Shown here piece by piece: positions 1 through 64,000 of a stretch of 64,000 bases of DNA. The notes under the pieces are model-generated. The model was not told the DNA's origin. It saw only the letters and a program-made list of their open reading frames with translations, and did not search any database. Positions within the stretch are counted from its first letter, which is position 1. Each line of letters starts with the position of its first letter. The translations under genes were made by a program, and so were the position numbers. The DNA comes from Bolinopsis microptera (Eukaryota > Ctenophora > Tentaculata > Lobata > Bolinopsidae). The stretch covers positions 13,171,453 through 13,235,452 of the forward strand of contig NC_087084.1 of assembly GCF_026151205.1 (NCBI RefSeq). Direction: 5' to 3'.

Positions 1-1057
1 AATTTACAGGCCCAGAAGATTCTATGGGTAATAAATGCGAATCTACCTTTACCAGGTTTATTAGAGCACTTAAATGTCGTGAGAAAAGTCATGTTTTAGT
101 CATTCGTCAGAATAACGAACAAAAGAGAGGAATAAGAACCACGTACCCAACATCAAATAACAGTAATTATGTAAGAAATATTTAATAATTAATTATGTAA
201 GAAATTTCTGAAATTGTCTAAAAGCCTTGATTTAGCAGCTGCAGGTAAGAACATGTTTAACTGTATTAGAGCTAAAAGGTTCGGCGAGAGTCGGAATTAC
301 AAAGCTTTGGAAACATAATGAATTACTAAATATTCTAACTTTTCATAAAACATGGAACCTAACGGAACATAAATCACAGATAATCCTTAATGTATACGCA
401 CAATGCACAAACACACGCACAATGCACAAACACAGTGACGAGCCTGTGCGTGACTGTGCGTGCCTGTGCGTGACTGTGCGTGACTGATACAATGTTAGCT
501 CCTAGTTTATTTGTAATCAGCGTGATTAATGAAAGAACGCTTTGTATAAAAGCAACCAATCCACTGATCATGTGATAAACTAAACTAAGAGCAAACATTA
601 TTACAACACTCTGAAGGAGATCACTAATCATCATAGTTTGGAAATATCACATACAAGAGTCAAGGTCAATCGAAAAATTGTGAACCTCTGATTTCAACAA
701 AGCATAGTATACCACAAAGCATATCTGGACAGATCACATACAAAAAAACAAAAACCTGGCTGAAATTTACAAAGGTTAATCAAAAACTCGATTTTAACAA
801 AGCATAACAGAAGCTGAGGACAATAAAACTAAACAGCAGATCTAGCCGCACAAATAAACCGAAGACAGAGGAGTGTATAGAGTATATCTGCATAAAACAT
901 GAATTTAGATGTTGATGGTGAGGAGAAAACAAAGAAGTAACACTACGATGAATATAATCATACACAGGTTACAACAGAGGTATACAAGGCACAGTAATTA
1001 CCGTTACGAGTTATATGTTGACGGAGTGGTCTATATAATACACTATGTTGGAGTCTA
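1..1057. other. non-coding AT-rich stretch
   Basis: No convincing coding sequence, RNA gene or transposon end is visible. The only organised part is the short tandem block at 397-485, listed separately. Open frames here are short and lack family motifs. Confidence 0.5.
397..485. repeat. two adjoining short tandem repeats
   Basis: A 19-bp unit (GCACAATGCACAAACACAC) appears about twice. After a short junction, a 10-bp unit of the form TGTGCGTGAC/TGTGCGTGCC repeats four times. The two halves are rich in complementary words (CACGCA and TGCGTG), so a single strand could fold back weakly. Confidence 0.75.
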
Positions 1058-1360
1058 AGAGCTACAGAGCGTACTATGAAGTAACCTGGTAACCTGGTAA
1101 CCTGGTAACCTGGTATTTGGTAACCTGGTAATCAGGTAAGAGCTACAGAGCTACAGAGCGTACTATGAAGTAACCTGGTAACCTGGTAACCTGGTAACCT
1201 GGTAACCTGGTAACCTGGTAACCTGGTAACCTGGTAAGAGATACAGAGCTACAGAGCGTACTATGAAGTAACCTGGTAACCTGGTAACCTTGTAACCTGG
1301 TAACCTGGTAACCTTGTAACCTGGTAACCTGGTAAGAGCTACAGAGCGTACTATGAAGTA
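1058..1360. repeat. composite minisatellite: 8-bp arrays separated by a 24-bp block
   Basis: Runs of the 8-bp unit TAACCTGG (with TAACCTTG variants) are interrupted by a conserved block reading AGCTACAGAGCGTACTATGA. The block occurs four times, near 1059, 1148, 1246 and 1336. The array is therefore built of larger units of about 90-100 bp, each a block plus a variable number of 8-mers. It has no coding potential beyond a chance repeat ORF. Confidence 0.9.
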
Positions 1361-1369
1361 TGATCTACA

Positions 1370-1388
1370 CACGTGCGGGTTATAAATA
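1370..1388 (+). promoter_or_regulatory. E-box followed by TATA-like box
   Basis: CACGTG (1370-1375) is followed six bases later by TATAAATA (1381-1388). The words around it (ACACGTGCGGGTTAT) recur at 1868-1882 beside a second promoter-like cluster, so this may be a duplicated core-promoter segment. No downstream gene is recognised. Confidence 0.3.
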
Positions 1389-1796
1389 TTCAGCTATTTA
1401 TTTCCATTAGAATCTGTCTTCACTGAGTCTATTCAGAATTAATCAGAAATTTGAATGAAAGAACTATCAAATCATGAGACTCTATAACACTACACGAATC
1501 CACCTGATTTATACTCTAGCACAGTCCTGTCATGATGGTGCGTTTACACAAACTAAGGTTTCCTCAGACCCAAAAGATGAGGAAGTTTTGCAAGATGAGG
1601 CAAAGTAAGGCACAAAGTGAGGGGGTAAAAGTAAAAGCTGATGTGATAGCTAAATAGCCCGGCAGTGTGTATATAATAACGTGCAGCAGCTCACAGCGAC
1701 CTTGTGCGTCTTCTCCCTCACCCCCGAACCAGCGAGCTAATTATTATCATGGCGCTCAATTTAAAATGTGCATGTTGAGCGTGCATGTTGAGTGGT

Positions 1797-1947
1797 CACG
1801 TGGGCACGAACAGCCAATTAGCGGGGAGTATCCGGGGGAGGAACCAATGGGAAGGCGGGAAGGATGCACACGTGCGGGTTATCAATTTAACAGTGCAGTC
1901 AATAGCTGTGTGACAATGTGCCGCCACTCAGTTCACATACGGTGAGT
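1797..1947 (+). promoter_or_regulatory. candidate promoter with CCAAT and E-boxes and a first-exon splice donor
   Basis: CACGTG sites lie at 1797-1802 and 1869-1874, and CCAAT boxes at 1814-1818 and 1844-1848. About 60 bp after the last E-box, an initiator-like TCAGTTC is followed by a strong 5' splice-site match, GTGAGT at 1942-1947. This arrangement (NF-Y and bHLH sites, a short non-coding exon, a donor) is what a spliced invertebrate gene start can look like. That a gene follows on the plus strand is inference. I could not identify its next exon. Confidence 0.35.
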
Positions 1948-3270
1948 GCGGGGGAATCGAGAAGATTTAAAACTCTGTGCTATATTTAATAACTTTAATG
2001 ATCCTCACAGTATACACAGTATAACTACTTTGTTAGGTGGTCAGCCAGAGGAAGGGGGCACCAGCGTGAAACATGTTAACGGCTCCATAATCGTGATTGT
2101 CATTGAAATTTGGGGAATTTGCTCCTACTATTACAACAAATGATTGGGGAATTTGCTCCTACTATTATAACAAATGATATCAGACACTGTCCACAAGAGT
2201 GGAAGCCAGATATACAGACGGCATCCACTCTCCCTCTCTCTAAAGAGACGGTATTTCAATTATATACGCGTCCGAACAATAGGGCTTACTACGATACAAT
2301 TGTCATGGAGTGGAAACTGATTATTATCGAGCTTCTTCCCTGACAAAATCTCTCTCTCTATAAATAAAACATATGCTACTGTACCGCCATCAAGGCGGTT
2401 ATAACCCCCAGAAAACACTGTTATACCGCGAGTAGGGCTTATTAAATGTATCAAATTCTCTGTACGTGCTACAGCTAAACCAAATTACAATTTAAGATAC
2501 AAGATCTGTCTGAAAAGGAGTCAGAAGGATACAAATAGGCTGGCCGATATAATAGTTTTAAGCGAGTAAGCTGAGAGTAAGTGTAGAGTGAGACGAGTGT
2601 TGTAGAGTGAGACGAGTAAGTGTTGTAAAGCTGGAGCTAGAAATTCTGAAGGAGCGGTTAAAGGAGGAGAGTTAGAGAATGGTAGAGCTTCAGTGCGTTT
2701 TGGAGCGCTGTAAGCACGGTATTTTCCCTGCAGCTGCCTGTTTAGGGCATTTAATAAGTTAATATATGTTGTGTTCGAGTTAGAGAGGAAAGCCAGGCAA
2801 GTACCAACCGTGAAATGTTGGTTACAAGGGTAGTCACTGGTCATTGGTCATTGGTCGCACTGGAAACTGTAACTGGTCAATATAGCCAAACTGGTCATTG
2901 GTCATGTAGACTGATCAGTTGTCAGTGATATCTTACTTTTGTAGGGCCTTTACTACGAGTACGACAAAGCTAACAATAAAAGCTTAATAATAGTTATCCT
3001 GTATAGATTACGATAGCAACTGACCGCACAATTCCGATGTGATCTGGATCCGGTACAGTATGTTCATTGTTCAGGTAAAGCTGGTCTGATTACCCAGACC
3101 TGGTTCAATCTGACCAACAAGACAAAGTAATATCACCCGGAGTAAGATATGTTTAAAATCGGTAAAGTAGCTGTAAATCTTCAAAGTAAAGTGTGTAATC
3201 TGAAGGAAAGTAAGCAGTGAAGAAGGAGTGACTGATCCTTGTGCTAATAACTGCACAGACACAACCCGTC
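1948..3270. other. non-coding stretch with one 34-bp duplication
   Basis: The only clear structure is a tandem pair of a 34-bp unit at 2110-2177 (starting TTGGGGAATTTGCTCC, one mismatch). Other short open frames show no motif. The stretch 2840-2905 repeats the words ACTGGTCA and TTGGTCA loosely. Confidence 0.45.
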
Positions 3271-3274
3271 CCAG

Positions 3275-3520
3275 CCAATCAGCCGTGATCCGCTAGCCCC
3301 CGGTGACCAATCAGAGGTCCTGAGAGGGGGATACCCAATCAGCGGGCAGTATTCCCGCACCACGTGACCAAACGAACCAATCAGCGGGCAGTATTCCCGC
3401 ACCACGTGATCAAACGAACCAATCAGCGGGCAGTATTCCCGCACCACGTGATCAAACGAACCAATCAGAAGCGCTGGTTAAAACCACGTGGGACGAGGGG
3501 ACAAACAAAAGTATAATATT
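3275..3520 (+). promoter_or_regulatory. phased array of CCAAT box plus CACGTG E-box
   Basis: Six CCAAT boxes start at 3275, 3307, 3335, 3377, 3419 and 3461. The last four are exactly 42 bp apart. Four CACGTG sites start at 3361, 3403, 3445 and 3485. Each 42-bp unit contains CCAATCAGCG, then a small GCGGG...CCCGC palindrome, then CACGTG. CCAATCAGC fits the NF-Y consensus and CACGTG the USF/Myc-type bHLH site. Forty-two bp is close to four helical turns, so the sites would face the same side of the DNA. A TATA-like TATAAT lies at 3512-3517. This is either a promoter or enhancer, or a minisatellite that amplified such sites. No gene is recognised downstream. Confidence 0.5.
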
Positions 3521-4510
3521 CGCATCTGTTTCGGTTACCTTATAGCTATCATGAGACCCTCAGAAACAATGACCTAACATTTCTATAACGGTCGTCACAC
3601 CGCTATTACCAATATATATAGTAACCAATATATTACTAGTTAATGTAATACTATACTTTAAATAACGAAATTATACAAGAGCATGGTTCTATTGGTCCCC
3701 AGGTCAACTCCTCAGACATAAATACATAACAGACTGGGATGTTACCAAAAAAAACATTAGGTCATAGCTTTTACTGTCTTACAATGCCAAGTTCTCGTAA
3801 AATAAAGACAAATAAATAGTCTGAGATCATAGTGCAGGTTAAGGTGTGCTTTATTGTATTTAAGTAGCGGAATGCACCTCATCTATTAATTACGGTATGT
3901 TTTAGTTTTACAGATTATCATAAACGAAAAAGAGTGAATTTAAAGATTACGTCAGTGTTAAAGCCTTAGTTTTAGTGGCATTGCAAAGATACCCGCTATT
4001 GTTAAGATACCCGCTAATGTTAAGATATTAAGACGGAGACTTTTATAATCCTTTTGCAACTTGAGCTGATCTCGTAAAGCAATCAAGCCTGGCATGTAGT
4101 GACGACGGTGCTTTGCAATTTGATAGCGGAAATTTGTTACGCTATAGTTAATTAAGTTCCTAACAAATGACCGGATTCGAGTATTGATAGTTCGGAGTTT
4201 CTGATCATTTGATCGTTTGATCTACAAATTGTAGACGGTCGGATAATTACGTTTACGTCAATCACGGAAAACTGCGGTTATTATGTTGGGAAACAGATTC
4301 AGTTTTTAAAATGAACCTCAAATAAACTGGAAAGGGGAACGGATATGATGACAAAAATAGACCCTGAGCAGTGAATATAGGGATGTTCAGGATGACAGGA
4401 ACTTAAATGAGCGAATGAACTGGAATCCTGCTTCTGAGTACTTAATGCTGGTAGGTGATCTTATAAAACTTTTAATGCTCTTATGTTACTCTATTCTTAG
4501 TACAGTAACC
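3521..4510. other. non-coding stretch, nothing recognised
   Basis: AT-rich sequence with no long open frame, no tandem array and no inverted termini that I can see. Confidence 0.45.
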
Positions 4511-4655
4511 TTTTACATAGTGTAATACAGTGTAATATAGTGTAATATAGTGTAATATAGTGTAATATAGTGTAATATAGTGTAATATAGTGTAATATAG
4601 TGTAATATAGTGTAATATAGTGCAATATAGTGTAATGTAGTGTAACATTGTGTAA
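4511..4655. repeat. 10-bp minisatellite (TGTAATATAG)n
   Basis: About fourteen copies of a 10-bp unit. The core copies are perfect, and there are point variants (TGTAATACAG, TGCAATATAG, TGTAATGTAG) at the edges. The central perfection with decayed edges suggests recent expansion. Confidence 0.95.
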
Positions 4656-6830
4656 ACACATAATATACTGTTATATATAAATGTAAATTGTAAGTTAATA
4701 AAGGGAAATGTTCATGTTGTAAGGAAGGATATCTGTAATATTCAGAATAAATAACACAATAAGAGAGTTATTAAGACGAGCATAAGTTAATCAACTTACA
4801 AATCGGTAATATTGGTATAATCGGTATAATCTGAGCTGTAGATGAGTAACATTCCTCATTTATAATGTAACTCTTACCTCTGTTAGATAAAATTCATGAT
4901 TTATTATCTCTAAAATAATGCATATAGATAAAATATGACTGATGACAACATACTCATAAGTAATAATTAACTACAATTTGTCGAAACATGAATACCTAAG
5001 CAATATTACTTGACACAAACTTCGACGAGTTAGAAAATTTTATTATAGCGCTTCGGGACATGAGCAAGAAAAAGCGAGTTGTAATTACACCTTATCGTCA
5101 CAATAAATCGCAAAAATTTACCATTCAATATTATATATATTGTAAATCGATTTTCCAACAGAGAACCGTACTCTAATCGTCGTTACAATACTTAACAATG
5201 GTATGTTATGGTAGGTGAAGAACGTGAAGAATTCAGCGATTAAGCACTGAAATATTTCTCGATATTTTTCTCAATATTTCTCATTTTATTGGTCTCCAGA
5301 CCTCGTATGGCTGTGAGCTTACTGCTGTGAATTGTAGATTTGTATCGTCCTTAAGAAAGTTTATGAGATGCAATGAAAGTTTCAAAAAAGAATTTCGTGA
5401 GAATCTCAACTTAAAAATTAGCGATTGGATGGAAAGGACTTCATATCAATACAGGTTACAGTGCATATTCAACACTTTGTGGACAGAGAAATAGCGTGAA
5501 AATTTAAAACTTGCACTCATTTTATAACACCACGAATAGCGGGAGCTCTCACTGATTTAAAAATGCCGATGAAATTATGACATCAACTAAAAGGCGTGCG
5601 AACTTGTAATAGGGCCCGAGCTATTCAACACCTTAATACTACAACCATCTATTAGTTAGATCCAGCACCCAAAATAGAAATACTGGAGCTGCAACGCTCA
5701 GAGAGAGAGAGAGAGAGAGCTGTGAATAACTCCGGAGCTGTGATGGCATGTTTCTGGATTATTCCATCAAGGAAAATCTAGCCGATAAAAGCCACAACCA
5801 CCGCATGTGGAACCACTTAGGGGTCTTTTAAAGCTTTTCGAGGGATGGTGCTAATGCAAAACTATTTGGAGTCTCAGATAAAGTTAGCTACAGTTCGTTT
5901 GAAACAAATAGAATACCTCTTATATATCTGTGAGTCATAACTCACAGGGTCATAACAAAATAGGGTTTCAAGAAATCTGCAGAGGCTGGCAATATATAAA
6001 ATATCAAGAATTGGCAGTGCTTAGTAGCAGATAAAATTGATTAACGTTATCGAACTCCAACGTTCTAAGACTAATGGAACTTTCCCATATTATGTTCATA
6101 TTAATTAATACTTATAATCTAATATATTTAACTGCGATACCAATCAAGTGCATCTAAATATTATCATCAAAAACGGAGACATGATGACAAGGCAGCTCTC
6201 AATTCATGTGCCAATATACGGGCTCAGCAGGGCTCGGAGACAATGAGACAGTAAAAATGCAGTTTCAAACATCATGCAGGAATTGTGACTTGAAGCAGCC
6301 GGAGCGCTTATAAGCGTGGAGTAGCCCTTTGTAATTAACAGCTCATTAGCTGTAATCACCTTAATTGGGAGCTTAATTGGGAGCTGTCGCGTTAACAAGT
6401 GCAGTACTTGTAATCTTGTTAACCTGGATAATTGACTTTGATGGTTACAAAACGTTTCAAGGCTGGAACTTGCGAAAATTGAGCAATTTTGGGCTCTATT
6501 TTAGGAGCCATCTGAGTACCAAAATATTTGTAATAATTCCAGCGGGTAATTACCTAAGCTGAAAACTCTTAGCACAGCGCATCTTAAATTAGAATTTATA
6601 TGATTTCTAAAATCATATCGTCTACAAAGTTTGCAGTACTAAGAAGTTACTGCAATTCTAAGAAAAGCCTGCATTTACAACAATTAGTTTCGAGTATGAA
6701 GGTCAAACTACGACATAACACTGTTAAGAGTGACTTCCAGTCCATGGAGAACGAGACGGTCAGCCACTAAACAAAATGAATTGCAAGTTGAAGATGGTCA
6801 GCTAACTGGCCCCATGTTGAGATGTTCGCT
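4656..6830. other. non-coding stretch with a short GA microsatellite
   Basis: A (GA)n run of about 20 bp lies at 5700-5719. The rest is unstructured AT-rich DNA without recognisable coding sequence. Confidence 0.45.
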
Positions 6831-6834
6831 GAGT

Positions 6835-6950
6835 CACGTGACCCTAACCAGCCAATCAGCGAGGAGATGTGGGTAACGTGACGCGCACCACGTGACACAG
6901 ACTGACCAATCAGCGGGCTGTATCAGAACACGTGACGCGTGATACCCAAT
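6835..6950 (+). promoter_or_regulatory. second CCAAT and E-box cluster
   Basis: CACGTG starts at 6835, 6889 and 6929. CCAAT starts at 6852, 6906 and 6946. In both series the gaps are 54 and then 40 bp, so an E-box/CCAAT pair with fixed 17-bp offset was repeated. The unit shares CCAATCAGCGGGC with the array at 3.3 kb, so the two clusters are related. Another CACGTG lies at 7125-7130. Function as a promoter is inferred from the motifs alone. Confidence 0.4.
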
Positions 6951-6955
6951 GGAAG

Positions 6956-8740
6956 CATCTCTCACGGGGCCGTAATGAATTGCTGAACAAACTCAATTCT
7001 ATTCGAGTTCGATGTATCACGATACTTCGATACAAAACGTGGACCTGTGGACGTGATGGAGAAATTGATAAAATATAGCACGGTCCTGGCAATCGTATCG
7101 AGATACTATTCAACAATCAACAGTCACGTGACAATTCGACAGTCTGTACAGCCTCTGTAATGTCCCTCTTAAGTTGCAGCTGAACTTGAGATAGATAAAT
7201 CACAACAGTAGCAGTGACCGTCATCTAATGAAATTGCGCTCGGTTTTTATGAGAAGTTAAACTGTGCAGTGATATACTCGAGTTACTTATTATCATCTGA
7301 TAATAAACATTCCGAATGGCTTGTTGGAAAAGGAAGCAAAAAGACGAAAAAATAAAGTAAATATTTCTCTATGCAATGTAATCCTCGATCTAGAGTCCAG
7401 AAGTCCGTACTTAATTAGGGCGTATGATACGATAACTGATGCTGTTCAAGGAATTTGTCAAAAGGTTGGATTCTTAACAAAAGCATGAGCGGAAATCAGA
7501 TAAATAAAATTTTCATAACTGTAAAGTGTAAACTAATTTATAAGATTTTTTAGATATGATATGCCCGTAATAGCATTGAATTATCCTAATTTGAAGTCTG
7601 GGATACTTTGGGTTGGACGGCATCTACTTCCAAATTTTAAAGCTGGAATTCTTAATTAAGAAGCCCAAAAAGTGCTCGTAATGTCGACTGCAGTTACTAA
7701 TTTAAAGTATGGATGACATACCTTCATGGCTAGTTGACCGAGACAAATTGACCCTGAAAACTATCTAACTTACGATATCAATCGTTATTAAGGAAATCAG
7801 CGATCAGCGGAGCTTGCCAATGTCAACGTAAATTAGCCGAGAGGCGACAGATAATGAACACGACGAGGGGGATGACGCTGACAAGTCGAGACTTCTTCTG
7901 GCATAGTGCCAGATATCGGGAAGGTGAGGAACACAGAAGATGTAATGAACTTTCTTAGAAAATCCTACTGATCACAGGCAACCCCGGAAGAGGGGGGGGG
8001 GGGGGTTACTGTCATTGTTGCCAATTTTGTTAATTTAGGGCAACAAAGTGGCGGATATAGTGGCACCCCCACCCCCACCCTCCGTATTATAAATAGGGCC
8101 TGCCCTGCATGCTTTGTTCCGCTCAGTATATAATCTTCTTAATGGAACACGACCCATGAAGGAAACCTTGGAGTCTGGCCAGAGGTCACCATTTCCGGAA
8201 ATCAAAGGTTGTAGAATCGTGTGGTGAGTGTGTGTGTGTGTTGAAGTATAGTTCGCTATAAAATCGCTGTGATTCTCCACACGTTACAGGCAATGAACCC
8301 TAAGACAGTGTTATGTAGAACTTGTTATTAACATGAGCATAGGAATGCTAAATTCGTCTTGAATTATGGAATATATAGTCGAGGTGGGCACTATAACTTC
8401 AATTTAAAGGTCGTGACCATCTTAAATTAGTGCGTAGTTTTGCCAAGCGGTAAATATTGTGTTATCTTTGATTTACGAATTTACTGTTTGTGACCCGGCC
8501 TAAATTCGTTATCTAAGATTACCCACAATCTTACAGAGCATGTTGCGATCCATAGTCTTCACCCAAGAAAACTGCCAAATGAATTATACCAGAGAAGTTA
8601 GCACCGCAATTAAGGTAACAAAGATTGGGCTACTAATAGTGTGACCGGCTAAGAATCAGTAAAGAATCGATTTAGAGCGATCGGCCCATGAAACTGGTAA
8701 ATAATAATTCCAATCCTGTCAACAACAAATCGTAAAATCG
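6956..8740. other. non-coding stretch
   Basis: Contains a G tract near 7994-8006, a C-rich patch at 8066-8082 and a short (TG)n run near 8228-8242. No gene or transposon end is visible. Confidence 0.4.
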
Positions 8741-8818
8741 TCTAGAATCTTCTAGAATCTTCTAGAATCTTCTAGAATCTTCTAGAATCTTCTAGAATCT
8801 TCTAAGATCCTCTAGAAT
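8741..8818. repeat. 10-bp minisatellite (TCTAGAATCT)n
   Basis: Six perfect tandem copies of TCTAGAATCT followed by two degenerate ones. Each junction creates AGAATCTTCTAGAATCTTCT, that is GAA/TTC alternations resembling a heat-shock element (nGAAn/nTTCn). I see no gene next to it, so the resemblance may be accidental. Confidence 0.9.
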
Positions 8819-9080
8819 AAACACTCACTCCAAATATACACTCACCACAAGCACAGCTCTATTACACATGTTAAAAATCTAAGGGACGAAACACGAAGGC
8901 GCAGGACGATGGTCACAAATTCAAACTACTGACTACAAAAAATTATCTCTGCTGACTATATGACTATACTGAGAAAATGGGCCATCATACCCTTAATTAA
9001 GCCAAAACAAAGCGCACACACCGAATCGTGTCACTGGGTTATGTCCAGGAGTCGTGACTACAGAGGATTAGTACAAGGGT

Positions 9081-9118
9081 ATGTCACGTGACTACAGGTA
9101 TGTCACGTGACTACAGAG
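9081..9118 (+). repeat. 19-bp duplication carrying CACGTG
   Basis: The word TATGTCACGTGACTACAG occurs twice with 19-bp spacing, giving CACGTG at 9085-9090 and 9104-9109. It is similar in kind to the E-box clusters upstream but has no CCAAT box. Confidence 0.5.
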
Positions 9119-11024
9119 GACTGGTGGTCACAGACATCTGGTGGGTCACGAACACAATATATCACAATGCATCACGATGTCTCTCGGAGTCTGTTGTCGA
9201 TATCTATGTTTAATATATTTATGGTATATAATTTGGGAGTCTCTCTCTCCGGCAGCAGGAGTTGGAGAATGGGGACGCGTTGTGAAAGCTACCGTAAGGA
9301 AGGCTTACTGTCGACGCCGACCAATCAAAAGAAAGAAGCAGTGGTCTTACAGTGGATCGTGAAAATTTAATTTCATCTCTGATGTAGATGTGGTGGTTTG
9401 TTACAGAAGCATTTTATATGCTGTTTACTTCAGAGCAAGCGAGCAGTCGATACAAATTACAAAATGAAGTTGACGGATTTAAAATATAAATGGAATGACG
9501 GGGAGCTACACGGAGGGGTTGACGTAAATGCGACGTTATCGGCATGAGAAAGGGAGTAGAATTTAATTGGTATATCAAATGTGGCTTAGTGGGTAGGTGA
9601 ATCAAGTAGGTAATTGGTATCCAATTACCTATATCATACGTCAACAACCCTTGAAATGATTAGAATGATGAGATGGCCTTACCTTTATTACCTTGCCTAT
9701 TTTAATTGGAACTAAAACTGTACGAACCTAGAATTGGAGCTGATATTGTATAACAATTGAAATGTGGAACTAATGTGATGTGACCAGATGTGAGCTACAG
9801 CTCTATATATATACCCCCTTATATTCCAGGAATTACGAATTACCTAAAGTAAGTAGAATTGGGCCAGCGATAGACATAGGTTTTAAAAGTTACCAGGCTG
9901 AAGAGGTTAAACCGAATCTTATCTCAAAGCAATTGTTAAAATGTTTAGATAAGAGAAGTATTCAATAATTTCTTTGAAGGAGTTTTGTCAATGTCATTTA
10001 ATAGAATGTGGTCACGTATCTTTGCTTTTGTAGATTTAATAGAATGTGGTCACGTAGCCTTGCTTGACAAATATTTAATATTGTATTTACCTGTTTAAGA
10101 GGTTATCTAATGAAATGGTAAATAGATTAAGTGCTATGAACTTGAAAGGGGTGATGTCATGGTACAGGGTACTGGTGACGGTAGAGTAAGTAGATAATTC
10201 TAATCTTCGTCAGGAGGTGCACGTATAAGGGGGAGGAGGAGCACTTTAAGCATCTACGTATGTAATATAATAGATGGGGGAGTTGTGATTAAATTTTTGA
10301 ACTAACTAAATTAAGATATCAATGTTTGTCTCATAGTTTATCAATTCTCGGTTAGGTTCCTTTTTACTTTGGCAGTCAAAGTTTGGCCCCTTATCTCATC
10401 AAAGACATATCTTTACAGCAACTATAATCTGCGACAATAATTTATCTTTGCATTGCTTCATTTCATAACGTAAAAATGAGAAAAATAATAAGTAACGAGG
10501 TCTGATCGTCATCTGTTATAGCGTTCGATGTCTGTGTGAAGGTACAAAGGTGACATCCTCTGGAGCAGGCAGAGGTCGAGTATTATCGGGACAACTTCTG
10601 TAGTTGTGCAGCAATACTAAGGTAATGAGACTACTCCTTTAGTATTGCTGTACAACTACTACAAAAAATAATAATTCACGAAAACAGAAATTATCAACAC
10701 TACAGTTTACAAGGTAGGTAAGTGCATAAATAGTAGAAAGTAGAAAAGGCTAATTATATTCGCGGACATCAAACCAAGCGAGCTTACAATCGGGTTCTTT
10801 TCATCCAACTCGGTGCAACTCAGTGGATTATAAACTCGATAAAAATCAGAATTAAGTAAAATTCGTTAATCGTTACTGATTACTATCAAAGGATAGACGC
10901 ATTTTTCATGTTTAGTTACAGAGTCATTACGAGGGAAATCAGGGTGGCTTGTCATTAAACGAGTTGTAAATTAAAAGACATTAGAATCGGACTGAAAATT
11001 AAATTGTCTACTGTATCTCCTCGT

Positions 11025-11026
<2 letters not shown>
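9119..11026. other. non-coding stretch with one inverted repeat
   Basis: Apart from the hairpin at 10,600-10,659 no feature is supported. The words TTTAATAGAATGTGGTCACG occur twice (about 9997 and 10,033), a small local duplication. Confidence 0.4.
10600..10659. repeat. 21-bp inverted repeat (hairpin)
   Basis: Left arm 10,600-10,620 and right arm 10,639-10,659 are complementary over 21 bp with one mismatch, around an 18-base loop. The stem reads GTAGTTGTGCAGCAATACTA. It could be a tiny foldback element or a transcribed hairpin. No promoter or target duplication is evident. Confidence 0.7.

Positions 11027-11101
<75 letters not shown>
11027..11101. repeat. (GA)n microsatellite
   Basis: An uninterrupted dinucleotide run of about 75 bp. 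Open frames across it on the opposite strand only reflect the Ser-Leu reading of the repeat. Confidence 0.95.
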
Positions 11102-11104
<3 letters not shown>

Positions 11105-11214
11105 CGTCGTGAAGTGCAATAACCTGCTTTATATAAAAAGTTCTATGATCGAGGATAATGCGACAGCACAGAAATAATACGATTTTATGAAAAGAGCCGG
11201 GAGGATCAGTATAT

Positions 11215-11282
11215 ACATGGAATACCATGGAATACCATGGAATACAATGGAATACCATGGAATACCATGGAATACCATCGAA
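11215..11282. repeat. 10-bp minisatellite (AATACCATGG)n
   Basis: About seven copies of a 10-bp unit containing the palindrome CCATGG, with single-base variants in the third and last copies. Confidence 0.9.
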
Positions 11283-11908
11283 TATGATGTTAAATTGTCG
11301 TCATTTATGATAAATCTAAAATGACATAATTTATATGATTTGATAAGAGCCGAAATTATACTTTTGAGCAGAGAACTGCAACCTCTTTGTGCAGTTGCAC
11401 ACCCGGGAATGATGACGCCGGCTGCTCAAGAAGTCACAACACTCAACGCCTAACGAGTGACATCATTATGCAAAATAATGTGGCAGATTGAGTTTGTAAT
11501 GCCATGAAATGGAGAGGTTTTAACCGCAAATATTACTATTTAATAGTTACTAGTAACTATAGTTATCACCGTTTTCTGACAGCCATGCCCGTGTTAGTAA
11601 ACCCGTTTTTAAAATACTCCACATTATGTTCATTCCCGGCTACCGGTCTGGAGAAATGACACCGAATTAGATTATCGAGGGCGTGAATTTAGGGCGTGAT
11701 ACCGTGCACAACACATACATAGAGGGAGTTATTTTAAGTTTAACTTTAGATTACAGTCTGAAAATATCTTATCCAGGTTCCTCTGACGTGGTTTAAAGAC
11801 CGAAAAAACCGATTTAATTAAATACAAAACAAAAAAACTTGGACTGGAAATACTGGCTGTCAGCCAGAAAACATAGTGCCCTAAACTTAGGAAAAGGGCG
11901 GAGTTCAT

Positions 11909-11961
11909 CAGGCTTAAATGCCAGGCTTAAATGCCAGGCTTAAATGCCAGGCTTAAATACC
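11909..11961. repeat. 13-bp tandem repeat (GGCTTAAATGCCA)n
   Basis: Four copies of a 13-bp unit, the last ending TTAAATACC. The unit is nearly palindromic (GGC...GCC around TTAAAT). Confidence 0.9.
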
Positions 11962-12239
11962 GTACGTTAGTGGGTGATTATTTCTAAACTTGAACAATCT
12001 ATCATGTTCTCATGGTGGGTGGAGTTAACTTTATGTCATGGTGACGTCGCACATCATGCTAACAACCATGGCCCTATGATGGAACATGCACGTCTTGCAC
12101 ACTAAAGGGCGTCGGAAACTTATGATATTGCAATGAATATTTCATTATCATGTTCTTTGAACTGAAGAACTGAGTAACGAAACGTTATAGTTGAACATCT
12201 AAATAGTAAATTGTGAACTCTGTCTTTTTGAAAATGTAG

Positions 12240-12495
12240 ACGAATAATTACAAGTACAAGAAATTTGCCATGCAGCTTGTACAGACTAAAGCTGAGCCGG
12301 AGCCTCTAATCTACCAGAATTCTGAAAGTCATGCTCGTTATACTGATTTGGAAACCTGCCAGAAGATTATCTTGGCAAGGTATCCGTATCTTTTGGCATG
12401 GAATATAAATAGGTCGATCAGTTAACATTGTCTGAATATCCTTCAGGTTTGCAAATGGCAACGAGCACCAATCCAGGAACCGGAGCCGAACCTAA
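12240..12495 (+). CDS. candidate two-exon 3' gene end, unrecognised
   Basis: An open frame at 12,240-12,379 (46 codons, mostly hydrophilic, containing AMQLVQTKAEPEPLIYQ) is bounded by an AG acceptor (ATGTAG) and a GT donor (AAG/GTATCC). A 67-bp gap ending in a pyrimidine-rich CTTCAG acceptor leads to 12,447. Joining keeps the frame and ends after a basic tail (QSRNRSRT) at the stop 12,493-12,495. The unspliced frame also stays open to about 12,420. I do not recognise the protein and no promoter is visible nearby. The support is only the phase-compatible splice sites, so this may be chance. Confidence 0.2.
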
Positions 12496-12512
12496 CATTC
12501 AAACTAACAAAC

Positions 12513-13066
12513 GTGAGATATAAGATCTAGTAATTATTAGAGGTTTGTCAAACGGAACATGCACAGGAGGTAGTTATCTGGCACAAGCCCAAAATGTCAA
12601 GATTTTCCGAAGAAAAAATCATTGATTAAATAAAGATCTTTGATACATACCTTAAAATAGAATTGCAAATTGCCAGATCCTGGACTCCACGTTAATACCC
12701 AACCCCAAAACGATTTCAGCTTTTGGCTGAACTTAATTGGGCTCCCACTTTCGGAAGGGGTTCGGAGGCTTGTAGCACCCGGACTCTTACTGTTAACCAG
12801 ACACAAGCTCTGCCCCTAATCACTCCCGAGTCACGCACATCACGACTTAAATCAGAGGACAATACGGATAGGTTCGACGGAAAATTGATAAATTTGATTA
12901 GGCTTGTCATGGATTGATCACACTTTTACATGCTCTTCTGTAGAAATACGAGGTATTGGCAGGAGTAAGGATTATAATATTTGTAACAAATAAGAATATA
13001 ATTATCTTTACTGCTCACTCGTAAGCTTATTAAACCAGGCGGCAATTCCCTTCTTAAGTTGTGACG
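12513..13066. other. non-coding or unresolved stretch
   Basis: A minus-strand open frame across about 12,653-12,806 ends at a possible GTATGT donor and looks mildly coding (LKSFWGWVLTWSPGSG). No family is recognised and the plus strand is also open there. I do not call a gene. Confidence 0.3.
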
Positions 13067-13436
13067 CATTCTTTACGCATACCTTACTTTAGATACACAT
13101 ACTTTACTTTAGATACGCATACTTTACCTTAGTTACGCATACTTTACTTAAGTTACGCATACTTTACTTTAGATACGCATACTTTACTTAAGTTACGCAT
13201 ACTTTACCTTAGTTACGCATACTTTACTTAAGTTACGCATACTTTACTTTAGATACGCATACTTTACTTAAGTTACGCATACTTTACTTCAGATACGCAT
13301 ACTTCACTTAAGTTACGCATACTTTACTTTAGTTACGCATACTTTACTTAAGTTACGCATACTTTACTTTAGTTACGCATACTTTACTTAAGTTACGCAT
13401 ACTTTACTTTAGATATGCATACTTTACTTAAGTTTT
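13067..13436. repeat. 20-bp minisatellite with 40-bp higher-order alternation
   Basis: About eighteen copies of a 20-bp unit, ACGCATACTTTACTTAAGTT. Copies ending in TTTAGAT or TTTAGTT alternate with copies ending in TTAAGTT, so much of the array repeats with a 40-bp period. Flanking TTGACGCATTCTTTAC words mark both edges. Confidence 0.95.
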
Positions 13437-14464
13437 GACGCATTCTTTACCTAATTACTTGAATTTGGCATTAATTTTTCAAATTGACGCTCTCTGGGTT
13501 GTTTAGTGAGATTCGAATAGATATTCAGATCGTTAAACTACTCAATAGTAATAAGAATAATCGTGAAAACTATTAGAGGCAACATATAGGTACGGTCAAG
13601 AAAACAGGTGGTGCGGTGCGGTGGGTGCGGAATTGCGGAATTGCGCAATTGACCTTATACCGCACTTTTTCGCACCATCAGCCGCTATTCGTTCTATTAG
13701 ATTTGTGTACTTAGTACCGCTGTGTGCAATGAGATAAGATTGTCATACCCACAACTATGATTAGGGTCAAACTTTTTCATGACGTAACTGTAACATCGGA
13801 ATGAAGAATTACTTTTAAAAATCGGGAAACAATTTTTCGTTCAAAAATATTCTCAGAAAGTTCATTATTCTTGTCATCAGAGGGTGATTATGCAGAGACT
13901 TTTAATATTATCGATGTTTGACAAAAAGACAAGAGAGCGAACCTTGGCAAATGAACAACTCTTCAAGCTGGAACATAATCAGATTGAAATCAGGTCACTT
14001 TAGTCACAATTAGATGTATTGTAGTTATAGATAATATTATAGTTTGCAGGAATATTATACACAGCGTGTTGAAATCTAATGCTGTAAAGTTACAATATAG
14101 ATTACGATATAGATTAATACATCTTGAATTGTCCGGAAACTAGTATAAGATGTTAACCTTGACGTTATATAACGTTATAATATATGGTCATACATCCGAA
14201 TCCCGACGGCACTGTCGTGGCACTATGGCGGCATGGGCACTCTCGCGGCATAGTAGCAACTTAGTGCCAACTTGCAATATATAACGTTATTGAACAATAT
14301 AACGCTGTTGAATAATCCAACCTGAGAGTGCCCAAAGACCACAAATTTGGCGAATTTTTCAGCCTAATTACAATGTTTTTTGTCTCCAAATTTGTCGCAC
14401 ATAAAAACATCTAGGCAGGTGCAGAATCGCACTATCTAACTAATAATCCCAGAATGTGTGTTTT

Positions 14465-14496
<32 letters not shown>

Positions 14497-15504
14497 AATT
14501 TCCGAGCGGCTTAATCAATAAAACGGTAAGAGTTGCGGGAATGATTTTTTCGGTAAAGTGCCGACAAAACTCTGACGAAGTTAAATGATAAAGGTTTTTT
14601 AAATCGGTCGTTGGTAAGTGGTTTAATTGATGGTTTTGTACCACAAATGTTACATAAAATGGCTTGAGCAGAACGGTAAGAGTTACGGGGCTCGCATATG
14701 TAGCTGCATAATTAGTGTAATTGAGTTACCCGGGTAAGATTCGCTGTCTATACTATAATCTTATTAGGGGAGGGGGCACTGTTTGGACTGCAGAGAGAGA
14801 GAGTTCATACTTTCATACGAAAATGTTATGCATGTTCACAAATATGATAGGCGGGTGTGGTGTTAAGGGTTAATTTCTATTGATTATTGTTTAAGATACT
14901 ATTACTATTGTTTAACATACCATTGGATACGTGAGGGCACTCCGAATAGAATTGTTCACCTAATGCGGGTGTTGACTCAACGGGTAAATGCTCCTACCCT
15001 TTTTAACTGCGGCAGTGAAATCCCGGCCGGAGGCCGGGTTACACTAGTTTGCACAATATTACCGCACCTACATGTTGCCTCTGAGAATTATTGGGCGATT
15101 AATCACATGAAATAGACCCTGGTCAGTGGTCATTAGGAAAATTCGCACGAGATGGACCACGTTTTTCCCAAATTAACTGTAGAAGATTTTCACAGGAAGA
15201 ACTTTTAAGATAGGCATATGATATTTCACATGTCTATAGTTCAACTAATTGAGTTTCGATTAATGAAATTTTTGAAGGATTTAGTCGAGGGAAAATTGAG
15301 GCTAACGAGTCATTTTACATTTTGTTTTCCAAGCATGCAATAAAAGTTTAAACGTGTTTAATCGATTCATCAGATCTCACTCTTTCAGAATCCGAAGAGA
15401 AGAGGGACTTTTTCGCTTATTGAGGCTAATTGAGAAAAATGAGGCTAAAAAGTTCTAATAACCAGGATCTATAAGACAGTGTTTTATTAAATATTTGTTT
15501 TATT
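13437..15504. other. non-coding stretch with small repeats
   Basis: A GC-rich patch at 13,606-13,676 has GGTGCGG words answered by CCGCAC...GCACC, an imperfect foldback. Around 14,160-14,330, ATATAACGTTAT words and two opposed GGGCACTCTC motifs suggest a decayed inverted-repeat element related to the one at 33.1 kb. No genes are seen. Confidence 0.35.
14464..14491. repeat. (TCTG)n microsatellite
   Basis: Seven tandem tetranucleotide copies, perfect. Confidence 0.95.
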
Positions 15505-16065
15505 AAGTGCACCTGATTTCGTCTTTTTATTTCAGGGTGAAACTTTAGGTTAACTTTAGGTTACTTTAGGTTAATTAAATTAACTTGATAAAAGTGTAGA
15601 ATCAGGACTCACTTGTTATTTAAGAGGTCAAGTACTTGTTTAACTAGTCGAGTACTTGTTTAACAGGTCAAGTACTTGTTTAACTAGTCGAGTACTTGTT
15701 TAACAGGTCAAGTACCTGTTTAACAGGTCGAGTACTTATGTAACAGGTCAAGTACCTGTTTAACAGGTCGAGTACTTGTTTAACAGGTCGAGTACTTGTT
15801 TAACTAGTCGAGTACTTGTTTAACAGGTCAAGTAGTTGTTTAACTAGTCAAGTACTTGTTTAACAGGTTTACATCACGTGTTATAAGAGAGTCCACCTGA
15901 TTTCGTCTTTTTTATTTCAAGACGAAATTACTTACTAAATTACTTACTTATATACTTTAGGTTAATTAAATTAACTTGATAAAACGTGTAGAATGAGGAC
16001 TAACTTGTTAAACAAGTCTAAGTACCTCTTTAACAGGTCGAGTACTTGTTTAACAGGTCCACACC
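15505..16065. repeat. duplicated unit containing a 20-bp minisatellite
   Basis: From about 15,625 to 15,870 a 20-bp unit (ACTTGTTTAACAGGTCAAGT, with TAGTCGAGT variants) repeats about twelve times. The preceding stretch (CACCTGATTTCGTCTTT ... TTAATTAAATTAACTTGATA, 15,510-15,600) recurs at about 15,894-15,985 and is again followed by the 20-bp unit (16,008-16,065). The whole is a diverged tandem duplication with a period near 385 bp, in which the first minisatellite expanded. Confidence 0.85.
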
Positions 16066-18105
16066 TTGGCTACATGATGCGAACGACTTGTTTTAATTCT
16101 AAATGGACACCTCGAATACAAGTAGTGTTGAACTTTACTAAGTAGCATTAATAGTGGTCAGCAGTGTACGTACACAGTGCTAAAATTGTGGATTACCGTT
16201 TTAAAAGCAATCAAATATAAACTTTAATTCACGTTTTATGATAAAATATCATCTTTGGCGTTCGGGACTAAATTAATCATATACTTTTTAATTTTTTAAT
16301 TGTTTTCAAAAGATTTTTTAGTCGTATATTCTAACAAAGTAATCAGTAATGATCATAATTTTTCCTCATCTCTTTAAACAAAATACACCAGGTTATTATG
16401 TTGTAATTTATATACATGTTCTGTATATATCAAACTTAATAACGTTGTTAAATTAAGGTTATCCATATCTTTAGTTAATGCAATGGAGTCTAACAAACAT
16501 CTAAAAGGCTCGCCTTTATCAATAAAAGAGACATATAAACAGGTGATGAATCTCTGATATAGACAGGTCAGAGGGGTACGAGACACACCACACCACACTA
16601 TACCACACTATACCACATCATCGCGTCCCTCCTTTTTTTAGCAGCTCATAATGCTACTAGCTCACACAGTGAAGTTAACGTGAAGTCCTCTCTTTAAACT
16701 TTAAAATGAGACGCTTATCAATTCACTACCCTTCTTGTTGTTTCGGGGAAGTTAACGCTTAAAAAACAGATTACTTTCGAGGGCATTCCCAGAAATTTTA
16801 GAAACATCGCAGTATTAAAACAGTTAAGAAATTTACTTTTAACATTGAAAATTACTTTAAAGATTAAAATATGTATTTCAGTCGCAGACTGATGGTGTAC
16901 ATCATCGGCGAGTTTTTTGGGAACAACCAACCATTTTAGTTTAAAACGACACGTGCAAGAAAAGTGTTAGACAGCAAAGGTTAAATTTTAAATTTCTGTC
17001 TGATTGATAGAGTTTAGGTCGGTGATGTAACCCAGAAATAAGAAGAATAAGTTGGAATACCACGCATTTAGATTTAGATGCTTTTTATGGCTAAAATATG
17101 TTTTAAAGTTTTAAAACTTTACTTAAAGTAAAGTAAAGTAAAGTCATTTCTTGACACGTGAATATAATAGGTACTTTTTATTTCTCTCAAGTCAGATAAG
17201 AACTTTCGTATTAGTTTTATTAAGAATTATGTAATGTAACGTGATGGAAATATTTTAAACGGGAATATCCTGTCCAAACCCAGAATGCACTACATGAAGA
17301 ATTCGTTGTAACTTTGTTTGAAAAGCATTAATAAGAACTATACAATGTATAGCATCAAACGAGTGGGTAACATTTCCTTCAGATTCGACAAAAATTTTTG
17401 TTTGGAGCACGGTAATTTTACTGCAGTATTTTCCTTAGAACACCACAATTTAATCTTGTTTTGTACACATCTGTCGATTTATCTCCAGCATTCCTATCCA
17501 GACATGAGCCTTTTATTAACTGGCTTTTAAAGTACAATGTACCGTGTAATTTAAGATTTAACTTGAAACGTACTTGGAAAAATTGGGTTAACCAGAGTCT
17601 GTCCATCAAGACAATTGTATTAATTCTCTAAAATATGTCTCATTCTTTGGAATAATGCAACCAAACGGTCGAATTACGAGATTCAGTGGTGCCAATAAAC
17701 CAATTAAGAAGTTAAGATACAATTGAAGATAAAGTCTGCAGGGCATAAAATCAATAGCACTACCACTAAACACTGGAAAAGGTAGCAAAATTGAATATTT
17801 CCAAAGTGTTAAAACTGTGATATGTATTGAATGAAGCTTGAAAACGGAGAATCACCGCCACCAAAATTCCGATTTCCAAGAAAGCGAAGCTGACGGACTA
17901 CAAAATAATCAATACTTTTAACAACAAGTCTCCCTCAACTCTTATCTGTAGAAAGAAGTTGGTCCACAGTTGAAATCAGTCGCCTCAAGAGTATGATAAG
18001 AACAAGAGAACTAAACATGGGTTTCATTATGAAGGAGCAAATTAAGATTCAAAGCTTAAGAAGTCCACGGGAAAGGACGCGAGAAAGTTCTGCCATTTTT
18101 ACACA
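16066..18105. other. non-coding stretch, nothing recognised
   Basis: AT-rich sequence with short runs such as AAAGTAAAGTAAAGT (near 17,127) and CACACCACACCACAC (near 16,583). Open frames are short and carry no motifs. Confidence 0.45.
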
Positions 18106-18225
18106 GCTGAAAAGTGTTAATGTCCTGGGCATGGCTGAAAAGTGTTAATGTCCTGGGCATGTCTGAAAAGTGTTAATGTCCTGGGCATGTCTAGGCATGT
18201 CCTGGGCATGTCTGGACATGGCTGA
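18106..18225. repeat. 29-bp tandem repeat with a shorter-unit tail
   Basis: Three copies of a 29-bp unit beginning GCTGAAAAGTGTTAATGTCC are followed by a run of CTGGGCATGTCTGG words of shorter period. Confidence 0.9.
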
Positions 18226-21200
18226 GTGAAAATTAATTATTTCAAGCAGGTGTTGAGTTGAGCCTGACAAGGTACAACGAACAGCTGCAGTTAATAACGG
18301 TCCGTGTCAAACATACTCAACACATACTCAAGGGAATAACTGAATTTAAACATAAACCCTACTTGAAACAGCCAGATGGGTTGCAAGGGTTAAGTAGAAA
18401 ATATGACAATTTTATGGGATAAATATTTTTAAGATGCCGCTTAGCTTTTAAATTCGAATACAGTGCCTAAAAGTGAAGTTAAAGTTATCTAGATTCATCG
18501 GCAGTTCCTGGTGAAAGATGGGATACATGGTATTGGTACTGGATGTTCAGACCAATAGGTGGGGTACGGTTGGAACAGTTAGGCCAACTTAGGTACCAAG
18601 CACCAACAGACATGGACAATAACAATAATCAAATAATAATGAAATTTATATGTATTTACTAGAATATTTACTAGGATTCAAGCTAGTTAAACTGGCATAC
18701 TGAGGTCTAAACGCTCAACAAATATCATGAAGAAAATTACATTTGTAAACCATGAGAAATCCTGCAGAACTGCTGATGTATGTAAAATTGCACAGAATCA
18801 TACGATTAACGACACTGACTCGCGCCACCGATCTACTTTTAACCCCGTCGAAACGGAACAATATTTACAGCGGAATTCACTGTGACGCGCTGTAAAATGT
18901 AAATTGAAAACGATTCAATTTCCTCTGAGTTGAGATGACACTCATGAATTACCCATTCATATGGAGAGTGTGAACCAGTTATGAAGTCCTTCGTTTTAGC
19001 GCTTCTTTCGGCGTACAACGACACCCACAATCAAATTAGGGAGATTTGATCCCAACCGTAATCAGTAGGTTATAGCTACAATGTGAACTGAAATTAATCG
19101 GAAGGTGGGAGAGCAACTTGGAATGAACCCAGCAAATGAGACTCTGTCTCGGTTGCTGAGACTCTGTATTTAATAAATTGTTGTTTAAAGATGTGGTTTA
19201 CTTAATAGGTTGTTTAAAGATGTGGTTTATTTAATAAATTGTTTAAAGATCATAGAGTTTACTTAATAAATTGTTGTTTACTTAATAAATTTTTAGTTAG
19301 ATAGTTTACTTAATAGGTTGTTTAAAGATACAGTTTACTTAATAGGTTGATCGGTGTTGACGTAAAAACAATTTAAGGATGGGAAACCCCCGCCGAGACG
19401 TTTATAAACTTGGTAATTGAAGGTCTCTGTAACTACGATATAGTTGTGATGTAACACTATTTAACTATGTAACACTATTTAACTAAATAACACTACGTGG
19501 ACGGGATTGTTAAAATAACTTAACTATTGATTTCAATAGAAATATTCAATAAAATGAGTTATAGAAACTAATTTATAATAGAAACTAATTTCTGTATAAT
19601 AATTATTGCAATTTATATCATTGTAAGATTCATAAGATAAGGCCACTAGGGCCATGTCACGCTACCTTAACAGTAAACCAAACAAAACCCTACTCGAAGG
19701 AACGTCAAGTAATGTTGTAACATTGGTTTGTGACCTGAAATAAAATCTTAACTCACATAACAGGGAGTCGGTATTTGAGCTGTGTGGTGTCGAAAATCTG
19801 CACATGTGCCAACCCCCAACCTTTTTAGAAATGTAACACTTTCCGGACGGAAGATTGCCGCGCTCCTGACCTTCTGAGGTATTTCAGTGCACTACTAAGC
19901 ACCTCGAAACGCACACAAATGTCAACCGTCAATAGAAGCACTAAGCAGCGAGTAAAGTATGTAGATTTACAGGAACGAGAAAATAAACCAAGATGGTTCA
20001 AGTATTTATTCTTAGGATCCGCAACATTCCACACAATAAATTGTAATAAATTGTAAGTTGTAAATTCTAAAAACACGTACGCAGTTTAACTTAAAGTCTT
20101 TAACGCACTAGACTGGACTAGAAGGTTATTTCCTGGCTACTGATTGTTATTCTCTACAAGGAAGCTACCACAAGTACATTTTTTAAAACTATGACATTTT
20201 ACATAATGGAGCCTCAGAGGCGAAACACAATGCTGCTATATATTATATAACATGATAGAAAAGAAAAAAAGAGGTTTAATGTACATATTAAAACACAATT
20301 CAAATAAAACTAAGACAGTACACTCAAGTACGTGGGGAACTCTATTGACTTGATGTTGACGTCACAATTAAATCTAATTAAAGAACTGTGCAAAGTCTTC
20401 AAGAGTTTTCTTACATTTCATGATCAACATTCAACAAGGCTCGTTATCATGAGGCTCGTTATCATGAGGCTCGCTGCTCAATTTTTGGCACAATTCTTAT
20501 CATTATTTTGCACATAAATCATTTAAGCAAAATCAACATAGGATAAGTTATAATAGTAATTAGTATATTCATGGCAAACGAGCGAGATTGACGAAAATTC
20601 TGAATCATGAAATTATCTAGATTTCTGCCATTTTTATTGACAAAAAAGTAACGTTAACGGAACCATTTTTGATTGAAAATTTATGAACCCCTTATTACAG
20701 ACGATTCCCAAAAACAGTTGTGAATAAGGGAGGGGCGGTAAACCCCCGAACACTCTTAATAAAACGTAAACCGATCATTAATCTTAATAGGTTTTTGCAA
20801 AATGCAGCTTCAAAAGAAAGAAAATTTATCTTGCACCCTGCGAACGAACAGGCTGCAGCACTGACCACTGCTAGATGGAAATATCTCAATTGAACAGAGA
20901 TATCAGTTTTAAAAGATATCACACTATTGGGGTATTGGATACGTGCAAAATTCTGACGTGACTATAATAATCAATCGGGCAAGGTGTTCATTATAAAGCT
21001 TTTATGATGCTGTACCTTGCTCAAACCATCTGCATCATTAAAGTGAAATTATTATAAAGGCTTTCGCGGTCGACGGTTTTAAAGTATCACAATATTATAT
21101 TTTGAATATTGTTTGCTGTTTTTTTTTCAGATGAAATATAAATCTGGTAGCAGTAAATTGGTTCTAGAACCTCTAGATTAAATTATGGAACGGAAGCCAA

Positions 21201-21905
21201 ACAGTCGATGACTTAAGTTAAGTTAATGACCAACGGCAATGGTGCGGAAAAATCTTGGCCATATTTTCAAATTGAAAAGCCTAGAACTGGGATTTTGTAG
21301 TGTGAGCAATGTTTCATGGGGTCAGATCAAAGAAATAAAGCTCTGTGTTGCGTTAGTGTCTCTCTCATCACCCCAACAGCACCTGACTTATGAGTAGTGA
21401 CCACATCTTACTAATAGGAATGATATTCTAGAAAACATCGTAGCTTCCAGAGATACTCCAGAAGGCACGGCCCACCTCCCAGGGAAAGGTGATTTGTCTT
21501 TCAAGGATGACTGGATAAAATGGTTACAAGCCCAGGACGAAGGAGTGTAGAGGTCGCGGTATGGTGCCGTAAAGACATCAAAGCTTAAGCACGAATTTAA
21601 TCAGCTTTAGAACGCTCGAAGTTAGTCGACCAGAGAAAGATTACAGAACGTAGAACTAAAGAATGTTAATATAGTTCTAGAACGAATTTACTTAAAAACA
21701 CAGATTATTGAACTTGCAGAACTGTAAAAATCGTTTAATCTAAAATCTTTTCGTTGTTAAATACGTGGGGGTACTGTACAGCAGGAAGATGCACGTTCTA
21801 GAATATGTCCCCATTTGGTCTATATATAAAGGATATAGATTGAGGAAGGAGCAATAACGTAATACCCCAAACGAGGACAATCTCCCAACTCCCAACCGGC
21901 CTGTG
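18226..21905. other. non-coding stretch with one diffuse repeat and one short open frame
   Basis: Apart from the array at 19,150-19,350, a 49-codon plus-strand frame at 21,401-21,550 reads like coding sequence (SFKDDWIKWLQAQDEGV at its end). It has no start codon, no clear splice acceptor and no recognised family. Other parts show nothing. Confidence 0.35.
19150..19350. repeat. diffuse tandem repeat of TTTACTTAATAAATTGTT words
   Basis: About seven loose copies of TTAATAGGTTGTTTAAAGAT / TTAATAAATTGTTTAAAGAT, with spacing of about 28-35 bp and many indels. Confidence 0.75.
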
Positions 21906-22163
21906 ATTGGACGGAACAAACACTTCTCCTCACTGATTGGTTGCAGATATTCATGTGACCAAGACACTGTGTTCTGATTGGTTGGGAAAGAGTTTGCAGG
22001 CTTCCCATTGGTGCTTTTAAAGGAAAAATGCCGGAAGAATTAGGTAAACACGAGTCACCGGATCTAGATACGGATCTATTATTGGTGGAGAATTGAGCCG
22101 TGTGACAGTGCACGGCAATCTAACTGGTCTATAAATCAAGAAGTGACGTCGTTGCTTAGCAAC
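21906..22163. promoter_or_regulatory. composite promoter: four inverted CCAAT boxes, TATA box, CRE and RFX X-box
   Basis: ATTGG (inverted CCAAT) lies at 21,906, 21,936, 21,977 and 22,007. Two of them sit in CTGATTGGTT, the classic Y-box context. A TATAAAT lies near 22,129-22,135. TGACGTC (22,144-22,150) directly abuts GTTGCTTAGCAAC (22,151-22,163), whose halves GTTGCT and AGCAAC are exact complements around one base, as in RFX-bound X-boxes. RFX, CREB and NF-Y are known to cooperate at vertebrate MHC class II and other promoters. Here the spacing between the X/CRE block and the CCAAT boxes is much larger. Which strand is transcribed is unclear and no adjoining gene is recognised. Confidence 0.45.
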
Positions 22164-23539
22164 AACTCCAGAGGCTTACTTCACAGTCAGGTGATTCCCG
22201 CAAATCTCCTCATTTGTAAACAAATCAATGTTTTCCTGGCGCTATGCCAAAATCAACATGCTAGACAGCCCGTCGCCTTAGTCTGGTGAAAGTTCCTAAA
22301 ATAGCCGGCTACGTACGGGATCCGGACCAACTGTTCATTCTATTTGTAGGCATGATGCGTGTGCCGAGTATCATACCATTAGTATTGCAGCAAGCCGCCT
22401 GGTTATGCGCTGTCTACAAGCTGAATCAGCTCACTTTCACTTGACGCATATGATGTATTTCACGGGTTTACTAAAGAACTCAATGAGGCTGTTTCTTGCA
22501 GTACGTCATTCTTCCCTCTCTCACAGAGCCGAGTAAACTTCCAGAAGACAGTATTGATTCCAGAACGTGTTGATGTCATAACAGGGTTCACCAACACAAT
22601 TACAAACGGGTTTATTGAATAATTAACTTTAAGATTTAACAAACAACCCAGTGGAGACTGAAAATAACGTACTGTTTTGGCTGGAAAAGTATAAACACGA
22701 TATCTGAGTCTTGTATCTTATCAGGAAGTGGCACTTCCACTTCCCAGCCATGTAAAGTACGTGAGCAGCGGCTAAACTAGTGACATAGAGTGAGCACAAG
22801 CTATTCAAATGCCTGACAACCCAATTATATTCCTTTCTCAAATTTATAGAATTTCGTGGCACATAGGAACAATGCCGACCGGCTATTAAGCGGCTATTAA
22901 GCGGCTATTAACCGGCTATTAACCAGCTGGCAGCTATTGGCCCGATTTTGGGCAAATACCCCTTTGTATTCCCCTGTATCCCTTGATGACGAATCGTCAT
23001 TGACGATACTGCTGGACGATACTCGGCACAAGTTAAAAGTTATTAATCTTTAATTTGGTATGATTTACAAAATTAAAGATTCTAAGGTTTACCTTTAAAC
23101 TCATCGTAACAATGGCGGGCTTTAAAACATTAAAAATGCACTTTAAGTTTAAAGCTGTTTGAAAGCCTTTTAACGTTGAAATTTTAAGTATGTTGTATCG
23201 CGATTTCTACTTTGAATTGGGCCGCCTTTAAATTTGGGACTCGAAACTGTAAAGGTGTCCGCTACACTTACATAGTTTCAATCTCACGCATGAGTCGAGG
23301 TTAACATTTGCAAAGTCCGAGTCAAGTTTTGACCGTTCCATTTTCATGAAGAAGGTATCAAGAAAGAAATACCACAGAGGATACATCTGCATGAAAGAAA
23401 ATACAAACAATAAAATAGAAGTTTAATACTAAGTTGAATATGTACTACATATGAAAATATTAAATTAGGCCTCAAAAACTCAAATATTGCATTCTAAGGA
23501 TAAGGATGCAACATTTCCATTTTCAGCAATACAATTAAC
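22164..23539. other. non-coding stretch
   Basis: Contains an 11-bp tandem repeat at 22,880-22,926 (four copies of GGCTATTAAGC or GGCTATTAACC). No gene is recognised downstream of the promoter-like cluster at 22 kb on either strand. Confidence 0.4.
22880..22926. repeat. 11-bp tandem repeat
   Basis: Four copies of GGCTATTAA(G/C)C in a row. Confidence 0.9.
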
Positions 23540-23551
23540 CACCGCGCTGAT

Positions 23552-23701
23552 CAGGGACAAAAGGATTTCGCGATTATTTTGGCCAAAAATCGCGATACCG
23601 CGATTTTTTAACAGACTTAACATTAAACTATACATAAAATTTGTCGCAAATAATGGGAAAAATCGCGATTCCATACATGCCGCGATTTCCTTTTGTCCCT
23701 G
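23552..23701. mobile_element. 150-bp hAT-like MITE
   Basis: Both ends read CAGGGACAAAAGGA as terminal inverted repeats, and the CAGGG start is usual for hAT elements. The element is immediately flanked by direct copies of CACCGCGCTGAT (23,540-23,551 and 23,702-23,713). hAT transposases usually duplicate 8 bp, so a 12-bp identity is longer than expected and may include chance matches or a pre-existing repeat. The interior holds AATCGCGAT words arranged as further inverted repeats and codes for nothing. A decayed relative lies at 28,617-28,755. Movement would have needed a transposase supplied elsewhere. Confidence 0.75.
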
Positions 23702-23713
23702 CACCGCGCTGAT

Positions 23714-24274
23714 TGAGTATTAGCTCCTGCTTGTTTACAGCACAAATCACAACACTTATAACCTCTATCAACACACTACAAATATTTAACATTTGTTGAG
23801 AGAGACAGTTTACTAGTCCGCGCTAGATTAATAGTTAGACTCAGTTCGCTTGAAGTGGCAGTTTACTCGGAGTGGCAACTACCCCTCCAGTAAAGTTTCC
23901 ACCGTGGTGTGTTGCTGAGTTAATATATCTGCAAATGTGCTACAATTTAATATATCGCTGTCGGATAGGCTCTCATTTATAGACAAACAGGAAACCCAGA
24001 GTTCAATTCCGGATAGGTTCACCCAAAAGTACTGATCTCTGATAGGCGGGCCAACAAAAGTGAAAGAAAGTCAACTAGACGTCAATTTAACACAAGTGCA
24101 ACACACAAGGAAGCCAAACCTTCCTTGTAGGTGCGAGGTGAATCTTCCTGGCAGTGGCCTGATTCGTCTCAAAACATCCGACTTTCAAAGGATGAAACTT
24201 GGTGGATGTAGCCGGATTAACGAAAGCAATTTCCTAACTTCGGTTCGGTCAAGTAGTCGTGTAATGTTCAGTGC
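23714..24274. other. non-coding stretch, nothing recognised
   Basis: No motif-bearing frame, repeat or terminal inverted repeat is visible. Confidence 0.45.
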
Positions 24275-24382
24275 AGCCACAGTAGGTGATTATTGGCAGC
24301 CACAGTAGGCAGCCACAGTAGGCAGCCACAGTAGGCAGCCACAGTAGGCAGCCACAGTAGGCAGCCACAGTAGGCAGCCGCA
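24275..24382. repeat. 13-bp minisatellite (CAGCCACAGTAGG)n
   Basis: About eight copies of a 13-bp unit. The first is separated from the rest by TGATTATTGG. Confidence 0.95.
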
Positions 24383-24530
24383 ACACCGTTCTTATACCTG
24401 TTGTGCCTGCTAACCGGCGGCGGTGTAGGCGGCGGTATAGTACCAGAAATTTATGAGGCGTTTTAGGAAATGCCTGTCGCAAATAAAAAAAGTAGACTGT
24501 TATACAAAAATTCCAGAAATAAAATAAACT

Positions 24531-24660
24531 GATGGAAGATAACTTGAAGATAACTTGAAGTTCATAGCATTAGCGGTTCACTAAGGATGGAAGATAACTT
24601 AACAGTTCACCAAGGATGGAAGATAACTTGAAGTTAATAACAGTTCACCAAGGATGGAAT
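24531..24660. repeat. tandem repeat of AAGGATGGAAGATAACTTGA words
   Basis: Three to four diverged copies of a 45-60-bp unit containing GATGGAAGATAACTTGAAGTT and CAGTTCACCAAGG. Confidence 0.8.
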
Positions 24661-26051
24661 ATGTACAACAACAAGTGGTGCACTGCCTACTGGCTTATTA
24701 GGCAGTACACAGGGGTCCCGGGTCTGTTTCCGGGTATTACTATCCAAGTGCATAATTAGTACAATACCTAGCTAACTAGGTCACGTATCCTAGGTCACGT
24801 TCTAATCCTCCTTGCGTCCTAAGATGGCGTTTCTCTTGTATCGCGTATGGTTAAATTTCAAAATGTAATTAATATTATTTCAAAATATCAACCAGCTACA
24901 GTCTACACTTACAATATAAGGAGGAGGGTGGCGTCTGAAATCACGGTTAGTTTTATCGTTCTCCTCTCGGTATTAAATGTTATGTCTTTTTCGAGTGCTG
25001 ATTTTCATGTAAAAACTCTGCAAAACTTATTTGCAACTAACCCCTACCATAGTAAGTAACGAGGTACCCCGTCAAATTAAACAGTAAAAAGTTAAGTGAT
25101 TTAAGGCCTCGGCCGCGTTCCGAACTTAATTAGAATCAAGCTTATATAGAAATTAACTAATTTATTAGAAATAGAAAGCAATTTGTAAACCTTATGTTTT
25201 GACACCATGCTAACCAGTATTTTTAAATGAAAACGATTCTCGTTAAAACAAGGAAGAAAAAAACCGATTCTCGTAATAGGCTAACAGCTTAAAAAATGTA
25301 AAACAGACTAACAAGGCCTTTCCAAAGCTATGACTTACAAGGGCCTGAAATAACAATGATAATTAAAGACAAACATGCAGGTAAGTGTTACAGAGAGGAT
25401 CATCTTCAACATATTGGTTCACTAAAACTGATGCTTAACAAAATCTGATGCTCCTCTAAAACTGATGAAATTGTGGATTATAAGGAACTTTGCTCATTAC
25501 AGCAGAAAAATCAAGTAAGCGGCCCGTACTTGACCAACACTCAATGACAAAACAGAGTTCAATAGATAGACTCGTACGATTTTGATTTCGACCAAAAGTA
25601 ATATCGTTCGATTATGTATTTTATCTACTTTACTCAATGACAAAACAGAGTTCAATAGATAGACTCGTACGATTTTGATTTTCGACCAAAAGTAATATCG
25701 TTCGATTATCTATTTTATCTACTTTATCTTTTATCTTACGAATGTGCGCCGCCTTGTCTAATTTTCTTACTACTTCATTTTATCATTACAGCTCTGAAAC
25801 TGATCAGAAATAATCGGATATTTTCTTGAAAGAAATAAAAAACGGAATACTATTTGTTATCTTGGATAGGTCTGCAGACAAACTGTCTACTATTTAAAAC
25901 GTAATTTATCGCTTATCTTTGCGATAACGGTGCCCCCAACTCTCATCTATGCCAGTCAAATTATAATAGTAAAAAATCCGTTTATTCTCATTTATCGCAC
26001 TCTTATCTATTTCCTTTTTGAATGATAAGAGCAATTAATACGACACTTATC
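24661..26051. other. non-coding stretch with a 92-bp duplication
   Basis: Apart from the duplication at 25,540-25,727, the sequence holds no recognisable gene. A plus-strand frame at 24,847-25,059 is open for 70 codons but shows no family motif. Confidence 0.4.
25540..25727. repeat. 92-bp tandem duplication
   Basis: Two copies of a unit beginning ACTCAATGACAAAACAGAG, nearly identical (one T insertion and one G/C change). A recent local duplication. Confidence 0.95.
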
Positions 26052-26916
26052 GGCAGTATCGTGATAGCCCGACCACGGTCCGCGGACCACTGTCCGCGGA
26101 CCACTGTCCGCGGACCACTGTCTGCGGACCACTGTCTGCGGACCACTGTCTACCAGATCATATTACTGTATAATAACAGTATCCCCTGAATCAAGCAGGG
26201 TTCACATCATCCCCTGAGTCAAGCAGGGTTCACATCATCGCACGCGAATTCCAATCAGCGGTGGTGTCAAGGCTTATTAAACGATTAAGCAACCTTACGA
26301 GATCAGTTCACATCATGCAATATATAAAGAATAACTATTATCAGACTGCATCAATCATTTCTATCATCAACTCCTTCTTGAACAACTACAACTATGGTCT
26401 CAGAGAAAACGAAACGGATGAACTCAGCCCTACCCTGCGACCCTATCTCACCTCTCGACAAGTGGACTCAAGCTGGTAAAACCCTCATCGTCTCCAGAGC
26501 CAACCCAAGCTTCTGCGTTTTCTGCAACAAGAGGCATGCTGGTATATCATGCGCTGCTCTGTAGCATCTTCTGATGCCGGAGGTCTTATATACCACATTT
26601 TAATCGTAATCATTTATTTCATTGAGCAATCAATATTATTCGTAACTAATTATATTCGAGAGACCACATTTGAATCGTAATCAATAGTTTGATCCAGTAA
26701 TTTACTACGCTACAATTAATTATGCTAGTCGTAACTAATTGCATCCAAGATACCATTCATATGATATGGTAACCAATCAACTATTCACAAACACCTGTTG
26801 CTTGATTCAGGGGATACTGTTATTATACAGTAATATGATCTGGTAGACAGTGGTCCGCAGACAGTGGTCCGCGGACAGTAGTCCGCGGACCGTGGTCGGG
26901 CTATCTCGATACTGCC
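26052..26916. mobile_element. 865-bp non-autonomous DNA transposon with long TIRs and 8-bp target duplication
   Basis: Terminal inverted repeats begin GGCAGTATCG(T/A)GATAGCC. The left arm is 26,052-26,197 (146 bp) and the right arm 26,799-26,916 (118 bp). The 28-bp length difference equals two copies of a 14-bp subrepeat, CCGCGGACCACTGT, present in about five copies on the left and three on the right. The perfect 8-bp direct repeat CACTTATC flanks both ends (26,044-26,051 and 26,917-26,924). Eight-bp duplications are known for hAT, P and some other superfamilies, but these ends do not match their usual consensus, so the superfamily is left open. The interior has a two-copy 33-bp repeat next to the left arm and one small ORF (26,394-26,564). 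No transposase is present. Confidence 0.9.
26394..26564 (+). CDS. 56-codon ORF with a CCHC-type knuckle inside the TIR element
   Basis: ATG at 26,394 to TAG at 26,562-26,564. An in-frame stop lies directly upstream, so the start is well defined. Near the C terminus the protein reads FCVFCNKRHAGISC, spacing C-x2-C-x3-H-x4-C. This matches the zinc-knuckle pattern seen in gag proteins of some Pao/BEL retrotransposons. The rest (KTKRMNSALPCDPISPLDKW) is not recognised. It could be a captured fragment or an exon. Expression is not indicated by the sequence, and a chance match is possible at this length. Confidence 0.3.
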   Translation: MVSEKTKRMNSALPCDPISPLDKWTQAGKTLIVSRANPSFCVFCNKRHAGISCAAL

Positions 26917-26924
26917 CACTTATC

Positions 26925-27782
26925 TGTGTTTAGTCAATAAACAGCTTACTGTCAGAAAATTTAAAATTATCTCAATGAATGTAACGAACCCTGAAAACCC
27001 CTACATAGATTGGGAAGCCTATCTAGATTACCAGTGGTCCACTGTCAGAGCATATTTGAATATTTGGGTCCAAAAATATTTGCATCGAGTGAGTCTCATT
27101 TCTACGACTTTTGGCTTATAATGTAAGATAACTATAAGCAAAGAATGATTCCGTCAAATGAATTGATTGGTGCCTAGCATAGATGATTACAAACATTATT
27201 CGTAAATCTCGTCCCTACCTCTGACTGGTTGATGAATTTCCTCTGTGTTCCTTAATTTACACACTAAATAGGGAACGTAGTTTTTCCAGAAATTTTCGCG
27301 ATACAATTTTCCAAATTTTGAGATAGTGTATTCCTGCATTTCAACTCCTTTTGAGTTCCTTGGTAAATAAACACAAAATTTCAAATTAATCCTTGACTAA
27401 TATTTCATTTTCATGATATTCTTCGGTCATCTAAACCAGTGCTTAGTGCTTACAATTTTCTTTGACATCTTCTGTAAGTTTATGGTCTGTAGGTTTTACT
27501 ACTGTAGGTTTTACTACTCCTAGCAGGTAGATAGCCCCGGAGAAATATAACGATATCTGGCCGTTAGTTCAAAAGCCAAACCGTACAGAATTCAAATCCC
27601 CGAAACGGGAGCTAAGTATTGTTTCTGATAATATCCGAAATTGTGTTGAAATGATCTTTTGTCAGGCTATTCACTATTACTGACTTAAAGACAACTTAAC
27701 ACGTCAGCTAGACTCGGGCCCTTAATGCTACAACACACCTAATCGAGACCACGGAGTTAAACGATCGTGTGAGGTTCACTTC
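26925..27782. other. non-coding stretch, nothing recognised
   Basis: A region near 27,530-27,610 has a TTCAAATCCCC word like a tRNA B box, but the stems do not pair as a cloverleaf. Confidence 0.4.
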
Positions 27783-28260
27783 TTAAGAGGGCCGGGGGGG
27801 GGGGGGGGGGGGGGGGGGGGGCGGGGGGCCTTCATCAAAATTATCTCGAGATTGACTTTATAATTGTTTCTGATAGAGGGGAGTGATATCAATCAGCTGC
27901 TTTTGGTCCCATGGAAAAATTTTGTTCCTAGCCGAAATTATGGCCGGTCAAAGGTCAGCGCTTATATGTAATTGTATTGTGCAAGCGATTTTGAATTGTG
28001 CGTCCTGAAAATCGAGTCTAAAATTCTATCTACTCCTACATTTTTTAACAATCACCCCCAAACTTTCAGGATATGTTCTGGTATAGGCACCATTCAGAAA
28101 AGATCGCTTTTAAAAATTTTTTATTTAATTTTGAAAATCTTGGACCTCGTTTTTTGACAATTGTTGAGTTCGAAGGCTTTCAAAATTGAATAAAATTTGT
28201 TTAAAGGCCTATCTCAAAATTTTGTCTGACCCCTCCCCCCCCCCCTCCCGGCCCCCTTAA
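27783..28260. mobile_element. 470-bp TTAA-flanked element with G-rich TIRs
   Basis: TTAA at 27,783-27,786 and 28,257-28,260 brackets a unit whose ends are complementary: G(A/G)GGGCCGGGGG on the left and CCCGGCCCCC on the right. The left end runs into a G tract of about 30 bases. TTAA targets are typical of piggyBac and Kolobok transposons. The interior is AT-rich and non-coding, with a purine/pyrimidine-biased sequence ending GTCTGACCCCTCC. A 52-bp relative with the same ends is at 33,825-33,876. No transposase is encoded, so it would be mobilised in trans. Confidence 0.7.
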
Positions 28261-29137
28261 ACAGCTCAACCTCATAGACAGCTCCACCACCTTGGAAGGT
28301 ATTCTTTGGAATATGGATCAGTGTTACCAAGTGTGCAGCTTGTGCATCTCGCTATGGTCACCTCATGAGACGTTACCTACGGGCCACGCTTTTACCGTTA
28401 GACACGGTCTAGATTTATCGGTAATGGCTCTCATTTCTCATAATGACGATATATTTTCTCAGAATCAGATCATCAAGTTTACTTAGATCATCAATTATCT
28501 ATTTTGGGCAATTTGTAAATATTAACAACAGTTTAGCTTTATGAATTCAATCTAATTTTCGCAGAACTGTAAGAAAGATCGACTACTGTAAATAAGTGTG
28601 CTAGAGTCCCTTACCCCAGGAACAAAAGAAAAGATTATTTTGCCCAAAAATCGCGATACCGCGATTTTTAACAGACTATACATAAGACTATACATAAAAT
28701 TTGTCGCAAATAATGGGAAAAATCGCGATTTCCTGCCTTACCATGATCTTTAGTCCCTTATTAGCTACAATAACATCATAACACCAAAAAACAAAATTGT
28801 TCAAAAATGAGGATTTGTTGATTACTGGGGACGAAATCAATCAATCTTCATATAGTGAGTGGAGACCCCCTCAAGAGAGCGAAAACCGCAACATAGAAAT
28901 GAGAATCGTGTGAACGCGATTAGAGTTTATGAGTTGGAACAGGGGCCTGCTGTCTGTAGCTCTATTCAGTATTATTTAGCACTATTCATATATGCCAGAG
29001 TAGTAATTTAAATGTGAGTTAGTAAAGGTTTTTAATGAGGGAGCTACAATGTTTTTAACAATACTTTTACTCAAACTATTGTTAAGCAGAACTGTTTCAA
29101 ACTGCTAATAATATCTAATTAATTAGAATTGTAGAGG
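28261..29137. other. non-coding stretch containing a decayed MITE
   Basis: Apart from the element at 28,617-28,755 nothing is supported. Confidence 0.4.
28617..28755. mobile_element. decayed relative of the 23.5-kb hAT-like MITE
   Basis: Shares with 23,552-23,701 the core words CAAAAATCGCGATACCGCG and ACATAAAATTTGTCGCAAAT in the same order. The left end (CAGGAACAAAAG) and right end (CTTTAGTCCCT) are eroded versions of the same terminal repeat. No target duplication is clear. Confidence 0.65.
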
Positions 29138-29139
29138 GT

Positions 29140-29268
29140 GTGGTTCTGTACTGTTAACGGTACAGACCGTACAGTTAACGGCACAGACCGTACAGTTAAC
29201 AGTACAGACCGTACAGTTAACAGTACAGACCGTACAGTTAACGGTACAGACCGTACTGTTCACAGTAC
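29140..29268. repeat. 20-bp minisatellite with palindromic words
   Basis: About six copies of a 20-bp unit, ACAGACCGTACAGTTAACGG and variants. GTTAAC is palindromic. The array is bracketed by direct copies of CAGAACTGTTTCAAACT at about 29,090 and 29,269. Confidence 0.9.
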
Positions 29269-29587
29269 AGAACTGTTTCAAACTATTATTAGAAATAATC
29301 TGACTGCTGCTGTGGTACAAAACAATTAAACGTACAGTAAAACCACGATTTACCGGGAAAAGGAACCATCCGCGACTTTTGTTACCTCACCAAATCCGCG
29401 ACCTATCACATGCTTGATTTGAGACTAGTGCTATTTTATTAACTGCCATGTGACATACAAAACCCATTTTATATACTGAAAATAAACAAAAAGCCGTGAA
29501 CTTTACCTCTTAAGTCATAATATACGATATTGGAAAAAGGCAGGAACCTTCGTTTGTACTATAATAATGTGCACAAGTTATCGCCGG

Positions 29588-29595
29588 TATAAATA
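29588..29595 (+). promoter_or_regulatory. TATA box upstream of the repeat ORF
   Basis: TATAAATA lies 48 bp before the ATG at 29,644, a spacing that would leave a 5' leader of roughly 20-25 bases. Only the motif supports it. Confidence 0.3.
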
Positions 29596-29643
29596 GAATA
29601 TGTCCTAACAAATAAAGGCAATGTTTTTGTATAGTTATCTACG

Positions 29644-30183
29644 ATGGAGGATTATAAATGTTGGGAGACCTGCCACTGCAGTTTATTTAAGTGTGAGAAC
29701 TATAGCAATATCAAGAGACTGAGATTCAAGACTCTCACACCAACGAGTCTCACACCGACGAGTCCTACGCCGACGAGTCTCACACCGACGAGTCCTACGC
29801 CGACGAGTCTCACGCCGACGAGTCCTACACCAACGAGTCTCACGCCGACGAGTCCCACACCGACGAGTCTCACACCGACGAGTCTCACACCGACGACTCT
29901 CACACCGACGAGTCTCACGCCGACGAGTCCCACACCGACGAGTCTCACACCGACGAGTCTCACGCCGACGAGTCCCACACCGACGAGTCTCACGCCGACG
30001 AGTCTCACGCCGACGAGTCTCACGCCGACGAGTCTCACGCCGACGACTCTCACACCGACGACTCTCACACCGACGAATCCCAGACCTCCCACTGCGAGAA
30101 ATGAGAGGAAACAACTTACAACGTCGGAGAGAACCAGCTTCTCTTGTATCACCCTCCCGGGTGGAGACACCAGGTTATGCTAG
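29644..30183 (+). CDS. hypothetical Thr/Pro-rich pentapeptide-repeat protein
   Basis: A 179-residue frame starts at ATG 29,644. A 30-residue unique N terminus with five cysteines (CWETCHCSLFKC) is followed by about 22 tandem copies of a pentapeptide of the SLTPT / SPTPT type, then a basic unique tail ending PGGDTRLC. The repeat is a 15-bp minisatellite at 29,738-30,082, so the frame is automatically preserved by copy-number change. The opposite strand is also open in two frames for the same reason. A TATAAATA upstream is mildly supportive. No signal peptide is visible. Thr/Pro/Ser repeats recall mucin-like or cell-wall-like stalks, but this may equally be an untranslated minisatellite. Confidence 0.25.
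   Translation: MEDYKCWETCHCSLFKCENYSNIKRLRFKTLTPTSLTPTSPTPTSLTPTSPTPTSLTPTSPTPTSLTPTSPTPTSLTPTSLTPTTLTPTSLTPTSPTPTSLTPTSLTPTSPTPTSLTPTSLTPTSLTPTSLTPTTLTPTTLTPTNPRPPTARNERKQLTTSERTSFSCITLPGGDTRLC
29738..30082. repeat. 15-bp minisatellite (ACGAGTCTCACACCG)n
   Basis: About 22 tandem copies with T/C variation at a few fixed positions (CTCACACCG, CTCACGCCG, CCTACGCCG). No copy carries a stop in the plus-strand frame described above. Confidence 0.95.
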
Positions 30184-30537
30184 ATCGTAATAACAGAAAC
30201 ATCATCGCAACGTGGGTACCACTCCCTCATATCTGAAGGCAACTGATGCAGACTGCAGATATAGCCGGTCCTTCTTTTGCAATAGCGCGTTATAAATAAC
30301 TGGTAGGTATTGAATAATTTATTTATGCGGGAACGCCCCCTCTCTCCTGGCCCTCCCAGCTCGATCTTTATCTAACTTACCGTTTTCAATCAGTAACTGA
30401 CCAAGAAATGTTAAACTGTTCATTATCAAATATCTTAAGAATGTCATACAAAAAATCAAATTCATCCTGGTGTAAATCGAACAAAAAATGTTCCTTAATT
30501 CGTTATTAATTTACCAAAAACTAAACATAAATCGGTC
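30184..30537. other. non-coding spacer between two minisatellites
   Basis: Nothing recognised. No clear AATAAA signal closely follows the repeat ORF. Confidence 0.4.
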
Positions 30538-30737
30538 ACAAGTACAGTGCACAATTACAGTGCACAAGTGCAGTGCACAAGTGCAGTGCACAAGTACAGT
30601 GCGCAAGTACAGTGCACAAGTACAGTGCGCAAGTACAGTGCACAAGTACAGTGCACAAGTACAGTGCACAAGTACAGTGCACAAGTACAGTGCACAAGTA
30701 CAGTGCACAAGTACAGTGCACAAGTACAGTGCAAACA
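30538..30737. repeat. 13-bp minisatellite (AGTACAGTGCACA)n
   Basis: About fifteen copies of a 13-bp unit with GCGC/GTGC variants, containing the palindrome GTGCAC. As 13 is not a multiple of three, each strand reads the same 13-residue repeat in all frames without stops, which explains the many overlapping open frames here. Confidence 0.95.
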
Positions 30738-33136
30738 GTAGCTTTTGTTCTCAAAGCAATAGATATAATGTATCTGACCACGAAAGCAGAAGCAAGAGAT
30801 TTAATTTCCGAAAGAGACAAGTTACACGCGTAAGAAAAATTTACACGCTCGAGTAGAGTGAGTTTGAACGCGCAGACCGCCAAATAATTTCGACGTTCGT
30901 TAGTTCTACACAACGAAACAAAAAAACGTACGTGGACTGCGCAGGTCACTCCATTAAATTTTCGTTCGGTGCTGCGCGTTCCGACAAAGCCATATGCAAG
31001 ATTGCAAGAAATCAACACAGAGGATAATATATTCTCTGTTTTATGGGCTGTGGCCTGTGGCACGGCCCCCATCCTGTAATTTGCATATTATCGAGCTATT
31101 ACCAGTATTATTCTATCTTAGGCAAAACCCTAAAACATCTTAAGATGGTTTACTTTATTAAGATCTAATATTAAAAAGTATCTTCATAAAAACTACTGTA
31201 ATCATTATATTTAAATACCAAACACATAAACATAACCACTCTAAACCGGTAAGATACAGATTAGGGCAAGCGTGCCACAGATTGGTGCAAGAAATGGGGG
31301 AATGCAAGAAATATTGAGAATACACCTCCTCAATCAAGTTTTCACAACATAGATTTATTATAAGGGCTTAGGAATGTCTTTAATCTCATTATGGCAGTAC
31401 GTATCTATATATCTATCAAATTATCATAGAAGACAGACAGCATTATGCTCACTTACCTAATTTTTAAGGAGTGCTGTGATCGAGTGATAGATATTTACGT
31501 CAACTTTGAAGGGAACATTTCTTTCTACCCAAAAGAATAGATACCTTGTTACCTTTTAACATTTAATGCGACAACATTTAAAATTTGTTTCTAGACATTT
31601 GAGCTTTGATTTTGCTCGACCTATATAAATCATGTCAATGATAACCTCTTAACTCTAAAAATAAAAGTATCATAGATGATAAACCTTTGTTCGTGTACAT
31701 TCTAAGCTAACGATAAAGCCCAAACATTGGAGAGTTCATACCCCTAGTTTAAGTTTAGTTGAACATACCTCGTCGATTAACTTACATTCTAAACTATTTC
31801 AGCACAGTACAAACACCGTAAAATGTATGCACGATTTTGGATGTAATTACTCACATCTAACGACAAAGTTTCCACGTTTGCAATTATGCAGCTCTCTTGC
31901 GAGAGTAAAAGTAAAAATAGTAGAGATCACACCATAACAGTAACATAATCTTTAACACTGTTAAAGTACACCCCGCCCTGAAACACTCAAACCACTTACT
32001 TAACTCTCATTAAATATTTTGTAATATAATTTCTGATATAATTTATTAACATTATTTTAATCTGCAAGGTGACTCCCTTGTGGATGGCTATACATGACTA
32101 CCATCAAACCACTTAACTTACTTAACTGCCTGATATTTTATCTTGGTCATGTTAGCTACATGGTGTCAAAATTTTAAAATTAGCCCTTAAAATCTAACAA
32201 ATAGGTCAAATAGTTCGATTTTTCTTTTAAAACTTTTATGACACTTTTATAAAATGGATATTTGTTTACGTGGATCAATAACCTCATAAGTAAGGCATTA
32301 GAAAATTTAAAAAGAAAATTTGTACGAGTCAGCTTTTTGTCTTAGATCTCTTCAAACCCACGAAACCTAAAAACTGGAAAAACGCCAAAGAAGAAAGCCC
32401 TTTAATCGAATGAAAACGAAATTAACGAATGATCTTATTGATCTATCGTGATTACTGCTAGAATTGAAGATTGAGACAGGAGTTACAAATCTTTAGTTCG
32501 TAGAATATTGAATATTAAGTGATTTGCTATTTAGAGTTAGAGCTAAAATAATCACCACGAATAAACTTGAACTGAGATCATGAGCCACTTTAATCCACCA
32601 AATAACTAAGTTCAGGTTTAATACTGACTTTACTCTTATTGGTGATATAATTTGTACACTCCTTATATGGGCATCACGTGTGATATAATTTGGTCATTTT
32701 ATGGACCACCTAAGTCTGTCTACCCTCTCTTTTAAATGTTTGTTCTTTAACTAAACCCAGGATTATTTTGCCTCACAATACTAACTAAATACTATTATTT
32801 TGTGCTCTGATTTGTGTCGATTTAACTGATATGAGTGGGGACTATAAACAGTGATAAAACTAAATATATTGTACACCGTACTGTTTGTCAAACAGCGCAA
32901 TCTTTAATTTATACAACACTGAAGTTGGACTAATTTATTTTTCGTATTATTGGGCATTTTTAGCATAATTAGCACGGTATTAATGTGACAAAAATAAAGA
33001 CTGTGTGTAAATGATAAAAAGTGTGAAGAACACAGTTGCAACGTATTTACAAACATTGTGCTACATAACGTAACTTAAAACTTCAGAAACCAATTCTTGT
33101 AAGACGTATGTAAACTGTAAAGTGTAAAATATAGTA
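30738..33136. other. non-coding stretch, nothing recognised
   Basis: AT-rich. Apart from the motif pair at 32,661-32,680, no gene or repeat is supported. A minus-strand frame to 31,072 is only an extension of the minisatellite frame into unique sequence. Confidence 0.4.
32661..32680. promoter_or_regulatory. CArG box next to E-box
   Basis: CCTTATATGG, a perfect CC(A/T)6GG serum-response-factor site, lies four bases from CACGTG. TGATATAATTTG words flank the pair on both sides. There is no gene nearby, so function is speculative. Confidence 0.2.
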
Positions 33137-33302
33137 GGGCGGGGACCGAGAGTGCCCATTTTCCCACGGTTCTTCACATATTGTCAATCTGTCATGTACA
33201 GTCATATATTGTCGTATATTGTCGAATCTTGTCGAATATTGTCATAGTTTGTCATATTTTGTCGTTTATTGTCATGACAATGGGCACTCTCGGTTCCTGC
33301 CC
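33137..33302. mobile_element. 166-bp inverted-repeat unit enclosing a 10-bp repeat
   Basis: The 24-bp arms (33,137-33,160 and 33,279-33,302) share ACCGAGAGTGCCCATT and differ at two positions. Between them lies a diverged 10-bp array of GTCGTATATT words (about 33,181-33,272). No target duplication is evident, so it may be a MITE or a local foldback. Opposed GGGCACTCTC words near 14,236 and 14,318 may be remnants of a relative. Confidence 0.55.
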
Positions 33303-33820
33303 CTTGTAGGCTGAATCCATCTTTTGCACTGTGGCTTTTTACACAGTGAATGATCAAATAGGAATAATGACGTAACGAAATGATCAGTGTTCAATAAATA
33401 ATGACAGATACTTGACTTATAATTAATCTTTTAATAAAATAAATTACTTACTTAATTAAGTAAATTAATCTTTCATTTGATTGTGTAACTTAAGCACAAA
33501 AGATTCGTTTTGCAAAACATTTTGTTCACACATATCATATTTAGCTTGCCACTTTCATCAAGAAATTATGTAACTTCATTACAACTACCAGCTCAATACG
33601 ACACGAAAAATATACATGTTAGTCACTTTATATTTGATGAATAAAGACACGTGGGAGTATGTTTACATAAACATAAACTTTAGACAACAACATAATATGC
33701 ATTATGCATTATTCAAGAAGGAAGGGAAAAACATTTGATTAAGTTACAATCATAAAATCTCGTCCACTACGTCCAGTATATTTACGCACGTGGGTCTTTC
33801 AAAAAACCGCAGTCGATTTC

Positions 33821-33880
33821 TTAAGGGGGCCGGGGGGGTCTTCATCAAAAGACCCCCCCCCTCCCCCCCGGCCCCCTTAA
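33821..33880. mobile_element. 52-bp deletion derivative of the TTAA element
   Basis: TTAA at both ends (33,821-33,824 and 33,877-33,880) encloses only the two termini of the 27.8-kb element. The left end runs GGGGGCCGGGGGG to TCTTCATCAAAA. The right end runs GACCCC to CGGCCCCC. The result is a near-perfect hairpin with an AT-rich loop. It appears to be an internal deletion that left just the ends. Confidence 0.75.
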
Positions 33881-35477
33881 ACCACCCAATTTAAAACCAG
33901 TCTGGTGTCCGGAGGTATTTCAAACATAAGGTATTTCTATAGATAGAAGGAAACTGCAGTGGCCAGGAGAGTAAACAACTTAATAACTGCGGTTTTGTGA
34001 TAATAATATCTCTTCACGCAGTAATTTCACATATTAATTTTCGGGGAAAGATAACCCAAAAACCCCCTTTTTTAACTTTGGGGAAATTTGGGAAACAATT
34101 TTTAAAAAAAGGGGTTTTTATCTTTAATGTGTGCTTTTAGGAATTTCTGATTTTAAATTGTTTTATAAAAGTAAATAAAAAAAAGGAAAGCGCATGGGCC
34201 CCATATTTAAAGTGCAATGCGTGGGAATTCTTTAAAAACCCAAAAAAAAAAATAAAATTTTTTTTTTTATTAATTTTTGTTACTAATTAAAAAGGGTTTT
34301 TTGTTTAAATTTTTATTTTTGGGCCCCCTCCCAGGATTATATTAAGGTTTTAAAAAACTTCGAACCCGGGTTTTATGTCCTTTTTTTCACATTAAAATTT
34401 TGAAAGTTTTTTTTTAGCTCAATTTTTAAAAAAAAAGATCAGAAAGTTTTGTAAAGACTTAAAAAAAAACCCCCTTTGCTGGGTTTAGGGGGGAAAATCG
34501 GCGGGAAATCGGTTTTTTACGGTTATTTTAAACTTTATTTTTAAATTAAAAAAATCGATTTGTAAAATCTAAAAACCCTTAAAGTAAAATTTAAAAGACT
34601 CCCCTTTAAAAAAAATTTTAAAAAGGGAATAAATAATAACCAAAAAAAAACTTTTTTTTAAAAAAAGAAAAAGCCCTTTATTCTCATTGCGTGTGGGAAA
34701 ACAAAACTTTTTCCCCATTGTACTAACTCGACACCCCCTAAAGTTTATCTTTTCTGTTTAAAAAGTTCGTTCCCATTTAAAGAAACCCCATGATTAAAAC
34801 AATGTAATGGTATTTAATTTTGTTTTTATCCTTTTAAAGAGTGAAATTTTCCCCCAAATATTGTAAAAATTTCAGGGGGGGAGGGATAAGTTTGAGGGAG
34901 AATAAGTCAGTCCAACCATGGGCTCGGGACAAAAAAAAAAATGTTTTTTTTGCTTAATTTTAAAAAAGTAAAATAATTTTCTTTTCACAAATGTCTTAAT
35001 CCCAATTTTTATAATTTAAAAATTTATAAATTTAAAGGAAGTAATTAATAATTTTTCGATTTTCACGAAGCCCCTTTTTAAAACCCTCCGTTTTTACAAT
35101 TAATATTTCATACGGGAGGATCACACATATCAAACACTTTTTAAAGTTTAGGTTTGTTTTTGTAAGCACCCCGGATTAAAATAAGTAAATTAACCCGTTT
35201 AAAAATTTTAAAGTTAAAAGTCAAAAATAAAAAAAAATAATTTTTAAGGTTATTTTTTTGAGTCCCAAGTTTTCAGTTTAAACCCGGTTTGCCCCGAGAT
35301 TTTAGGAGAAATTTTGAATAACTTAATGCCCTTGTTTTTTTTTGAAAAAGGGGAGGGCCGATTCAGGAATTTTTTCCCCTTTAAAGCTGACTTGGTAGAA
35401 AACCCCAACCCGAAGTGTCGGGGTTACTTTAATTTTGGGGGGTTTTTTTTTTATTGTTTTTAAGGGGGGTTATTTTA

Positions 35478-35862
35478 AATGTGGGGTTTTCAAGTGTGGG
35501 GTTGCTAAGTGTGGGGTTGCTAAGTGTGAGGTTGCTAAGTGTGGGGTTACTAAGTGAGGGGTTACTAAGTGTGGGGTTGCTAAGTGAGGGGTTACTAAGT
35601 GTGGGGTTACTAAGTGTGGGGTTACTAAGTGTGGGGTTACTAAGTGTGGGGTTACTAAGTGTGGGGTTGCTAAGTGAGGGGTTGCTAAGTGTGGGGTTAC
35701 TAAGTGAGGGGTTACTAAGTGTGGGGTTGCTAAGTGAGGGGTTACTAAGTGTGGGGTTACTAAGTGTGGGGTTACTAAGTGAGGGGTTACTAAGTGAGGG
35801 GTTACTAAGTGTGGGGTTACTAAGTGTGGGGTTGCTAAGTGAGGGGTTGCTAAGTGTGGGGG
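35478..35862. repeat. 15-bp minisatellite (TAAGTGTGGGGTTAC)n
   Basis: About 26 well-preserved copies with GTGTGGGG / GTGAGGGG and TTAC / TTGC variants. Read on the minus strand it gives an open pentapeptide repeat (LSNPT / LSNPS), a consequence of the 15-bp period. Each unit has a GGGG tract, so G-quadruplex formation is conceivable. Confidence 0.95.
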
Positions 35863-36889
35863 GTTTTCCCAAAAAATTATTGGTGAGAAACGAACTTATC
35901 AAGTACATGAACTTTTAAGATAAGGTTTTATTTAAAAACGAAATAAAGCTATAAAATTTTAAGCTGAAAAAAAGAATAGAAAAAGGGGCCCTAAATGGTT
36001 TTAGGCAAAAAAGGTGGAGATTGGGGTGTGCGTGAAGATGCCCTGAAGGGGCCGTGAGGGGCCCCCGAAAAAAAGCCCCACTTCTTTAAATTTGTGGTCT
36101 CCCCTTTTTGGATTTTAGGGTTGGAAAATTTCACGGTAACACCGTTTAAAATTTTTTTGGTTGGGGTACAGGGAAAACCGGTAATTGCCCATTTAAATTT
36201 GCAAACCCCCAAACGGGGCTCTTTAAAATAATCGTTTACCTTTTACGGGTATTTAAATTTTGAAAACATGGGGCAAATTTGATTACCCTAAAAACGTGTT
36301 TCATTTTGAAAAAAAATGTTGGGTTTTTTCATTTGGGGTTTAGTTGGGTTTAGTGTTTATTTGGGGGCAGGAGGGTGGGTTTAAAGGAGGGCGGAGTTCC
36401 AAAATTCTTTTTCGTGTTTAATTAAAAACTTAAAAGGAAAGGCGGGTTTGTTTTGAGCCCATAAATCGTTTTCTTAATCAGAAGTCCCCGAAACTTTGAA
36501 ACACTTAGAACCCCCCATTAGCCCCCCAAATTTGAACCCCCCCTTTTGGGAACCCCCCCTTTGAACCCCCCTTAGAACCCCCTTCGCAAACCCCCAACCC
36601 AGCAAACCCCCCTTAAAAACCCCGCCCTTTTCCCCTAAAGTTGACCCCTTTGGTTAAAGTTCCCAAATTCTTCTGTGGGAAAGTTAAAATATAAGTATTT
36701 TAGGCCCTTTCAAATCCTCGATACCCTTTGGGTTTGTCTCGGGGAGGGGAAGGCGCCTCCAAAATTTAAAGGGAAATTTGCGGTAAATTTTTTTGTCAGT
36801 ACAGCTTCCGTAGAGGGCCCCTGGCGCCCGTTCCGTCCCCCCCCCCGTTATAAAAGCCCCCTTTAAATGTTCAGTGTTTTAAAGGGTTA

Positions 36890-39110
36890 CCTTTTGGGGG
36901 GTTTTTGTGTTTTTCTAAATGTGGGGTTGTAAAGGGGGGGGGCTAAGTGTGGGGTTGGTAATTTTTGGGGTTTCAAAGTGTTTTGGGGGGGTTGTTTGGG
37001 GTTGTAAAGTTTTGGGGGTTTTGGGGTAAGTGAGGGGTTGTAAGTGAGGGGTTGTAAAATGGGGGGTTTTTTAGTGAGGGGGTTTCTAAATGGGGGAATC
37101 GGGAGGTTTTTTTAGTTTTTAAGCTGTTTTAGGGGGGGAAAATCAGCAATCTTTTTTTAAAATTTTTTGGGAAAAGGTTTGGGTTTGTAGTTGTAAGTAA
37201 ATCTGGGGCCTTTTATGTTTTCTTTAAAATTTTTCAAAGCTGGGTTTATAAATTGCCCTGAAATTCAGAAACCCCTTTAAAAAATGCCCAAAATTGGGAA
37301 ACGTTTATGGAGCCCAAAAGGGGCCCTGTTAATTTTTTATAACTTTTATACATTATACCCGTTTGTATACACTGTTACTTTTTTTTTTTTTTCAAACCAC
37401 CCTTTTCAAAACTTAAAATTTGGGACGATAGGAGATGTTTTATCCACACTAAATTTTTGCATTATTTACTTTTTATTGCCGTCTTTTTATGAGTTGCGTT
37501 AAATTACAAAGGAAGGGAATAGTGCGCTGTACTCTATATACCATACGGGTACTTCTTTTTAGTGTCCCTAAAAGTGGTTCGGGGTTTGAGGTTATGTGTA
37601 TTATTAGTCACTAAATTGGAGGGCGAACAATTTTCCTGGCTCATCACTGATGATATACACACCAACAGACAACAGTTGGGGGACTTTAGTAGACAAGATG
37701 TGGCCCGTGGTAACTTGTTGGGTATTCTTTGGGAGATTTTAGGTTTTCCCCACATTAGGGAGTGTGTAAACCAAACCCATGCCCAGAAGTCCCGGGTTTA
37801 TATATATAATGATCCGTTAAATTTAAATGGAAGTAGCTTATTTCAAAAAAACAATATCTTGTAGACAACTCCACATCAATCTAGAATTAGGGATCAGCTG
37901 TGCTCGATCGGGAATTTAAAAAAAATAACTAAAATTTTTGGGATTTACCCGTAACTCAGTTTCTAATGATTTAAATTTGGGTCCCCTTTATCCATGCAGA
38001 TTTCACTATTAACAAAAAAATCTCGTTTGAAAACCTTTTTAATGGGGTAGTTTTATTGGGGTTTTAAAAAGTTTGGTGGAAATTTAAAAAAATTTGTCCT
38101 CCCGGGGCAAATATTTTACCGTAATAGCCCGCTTTTGTGGTCAAATCCCGAAAGTGTTCTGTTTTTTAAAATTTAGTTCTTGTGGGTGGCATAAAATTTT
38201 CAAACATTAAACAATCATGGGAAAGACCAAGAAGATACGTTAAAATCAATGCCATGGGAAAACTAATTTTCCTCAAAAAGGTTTGTAAATGTAGTAATTT
38301 TTCTAATTTCTGCGCAACACATTTGTGAGTTGTTTTTAATGTAATTGACTATTTTAATTTAATCATTACAGGTTTTCATGGAAGAGAAATCACAACGAAG
38401 GTTGCTTTGGGTTTAGGAGGGGGGTTGTAAATGTGGGGTTGCCCGGGGGGGGTTGTTTGTGTGGGGTTGCTAAATGTGAGGTTTTGGTAGGTTTTGGGGT
38501 TAAAAAGTGTGGGGTTGCTTAGTGTTGGGGGTTTCTAAAATGTGGGGTTGCTAAGTTTGGGGGGGTAAGTGTGGGGGTTTCTAAGTGTGGGGGTTTTCTA
38601 AATGTAGGTTGCTAAGTGTGGGGGTTTCTAAATGTGGGGTTTTCTAAGGGGTTTTGGGGTTTTCGGTGAGGGGGGTTTTAAATGTGGGGGGTTTTAAATG
38701 TTTTTGTTGGAAATGTGGGGTTGATAAGTGTGTTGTTGCTAAGTGTGGGGGTTATAAATGTGGGGTTGTAAGTGTGGGAATTTTAAAATGTTTTTGTTTT
38801 CTAAGTTGAGGTTGCTATGTGTGGGGGTTTCTAAATGTGAGGGTTTCTAAGTGTGGGGGGTTTCTTAAAAGGGGGGGTTTTCTAAGTGGGGGTTGCTAAG
38901 TGTGGGGTTTGTAAATGGAGGGTTTTAAGGTTTAGGTTGTAGGGGTGGGGTTGCTAAGTGGAGGGGTTTCTAAGTGTGGGGTTGCTTGTGTGGGGGTTTT
39001 TTAAGGGAGGTTTTTAAATGGGGGTTTCTAATTTTGGGGTTGTAATGGCAGTTGTAAGTGTGGGGTTGTAAATGTGCAGTTGCAAATGTGGGGTTGCTAA
39101 GTTTATCGTT
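36890..39110. repeat. degraded continuation of the 15-bp minisatellite
   Basis: Blocks at 36,900-37,090 and 38,415-39,110 consist of recognisable but corrupted copies (AAGTGTGGGGTTGCTAAG and many homopolymer-stretched variants). They probably belong to one large array that could not be resolved. Confidence 0.7.
37563..37864 (+). CDS. candidate terminal exon, unrecognised
   Basis: This is the one stretch of normal texture inside the abnormal tract. A pyrimidine-rich acceptor (ACTTCTTTTTAG) precedes a 100-codon open frame without any methionine, ending at TAG 37,862-37,864. The peptide (for instance VARGNLLGILWEILGFPHI and FSWLITDDIHTNRQQLGDF) looks like folded-protein sequence, but I do not recognise a family. 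The absence of a Met and the acceptor fit a last exon of a plus-strand gene whose earlier exons would lie in the unreadable part. Confidence 0.3.
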
Positions 39111-42100
39111 TAAACGGTTTTAAACGGTTTTTTGCAGGGCCGCATAAAGGTAGTAACAAATCGTGGGGTTTTGGGGCTTTCTTTGCATTATTCAGTTGTC
39201 AGAATAAAAATATTGAGATAAAAAATCTTTTAAAAACCTGGGTTTATATTAATTTTTTTTAAAGAACAATTAGTAAATTTATATAAATTTTTAAGATTGT
39301 CCCCAAAATTTTTTTACCCTTTAAAAAACAATCCCCCAGCAGATTGGGGGGACAATTTTGCAATTATTAGCTCTGAGGTAGAAATAAAGGGGTTTAAAAA
39401 GAAATAAAATTTTAAATTAATTTTCCCCCCGGGCAACCCAATAAAATGTGCTTTAATTTTTTTAACCTATTCCTTTTTTTTAATTTTTTTTTTTTTTTTT
39501 TATTTTTTTTTTTCTAAAGGTTTTAAATTTTTTAAAATTTTTTTTTTTTTTTTAATTTTTTTTTTTAATTTAAATTTACTTTGGTTTTATTTAATTTTTT
39601 TTTTAAATTTTTTTAGTTGAAAGGGATTTAAAGTTTTTGGGGGATTTTTTGTTTTTTTAATTTTTTTTGTTTTTTTTTCATTTTAATTTTTAGGGGGGAA
39701 TTTTTTTTAAAATTAATTTTTTTTAAAAAACTTTTTCAGGTTTTTTTTAATTTTTGGGTTTTTTTTTGCTTTAATTTTGGGTTCCCATTTTTTGGGAAGT
39801 GGGTTTGGCGTTGGGTTGGGGGGGGTTTTCAAGGTTTTGGTTTTTTGGGGATACATTTGGGGGGGGGGTTGGGGAGAAAGGGGGGTTGAGGTTATGTTTT
39901 TGGGGGTTTTCTTGGGGGGATGGGGGGGAAAAAGGGGGGGTTTTGGGGAATTAGGGATTTTGGAGGGGGGGTTTTGGGGTAGGGGTTATTTTTGGGTTTT
40001 TTTTAACTAGGGGGGGAAAAATGTTGGGGGGGTTTTTTACAAATTTCTTTGGGGGGGGGGGGGTTTGGGGGGTTTTGGGGGGGGGGGGGGTTGATGGGGT
40101 TTAGGTTTTTTGTGGGGGATGGGGGGGGGCCAACCCCCTTTTTTTTTTTGGGGAGGGGGTGGGGGGTGGGGGGGTTAGGGGGTTTTTATAGGATTTTTGG
40201 GGGGTTTATGGGATCTTGGGTTGTTGTTTTGGGGGTAAATTTTGCTTTTTCTTGGTGGGGGGGGGGTTTTTTGGGGCCCGGGGGTTTTTTTTAAAGGGGA
40301 ATTTTTAAAATTGGGGGGGTTAGGGTTTAGGGGGGGGGGGCCCCCCTTTTTGGGTTAGGGGTTTTGATGGGGGGGGATTTAAATTTTTTGGGAGGGGAAG
40401 GAAGGGGGGGGTGGTATTTGGGTTGGGGGGTTCTTAAAAAAAAAATTCTTTTTTCGGGGGGGGTTTTTTAATTTTATTTAAATGTGGGATCTTTTATTTT
40501 GGGGGAATTTTTGGGACTTATCAAAGAAATTTTTTGATTTTTTTTAATTTTTGGTTTTTTTTTAAGTTGTTTTTTAAGGTTTTCTTAAAGGGTTTTTTTG
40601 GTAAAGTTGTTTGTTTTTTAAAAGGGGAAAATTTTTTTTTGGGTTTTTATTTTTTTAAAAAACCCCTTAAACTTTAATAACTTTTTTTTTTTTTTTTTTT
40701 AAAAATTTTTTTTTTTTCTTTTTTTTTTAATTTTTTTTTTAACTTTTTATTTTATTATATTTTTTAATTTTTTTTTCCCTAAAAAAATTAAAATTTTTTA
40801 TTTCCGTTTTCTTTTTTTTTTTTTGGGTTTTTTATTAAAAAACGGTAATTACTTAAAAACTGGGACCTGAATCTTTAAATTGGAAAAGGGGGAACCTGGG
40901 GGAAAAAGGGTTTTTAAAGAAATTTAAAAACCAAAAAAAACAGGATGGTTTTTTTTTTTGCCAAGGAAAGGGGGTTTACCAAACCTGGGGGCTAAAGGGG
41001 TTTTTTAAAAAAGGATTCTTTAAAAAGGTGAAAATTGGGACTCCTTGTCAATGCATCAGTTTGGGGCCCATCTTCCCCGGCCCCCAAAAAATGAGGAAAT
41101 TCCCTTTTTTAAAAACTGTGGGTCCCCTTTTCATTATCTTTTTGGGTTAACTTACCTTTTGGATTGGGCCAAAACCCCCAATTCCCAGGGTTGGTCAATA
41201 TTCCAAACATTTTTTGGGGCCGGGCCTAAGGGGGAACCCCCGGTTTTTGGGCTGGTTTTTTAGGAAGTTTAAAAAGTAAACAAATAAAATTCATCGGGTT
41301 TTAAACCCCCCTCTTCGAAACCCGGTTTACCCGCCTTTAAATTGGGGGGCTAAGGGGAAAAAGGATATAAAAAACCTTCGTCCAATTCAATTTAACCCAG
41401 GCAAAAAGGGGAAAAAACACCCAAAAATAATATTTTGGCCCTAATTTAAAAAGGACACGGGAGGAAAGTACTTCCCCAAAAAGGGAAAAGGGCTTGGTTT
41501 TTTAAACCCGCTAGGGAAAAATTTTCCCTCTAATTCCCGGTTTTCCGGGGGCCCCGTTTTTTTCAAAGGCAACCAGATTTAATTTCGTTTAAAGAATTTT
41601 TGTTTTTACCCCAAAAGAAGCCGGCGCCCACCCAAAGCCCTTGGGTTTCCACCCTTTTTTAAGCAAGGAAAGGTGAAAAACCCGTTTTCCCCAAAAAAGG
41701 TTTGGGGGTAATTAAAAAAACAAAATTGGGGCCAAAGGGAAGATCAGTTTTTTATTCCCGGGGAAACCCGGGCAAACCCCCAAGGGGAATTTTCCCGCAA
41801 AAGGGGACAAGCCCCCCACTCCTGGGTATGCGGGCGGAGTTAAAAAAAATGAACCCTTAAACCCCCTTTTCGGTTAAGCCTTTAAATCTATGTTTTCCAA
41901 AACCCTGGATACAAAACCAAAAGGGAATTGGCAAAGGGAGGGGAACTTCCCAAAAGGCAGAAACTTTTCTTTTTAACTATCCCCCGGGTGTCAAACACAG
42001 AAAGGTCGTTTGGGAAATCCAAAAAAAAACCAGGAAAACCCCCCAAATTGAAAAAGGGCAAACCGTTTCAAAAAGGAGGAAAAAGAATTATCTACAGCTT

Positions 42101-45100
42101 TTTTCCCAAGCCCCCCGGGACAATGGGACTTTTGTCGGTATTTCGGGGAAAATTTTCCTTTTTCTCTTCCCGGTAAAAAAAGTGGGGGGGATTGGGAAAA
42201 ACTACCTTTTTCAAAACTCTGCCTTCTTTAAACCCAAACCCCTTGGCTTAAGGGGAAAGGTTAAAGCCCGGGAAGGGGGGCTTTTTTTGGTTTTTTTTTT
42301 TCCCTTTGGGGCCAATTTTTTTCCCCATTTTTTCCCCAAAGGGGCTAAAAAAATTTTTTTCCTGAAAATAGCAGAGGGATATCCCTCCCCCCCTTGGGTT
42401 TCCCCGAAAAACTACAAAAAGGGATTCTAAACCGAATTAGGAGCACTAGAACCTCCTCCGATACAAAAGAAAAGGTTTCCCCCGGGCCCGGAAAAGGGAT
42501 CGTGAACCCGATTTTGGCTTTTTTAGACGTTATCGAAGGGTTTTTGAATTCCAGCTTCCCTTTTTTCAACTCCCTTTTTTGGGCTTTTCAAAGGCCTTTG
42601 GGCTGGGTCTTCAGATGCATCCCTTTCCCCAAACCCGGCTTCCCACGGCTTTCCCAAAAAAAATCATTTAAAAAACCCCTTATGGTCCCCCTTAATCAAC
42701 ATTAAAGGGTTAAAAAAACTGACCCCGAAAAGGGAAAAAACCTTTTGAATTCCTTTCCCCCTCGGAATCTCCCGGGCGAGGGGGTTTTTGCCCTCCATTT
42801 TTTTATCGTCCTGGATTTTACTAAGGGCTGGCAAAAAGGCCCAAGGTTTATGGGTTTAAAGTTGGAAAAATAACTAATTTCTGATTTTTGGCTTCGCCGA
42901 TGACCTGCAACAATTAGACAGGGGTTTGCGGGAAATGCCGCCTTTTCCCAAAGCATTTCGACACAGGGGCCCCTTATTTGGCTCCTTATTAAATCGAAAG
43001 CCCCAAAAACCTGTTATAACAACCCCCGGGCCTGCCAAATAGCGATAGAGTTTTATTTTTGGCATCCCCTTTAGAAAAAGTTCATGACTTAAAGGACCGT
43101 TAACTGGCAAAAATTTTTTGTTCCAATTTGGCAAGATTTTTAAATTTTAGCTGTGAAAAAACTGGTAAAAAACGTATCGCCGAAAAAAAAACCAAATTTT
43201 CTTGGTAGTGTAACGGTGTTATTGCATTTAAAAAGTGTGGCGTCGTGAGTTAAAAAATTTTTTCCGTGCCCCGCTTGCATAGCGTAATAAAATTGCAAAT
43301 GTTTATCATCGTCAAAAAAACACGTGTAACTCACTTAAATTTTGAATTTTTGGGCTTTTTACCCCTTCTCCAAAATCCTTTTTAGGTTTTTGGTATTTCC
43401 CAAAAAGGGAAAAGTGATTGTTTGTACCCGTTTCTCCGTCATGATTTTAAAAAAGTGACTTAAAATTTTTTGAAAAAGTGGGGGGAAAAAAAAGTACGGG
43501 AAAAAAAGTTTTGCTATTCAACTTATGTTTATAATGTGATAATTTTTTGGGTTTTTTTCATTGTTAATTACAAAGCGGGGGGACCGGTTTTCCCCTTTTT
43601 TTTCCCCGTCCCTTTAAAAATCTAAAGAGTTTTGAAAGGATTAGATAAGTGGGAGTTTTTTCAATTCCGAGAGCAAATTTTTATTTTATCATGCGGGAAA
43701 TTTTTAACTTTAAAAACCCATGTGTCAGGCCCGTAAAGGGGACAAAAAGTCTGGGGTCCCTTTTCCCCCGTTCCTCTGGGTTATTAGTAGAAATTTGCTT
43801 TTTCCCGAACAGTGCCGTGGGGAAAAGAATTCCCGCCCCAAAAAAAACCCCGGTCTACCAAAAAGTAATACTGATTGGTTGTGCGGGGTGTTTTTAATTT
43901 GACTTAGGGTTACCTAGTTGTTTTCCTAATTGCATTTTCAAACGGTAATAAATAAAAAACTAAATTTGGAAAATTTTAAAAAACCAAGTGCAAAAAATTT
44001 TTGTCATCGGGCCCCTGAAAAAAATATGGGTTTCCAAGACCCATTATTCTTGGATATATTTCGGCCCACGATTTTTAGTGGCAAAAAGACCCCGTTAATT
44101 TTACAATTTAAAACTATGGCTGCACTTTAAACTAAAAAAAAATTTCACTTTTTTTTATTCCCTGATTTTTACTTTTTGGGTTTAAAACATTTTCGCCAAG
44201 GTTGATCATGGGGAAATAAAAGCTTAATTTGAGGGAAAAAATGACTTAAGGTTTCTTTTAAAATTAACTCTTAAAAATTGTTTTAGCCAGTCATTTTTTG
44301 GAATTTATGGAAATGAAACCCGCAATTTTCAAATACTCACGAAAATTTGGGACGACCTTCCCGAAGGATGAATAAAAGATTTCGTTTGGAGTCATTTTTT
44401 TACCCTGGGAAACCAGGAGGGGGCCCCGCCCATATTTAAAACCCAAAAACGTAACCGAACCCCGTTCTGAAGGTGTTGGGACTTCTAAATTTGGCTTAAA
44501 ACCCAAACGGGGATTGCATGTTTAAAATAAAGGGGTTATTTAGCAAAAAACATGGGGCCAAAAAACCTTACTTTCAGAAATTTGCCCAAAAAAACCCCTT
44601 TTGGGCGTGGTGCTTTGGCCCTTTTTTTATTTTGGGAAATGTAGGTTTTAGGAAAAGGGGGCCCAAAAAAACGCAAATTTGGGATAATTTTAATTTTTGA
44701 CTTTGAAAAAACATATGCCTTAAAGTGCTTACCTTTTTTTAGTTTTTAGGGGGAAAAAAAAAAACTGATTTTTGGTTCCCGAAAACATGCTAAAAAATGG
44801 GCATTTCCCTAAATTGGGTATGAAGGCCCCACAGATTTTTGAATGAGTGCAAATTGTGCGAATTTGGGGCCCTTTTATATAAAAATTATGATGCAATTTT
44901 ACCCCTTTAAAATCCTTCTTTTGGTTTTTTGGGGGGAGAAAAAAATTGTATTTGTCCTTTTTACCCGTAAAACCCGTCTCACGAGTTTCAGTGGCGCAAG
45001 GGATTTTTTGACGTCATCGCCAAAATTAAAACAACGGGTAATTTCACGCGTTAGAGAGAAATTAGGGGATTTAGGAAAATTTGGGCTCGTTTTTAGTTTT

Positions 45101-46560
45101 TCTTTTGTCCCAAACTGTCAAAATATGAGGTAACCTTTTTTTTTAGTTAATGGTTTCCCTTTTTGTTCCTTTGGGGGCCCTTTTTAAACCTCAAAAAGGG
45201 AGAAAAATCAAAGTCAGGAAAGGCCCCGCATGGAAAGGTTTTCCCGATTTTAGATGCTTTTTGGAAATTAAAATGTCTAGGAAGATCAAGCCCAAGATTT
45301 TTCGAAATGCAGTAGAAATGTTTGCTGTTTTGGGGGCAGGGAAACCGGATCTTAAAAAGGTGGATTAAAAGGGACTAGACGGGGTTTACACTAGAAGGGT
45401 ACGAAGGGTCTTTGGTAAACTCATGGAAAACACTACACCTAACTCCCTTTTTACGGGGAAAAAAATTTATCGGTGGGCAGGGGGACTATAAAGGGCCGAA
45501 GACTTTGTTTTTGGGAAATGTTTTCCCCTCTAAAAGGGGCCAAATGTCAACAACTCCCTTTTTTGGGGAACCATCTTGGCCCGCGTTATCGAGGCGACCA
45601 CATAAAAACCTTCCCCGGGCGTCCTTCTTTAAAAACTGGACTGGAAAACCCGACCAGTGCGTTTATCATGTGTTTATAGGGATAAATGGGGGAGAAGGTT
45701 GGCCCAACTGTTCCAGGGTTTCTTGGATCGACTGGGGGTAGGGGAGGGTTGAGAAAGACGTTTACGGTAACGTCGCAATAAAATTAAAGGTTTTTTCAGC
45801 GTTTCTTTAGATTATTTTTTAAAAGATTTTGAGTAGTAAAATTTAATCTAAAAAAAATTATATTTATAAAAAGTTTTTAGAAGCCCCAAACAAAAAAAAG
45901 AGTAAAAATAGTTGAAAGTATATTAAAGGAAAAGAAACGGTTAAAAGATTATTCATTATATCAAAATAATTTCCAATTTTTTATATTTGAAACGGGTTTA
46001 AGATAATTTTCATGAAAAGATAATTTCCTTAAATTTGTAATTTAAGCGGGGGTGTTGCCCCAAAATTTAAATTTTAAAATCAATTTTGGTATTTTACGCT
46101 TTCTTCCCAAAAAAAATTCAAAAAAAATTTTTAAAAAAATAGGGGGCCCCCCGTATTAAAGCCGCCCTGGGTACCAAAGCAAAAAACCAAATTTTTTAAA
46201 TATTGAACATTTTCCCCCTTTTCTGATGGAAATTTTATTTTTAAAAGTTTTTTGCATTTTTTAATTTTCAGAAAATTAAAAGTGATAGACAAGAATAACT
46301 TAAAAATTAATGCAAAATTTACCAACCCCTTTCCCCAAAACACGAAATTTTTACAAATTTTTTTCCCTAAAATTTTGGGTTTTCATCCCCCTGGCATAAA
46401 ATTTTATTCAAATTTTTTCCCTTTAAATTACCATTAAATTTCCAAATTTTTAAAACATTTCTAAACCCCCCCCCCAACCCCCCACAAACCCAAAAAAATT
46501 TCCCCCATATCCCAAAATTCCCCCCCCCCCCCCCAAATCACCCCCCCCCCCCCCCTTTTG

Positions 46561-47743
46561 ATTAATACCCATCATTCACCCAGTACAAATAACTGCTACA
46601 TCACATTCACAAAGATTCCGGGACAACAACTGCAGCTACAAATTTACAAAGTGTGACATGTGACGTTGGTTAAGACAATTCAAATTATAGGTTTCTCCCA
46701 TGGGACTTTACCACACTCAGTGATCAAATGTCATTCCATTTCAGCACAACTCTGCTCTGTGCTCAAATCATTTCTTTGCAGATCTTGCATTGTGTCCACT
46801 CACCACTGACCGACCTAATTGCGACGTGAAATAGAGTTTTTATGAAGGAGCATTATAATTTCATCACAAGTATTAACACGTACAGAACATTATTGGATAT
46901 TTGCCAGTAATATGATATGGTTTCAACATGGTCGGTTGTCATTTATTACTCCTGTGAGCTAAGGACAAATGCTCGCCTGAACACGACCAGCAACCCCACA
47001 CTTAGCAATCTTCATGGTGTTTTAAAATCAAGCGTTAAACGAATTGCTGTTAGATTTGGTCTTTAAAACAATGATCTTCTATTGGATGACATGGTGGTGG
47101 ATATAAAGCGGAGGATGACTGTGGTCAAAAACCCGGTTCACCAGACATTTATTATCTACAGTTTACTGTTAAATGAAATACAAAGAATCTCAATAAAATG
47201 TTGGCTCAGATCAGGTACACTTCCTGATTTAACTAAATAATATTTACATTAGAATAAAATCCTAAAGTCTACAGTATATTGTCTAAAATTATCTTCGATG
47301 GTCATAAATCCGGGAAGGAAAAATTACAAATTGATTTGTAAGGGTAAAATATAAAAGAATATTAACATTGAGAAAAGACAATTTTTTTGAGAGAAGACAA
47401 TTTTATTATTAATTAATGAAACTAACGTATTTCCAGCCGAGGTCAGTGTTACAAGTTGAGCACTGCACTGCTGAGATGGAATGTTGACCGGACCATAAAA
47501 CTGCAAGTCTAGGTTCTTGGCACTTCACGTTTACCCTGTTTTTGGGAATTTTGTTATTTTTCAGGGCTAAAAAAGGTTTTTAATGTGATATATGGCAGCA
47601 CAAAATCAATGTGGTATCTTTTTTAAATTATTCAAATTGTGATTGTCCTATGGGTGACATTATTGATCGATTATTTGGTCTACCACGAGATTTTTTTGCA
47701 CAATATTAACTTTAATAAAGTATTATAAATTAGGATAACTTAC
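46561..47743. other. non-coding; intron side of the Yippee-like gene
   Basis: Normal-texture DNA downstream of the Yippee-like donor on the minus strand. I searched it by eye for the expected second exon (motif around the second CxxC and WKYE) and did not find it. One reverse-oriented unit of the 15-bp minisatellite (GCAACCCCACACTTAGCAA) lies at 46,990-47,008. Confidence 0.5.
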
Positions 47744-47880
47744 ACTGAAGTAAAAAGATACGCAGGACCGGATGTACCTTCATACTGCTTACTCATGATG
47801 TCCTGATGCCTAGCTAAGTTTGTGCGGCAATGTTTACAACTGTACACTTTCCCATCCAGATACTCCGCAAACTTCCCCAT
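47744..47880 (-). CDS. Yippee-like (YPEL) protein, first coding exon
   Basis: ATG at 47,880 opens 45 codons plus two bases, ending at a perfect GTAAGT donor (47,743-47,738). The peptide starts MGKFAEYLDGKVYSCKHCRT and ends with GPAYLFTS. This is the N-terminal half of the Yippee zinc-binding domain: the first CxxC (CKHC, residues 15-18), the 'RTNLARHQDI.SK' segment and the AYLF strand. Family members are about 110-125 residues with a second CxxC after this point. They are small, highly conserved nuclear or centrosome-associated proteins, and YPEL5 is a subunit associated with the CTLH/GID ubiquitin ligase. A CAG acceptor-like site at about 47,895 suggests an upstream non-coding exon. A second ATG 10 bases upstream is out of frame. 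The remaining exons would lie at lower coordinates, towards or inside the abnormal tract. Confidence 0.85.
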
Positions 47881-48489
47881 CTCCTTTCATGGAACTGTAC
47901 AAAGCAGTTTTATTAGAATATAAGTTTAAATTAATAAATAATAAACAAAGTCCTAATGATGTATAGTGTTTTACAACTGAATATCAATGATGACACCTAT
48001 CATCTAGTGTGTGTAGTAAACCCTCATGTAAAATCTGGTCAAGTTTTATATAGTTCAAATCAGATTTTTCTTGTGAACCGGAGGTCCTATATAATGCTAC
48101 AGAATCGTGATCTAAGTTCTTAGTCAAGTTTTGTAACATCTGATCAACTTTCAGTGAAGATCGATTCTGGTGCCCTTTTAATTAATATGCTAGTTACCAA
48201 GATTGAAGACAAATTATGTGGTGTCAGTGTGTTTTTTAAGGATGATGATTAATCACTCTACACTCAACAGTCACATGACTTTTTAACCCGTTCTCTAGCT
48301 GACCCTGAACGGCTATTCGAAGCTCTAACTCCCTAATCTTATTCCAACCCCAACCCTAACAAAAGCAAATGCTGAAACCCTTACCCTAACGAGATATTAG
48401 ACCTACTAGCTTATATGGTCATATCATGTGATCGAGACAGTTTTTTGCCAATATCATCTCGTAAGGGGAGCATTTTAAATTCAGGTCAT

Positions 48490-48522
<33 letters not shown>

Positions 48523-50057
48523 ATTCGGAATCACCTTCCGAAAATACATTAGATAGTTAGTTTCAACTGCCGGGGCATTTTCGGAAAAATCTCGAGATGG
48601 TGGTCACAATCACATTATTATTATTATTAAATCTTAGATAGCTAATAATTTAATTTTATTCCCAATCACAGCGTTGTTAGGGAGCTATTGATATTCCATT
48701 AGACATGCAAGGGTTCAGGACTCTAAGGCGTGAAACTGCAGGGCGGCATATCCACATGGCTGATCAGATAAAGCAAGTTAAATTTTAGAAACCCAAAAAT
48801 CCAGGTCCCGTCCCAATGCTTAGTTCTGATCTCGGCGCTTTTTACCAGTCCCGGTCCTGGCCACAGAGGCAGTCCTGTCTTGGTTACTGATCTCAGACAT
48901 GAAAAATTTTGTTTTACTTATTACAATGAATAATAATATCATAATAAACATAGTTAAACTTGAACATCCGATAATAAACTCATGAAAATTAGATATGCTA
49001 TGTAAAATACGCTTTTTACTATATACTACTCGAAAATTCATCTCAATCATAAATTTCTATCAGCGTGGTGCTAGTCACTCATTATAATGATGGCGCCGAG
49101 CCTAAACTAATGAATTCAAAATTAAATAAAAATTCTAAAGCAGAAGTGAAAGTTATTCTAAAAATATTTCATTAACTGACTTGTATTCTAAATGTTTAAA
49201 TTTCATAAATCGATAGTCCATAATGCCTTGTTTCACGTTGAAGCCCTGCCGCGAGTGCGCGGCTTCGTCATTCGTGGCTTTCACCACAAAACCACTTAGT
49301 GATCGTGCAATGACAGGGGGTTACAACGTGATACAAATAATTCCACGTTGGCATAATTTTAGTTGCGCATGTTCTGAGACCAGAAATGAGACAGTACTGG
49401 ACTAAAAACGGCTGGCAAAAGGAACCAGTCGCCTGTAAGAGCTTTACTAGTACCCGAAATACCGCTTCTAAAACACCACCCCAAGCCTCATATCAGCTGC
49501 AAGCACAAAAGTATAAATTGTTTCAGGATTTTCACAACAAATCAGCTTGTACATACAATTGAATATTGCATATTAGGATGTAAAAGTTTTAATACATAAT
49601 ATATAGTAAAACAAATTTTAGTAAAACAAATTTAAATTTTGGTATTTATTAATAACAATCAAAACATATCATATCATAAAAATAAAGCCGCGCGTTGGTT
49701 GACTGCCTCAGTATGGTGAATAATTTAAGCTTGAAGGTGCCCTGCGCATTTACAGAACATTATGCGGCGATCACATGATCACGAGGACCTATGAGCGCCA
49801 AATTTAATTTAAACTTTCTAGAAATCATACATCACTACGAGTTACTCATGCTTTTGAATTATAGGAGTGCGGATTGTCAGGTATTTCATTCATTCATACT
49901 TAATCAGTTTAAAGCTGTATATTTAGAGCTCACTATTGTTTGAACTATGAAAGCAGAATGTAGATAACGGACAATATACCGACGACAATACCAAGGACCC
50001 GAGTGCCGCATTGACTTTTCCGGATCCGTTTTTACCGAAGGCTTATCCACCAGTTAC
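47881..50057. other. non-coding stretch upstream of the Yippee-like exon
   Basis: Contains a run of 32 G at 48,490-48,521. A 36-codon plus-strand frame at 48,681-48,788 follows a TTAG acceptor and reads IPLDMQGFRTLRRETAGRHI; it could be an exon but is not recognised. The Yippee promoter may lie here. No clear promoter motif stands out. Confidence 0.35.
48490..48521. repeat. poly-G tract of 32 bases
   Basis: Uninterrupted G run in otherwise normal sequence. Such runs are error-prone, so the true length is uncertain. Confidence 0.9.
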
Positions 50058-50204
50058 TCATGCTGCATGTATAGTCTGATAATATTTTGTTTTATCTCTA
50101 GCAAGCATTCTGTAAGTTGGAGTGTCGTATTTATTATAGAAGAGCCAGCCAACCTCCGCATTACAATCTTTTGTGTGCCAGGTTCGTTTATAAAATCTAA
50201 TCAT
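50058..50204 (-). CDS. 48-residue hypothetical ORF
   Basis: ATG at 50,204 to TGA at 50,058-50,060. The product begins MIRFYKRTWHTKDCNAEVGW and is rich in aromatic and charged residues, unlike the low-complexity shadow frames around it. No family is recognised, and it could be a decayed retroelement fragment. Confidence 0.2.
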   Translation of the reverse strand: MIRFYKRTWHTKDCNAEVGWLFYNKYDTPTYRMLARDKTKYYQTIHAA

Positions 50205-50841
50205 ATAATAAGATTGATCCAATAGTCTAAGATGAACGGTATATCTTAGCTCATCGTTATTAAAATCCTAATGGATGAATTAATCAAGTAATGTTCCCTT
50301 CCAACACAACTAAACAACAAACAAATGCTTGCTCACCAGTGGTGACGCAATCGTAGGGGCATGCAGTTGGTTCAGATAACTCTCACCCCGACGACAGCGT
50401 CGAGAAATTATCAAATTATGCATTTGCGCCATACTGGACACATTTTATATTTAATATTTTGTGGTTTGTAGAAATTAGTGTCATCTAAAGTATAGCTTAA
50501 CTGGCGAGCAAGCATCGTCCCACTCGGCGGGGACGAAAATACCGAGTCCAATCACAGAAAGTTAACCAAAAGATAAAAACAAGAGCTCGGATATCAACAA
50601 AAATCACACGCTCCAGACGACGGGGGAAGAGAGGAAAGGAAGTAAGCTGCTGGGCTCAACAAATTTTGATAATTGTAAACAAATTTGTTCTTGTGCCCTA
50701 TAATAATTTGGTATTGAGGTATGACCCTGTACTGTGCGTGATAGTGAAAATGAAAGTGAATGTGAATCTGTAATGCGAACGAAATGAGTTATGGCCAGAC
50801 GATTCTTCAATTTCAAAATAATAAAGTCAAAGGACTCTGTT

Positions 50842-53593
50842 TTAAAATACAAGCTCATTCTTATCAAAGTTTAATTCTGTCCATTCTAATTCTTCGTACC
50901 TTGACTGTATCTTGAGTAGCTCACTTTTCAGTGTTACTTTAACTAAGTTCGTTGACTTAGTAAAGCTTATTAAACTGTCAATTTTTCGACAGTCGTTCCA
51001 CATTTTTGTTGATTGATAAATGAAAGAGGAGGATGGGTTCGGGGTGATGAACTGGTCTGAACGTCTTTGTGATGGTGATCTGTGGAGTAAAGATAGGAGT
51101 GAGATTGGAGATTCTAATCTGACAATTTTGAACAGTTCTAATAGACATGTGTATTTGTACAGGTTGTGGACGGTATAGGTAAGAAGGCCGTTCTTGTTAA
51201 ACAACGGCTTTGTATGCTCTTTTTCAAAGAATTCTCTTCCTAGGATTTGTTCATCTATACAACGTGTTCTGGCACATGTTCTAAATTTATCTAGATATGC
51301 TTCAAGGTCACCAAATAGTATTCTGATACATTTTTTCTGAGTGATGAAGATAGGTTGAAGCATATTATTACTCGACCCACCCCATACCGATATTCCAAAT
51401 CTTAGGTGTGACTCAAATAACGTGTGGTACAATTCTTTATGGTGTTTTTTCGGGATAACGTGTCGTATTCTACTGAGTCTTCCGATCTCACACCTAAGTT
51501 TCGAGTTGAGGGCTCTTATTTGAACATCCCATTTTAGCTTTTCGTCAATAATAACACCTAAAAACTTGGTCTCTTTAACTTGCTTTATTACCGTATTATT
51601 TAGAGTTAGTATTATATATTCTGATTCGTTATCTGCCTCATTATCAGTAGCTGTACGTGACGGATTGAAGTGAATGTAGCAGCATTTCTTTATATTTATA
51701 TGTAATAGATTGCATTTCATGTACTGGTGTAACAAACGGAGAATTTCGTTTGCTCTTGCATACAGTTTTTTTCTACATTCATCTACTACGAATATGTTTG
51801 TGTCATCTGCAAATAGTATGAACTTGCCCAGATCAGTTGTTCTAAATAAGTCGTTAACATATATTATAAATAGCAAGGGTCCGAGACAAGAGCCTTGGGG
51901 AACTCCAAAGAGAACAGGCAGCTTGTCAGACTCTTCGCCCAGTACAGAGACATATTGATATCTATTAGAGAGATAACTAGCGATGAGTCTATTGGCGTTT
52001 CCACGTATTCCATAGTTGTCTAGTTTATTGAGTAGTTTTTCATGTGAGATCGTGTCAAACGCTTTAGATAGATCAATAAATATTCCAAGTACATGCAGTT
52101 TTTTGCTAAGACAGGATTCTATGTAATTCACTGAGGAGTTGAGGGCATGGCTTGTGGAGTGATTTTTTCTAAATCCGTACTGGTTCTCGTAAATCATTTT
52201 CTGGGACTGAAAGAAGCTATACAGTCTGTTGTAAATAATTTTTTCAAATATCTTACCAAAAACAGCTAAGGTTGATACTGGCCTATAGTTTTCCAGCAAT
52301 TCCTCATTATCCTTCTTATAGATCGGACTGATTCTCCCAGTCTTTAAATCATCTGGGAATACTCCATTCCTCATGCATTCACTGTATAATAAAGATAGTA
52401 TAGGACAGATCACTTTAGACGATTCTTTAACTACATGTATTGGGATGTCGGATGACTTCCCATTCTTCAGTTCAGATATAATCATTCTAACCTCGTCAGC
52501 TGTACAGTCATTAATGAAAATACTGGACGTGTTTGCTCTAGGCAGGTAGTCATAAAAACTAGGAAGATTGTTAATAGTTAGTTCTCCAATTTCATTATAT
52601 GCCCCGTTTAAATTAGACGCTAGAGAAACAAAATACTTATTAAATTCATTGGCTATTACTCTACGATTGGTTATCTTCTCATTGTTTATAGTAAACAGTG
52701 GTTTTATTTGCCGTTTCTGTTTGCCCCGTATTTGATTAATCAGTTCCCATGTCTTCTTATTATTACCGTTTGTGTCTGCAAATTTTCCCATGAAATACTT
52801 AGTTTGAACATCTTTGCGATCTTTTTTAACCATCCTTCTATAATCCTTATAAGTTTTGTATCTAGAACGTTTTTCACAACATTTCAAGCATTGACATGTT
52901 CCACCTTTATAATCAGTTTCACCGAGTTTACATTTTTTCTTTCTAACTTTAGCCCAATTGTCATAGAGTTGGTGCTGATGCTTGATTTTGGCTATAAGCC
53001 CAGGTGTGATCCATGGGTTATTTTGTGTAGTTCTTTTGGAAGACTTAGGGGTTGCCAACTTACACGTTTTATCGATACTACTTTTGAAAACATCATGAAA
53101 TACCGTGAAGTTGTCAATTACTTTATTCTCTAATTCATGTTCCAAGTCCTTTACAAAAGAGGTAACATTAGACTTACAGTAGTCGTAATATTGTTTATAT
53201 TGTAGGTTACTTTTAGTGGATCCCATACTCTTTTCAAATATTTGAAAGACTGGTGAGTGGTGGGATATACGATCAGTAAGTGTGCCTGAGGCTATTATAC
53301 TCTCTACATCGTTAGTTATAATATTGTCAATACACGATGCTTTACAACCTGGCTTCTCATGAGTTGGCAGAGATATTAGGGGAAAAAATCCTCTACTGAA
53401 CAGGACTTCCTCATAACGTTTTACAGTCGCATTATCCTTATTATGTAGATCAATGTTGAAATCACCTGCCAGGTAACTGCATTTCGGCAAATTATCGAGA
53501 ATTGCTGAGAGTTCTAATAATGCAACATTTACATCACCACTTGGAGGGCGGTACACTACACCAACAGTGACCGGACTTTTCTTGCTGCTTATT
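50842..53593 (-). pseudogene. LINE endonuclease/reverse transcriptase, C-terminal 917 codons
   Basis: Open over its whole length to the stop at 50,842. In order: late AP-endonuclease motifs (AGDFNIDL about residue 30, CIDNIIT about 75, and SHHSPVF about 98, with the D/N and the SxH residues of the active site); a linker with NPWITPGLI and a Cys-rich patch (CQCLKCC, about 221-227); and the reverse transcriptase, with YRPVSTL, FIDLSKAFD (about 493-501, first catalytic Asp), GVPQGSCLGP and FADD (about 582-585, the catalytic Asp pair). These are followed by the IDEKLKWD and ISVWGG thumb-region motifs and a C-terminal domain. Residue numbers count from the GTG at 53,556, which is only a frame marker; the real start is the ATG at 58,828. 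The domain style resembles CR1/L2-like LINEs. The gene is broken only by the Naiad insertion. Confidence 0.9.
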
Positions 53594-54377
53594 GTAATCT
53601 AAGTAAACTATAGGTAAAAATATAATATTAATCATAAGCTAAAATGTACTAATCTTTGTATTCTAAATGGGGAAAAAGAAGAAACATTGTCAGTCAGTCG
53701 AGAAAATTGTCAGTCAGGCTATATGGCAGCTTTGTAGATGTTGTGACTATGCTAGTAGTGGTCCCAGGCTTGCGACTGGAATTGCGGTGTTAAATCGATT
53801 TAATGGTACCAACGATCCACCTCCCACTTGTTGTTTGGTACTTAGCATTAATAGTGTTAGCTGTAGCCATTTATAGCAAGAATCTTAAAACTAAAGGGGA
53901 TGACAAGGAAAAGAGGAAGGAAAAAGAATAACGGGACAAACAATTAATTAAAGTATTTATAGGAGCATTAGATATTGTAATTACAAGCTTCAATAATAAA
54001 TCACTGACTAAAACTTCTAATTAAAATGACACTTGGTACGCTCGCCCATTTTCACTGGTCAGTCTGAACTTCGGTTTAGCACGTTGTACACTTATTCACC
54101 TAAGATTCAGAATTTGTTCAGTTTAGCAGAGTTAGTACCCGTGTTTCAATAAATCAAAAGATATCAGGGAGTTCTTTAATAATGTTACGGTCATCTAGAA
54201 TACCGAACTTCCTGAAAACGTTATCATATTTCCTCAGACAACGTTTAATGCCTTTAATCAGTCTATCACGGCTATATCCTCTATCAATTAGAATTTGAAT
54301 ATTTTGTGAAGATGGGAGGTAAAGATATCCAATCTAGTGCAAACATTACCATATCTAAGAACTTGACTTGAAAAAAA
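53594..54377 (-). repeat. 3' pseudo-LTR of the Naiad element
   Basis: Matches 57,424-58,206 throughout, apart from a T missing near 54,294 and extra A residues in a run at 54,371-54,377. Contains the end of the reverse transcriptase frame (stop at 54,154-54,156) and a 560-bp 3' UTR. A 69-codon plus-strand frame inside (53,667-53,876) is antisense to the element and is not called a gene. Confidence 0.95.
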
Positions 54378-55812
54378 CGTTGTAGCCAACCTCGGTTGGG
54401 ATGTTACTGTGAGGAAATGTAAGGGATACAACATGAAAATTAAAATCATCAGTTTTGTTATACACTGATATTTCTAGTCCTTCTGTGGAAATATTAATAT
54501 TTAAATCAAGGTAGTTAATGATTTTATTATTGGAACCAGCTCGCTCCATCTCCAATGAATTAGGATAAATATCTTTAATCAATTTATGAAAGTAAAGGTA
54601 GTTAATAATAGATAAATCGTCAACATATCGTTTATTATTGGATAATATCTTTGCTAATCCCATTTTCTTTTCCTGAAGTAAACGTTTCATATAATTAAAT
54701 TCCTTTTTGCCAACAGTGAGATCAGCTATAGGGGAACTTGAATTTCCACCCATAGGAATACCCTTGGTTTGTATGAATACAATCCCACCGAAGACGACAT
54801 AAGTGTTATAAATAATAAATTTAACAGCCCTCTTTTAGGTCATCTTGACTAAAGCAGGCATGACAATCATAGGTTTTATTGGAAAAGAAACATGTATTAC
54901 TGTCTCTTTTAGAAATACAAATATATCTATTACGGTCTGAAAATATTAAATCAACAACTTCATTAATCATATTCTCTACTTCAATCAAGTCTAATCTGGT
55001 ATAAAAGAGTAGTAAAATCATATACTTGTATATTATAAACATCGCTATTTTTGATAGCTTCAAGGAATTCACTTGAGGAATCTATGCTCCAAAACATGTT
55101 TATACCGCTGTTGTTGTAGATTGCCTCGCAGTATTTCTTGAAGTATTTCCTCAAAAGTTTCAGACAACAGTTAACTTGGACGTTAAGTTGTTTCGTAACG
55201 CAAAAACGGGCACCTGCAATGAACCTCGCCTTGTAAGGGTTCTTATGAAGCTTAGGGTTCCAGAAGATGCGTGCTAGTCGCAAGTTTTTATCTTCAACTT
55301 GTACATTAAATCTCTCCTTTAGACTCTCAGATATTTTATTGACATAATGAGTCTCGTCTTCGCTACAGGGTTTATATGTATCATTACCTATACATTCTAG
55401 AGTATTAGGATCAAAACCCATTTCATTGACAAGAGTTTTTACATAAAACTTTTTACAAATAAATGAAAAATTACCAGAAGCTTTGTCGATACTACAAATA
55501 ATGTATTTACTTTTCAGCAATTTAAGACTTCTTTTAACATCATCTTTTTCCAGTGTGTTTTCTTTTATTTCAAATGTTTCAGGAAAGTTTTTCTTGTAAT
55601 ATTCAATACGATTGGAAACTATTGATAACACTTTTTCCTTCCAATCGCTGAACTTTACTTCTTTTTGACAGTACTTTCTACTTTTTGATTTTATAAATTT
55701 ATCGACAGCTTCGGTAACTGACATATATATCTCATCTGGAGATTTAAATGTGGGAATTCTGTATTTACAACCGTAGGAAAAGTACTTCCCTAAGTTCAAC
55801 ATTATCAACAAT
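54154..55812 (-). pseudogene. Naiad reverse transcriptase, disrupted by small indels
   Basis: Reads from the linker through the fingers (SIDKASGNFSFICKKFYV, then RIFWNPKLHKNPYKARFI), motif A (VYDFTTLYT), motif B (QTKGIPMGGNSSSPIADL) and motif C (YVDD) to the thumb, ending KELPDIF. All three catalytic aspartates are visible. Telomerase-related Penelope RTs have this layout. The frame is shifted at about 55,780, 55,015, 54,835, 54,374 and 54,294, each time in a run of three to seven A or T. The four shifts that close a frame do so at TAA, TGA, TAA and TAG. In the truncated upstream copy the last part of the same frame is intact. The first three shifts each look like a single extra base. Confidence 0.9.
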
Positions 55813-56940
55813 ATCTAAATTACCAGTAACTACATGTCCATGAGGAGGATAATTGAAAGGGGAGGAGTGACAATCGCATGGACTACCTAAAATAGATTTA
55901 ATATCAGAAATAGAAAGTTTCTTTAAGAATGAAGCATAGTTACAAATAGAAAGACTTATAGGATCATTATACTCATAATAAATCTGTAATGGTGTAAAAG
56001 ACTGAATCAAAATGGGAAGCAAATCAATGACTGAAGTGTCAGAGAAAATAGATTTTAGGTTAAGATTATCAATGAATTTGCAATTAAATGGAACAATTAT
56101 AAATTCTCTATTACTGGATTCAGATTTGTTCTGATGGTATTTGGGGGAAAATGTTGAACAGAAAGAGGAACATACGTTGTAAATCAATCCTGAATTATTT
56201 TGACTCAAAGAGTAGAGAGTGTCTAAATCTGATAAGCTATAACATTTTAATGTTTTGTATATGGAATGTTCTGAAGAGATGTTATCTTTCAGCCTGTTAA
56301 TATCAGACTCTATGGTATCCAGAGACTTCTTAGGCTGAACTTTCTTCTTTCCATTCCCTCTGCCACGTTTGTATCGAGCAATCTGTCCACTAAAATAATT
56401 CATAACCCGATCTTGGGAGATGTTGCCCGTTCCTTTCTTCTTGTCATTAAGACCAAGAGGGAATGCTGTCCCAAGCTTCTCTATCCAGTAATCCTCCAGG
56501 AGAAGTAAATCATTTTTGACATCAGTGGACATGTCAGAATCAACATAATCTACAATCTGTATGGAAGCATCTGAGAAGACGTGACCAGGAATATTAAAAT
56601 GTTCATATAAAAATGTGGATGATTTGGCTTTGACACAATTTCTGTGGCCATTGACTCTTTTATGAAGTGGTTGAGTTGTTTCTCCAACATATTGTTTTTT
56701 ACAGGTGGAACAGGTAATAACATAAATAACATTATTAGTTTTACAATTAAGTATAAAATTTGTATGTCCAAAGATAAAATCATTATTAAAAGTACTGCTC
56801 CTAAATGTATTAACAGGATTAAAACTGTTGCAAGTGAGACAACCTCTACCATTGCAACATCTAAAAGTGCTAGAAAAGACATTACTAGGGGTTACCCATT
56901 TATTCAAGGATTTTGAGAAAAATTTACCATTACGTTTAAG
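55765..56940 (-). CDS. Naiad GIY-YIG endonuclease domain and CxC linker
   Basis: Open from a TGA at about 56,940 (no in-frame ATG upstream; the first recognisable residues are NGKFFSKSLNKWVTP) to TAA at 55,765. Counting from 56,907: a Cys cluster CCNGRGCLTC (17-26); the GIY-like VIYVITC and YIG-like QYVGET (60-76) with an intervening CxxC (66-69); catalytic-type Arg in LHKRVNGHR (81-89); His residues of the CCHH motif; and the LEDYWIEKLGTAFPLGLN segment, with the metal-binding Glu, at 137-154. A long linker follows, then CDC in SPCDCHSSPF at about 345, the CxC hallmark, and GHVVTGNLDI. The nuclease nicks target DNA for target-primed reverse transcription. In canonical Penelope elements this domain is C-terminal; here it is N-terminal. 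The frame closes just after the linker because of a one-base shift. Confidence 0.9.
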   Translation of the reverse strand, partial: LKRNGKFFSKSLNKWVTPSNVFSSTFRCCNGRGCLTCNSFNPVNTFRSSTFNNDFIFGHTNFILNCKTNNVIYVITCSTCKKQYVGETTQPLHKRVNGHRNCVKAKSSTFLYEHFNIPGHVFSDASIQIVDYVDSDMSTDVKNDLLLLEDYWIEKLGTAFPLGLNDKKKGTGNISQDRVMNYFSGQIARYKRGRGNGKKKVQPKKSLDTIESDINRLKDNISSEHSIYKTLKCYSLSDLDTLYSLSQNNSGLIYNVCSSFCSTFSPKYHQNKSESSNREFIIVPFNCKFIDNLNLKSIFSDTSVIDLLPILIQSFTPLQIYYEYNDPISLSICNYASFLKKLSISDIKSILGSPCDCHSSPFNYPPHGHVVTGNLDIVDNVELREVLFLRL

Positions 56941-57423
56941 TCAAGAAGGTAACATCATCCCTTTCGGCGTTTCCGCCTAGACCCAACGACTCGAGATAGG
57001 CCAAGGACAACGGGTCGGACATCAACCTATTGTCATGGGGCTGCCATGATTGGGCGGGCGTTAGATGTCATGAACCTAAATAGTTCTCCCACCGACGCAG
57101 TGTAGCCTGGCGAGATTCTTCGCGACCATAAAAATCTCTTAGAACCGGATCTTGCACTGCCGCTGTTTCTCGTACCGTAGCATGGCGGACAGCTCACGTC
57201 AGAAATGAAATAAACAGGTAAATACAGGATAAATCAGGAGATGTATGTACAACAACAAGACTTCAAGGAGGGCGCCCAAGAAAACAAAGATCAACCAAAT
57301 CTCGGAACCAATGGCCGGGAGAGATATAAATGTAATTATAGAGCAATATCAAGAAAAGCTATCAATTATGTATCCAACGGGGCGGAAGAACCGACCACCA
57401 GTACTTGATACCATGATACGGAC

Positions 57424-58206
57424 GTAATCTAAGTAAACTATAGGTAAAAATATAATATTAATCATAAGCTAAAATGTACTAATCTTTGTATTCTAAATGG
57501 GGAAAAAGAAGAAACATTGTCAGTCAGTCGAGAAAATTGTCAGTCAGGCTATATGGCAGCTTTGTAGATGTTGTGACTATGCTAGTAGTGGTCCCAGGCT
57601 TGCGACTGGAATTGCGGTGTTAAATCGATTTAATGGTACCAACGATCCACCTCCCACTTGTTGTTTGGTACTTAGCATTAATAGTGTTAGCTGTAGCCAT
57701 TTATAGCAAGAATCTTAAAACTAAAGGGGATGACAAGGAAAAGAGGAAGGAAAAAGAATAACGGGACAAACAATTAATTAAAGTATTTATAGGAGCATTA
57801 GATATTGTAATTACAAGCTTCAATAATAAATCACTGACTAAAACTTCTAATTAAAATGACACTTGGTACGCTCGCCCATTTTCACTGGTCAGTCTGAACT
57901 TCGGTTTAGCACGTTGTACACTTATTCACCTAAGATTCAGAATTTGTTCAGTTTAGCAGAGTTAGTACCCGTGTTTCAATAAATCAAAAGATATCAGGGA
58001 GTTCTTTAATAATGTTACGGTCATCTAGAATACCGAACTTCCTGAAAACGTTATCATATTTCCTCAGACAACGTTTAATGCCTTTAATCAGTCTATCACG
58101 GCTATATCCTCTATCAATTAGAATTTTGAATATTTTGTGAAGATGGGAGGTAAAGATATCCAATCTAGTGCAAACATTACCATATCTAAGAACTTGACTT
58201 GAAAAA
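57424..58206 (-). repeat. 5' pseudo-LTR: truncated upstream Naiad copy
   Basis: Begins inside the reverse transcriptase thumb (minus strand: SQVLRYGNVCTRLDIFTSHL) and runs uninterrupted to the stop at 57,984-57,986, then through the 3' UTR. Its right end at 58,202-58,206 abuts LINE coding sequence in a T run (minus strand), so the precise junction and any target duplication cannot be fixed. Confidence 0.95.
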
Positions 58207-58828
58207 CAAATAGAGTTTCTAGGTTTTCAGATATATGGGACAAATTGCCATTTACTGTAGCACTGAGGGTATCACATACATAAAGAGCGACTCCAGTGCC
58301 TTTTCTTTTATCTTGCAAAGTGTTTTGGTAGAAACTATTGTATCCAGTCAGTTGGTAAAGGTCACTTAATTCGGGGCCTTCATTTGTTTCTGCTAAAGCA
58401 ATGATCGAAAATTTCATATATCTCTGTAGTTCTATTGCCAGAGTATCAAAGTTAGATTTATTACCATCGATATTTTGAAATAATAATGATGAGTACTCGT
58501 TCATTTGGTTGCAAAATGTTTTATTAAATTCTTTAACACTATATGGGTTACAGTTATTGAGTAATCGGTTGATGTTTACAAGTGTTTCATCAATGTCAGT
58601 ACTATTATTTTCAGAGTCAGTATCTTCATATATAAACGGATTGTAACGAGTACTTGCTAAGTGTACACAGTTAGGGCAGTAAAAATCTTCATATATTTTG
58701 TTTGTACTGGATTTAGTATAGCATTTATGGTGCATAGCACAGTCACACCTACAACATTCAGCAATGAATTGGCCAATGGAAATGAATTTTGTACAGACAG
58801 GGCATACCTCTTTGGTCAATTTATTCAT
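58207..58828 (-). pseudogene. LINE N-terminal part: PHD finger and start of AP endonuclease
   Basis: ATG at 58,828. Residues 9-50 form a C4HC3 PHD-type zinc finger: CPVC, CCRC, HHKC, CPNC with usual spacings. After an acidic stretch (DTDSENNSTDIDETL) the endonuclease begins: LLFQNIDGNKSNFDTL (the N-motif block) and ALAETNEGPELSDL (the catalytic Glu in AETN), then KRKGTGVALYV. The frame runs into the Naiad terminal sequence and ends in it at 58,118. PHD fingers are known in CR1-type ORF1 proteins; here the finger is fused to the polymerase ORF. Confidence 0.85.
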
Positions 58829-59011
58829 GGGTACGGTACGTAACCTTCCCCATGTTGAGTCGCAGCAGCAGCAGGAGAGGAACCACCCATCGTCTGGGAG
58901 TATAAGCGATTGTCAACTTTATCCGATCTCTTCTTCCTTCTATCAGTCCCTCCATTCATCCCAATACAAAGTATTGTATTACGTATAAGAACCCCCAGTT
59001 TTGCTGTACCA
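58829..59011. other. junction between two LINE copies
   Basis: A short stretch between the minus-strand LINE start and the plus-strand truncated LINE, including a CAG-rich run at about 58,862-58,872. It probably contains the LINE 5' leader. No promoter motif is identified. Confidence 0.4.
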
Positions 59012-59831
59012 CTCCAATAAACTGAACTGGAAACCTCACATCGAATCACTAAATAAGAAACTAAGAAGTGCTTGTGGACGTATTTACCGCATAAAAAACT
59101 GTCTACCTATAAAACTGCACAAGCAGATATACCACACACTATTTGAATCACACCTTACGTTCGCCATCTCAGTATGGGGTGGTGTCTCTAACCAAGTTAT
59201 CAACCCTGTATTCTTAACACAGAAGAGATGTATTAGAATAATTTTTGGAGATGCAAACTCATACCAAAACAAATTCAAAACATGTGCTCGTTCTAGACCT
59301 ATTCAATGTAAAATACTGGGTAAATATGAGTCTAATGTTAATAACTCTGTTAATCCACGTATTAAACCATGTGCAAAGTGTGTCCGCTCTAAATCGGTAG
59401 TTCATAATAAACTTGTTAGACCCTTATGTTGTCAAAAACTAGGAGCTGAATTCTATTCCAAGGAATCAACCAAACCATTATTTAACAGTCATAAACTCCT
59501 TACTGTTCATAATCTTTACAAACTTCGTACTATAACTGAACTTTTTAAAATAGTGAAATATAGGGTACCCATATCTCTCTACTCTTTACTTAACATGTCT
59601 GAACTGAGGGATGACCGTCTAATACCACCAAAGCCAAGCCATAACTTTATTTATAAATCTTCTTGGCTTTGGAATCAATTCAAGGACTCCAATCCACAGA
59701 ATAAACCTGACTTTGTGAACACATCCTGTAACTCAATCAAATCAAGGCTAAACCGATCTCTTCTAGATGCCCAAAGCAGGTTCGATAATGAGTGGCATAA
59801 TGACAACTTTAACAGTTTTGGACCATGCTAG
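59012..59831 (+). pseudogene. 5'-truncated related LINE, C-terminal region
   Basis: An open frame to the stop after NSFGPC aligns by eye with the C-terminal part of the minus-strand LINE: KLNWKPHIESLNKKL against KLKWDVQIRALNSKL, YHTLFESHL, ISVWGG, TQK(R/K)CIRI(I/L)FGD, STKPLFN against HTKPLFN, and HNLYK. The reverse transcriptase core is missing, so this is a dead 5' truncation, usual for LINEs. It differs by an insert of about 40 residues between CARSRPIQCKILGK and AEFYSKEST containing CAKC and CC. It lies head-to-head with the other LINE, and its sequence is too different to be an inverted part of the same insertion. Confidence 0.85.
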
Positions 59832-60707
59832 ATTATTGATAAAAACGTGGAATTTATGTAAACAAATACTTAATTACTTAAATATTGCCGTTTCCGTACG
59901 GCGCTATACGTAATATATGTTAAAAGCGCGCCGCAGCTACTCCCTACCTCAACATTTGCGCGGGTTTCTTAAGCGCGCACGTACGTTTATTCTTGGCCGT
60001 TAATCAGACCCATGACATAACGCTATAGGTGGCAGTGACTGTAATTTTCTTCAACAATTACTGAATTATCCATCCATAAAGTGATTTACAAAATGACACC
60101 TAAACCTCGTGTTTCGGTGTTCACTTAAACGGTACTTGGCGGCTGAACTGTGGTGTCTGACGTTTGCAGCTAGATCGGACTCTGCATGATATTGTATTAG
60201 CAAATTTGTATAGTGTATAATTGTTTAGTGTTTATAATACTCTGCAACCTGGTAGCACGGCTGACACAAAAACAAAATGTTGGCCTGGCTTGTGCATAAC
60301 CAAGTAAATAACACGCACTCCGATAAAAGCCGTCTGGAGAAACTCTGCAAAATGTTCATTGTAGTCAACGGGCACAAAGAAGCACTACTAGCAATTGTGT
60401 CCTTTACCCTCCTACATAATTTGAACATTTTTGTGGCTAACTCATTGAACAACATCTGAATTAAAATGTGTCTAGTATTAAAAGATTCAGCAAGTAATTT
60501 TTTCATGTACGCTGTACACTGTAGTTAGTAAATCAAATCAAACTTTTTCGATCAGCCGCTGTACTGAACCAGTGTTGCACTATAGGTAAAAATTGTGTAT
60601 ATTTTGTTCATTTTTGAGTGTAAATTAATTTATTAATTTATCACAAATTATTTTATTATAATATGACCACTTATGTGAAATGGTTATTTTGACTTTAAAT
60701 ATTTAAA
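59832..60707. other. LINE 3' flank and non-coding stretch
   Basis: GC-rich patches (AAGCGCGCCGC, GCGCGCACGTACG) near 59,922-59,985 stand out from the AT-rich surroundings. Frames on both strands at 60,225-60,506 are open, but neither is recognised. Confidence 0.35.
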
Positions 60708-61025
60708 CTAAATATGAATTGATTGTGGGTATGAAATAAAATTTGTTTTACTAAAAATTTGTTTTACTAAATTGAGGTGTAAATAGTCCGGTCTCTGGTT
60801 TCGTCCAATGTTCCTAGAGAATTGCTGGCTTAGGAGCCCAGCCTCATCACAGAACATGTCAAAACCAGGTACCAAAGTCACACCAAAGTTGGAATGGAGC
60901 AGCTCCTTAAAAATTAATTCATTATAATGTGCAACTTTACGATTTAGCTCAATGAGTTTGGTTGGCAGCAGCGGACACACAAATATATTCGCTTTGGGGT
61001 TAAGCGCTTGGATCATTTCTACTTT
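60708..61025 (-). pseudogene. SGNH-hydrolase-like C-terminal fragment
   Basis: Begins after a CAG acceptor-like site (minus strand CCATTTGTTCAG) and runs to the stop at 60,708. The peptide contains NIFVCPLLPTKLIELNRKV, an FKELLHSNFGVTLVPGFD segment and PDYLHLN. The last supplies the Asp-x-x-His of SGNH/GDSL block V. Esterase-like domains of this style occur in ORFs of several invertebrate retroelements. The Gly-Asp-Ser block I is not present in the window, so the enzyme is incomplete. Whether it belongs to a spliced gene or a decayed element is undecided. Confidence 0.5.
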
Positions 61026-61161
61026 CTGAACAAATGGTTTAAAAACATTGTTCTTGATATAATATAATACATGTTAAAAAGTTAAGTGTCTAGTATTTAT
61101 GTTTGTTGATATCAACTATTAAGTTCGATTGAAATATTTATTTAAAACACTACTACATGTT

Positions 61162-61371
61162 TTAAAAAACAAAATATTTACAAAACAAAACGACGGGGAC
61201 ACAGAAAGGAGAAGAACAACACATCACACGGACGGAAACTGTATTATCTCCTTTGAAATTTGCTGGTGATATTTCAGTTCTTGCTGATGCCTTCACATCA
61301 CATCTGGTCTGAGCTGATGATTGTAATCTTTTCCTACTCGCTGTAAGACCCAAAGCACTACGACTCAACAT
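61162..61371 (-). CDS. small hypothetical ORF, possibly 5' part of the SGNH-like unit
   Basis: ATG at 61,371. The first 48 residues (MLSRSALGLTASRKRLQSSA onward) are Ser/Arg-rich and look like a disordered N terminus. The last 20 are hydrophobic and probably not coding. It lies 137 bp upstream of the SGNH-like fragment on the same strand, so a shared transcript is possible, but no donor fits cleanly. Confidence 0.25.
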   Translation of the reverse strand: MLSRSALGLTASRKRLQSSAQTRCDVKASARTEISPANFKGDNTVSVRVMCCSSPFCVPVVLFCKYFVF

Positions 61372-61900
61372 CAAAATTCTATATGACTTCTGTATATCAG
61401 TGTTTATTGAACAAAACCAAGATTTTTATATTTATGCCTTCCAAAGACAAAGAATCCATTAAAACATTTACATTGCACATTGGCCCGGAACAGTAAATCA
61501 AATCAAATCAAATTTAAACATTTATGGCATGGCCTCAACCTGGCCTGACCTGATTTGTTGCAGCTTGTAAACTTACTATAGATTTGCAAACGCTACAGTC
61601 CCCTTTGAAAATATCAAAAATGCATACTTACTACTAAATTTCCTACTGTAATTATACAGATCTTACGTTTTTCACTATTCTTTTTTTTTTAAGTAAGTTG
61701 CATTGTCTACCCAAATTACTTAAATACTTCACTTAAATACTTCACTTAAATACTTCACATAGCCATAATAAATCTTCACGTACTGCGAGGGCTTTGGTTA
61801 AAGCAATTTAAATACCATTTAATGAAAATATTTACAAATATCCAAAAATTAACTATTCAGGCATACTCGTTGCATCAAAATTTAATTGACGATGTCAATT
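61372..61900. other. non-coding stretch
   Basis: Contains ATCAA repeats near 61,495-61,512 and a 13-bp tandem repeat (CACTTAAATACTT, three copies) at about 61,718-61,760. Confidence 0.5.
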
Positions 61901-61908
61901 CATGGCAG

Positions 61909-61997
61909 CTCGGCGCGGCACAGTAGGGCATCTCGCCGATCTAGCCAGTGAGAAGCCTCATTGAGTGCGCGGCGCGGCACAGTAACGCATCGCGCTA
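61909..61997. repeat. imperfect direct repeat of GC-rich words
   Basis: CTCGGCGCGGCACAGTAGGG and GCGCGGCGCGGCACAGTAAC recur about 58 bp apart in otherwise AT-rich DNA. Confidence 0.6.
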
Positions 61998-62022
61998 CAA
62001 CATCAAAATCAGAACAGGCTAC

Positions 62023-62314
62023 CATGTTCCTTAAACGAGTGGCAACACTTCTGGCAGCCAAGACCAGCCAGGACAAAAGCCTCATCATGGCAAATCTTAG
62101 GCGTCGTTTGCGATTTGAGCTACTCAAAACAGTTTTGATTGCAGTGAGAGGACACAGAGGACGGTATTATGAGAAAGCAATACCTGTTGACGAACTGGAC
62201 CTAAACCTCGCACACACCACCAGCGATGAAGACAGGGGTGATGATGTTGATGATGAAGATGAGGAAGTTGATGATGAGGTGGAGAATGTAGAGGAAGAGG
62301 TTTCAGAAGAGTGA
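62023..62314 (+). CDS. small basic protein with acidic tail, unrecognised
   Basis: ATG at 62,023. An AG acceptor-like site (CATCAAAATCAG) lies 11 bases upstream, so this could be a last exon. About 95 residues: a basic, helical part with MANLRRRLRFELLKTVLIAV and RGHRGRYYEKA, then DELDLNL, then a tail almost entirely Asp, Glu and Val to the stop at 62,312-62,314. The LRFELLKT...VRGHRG segment recalls C-terminal pieces of mobile-element proteins in invertebrates, from memory only. A nuclear, nucleic-acid- or histone-binding role would fit the charge pattern, but this is not established. AATAAA words follow at 62,369. Confidence 0.4.
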
Positions 62315-62887
62315 GCTGAAAAGAAGACAATATTCTATTCTAATTTATTGATTATTATATTTATTGAAATAAACATATAATATCCATTACTCCAGGAGTG
62401 ATGACAGGATATATAGAAAGAACAAAAAAAAAGTTAATATGAAATTTGCTTTGTTTTGTATTATATTTGTATTCAAAAAATTATTGAATAACGCCAGTCA
62501 AATCAATTTTGTTTTTGAAACCATAAATTACATATTTTTGACCGTTTATGAACATATTTTGAGTGATCTTGTTATTTCGCTTATGTTGATTTGAAAAAAA
62601 TATGACGCGATTTGTGCTTGATACATGTTTCGTATCCAAATATCAGAAGCGGCGGCGCGCGCTTCGCGCGCGAAAAGTGGCATGCAACGTATGTCAAATT
62701 TGTGCTGCACTAATAGCTTATAAGTTGGAAATTATATGCGCGGCGTTACCAAGAATTTAAAATATTTTAATGCTAAGTTGTTAGTTATAGTAGTAGTAGA
62801 AAATCTTTCAAAGTACGAAATATCTCTTTAAAAGAGCATCCTAGGCACCTTATAGATATCAAAACGCATAAAAAAGAAAACAAAACA
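62315..62887. other. non-coding stretch with a CG-alternating hairpin
   Basis: AT-rich apart from the GC island around 62,650-62,672. No genes seen. Confidence 0.45.
62656..62672. repeat. short CG-alternating hairpin
   Basis: CGCGCGC, loop TTC, GCGCGCG. Alternating CG can adopt Z-DNA. It is bounded by AT-rich sequence. Confidence 0.8.
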
Positions 62888-63564
62888 TCAACCATCTTCT
62901 AACTTCTTCCACTCCTCCCTATCTAAAGCTAAAAATCTAAGGTCTTCGAAATCAGTCAAATTCTTAAGTCTAATATCAAGATTTCTACTAGTCAAGTCTT
63001 TTCTAATAACATCTAATAAGTTTAAACATGGTCTACCCCGTCTCCCTTCCATAAAAATATCAGAATTTATAGCAAATAACATAGAGGTGTATGCTGGTGA
63101 GTCTTCCTGTCCTCTTAAGATATGTCCTAACATTCTCCATCGAAACTTAGAGACTCTCACAGACAAGGGAGTGACATAACAACGAGCATAGAGTGCCTCA
63201 TTAGAAATAACCCCAGTAGGCCATCTGATGTTGAGGATTCTTCGGAGGTGTTTGCGATGAGCAATGTCAAGTTCATTCAACGAAGCTAGTGGTGCAGCCC
63301 AGGAGTTGCAGTTGTAGAGTAGAATGGAGACTACTTGTGCCTCGTAGATTTTGATCTTCCTTTGGACTGAAATCTTGCTCTTCATCCAAACTTTCTGAAA
63401 TTTACTAAAGGCAACATTACCAAGAAATATTCGATTCTTGATATCCTTAACAGTGCACATCAACGATCCTAAAGTTTTGTTAGAGCGCCACTCTTCATCA
63501 CCTCTATACACTTTTCCAACAATCACCTTGCGTTTAACAGTGGGTTTAGGATCTGCTAAATAAA
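62888..63564 (-). pseudogene. C-terminal region of a second non-LTR reverse transcriptase
   Basis: Open from at least 63,564, where a TTTTTATTTAG acceptor-like site precedes ADPKPTVKRK, to the stop at 62,888. It carries the post-palm features of LINE ORF2 proteins: LGSLM..VKDIKNRI, KIKIYEAQVVSILLYNCNSW, HLRRILNIRWP, SNEALYARC, FRWRMLGHILRGQ and GRRGRPCLNLLDVIRKDL. This belongs to a different LINE group from the element at 50-58 kb. The catalytic motifs are absent, so it is a 5'-truncated remnant, or, less likely, an exon of a larger gene. Confidence 0.8.
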
Positions 63565-63805
63565 AAAGTTGTTAGTTATACAATAAGTAATAAAATTCTT
63601 AATTGACGAGTTTTGTGAAAATTATAAATTTATAGTATCAAGATAGCATTATATTATACATAACAGTTCGCTACTCATTAAATATTGTAAACGCGACTAA
63701 AGTGTTAACGCGCCGCGCACACAGAAGAGCTAGACTTTGAAAAAAACCAAAAATAAATCGAGCGCTACCATATTTCGGGGATCATAGCGCTCAATTATTT
63801 CGAAG
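63565..63805. other. non-coding spacer
   Basis: Short AT-rich stretch. CGCGCCGCGCAC at 63,708 is a small GC patch. Nothing else seen. Confidence 0.4.
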
Positions 63806-64000
63806 TTATTCCCTGCGAAACTTCTTGCGGTACGCTTGTACGTTGCCGTCGAAATTTTCGAAATCTGCCTAATTTTCTGATATTTGTACCCATTGTTCGG
63901 GATTAACTGCACACTTTGCCTTAATGGTTTCATTCATCTTTCTCACGCCGACCCTATGCGATTTCGTCAAGATACTGAAGTACGTGGCTTGCACAGGCGG
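63806..64000 (-). pseudogene. coding fragment cut by the window edge, one in-frame stop
   Basis: From the right edge the minus strand reads PPVQATYFSILTKSHRVGVR, then KMNETIKAKCAVNPEQWVQI, to TAG at 63,869-63,871. It continues in the same frame as ADFENFDGNVQAYRKKFRRE to TAA at 63,806-63,808. The quality on both sides of the TAG suggests one peptide with a premature stop. No family is recognised; a retroelement remnant is likely given the neighbours. Confidence 0.3.

Follow-up and report, generated by a model that had tools for sequence, protein, structure and literature searches.

A 64,000-nucleotide stretch of Bolinopsis microptera DNA (hereafter, the window) appears to harbor a young Naiad, a Penelope-like element with a 5'-truncated second lap, in which each pseudo-LTR carries a type-P5 twister-like, putatively self-cleaving ribozyme. 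We put the probability of this reading at roughly three in four. The insertion measures 4.6 kb, about 1.2 unit lengths. The element, its parts and its host LINE are located as follows.

50842 to 53598, minus strand: host LINE, downstream part (RVT_1; Pfam E 1.3e-37)
53594 to 58206, minus strand: whole Penelope-like (Naiad) insertion, placed by the repeat ends and by uninterrupted LINE copies L071-L073
53594 to 54375, minus strand: downstream pseudo-LTR, a direct repeat whose 3' end is common to 20 flank-fetched copies
53757 to 53828, minus strand: type-P5 twister-like ribozyme of the downstream pseudo-LTR (UAA at 53792-53790; Rfam RF02684, descriptor score 51.8)
54355 to 54834, minus strand: RT part with GIPMGGN and YVDD, shifted frame (frame listing)
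54981 to 55814, minus strand: RT middle part, shifted frame (frame listing; intact in copy L001)
55765 to 56940, minus strand: open frame with GIY-YIG nuclease, linker and RT start (frame listing; Pfam)
55870 to 55878, minus strand: CxC motif (CDC), read from the sequence
56593 to 56733, minus strand: GIY-YIG domain (Pfam PF01541, residues 70-116)
57424 to 58206, minus strand: upstream pseudo-LTR, a direct repeat representing the 5'-truncated second lap (ORF C-terminus and 3' UTR)
57587 to 57658, minus strand: type-P5 twister-like ribozyme of the upstream pseudo-LTR (same letters; RF02684 28.8 bits, descriptor score 51.8)
58118 to 58912, minus strand: host LINE, upstream part, whose frame extends slightly into the pseudo-LTR

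All three LINE copies that were fetched are continuous at the insertion point, which places the element inside a LINE; comparison with these copies revealed no target-site duplication. A sequence-only reading had set the ends of the element at 53594-58206. These are exactly the ends of the direct repeat, and the true termini lie within a few bases of them, but the pseudo-LTRs and the ribozyme had been missed. The ORF C-terminus sits within the pseudo-LTR. The frame 56940-55765 contains VIYVITC...QYVGET, WIEKLGTAFPLGLN, SPCDC and the beginning of the RT, while the remaining RT motifs (DFTT, GIPMGGN, YVDD) fall in frames 55814-54981 and 54834-54355. The minus-strand order of nuclease, CxC linker and RT described earlier was found in these open frames. 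The RT motifs named with it are present, except that DFTTLYT is split by a frameshift and the window copy is not intact. In a genome search for copies of the window family (F1), a 924-aa open frame was intact in 15 of 109 among the matches listed. A selenocysteine reading of the F1 ORF was set aside, as no in-frame stop interrupts the intact copies of the frame.

Naiads are characterized by an N-terminal GIY-YIG nuclease, a CxC linker, a telomerase-like RT, pseudo-LTRs and tandem copies, and also by an insertion-in-fingers domain in the RT and a microsatellite insertion bias. Their nuclease has CCHH-type ligands, which Chlamys elements lack. The clade was reportedly defined by Craig et al. in 2021. 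The window element and its relatives in the genome agree with this clade in domain order, CxC motif, Cys/His ligands, telomerase-like RT, pseudo-LTRs, tandems and the lack of a hammerhead match, and the earlier Naiad-type call is supported. They differ in the twister-like ribozyme of the pseudo-LTR and may also differ in target choice, no clear bias toward microsatellites being visible among the 20 fetched F1 insertions. In the intact 924-aa frames, the N-terminal nuclease and the RT share a single ORF; therefore, the nuclease is not a separate, unrelated insertion, a possibility that had been raised as a check. The Pfam GIY-YIG match in the window element had an E-value of 2.5e-06 (28.1 bits, cut-off 22.6). 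In all six aligned families, both cysteines of the CxC between nuclease and RT (C355 and C357) are invariant, and so are nuclease residues C29, C34, C37, H99 and H114, which we read as CCHH zinc-ligand-like residues. When the predicted RT fold (model pLDDT 64.5) was compared using Foldseek, the 12 best matches were all telomerase (TERT), 10 of them with E of 0.001 or less; the best had an E-value of 3.4e-06, and TM-scores were low (0.34 or less). A PDB sequence search with the F1 ORF gave no match, and a PDB search with a six-family profile gave only one weak match, to a maturase (E 1.5). Apart from GIY-YIG, Pfam and NCBIfam searches of Naiad ORFs returned nothing but weak matches to RVT_1 or group II RT and chance matches. 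With E-values up to 10 allowed, Rfam matched no hammerhead in the window element or in L001-L010, L035, L043, L046 and L017; Naiads are reported to be without hammerheads.

Family F1 is young, because the two pseudo-LTRs of the window element agree at every one of 782 aligned bases, save one 1-base indel, and because its best 3' matches are at least 99% identical. The latter holds for the best 40 of 466 candidates for the 3' region, a count in which two pseudo-LTRs of one element may both be included. The sequence-only reading had proposed at least one young Naiad family, which understates the diversity: the genome contains at least six Naiad families, and the F3 ORF is only 25% identical to that of F1. 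Pattern searches elsewhere recovered three Naiad-like contigs among 34 matches in genome contigs of other assemblies, no relative among 264 matches in viral contigs, and none in phages.

The ribozyme assignment begins with Rfam. In F1, RF02684 (Twister-P5) scored 28.8 bits, under the curated cut-off of 37.6, with an E-value of 0.00068 in 807 nt, 0.0044 in 5.2 kb and 0.056 in 67 kb. In both F3 pseudo-LTRs it scored 30.1 bits against the same cut-off (E 0.026 in 67 kb). The match follows type P5 in the order P5-P2-L1-P1-UAA-P2-P4 and in pseudoknots T1 and T2, and the conserved L1 GA and L4 AA are kept in most families; it departs from that type in its sub-cut-off score, in a short or unusual P1, and in F4, where conserved positions are missing. 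The minimum-energy fold indicates that F1 can form an ordinary cis P1. The F1 motif is putatively self-cleaving. A genome-wide RF02684 search gave no match at E up to 0.001; since scoring covered just 80 of the 5890 candidates and 0 of 14 controls were recovered, this search is uninformative on absence.

Equivalent motifs occur in the 3' UTR or pseudo-LTRs of three or four further families, and they bear on whether a chance match was simply propagated by the copying of one lineage. Family members are almost the same in sequence and thus not independent; however, the proteins of these families are only 25-28% identical to F1, and their helix letters differ. A P5-twister descriptor, which like its threshold was fixed after the motifs were seen, gave 48 matches with a score of at least 44 across 463 kb, each of them in a Naiad 3' region or in the short repeat F3s, whereas it gave none at that score in 23.7 Mb of Markov-1 random sequence. 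We consider a propagated chance match very improbable.

A different alternative is that this is an ordinary Naiad in which the motif is a conserved, non-cleaving 3' UTR structure, of RNA or DNA, recognized by the RT or the nuclease. Scores below the Rfam cut-off or without any Rfam match fit such a structure, as do the deviation of F4 and the presence of the motif in F3s, which has the same 3' end as the element. However, the match spans the twister helices, a twister pseudoknot and the UAA site, none of which a simple recognition hairpin needs, and T1 covaries. In the F3 group, five pairs changed on both sides (3 of 500 shuffles reach five), and the covariation score was reached by 0 of 500. 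In the cross-family alignment A6, which was fitted by hand, covariation was seen in 13 of 20 pairs (0 of 500 shuffles), involving helices P2, P4 and P5 and all three pairs of T1. T2 pairs in 68.8% of A6 cells with no two-sided change, in an alignment where the F3 and F4 rows are offset by one column, and pairs in all descriptor matches by construction. Taken as a whole, a non-cleaving structure seems unlikely to us.

Recovery of the twister-like motif varied among families. Model R2, built without F6, recovered F6 in the three given F6 loci, which are near-identical (E 8.2e-06), and nothing else; it missed F4 even with filters off. Model R3, built from the F3 group alone, recovered no other family. 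No Rfam twister was matched at E up to 10 in L035 (F6), L043 (F8), L046 (F4) or L017 (F3s), nor in F8 searched alone; F6 searched alone gave only Twister-P3 (15.2 bits, E 1.3). The three Naiad-like contigs of other assemblies had no twister, one of them (L074) having only 378 nt after the ORF. In F2, the sister of F1, no twister was found by Rfam, descriptor or models. A single loose regular-expression match to a hammerhead in F2 was rejected, as visual inspection showed that its stem II does not form, and Rfam gave no match. Inspected in the same way, the F2 3' UTR can form two long helices that cross each other.

A copy of the short repeat F3s lies in the window itself.

17209 to 17334, plus strand: F3s copy with a ribozyme of the same kind (17225-17300); the repeat stems from the F3b family's 3' end

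F3s is a high-copy repeat of about 150 nt that terminates at the F3 3' terminus and was monomeric in all 12 fetched copies. Because it retains little more than the ribozyme and the 3' end, these two are probably what the RT requires in cis. Excerpts of PMC7229834 describe metazoan retrozymes as small non-autonomous hammerhead repeats of about 170-400 nt, tandem, and proposed to be mobilized by Penelope-like elements. F3s resembles them as a small non-autonomous ribozyme repeat, but is twister-like and monomeric.

In the mechanism we propose, the ribozyme would cut tandem transcripts at the UAA of the internal loop, yielding unit-length RNA (~3.83 kb). The GIY-YIG nuclease would nick the target, and the RT would begin at a fixed site, downstream of the ribozyme by about 160 nt. 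On circular or concatemeric unit RNA, copying beyond one lap could then generate both partial tandems (pseudo-LTRs) and full tandem arrays. Alternatively, tandems and partial tandems may arise from read-through of adjacent copies or from template jumping, the ribozyme having another job, such as freeing a 5' end for translation. Partial tandems have been described for the Penelopes of a rotifer (PMC3846280), and hammerhead mutants of Anolis Poseidon left RNA insertion unaffected, according to portions of PMC11167929. Exact periods in tandem arrays (3829 in L003; 3350 in L043, family F8) and a single 3' end, identical in position in 20 of 20 F1 copies with fetched flanks, fit repeated unit copying instead, but both models permit them. 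We regard read-through or template jumping as a real possibility, if a little short of an even chance.

Canonical Penelopes have a C-terminal nuclease, and the purpose of their hammerheads is unsettled. Parts of PMC7761336 and PMC7229834, citing Cervera and de la Pena 2014, report minimal type I hammerheads in the pseudo-LTRs of these elements. The two groups share tandem organization and a self-cleaving-type ribozyme motif in the pseudo-LTRs; in contrast, the nuclease is N-terminal here and the ribozyme twister-like rather than hammerhead. It is an evenly balanced proposal that the Naiad twisters are the counterpart of the Penelope hammerhead, form an exchangeable cassette, and that the element spawned trans-mobilized "twister retrozymes" (F3s), for whose mobilization a ribozyme and a 3' end would nearly suffice. 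Exchange is suggested because the motif occurs on both branches of this genome's Naiad tree, the F1 and F8 cores are unusually similar, and sister family F2 is without it; the different possible pseudoknot in the F2 3' UTR also supports this. We found no paper linking twisters to Naiads in the literature searched. PMC7761336 mentions, as in preparation, RTE retrotransposons whose 5' end bears a truncated twister; this is likewise a twister in a retrotransposon, but in another element class and at the 5' end. Finding another class of ribozyme in a comparable position would suggest that these telomerase-related elements need self-cleavage as such, and not the hammerhead. A motif common to distant Naiad families and F3s hints at how such elements trim their RNA, and offers an experimental handle on the origin of pseudo-LTRs and tandem arrays. 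Twister repeats such as F3s suggest a possible way for tiny ribozyme repeats to spread in animals.

We do not claim a dimeric twister formed through a self-complementary P1, as the chance estimate was post hoc and F1 can pair in cis. The 8-mer that directly follows L1 is completely self-complementary in F1, F3s, F4, F6, F8 and one F3b copy, but F3 and a second F3b copy fall short of this (3 of 4 pairs). By eye, the 20 F1 3' flanks held no clear microsatellite, with one short ATTT run in L065, and one F4 copy, L009, terminates in a (GA)n run.

The element that the sequence-only reading had placed at 53594-58206 lies there on the minus strand, bounded exactly by a direct repeat. The claimed order of nuclease, CxC linker and reverse transcriptase (RT) was borne out by its frames: a GIY-YIG domain (Pfam E 2.5e-06) lies at the N-terminus of an open frame that also carries a CDC motif, and the RT core, marked by GIPMGGN and YVDD, follows in shifted frames. 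The features of the window are as follows:

53594-54375 and 57424-58206, minus strand: direct repeat, the pseudo-LTR pair
56940-55765, minus strand: open frame with GIY-YIG nuclease, CDC and RT start
55878-55870, minus strand: CDC motif (CxC)
17209-17334, plus strand: copy of the short repeat F3s with twister-like core, derivative of Naiad family F3b

The window copy is frameshifted relative to other copies of its family, F1, for which an uninterrupted 924-aa frame was found in 15 of the 109 genome matches listed. Genome copy counts are lower bounds. The two pseudo-LTRs agree at all 782 aligned bases and differ by one 1-base indel. When the genome was searched with the F1 3' region, the 40 best of 466 candidates, those scored, were all at least 99% identical, in a list that favours the closest matches and may count both pseudo-LTRs of one element. 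Because these matches and the pseudo-LTRs are near-identical, F1 is a young family, as had been proposed. The element sits within a LINE, and the three other LINE copies retrieved (L071-L073) are all uninterrupted at the insertion point; no target-site duplication was visible there. The accessible part of one paper (PMC3846280) describes a rotifer case in which a Penelope partial tandem lies within a non-LTR element and no duplication is present. The interrupted LINE (50842-58912, minus strand) is itself young: of the 40 matches scored for a 300-nt stretch, 21, counting that of the window itself, were 100% identical (rounded) over 298-300 nt.

The ORFs of six families (F1, F2, F3, F4, F6 and F8) align end to end, with the F3 row cut short; identity to F1 is 46% for F2, 25% for F3, 28% for F4, 27% for F6 and 28% for F8. 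A search with the F3 ORF, in which 54 matches were scored out of 1126 candidates, reached F4, F6 and F8. Families numbered 5 and 7 as separate turned out to be members of F2 and F6. The F1 protein has a predicted structure of modest quality (pLDDT 64.5); telomerase reverse transcriptases account for all of its 12 best PDB matches, 10 of them at E ≤0.001, though at low TM-scores. The F1 layout is what we take to be the Naiad layout of Craig et al. 2021. Assignment of the window element to the Naiad Penelope-like elements (PLEs) is thus supported by ORF layout, by CxC cysteines and nuclease Cys/His residues that are invariant across the six families, and by the telomerase-like predicted fold.

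The pseudo-LTRs contain a putative twister-like ribozyme. Rfam Twister-P5 scored 28.8 bits in both F1 pseudo-LTRs, short of the curated cut-off of 37.6, and 30.1 bits in both F3 pseudo-LTRs; in a 67 kb search the E-values were 0.056 and 0.026, respectively. No Rfam twister was found in a joint search of F3s, F4, F6 and F8, or in F8 alone, while F6 alone gave only Twister-P3 (15.2 bits, E 1.3). Read by hand, the plan comprises P5, P2, loop L1 with GA, P1, UAA, P2', P4 with an 8-nt loop L4, and pseudoknots T1 and T2; F4, F6 and F8 show the same plan. A script scoring this plan was run on both strands of the window and of loci L001-L049 (463 kb), where 53 matches scored at least 38 and 48 at least 44, the latter all within Naiad 3' regions or F3s. 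The script was composed after the motifs were seen, and the loci were picked for containing Naiads or F3s; weight therefore falls on the random control, 23.7 Mb of Markov-1 sequence, in which no score reached 44. In L016 and L026 the F3s copies stayed below 38, and in L033 the motif region is only partly present.

In the F3 group (17 related, nearly gapless rows), 94.1% of cells pair. Two-sided change occurs in five pairs, a number reached by 3 of 500 shuffles, and the covariation score was reached by 0 of 500; part of the P2 changes could be CpG decay. The cross-family alignment has eight rows, fitted by hand with P1 loops shortened, and 85.0% of its cells pair, versus 62.1% in shuffles. Here two-sided change affects 13 of 20 pairs (reached by 0 of 500 shuffles), P4 is paired in all cells and T1 covaries in all three pairs; T2 shows no covariation in these rows as aligned. 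As a blind test, F6 was withheld from RNA search model R2, whose input rows came from F1, F8 and the F3 group. The only matches of R2 were to F6, in the three F6 loci supplied, whose copies are near-identical (E 8.2e-06); F4 went unmatched even with filters off. Model R3, built from the F3 group alone, matched none of the other families. On these results, we regard the motif as firm in F1 and F3, good in F6 and F8, and provisional in F4; in F2 it was absent by Rfam, plan script and search models. By eye, two long helices in the F2 3' UTR (L004 2120-2460), GGGGGU with ACCCCC and CUUGGCACA with UGUGCCAAG, cross each other and could form a pseudoknot.

Beyond this genome, Naiad-like proteins occur in three contigs whose assemblies are filed as prokaryotic (best-segment identity 43, 36 and 28%). 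Model R1, Rfam and the plan script found no motif in them, one (L074) offering just 378 nt 3' of the ORF. In another, filed as a gammaproteobacterium (L075 1-2637, plus strand), the RT continues without a stop into ~390 aa outside the query match. A nine-row tree, midpoint-rooted and with some long branches, splits into two clades: F1 and F2 group with two of the contigs, and the third contig falls with F3, F4, F6 and F8. The motif therefore occurs in both branches, not in every member; either it is old, with frequent loss or replacement, or it has been exchanged. By eye, the F1 and F8 motif cores are more similar than protein identity would suggest. No report linking twister with either Naiads or PLEs emerged from our searches of an open-access collection, which mostly lacks subscription papers and preprints; truncated twisters in RTE elements are cited as work in preparation in the accessible text of one paper (PMC7761336).

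We think that the ribozyme cuts tandem transcripts to free RNA of unit length. The RT would then initiate at a fixed 3' end, located about 160 nt past the ribozyme in F1 and seen in 20 of 20 F1 flanks retrieved, picked among the 40 best matches. By copying more than one lap of a putatively circular template, it may generate pseudo-LTRs and arrays; tandem array periods are 3829 and 3350. For a Poseidon element, the part available of one study has the RT initiating internally and hammerhead mutants leaving insertion unaffected (PMC11167929), which calls for caution.

The high-copy repeat F3s (845 and 865 first-look candidates in two genome searches, 40 scored in each) is ~150 nt long and is made up of a head of ~20 nt and the 3'-terminal ~131 nt of a pseudo-LTR related to F3, with the same 3' terminus and the twister-like motif included. 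It was monomeric in 12 of 12 retrieved copies. Animal retrozymes carry hammerheads, measure ~170-400 nt and have a proposed PLE-driven mobility, according to the accessible part of one paper (PMC7229834); F3s, with a twister-like motif instead, looks like their twister counterpart. At 18635-18733 (plus strand), a model R3 match (24.7 bits, E 0.00014) is possibly a decayed F3s relative. Elsewhere in the window, 38001-40000 has a very strong GC skew (0.58) and an AT skew of -0.28, with homopolymer-rich sequence nearby, and is possibly odd or poor assembly.
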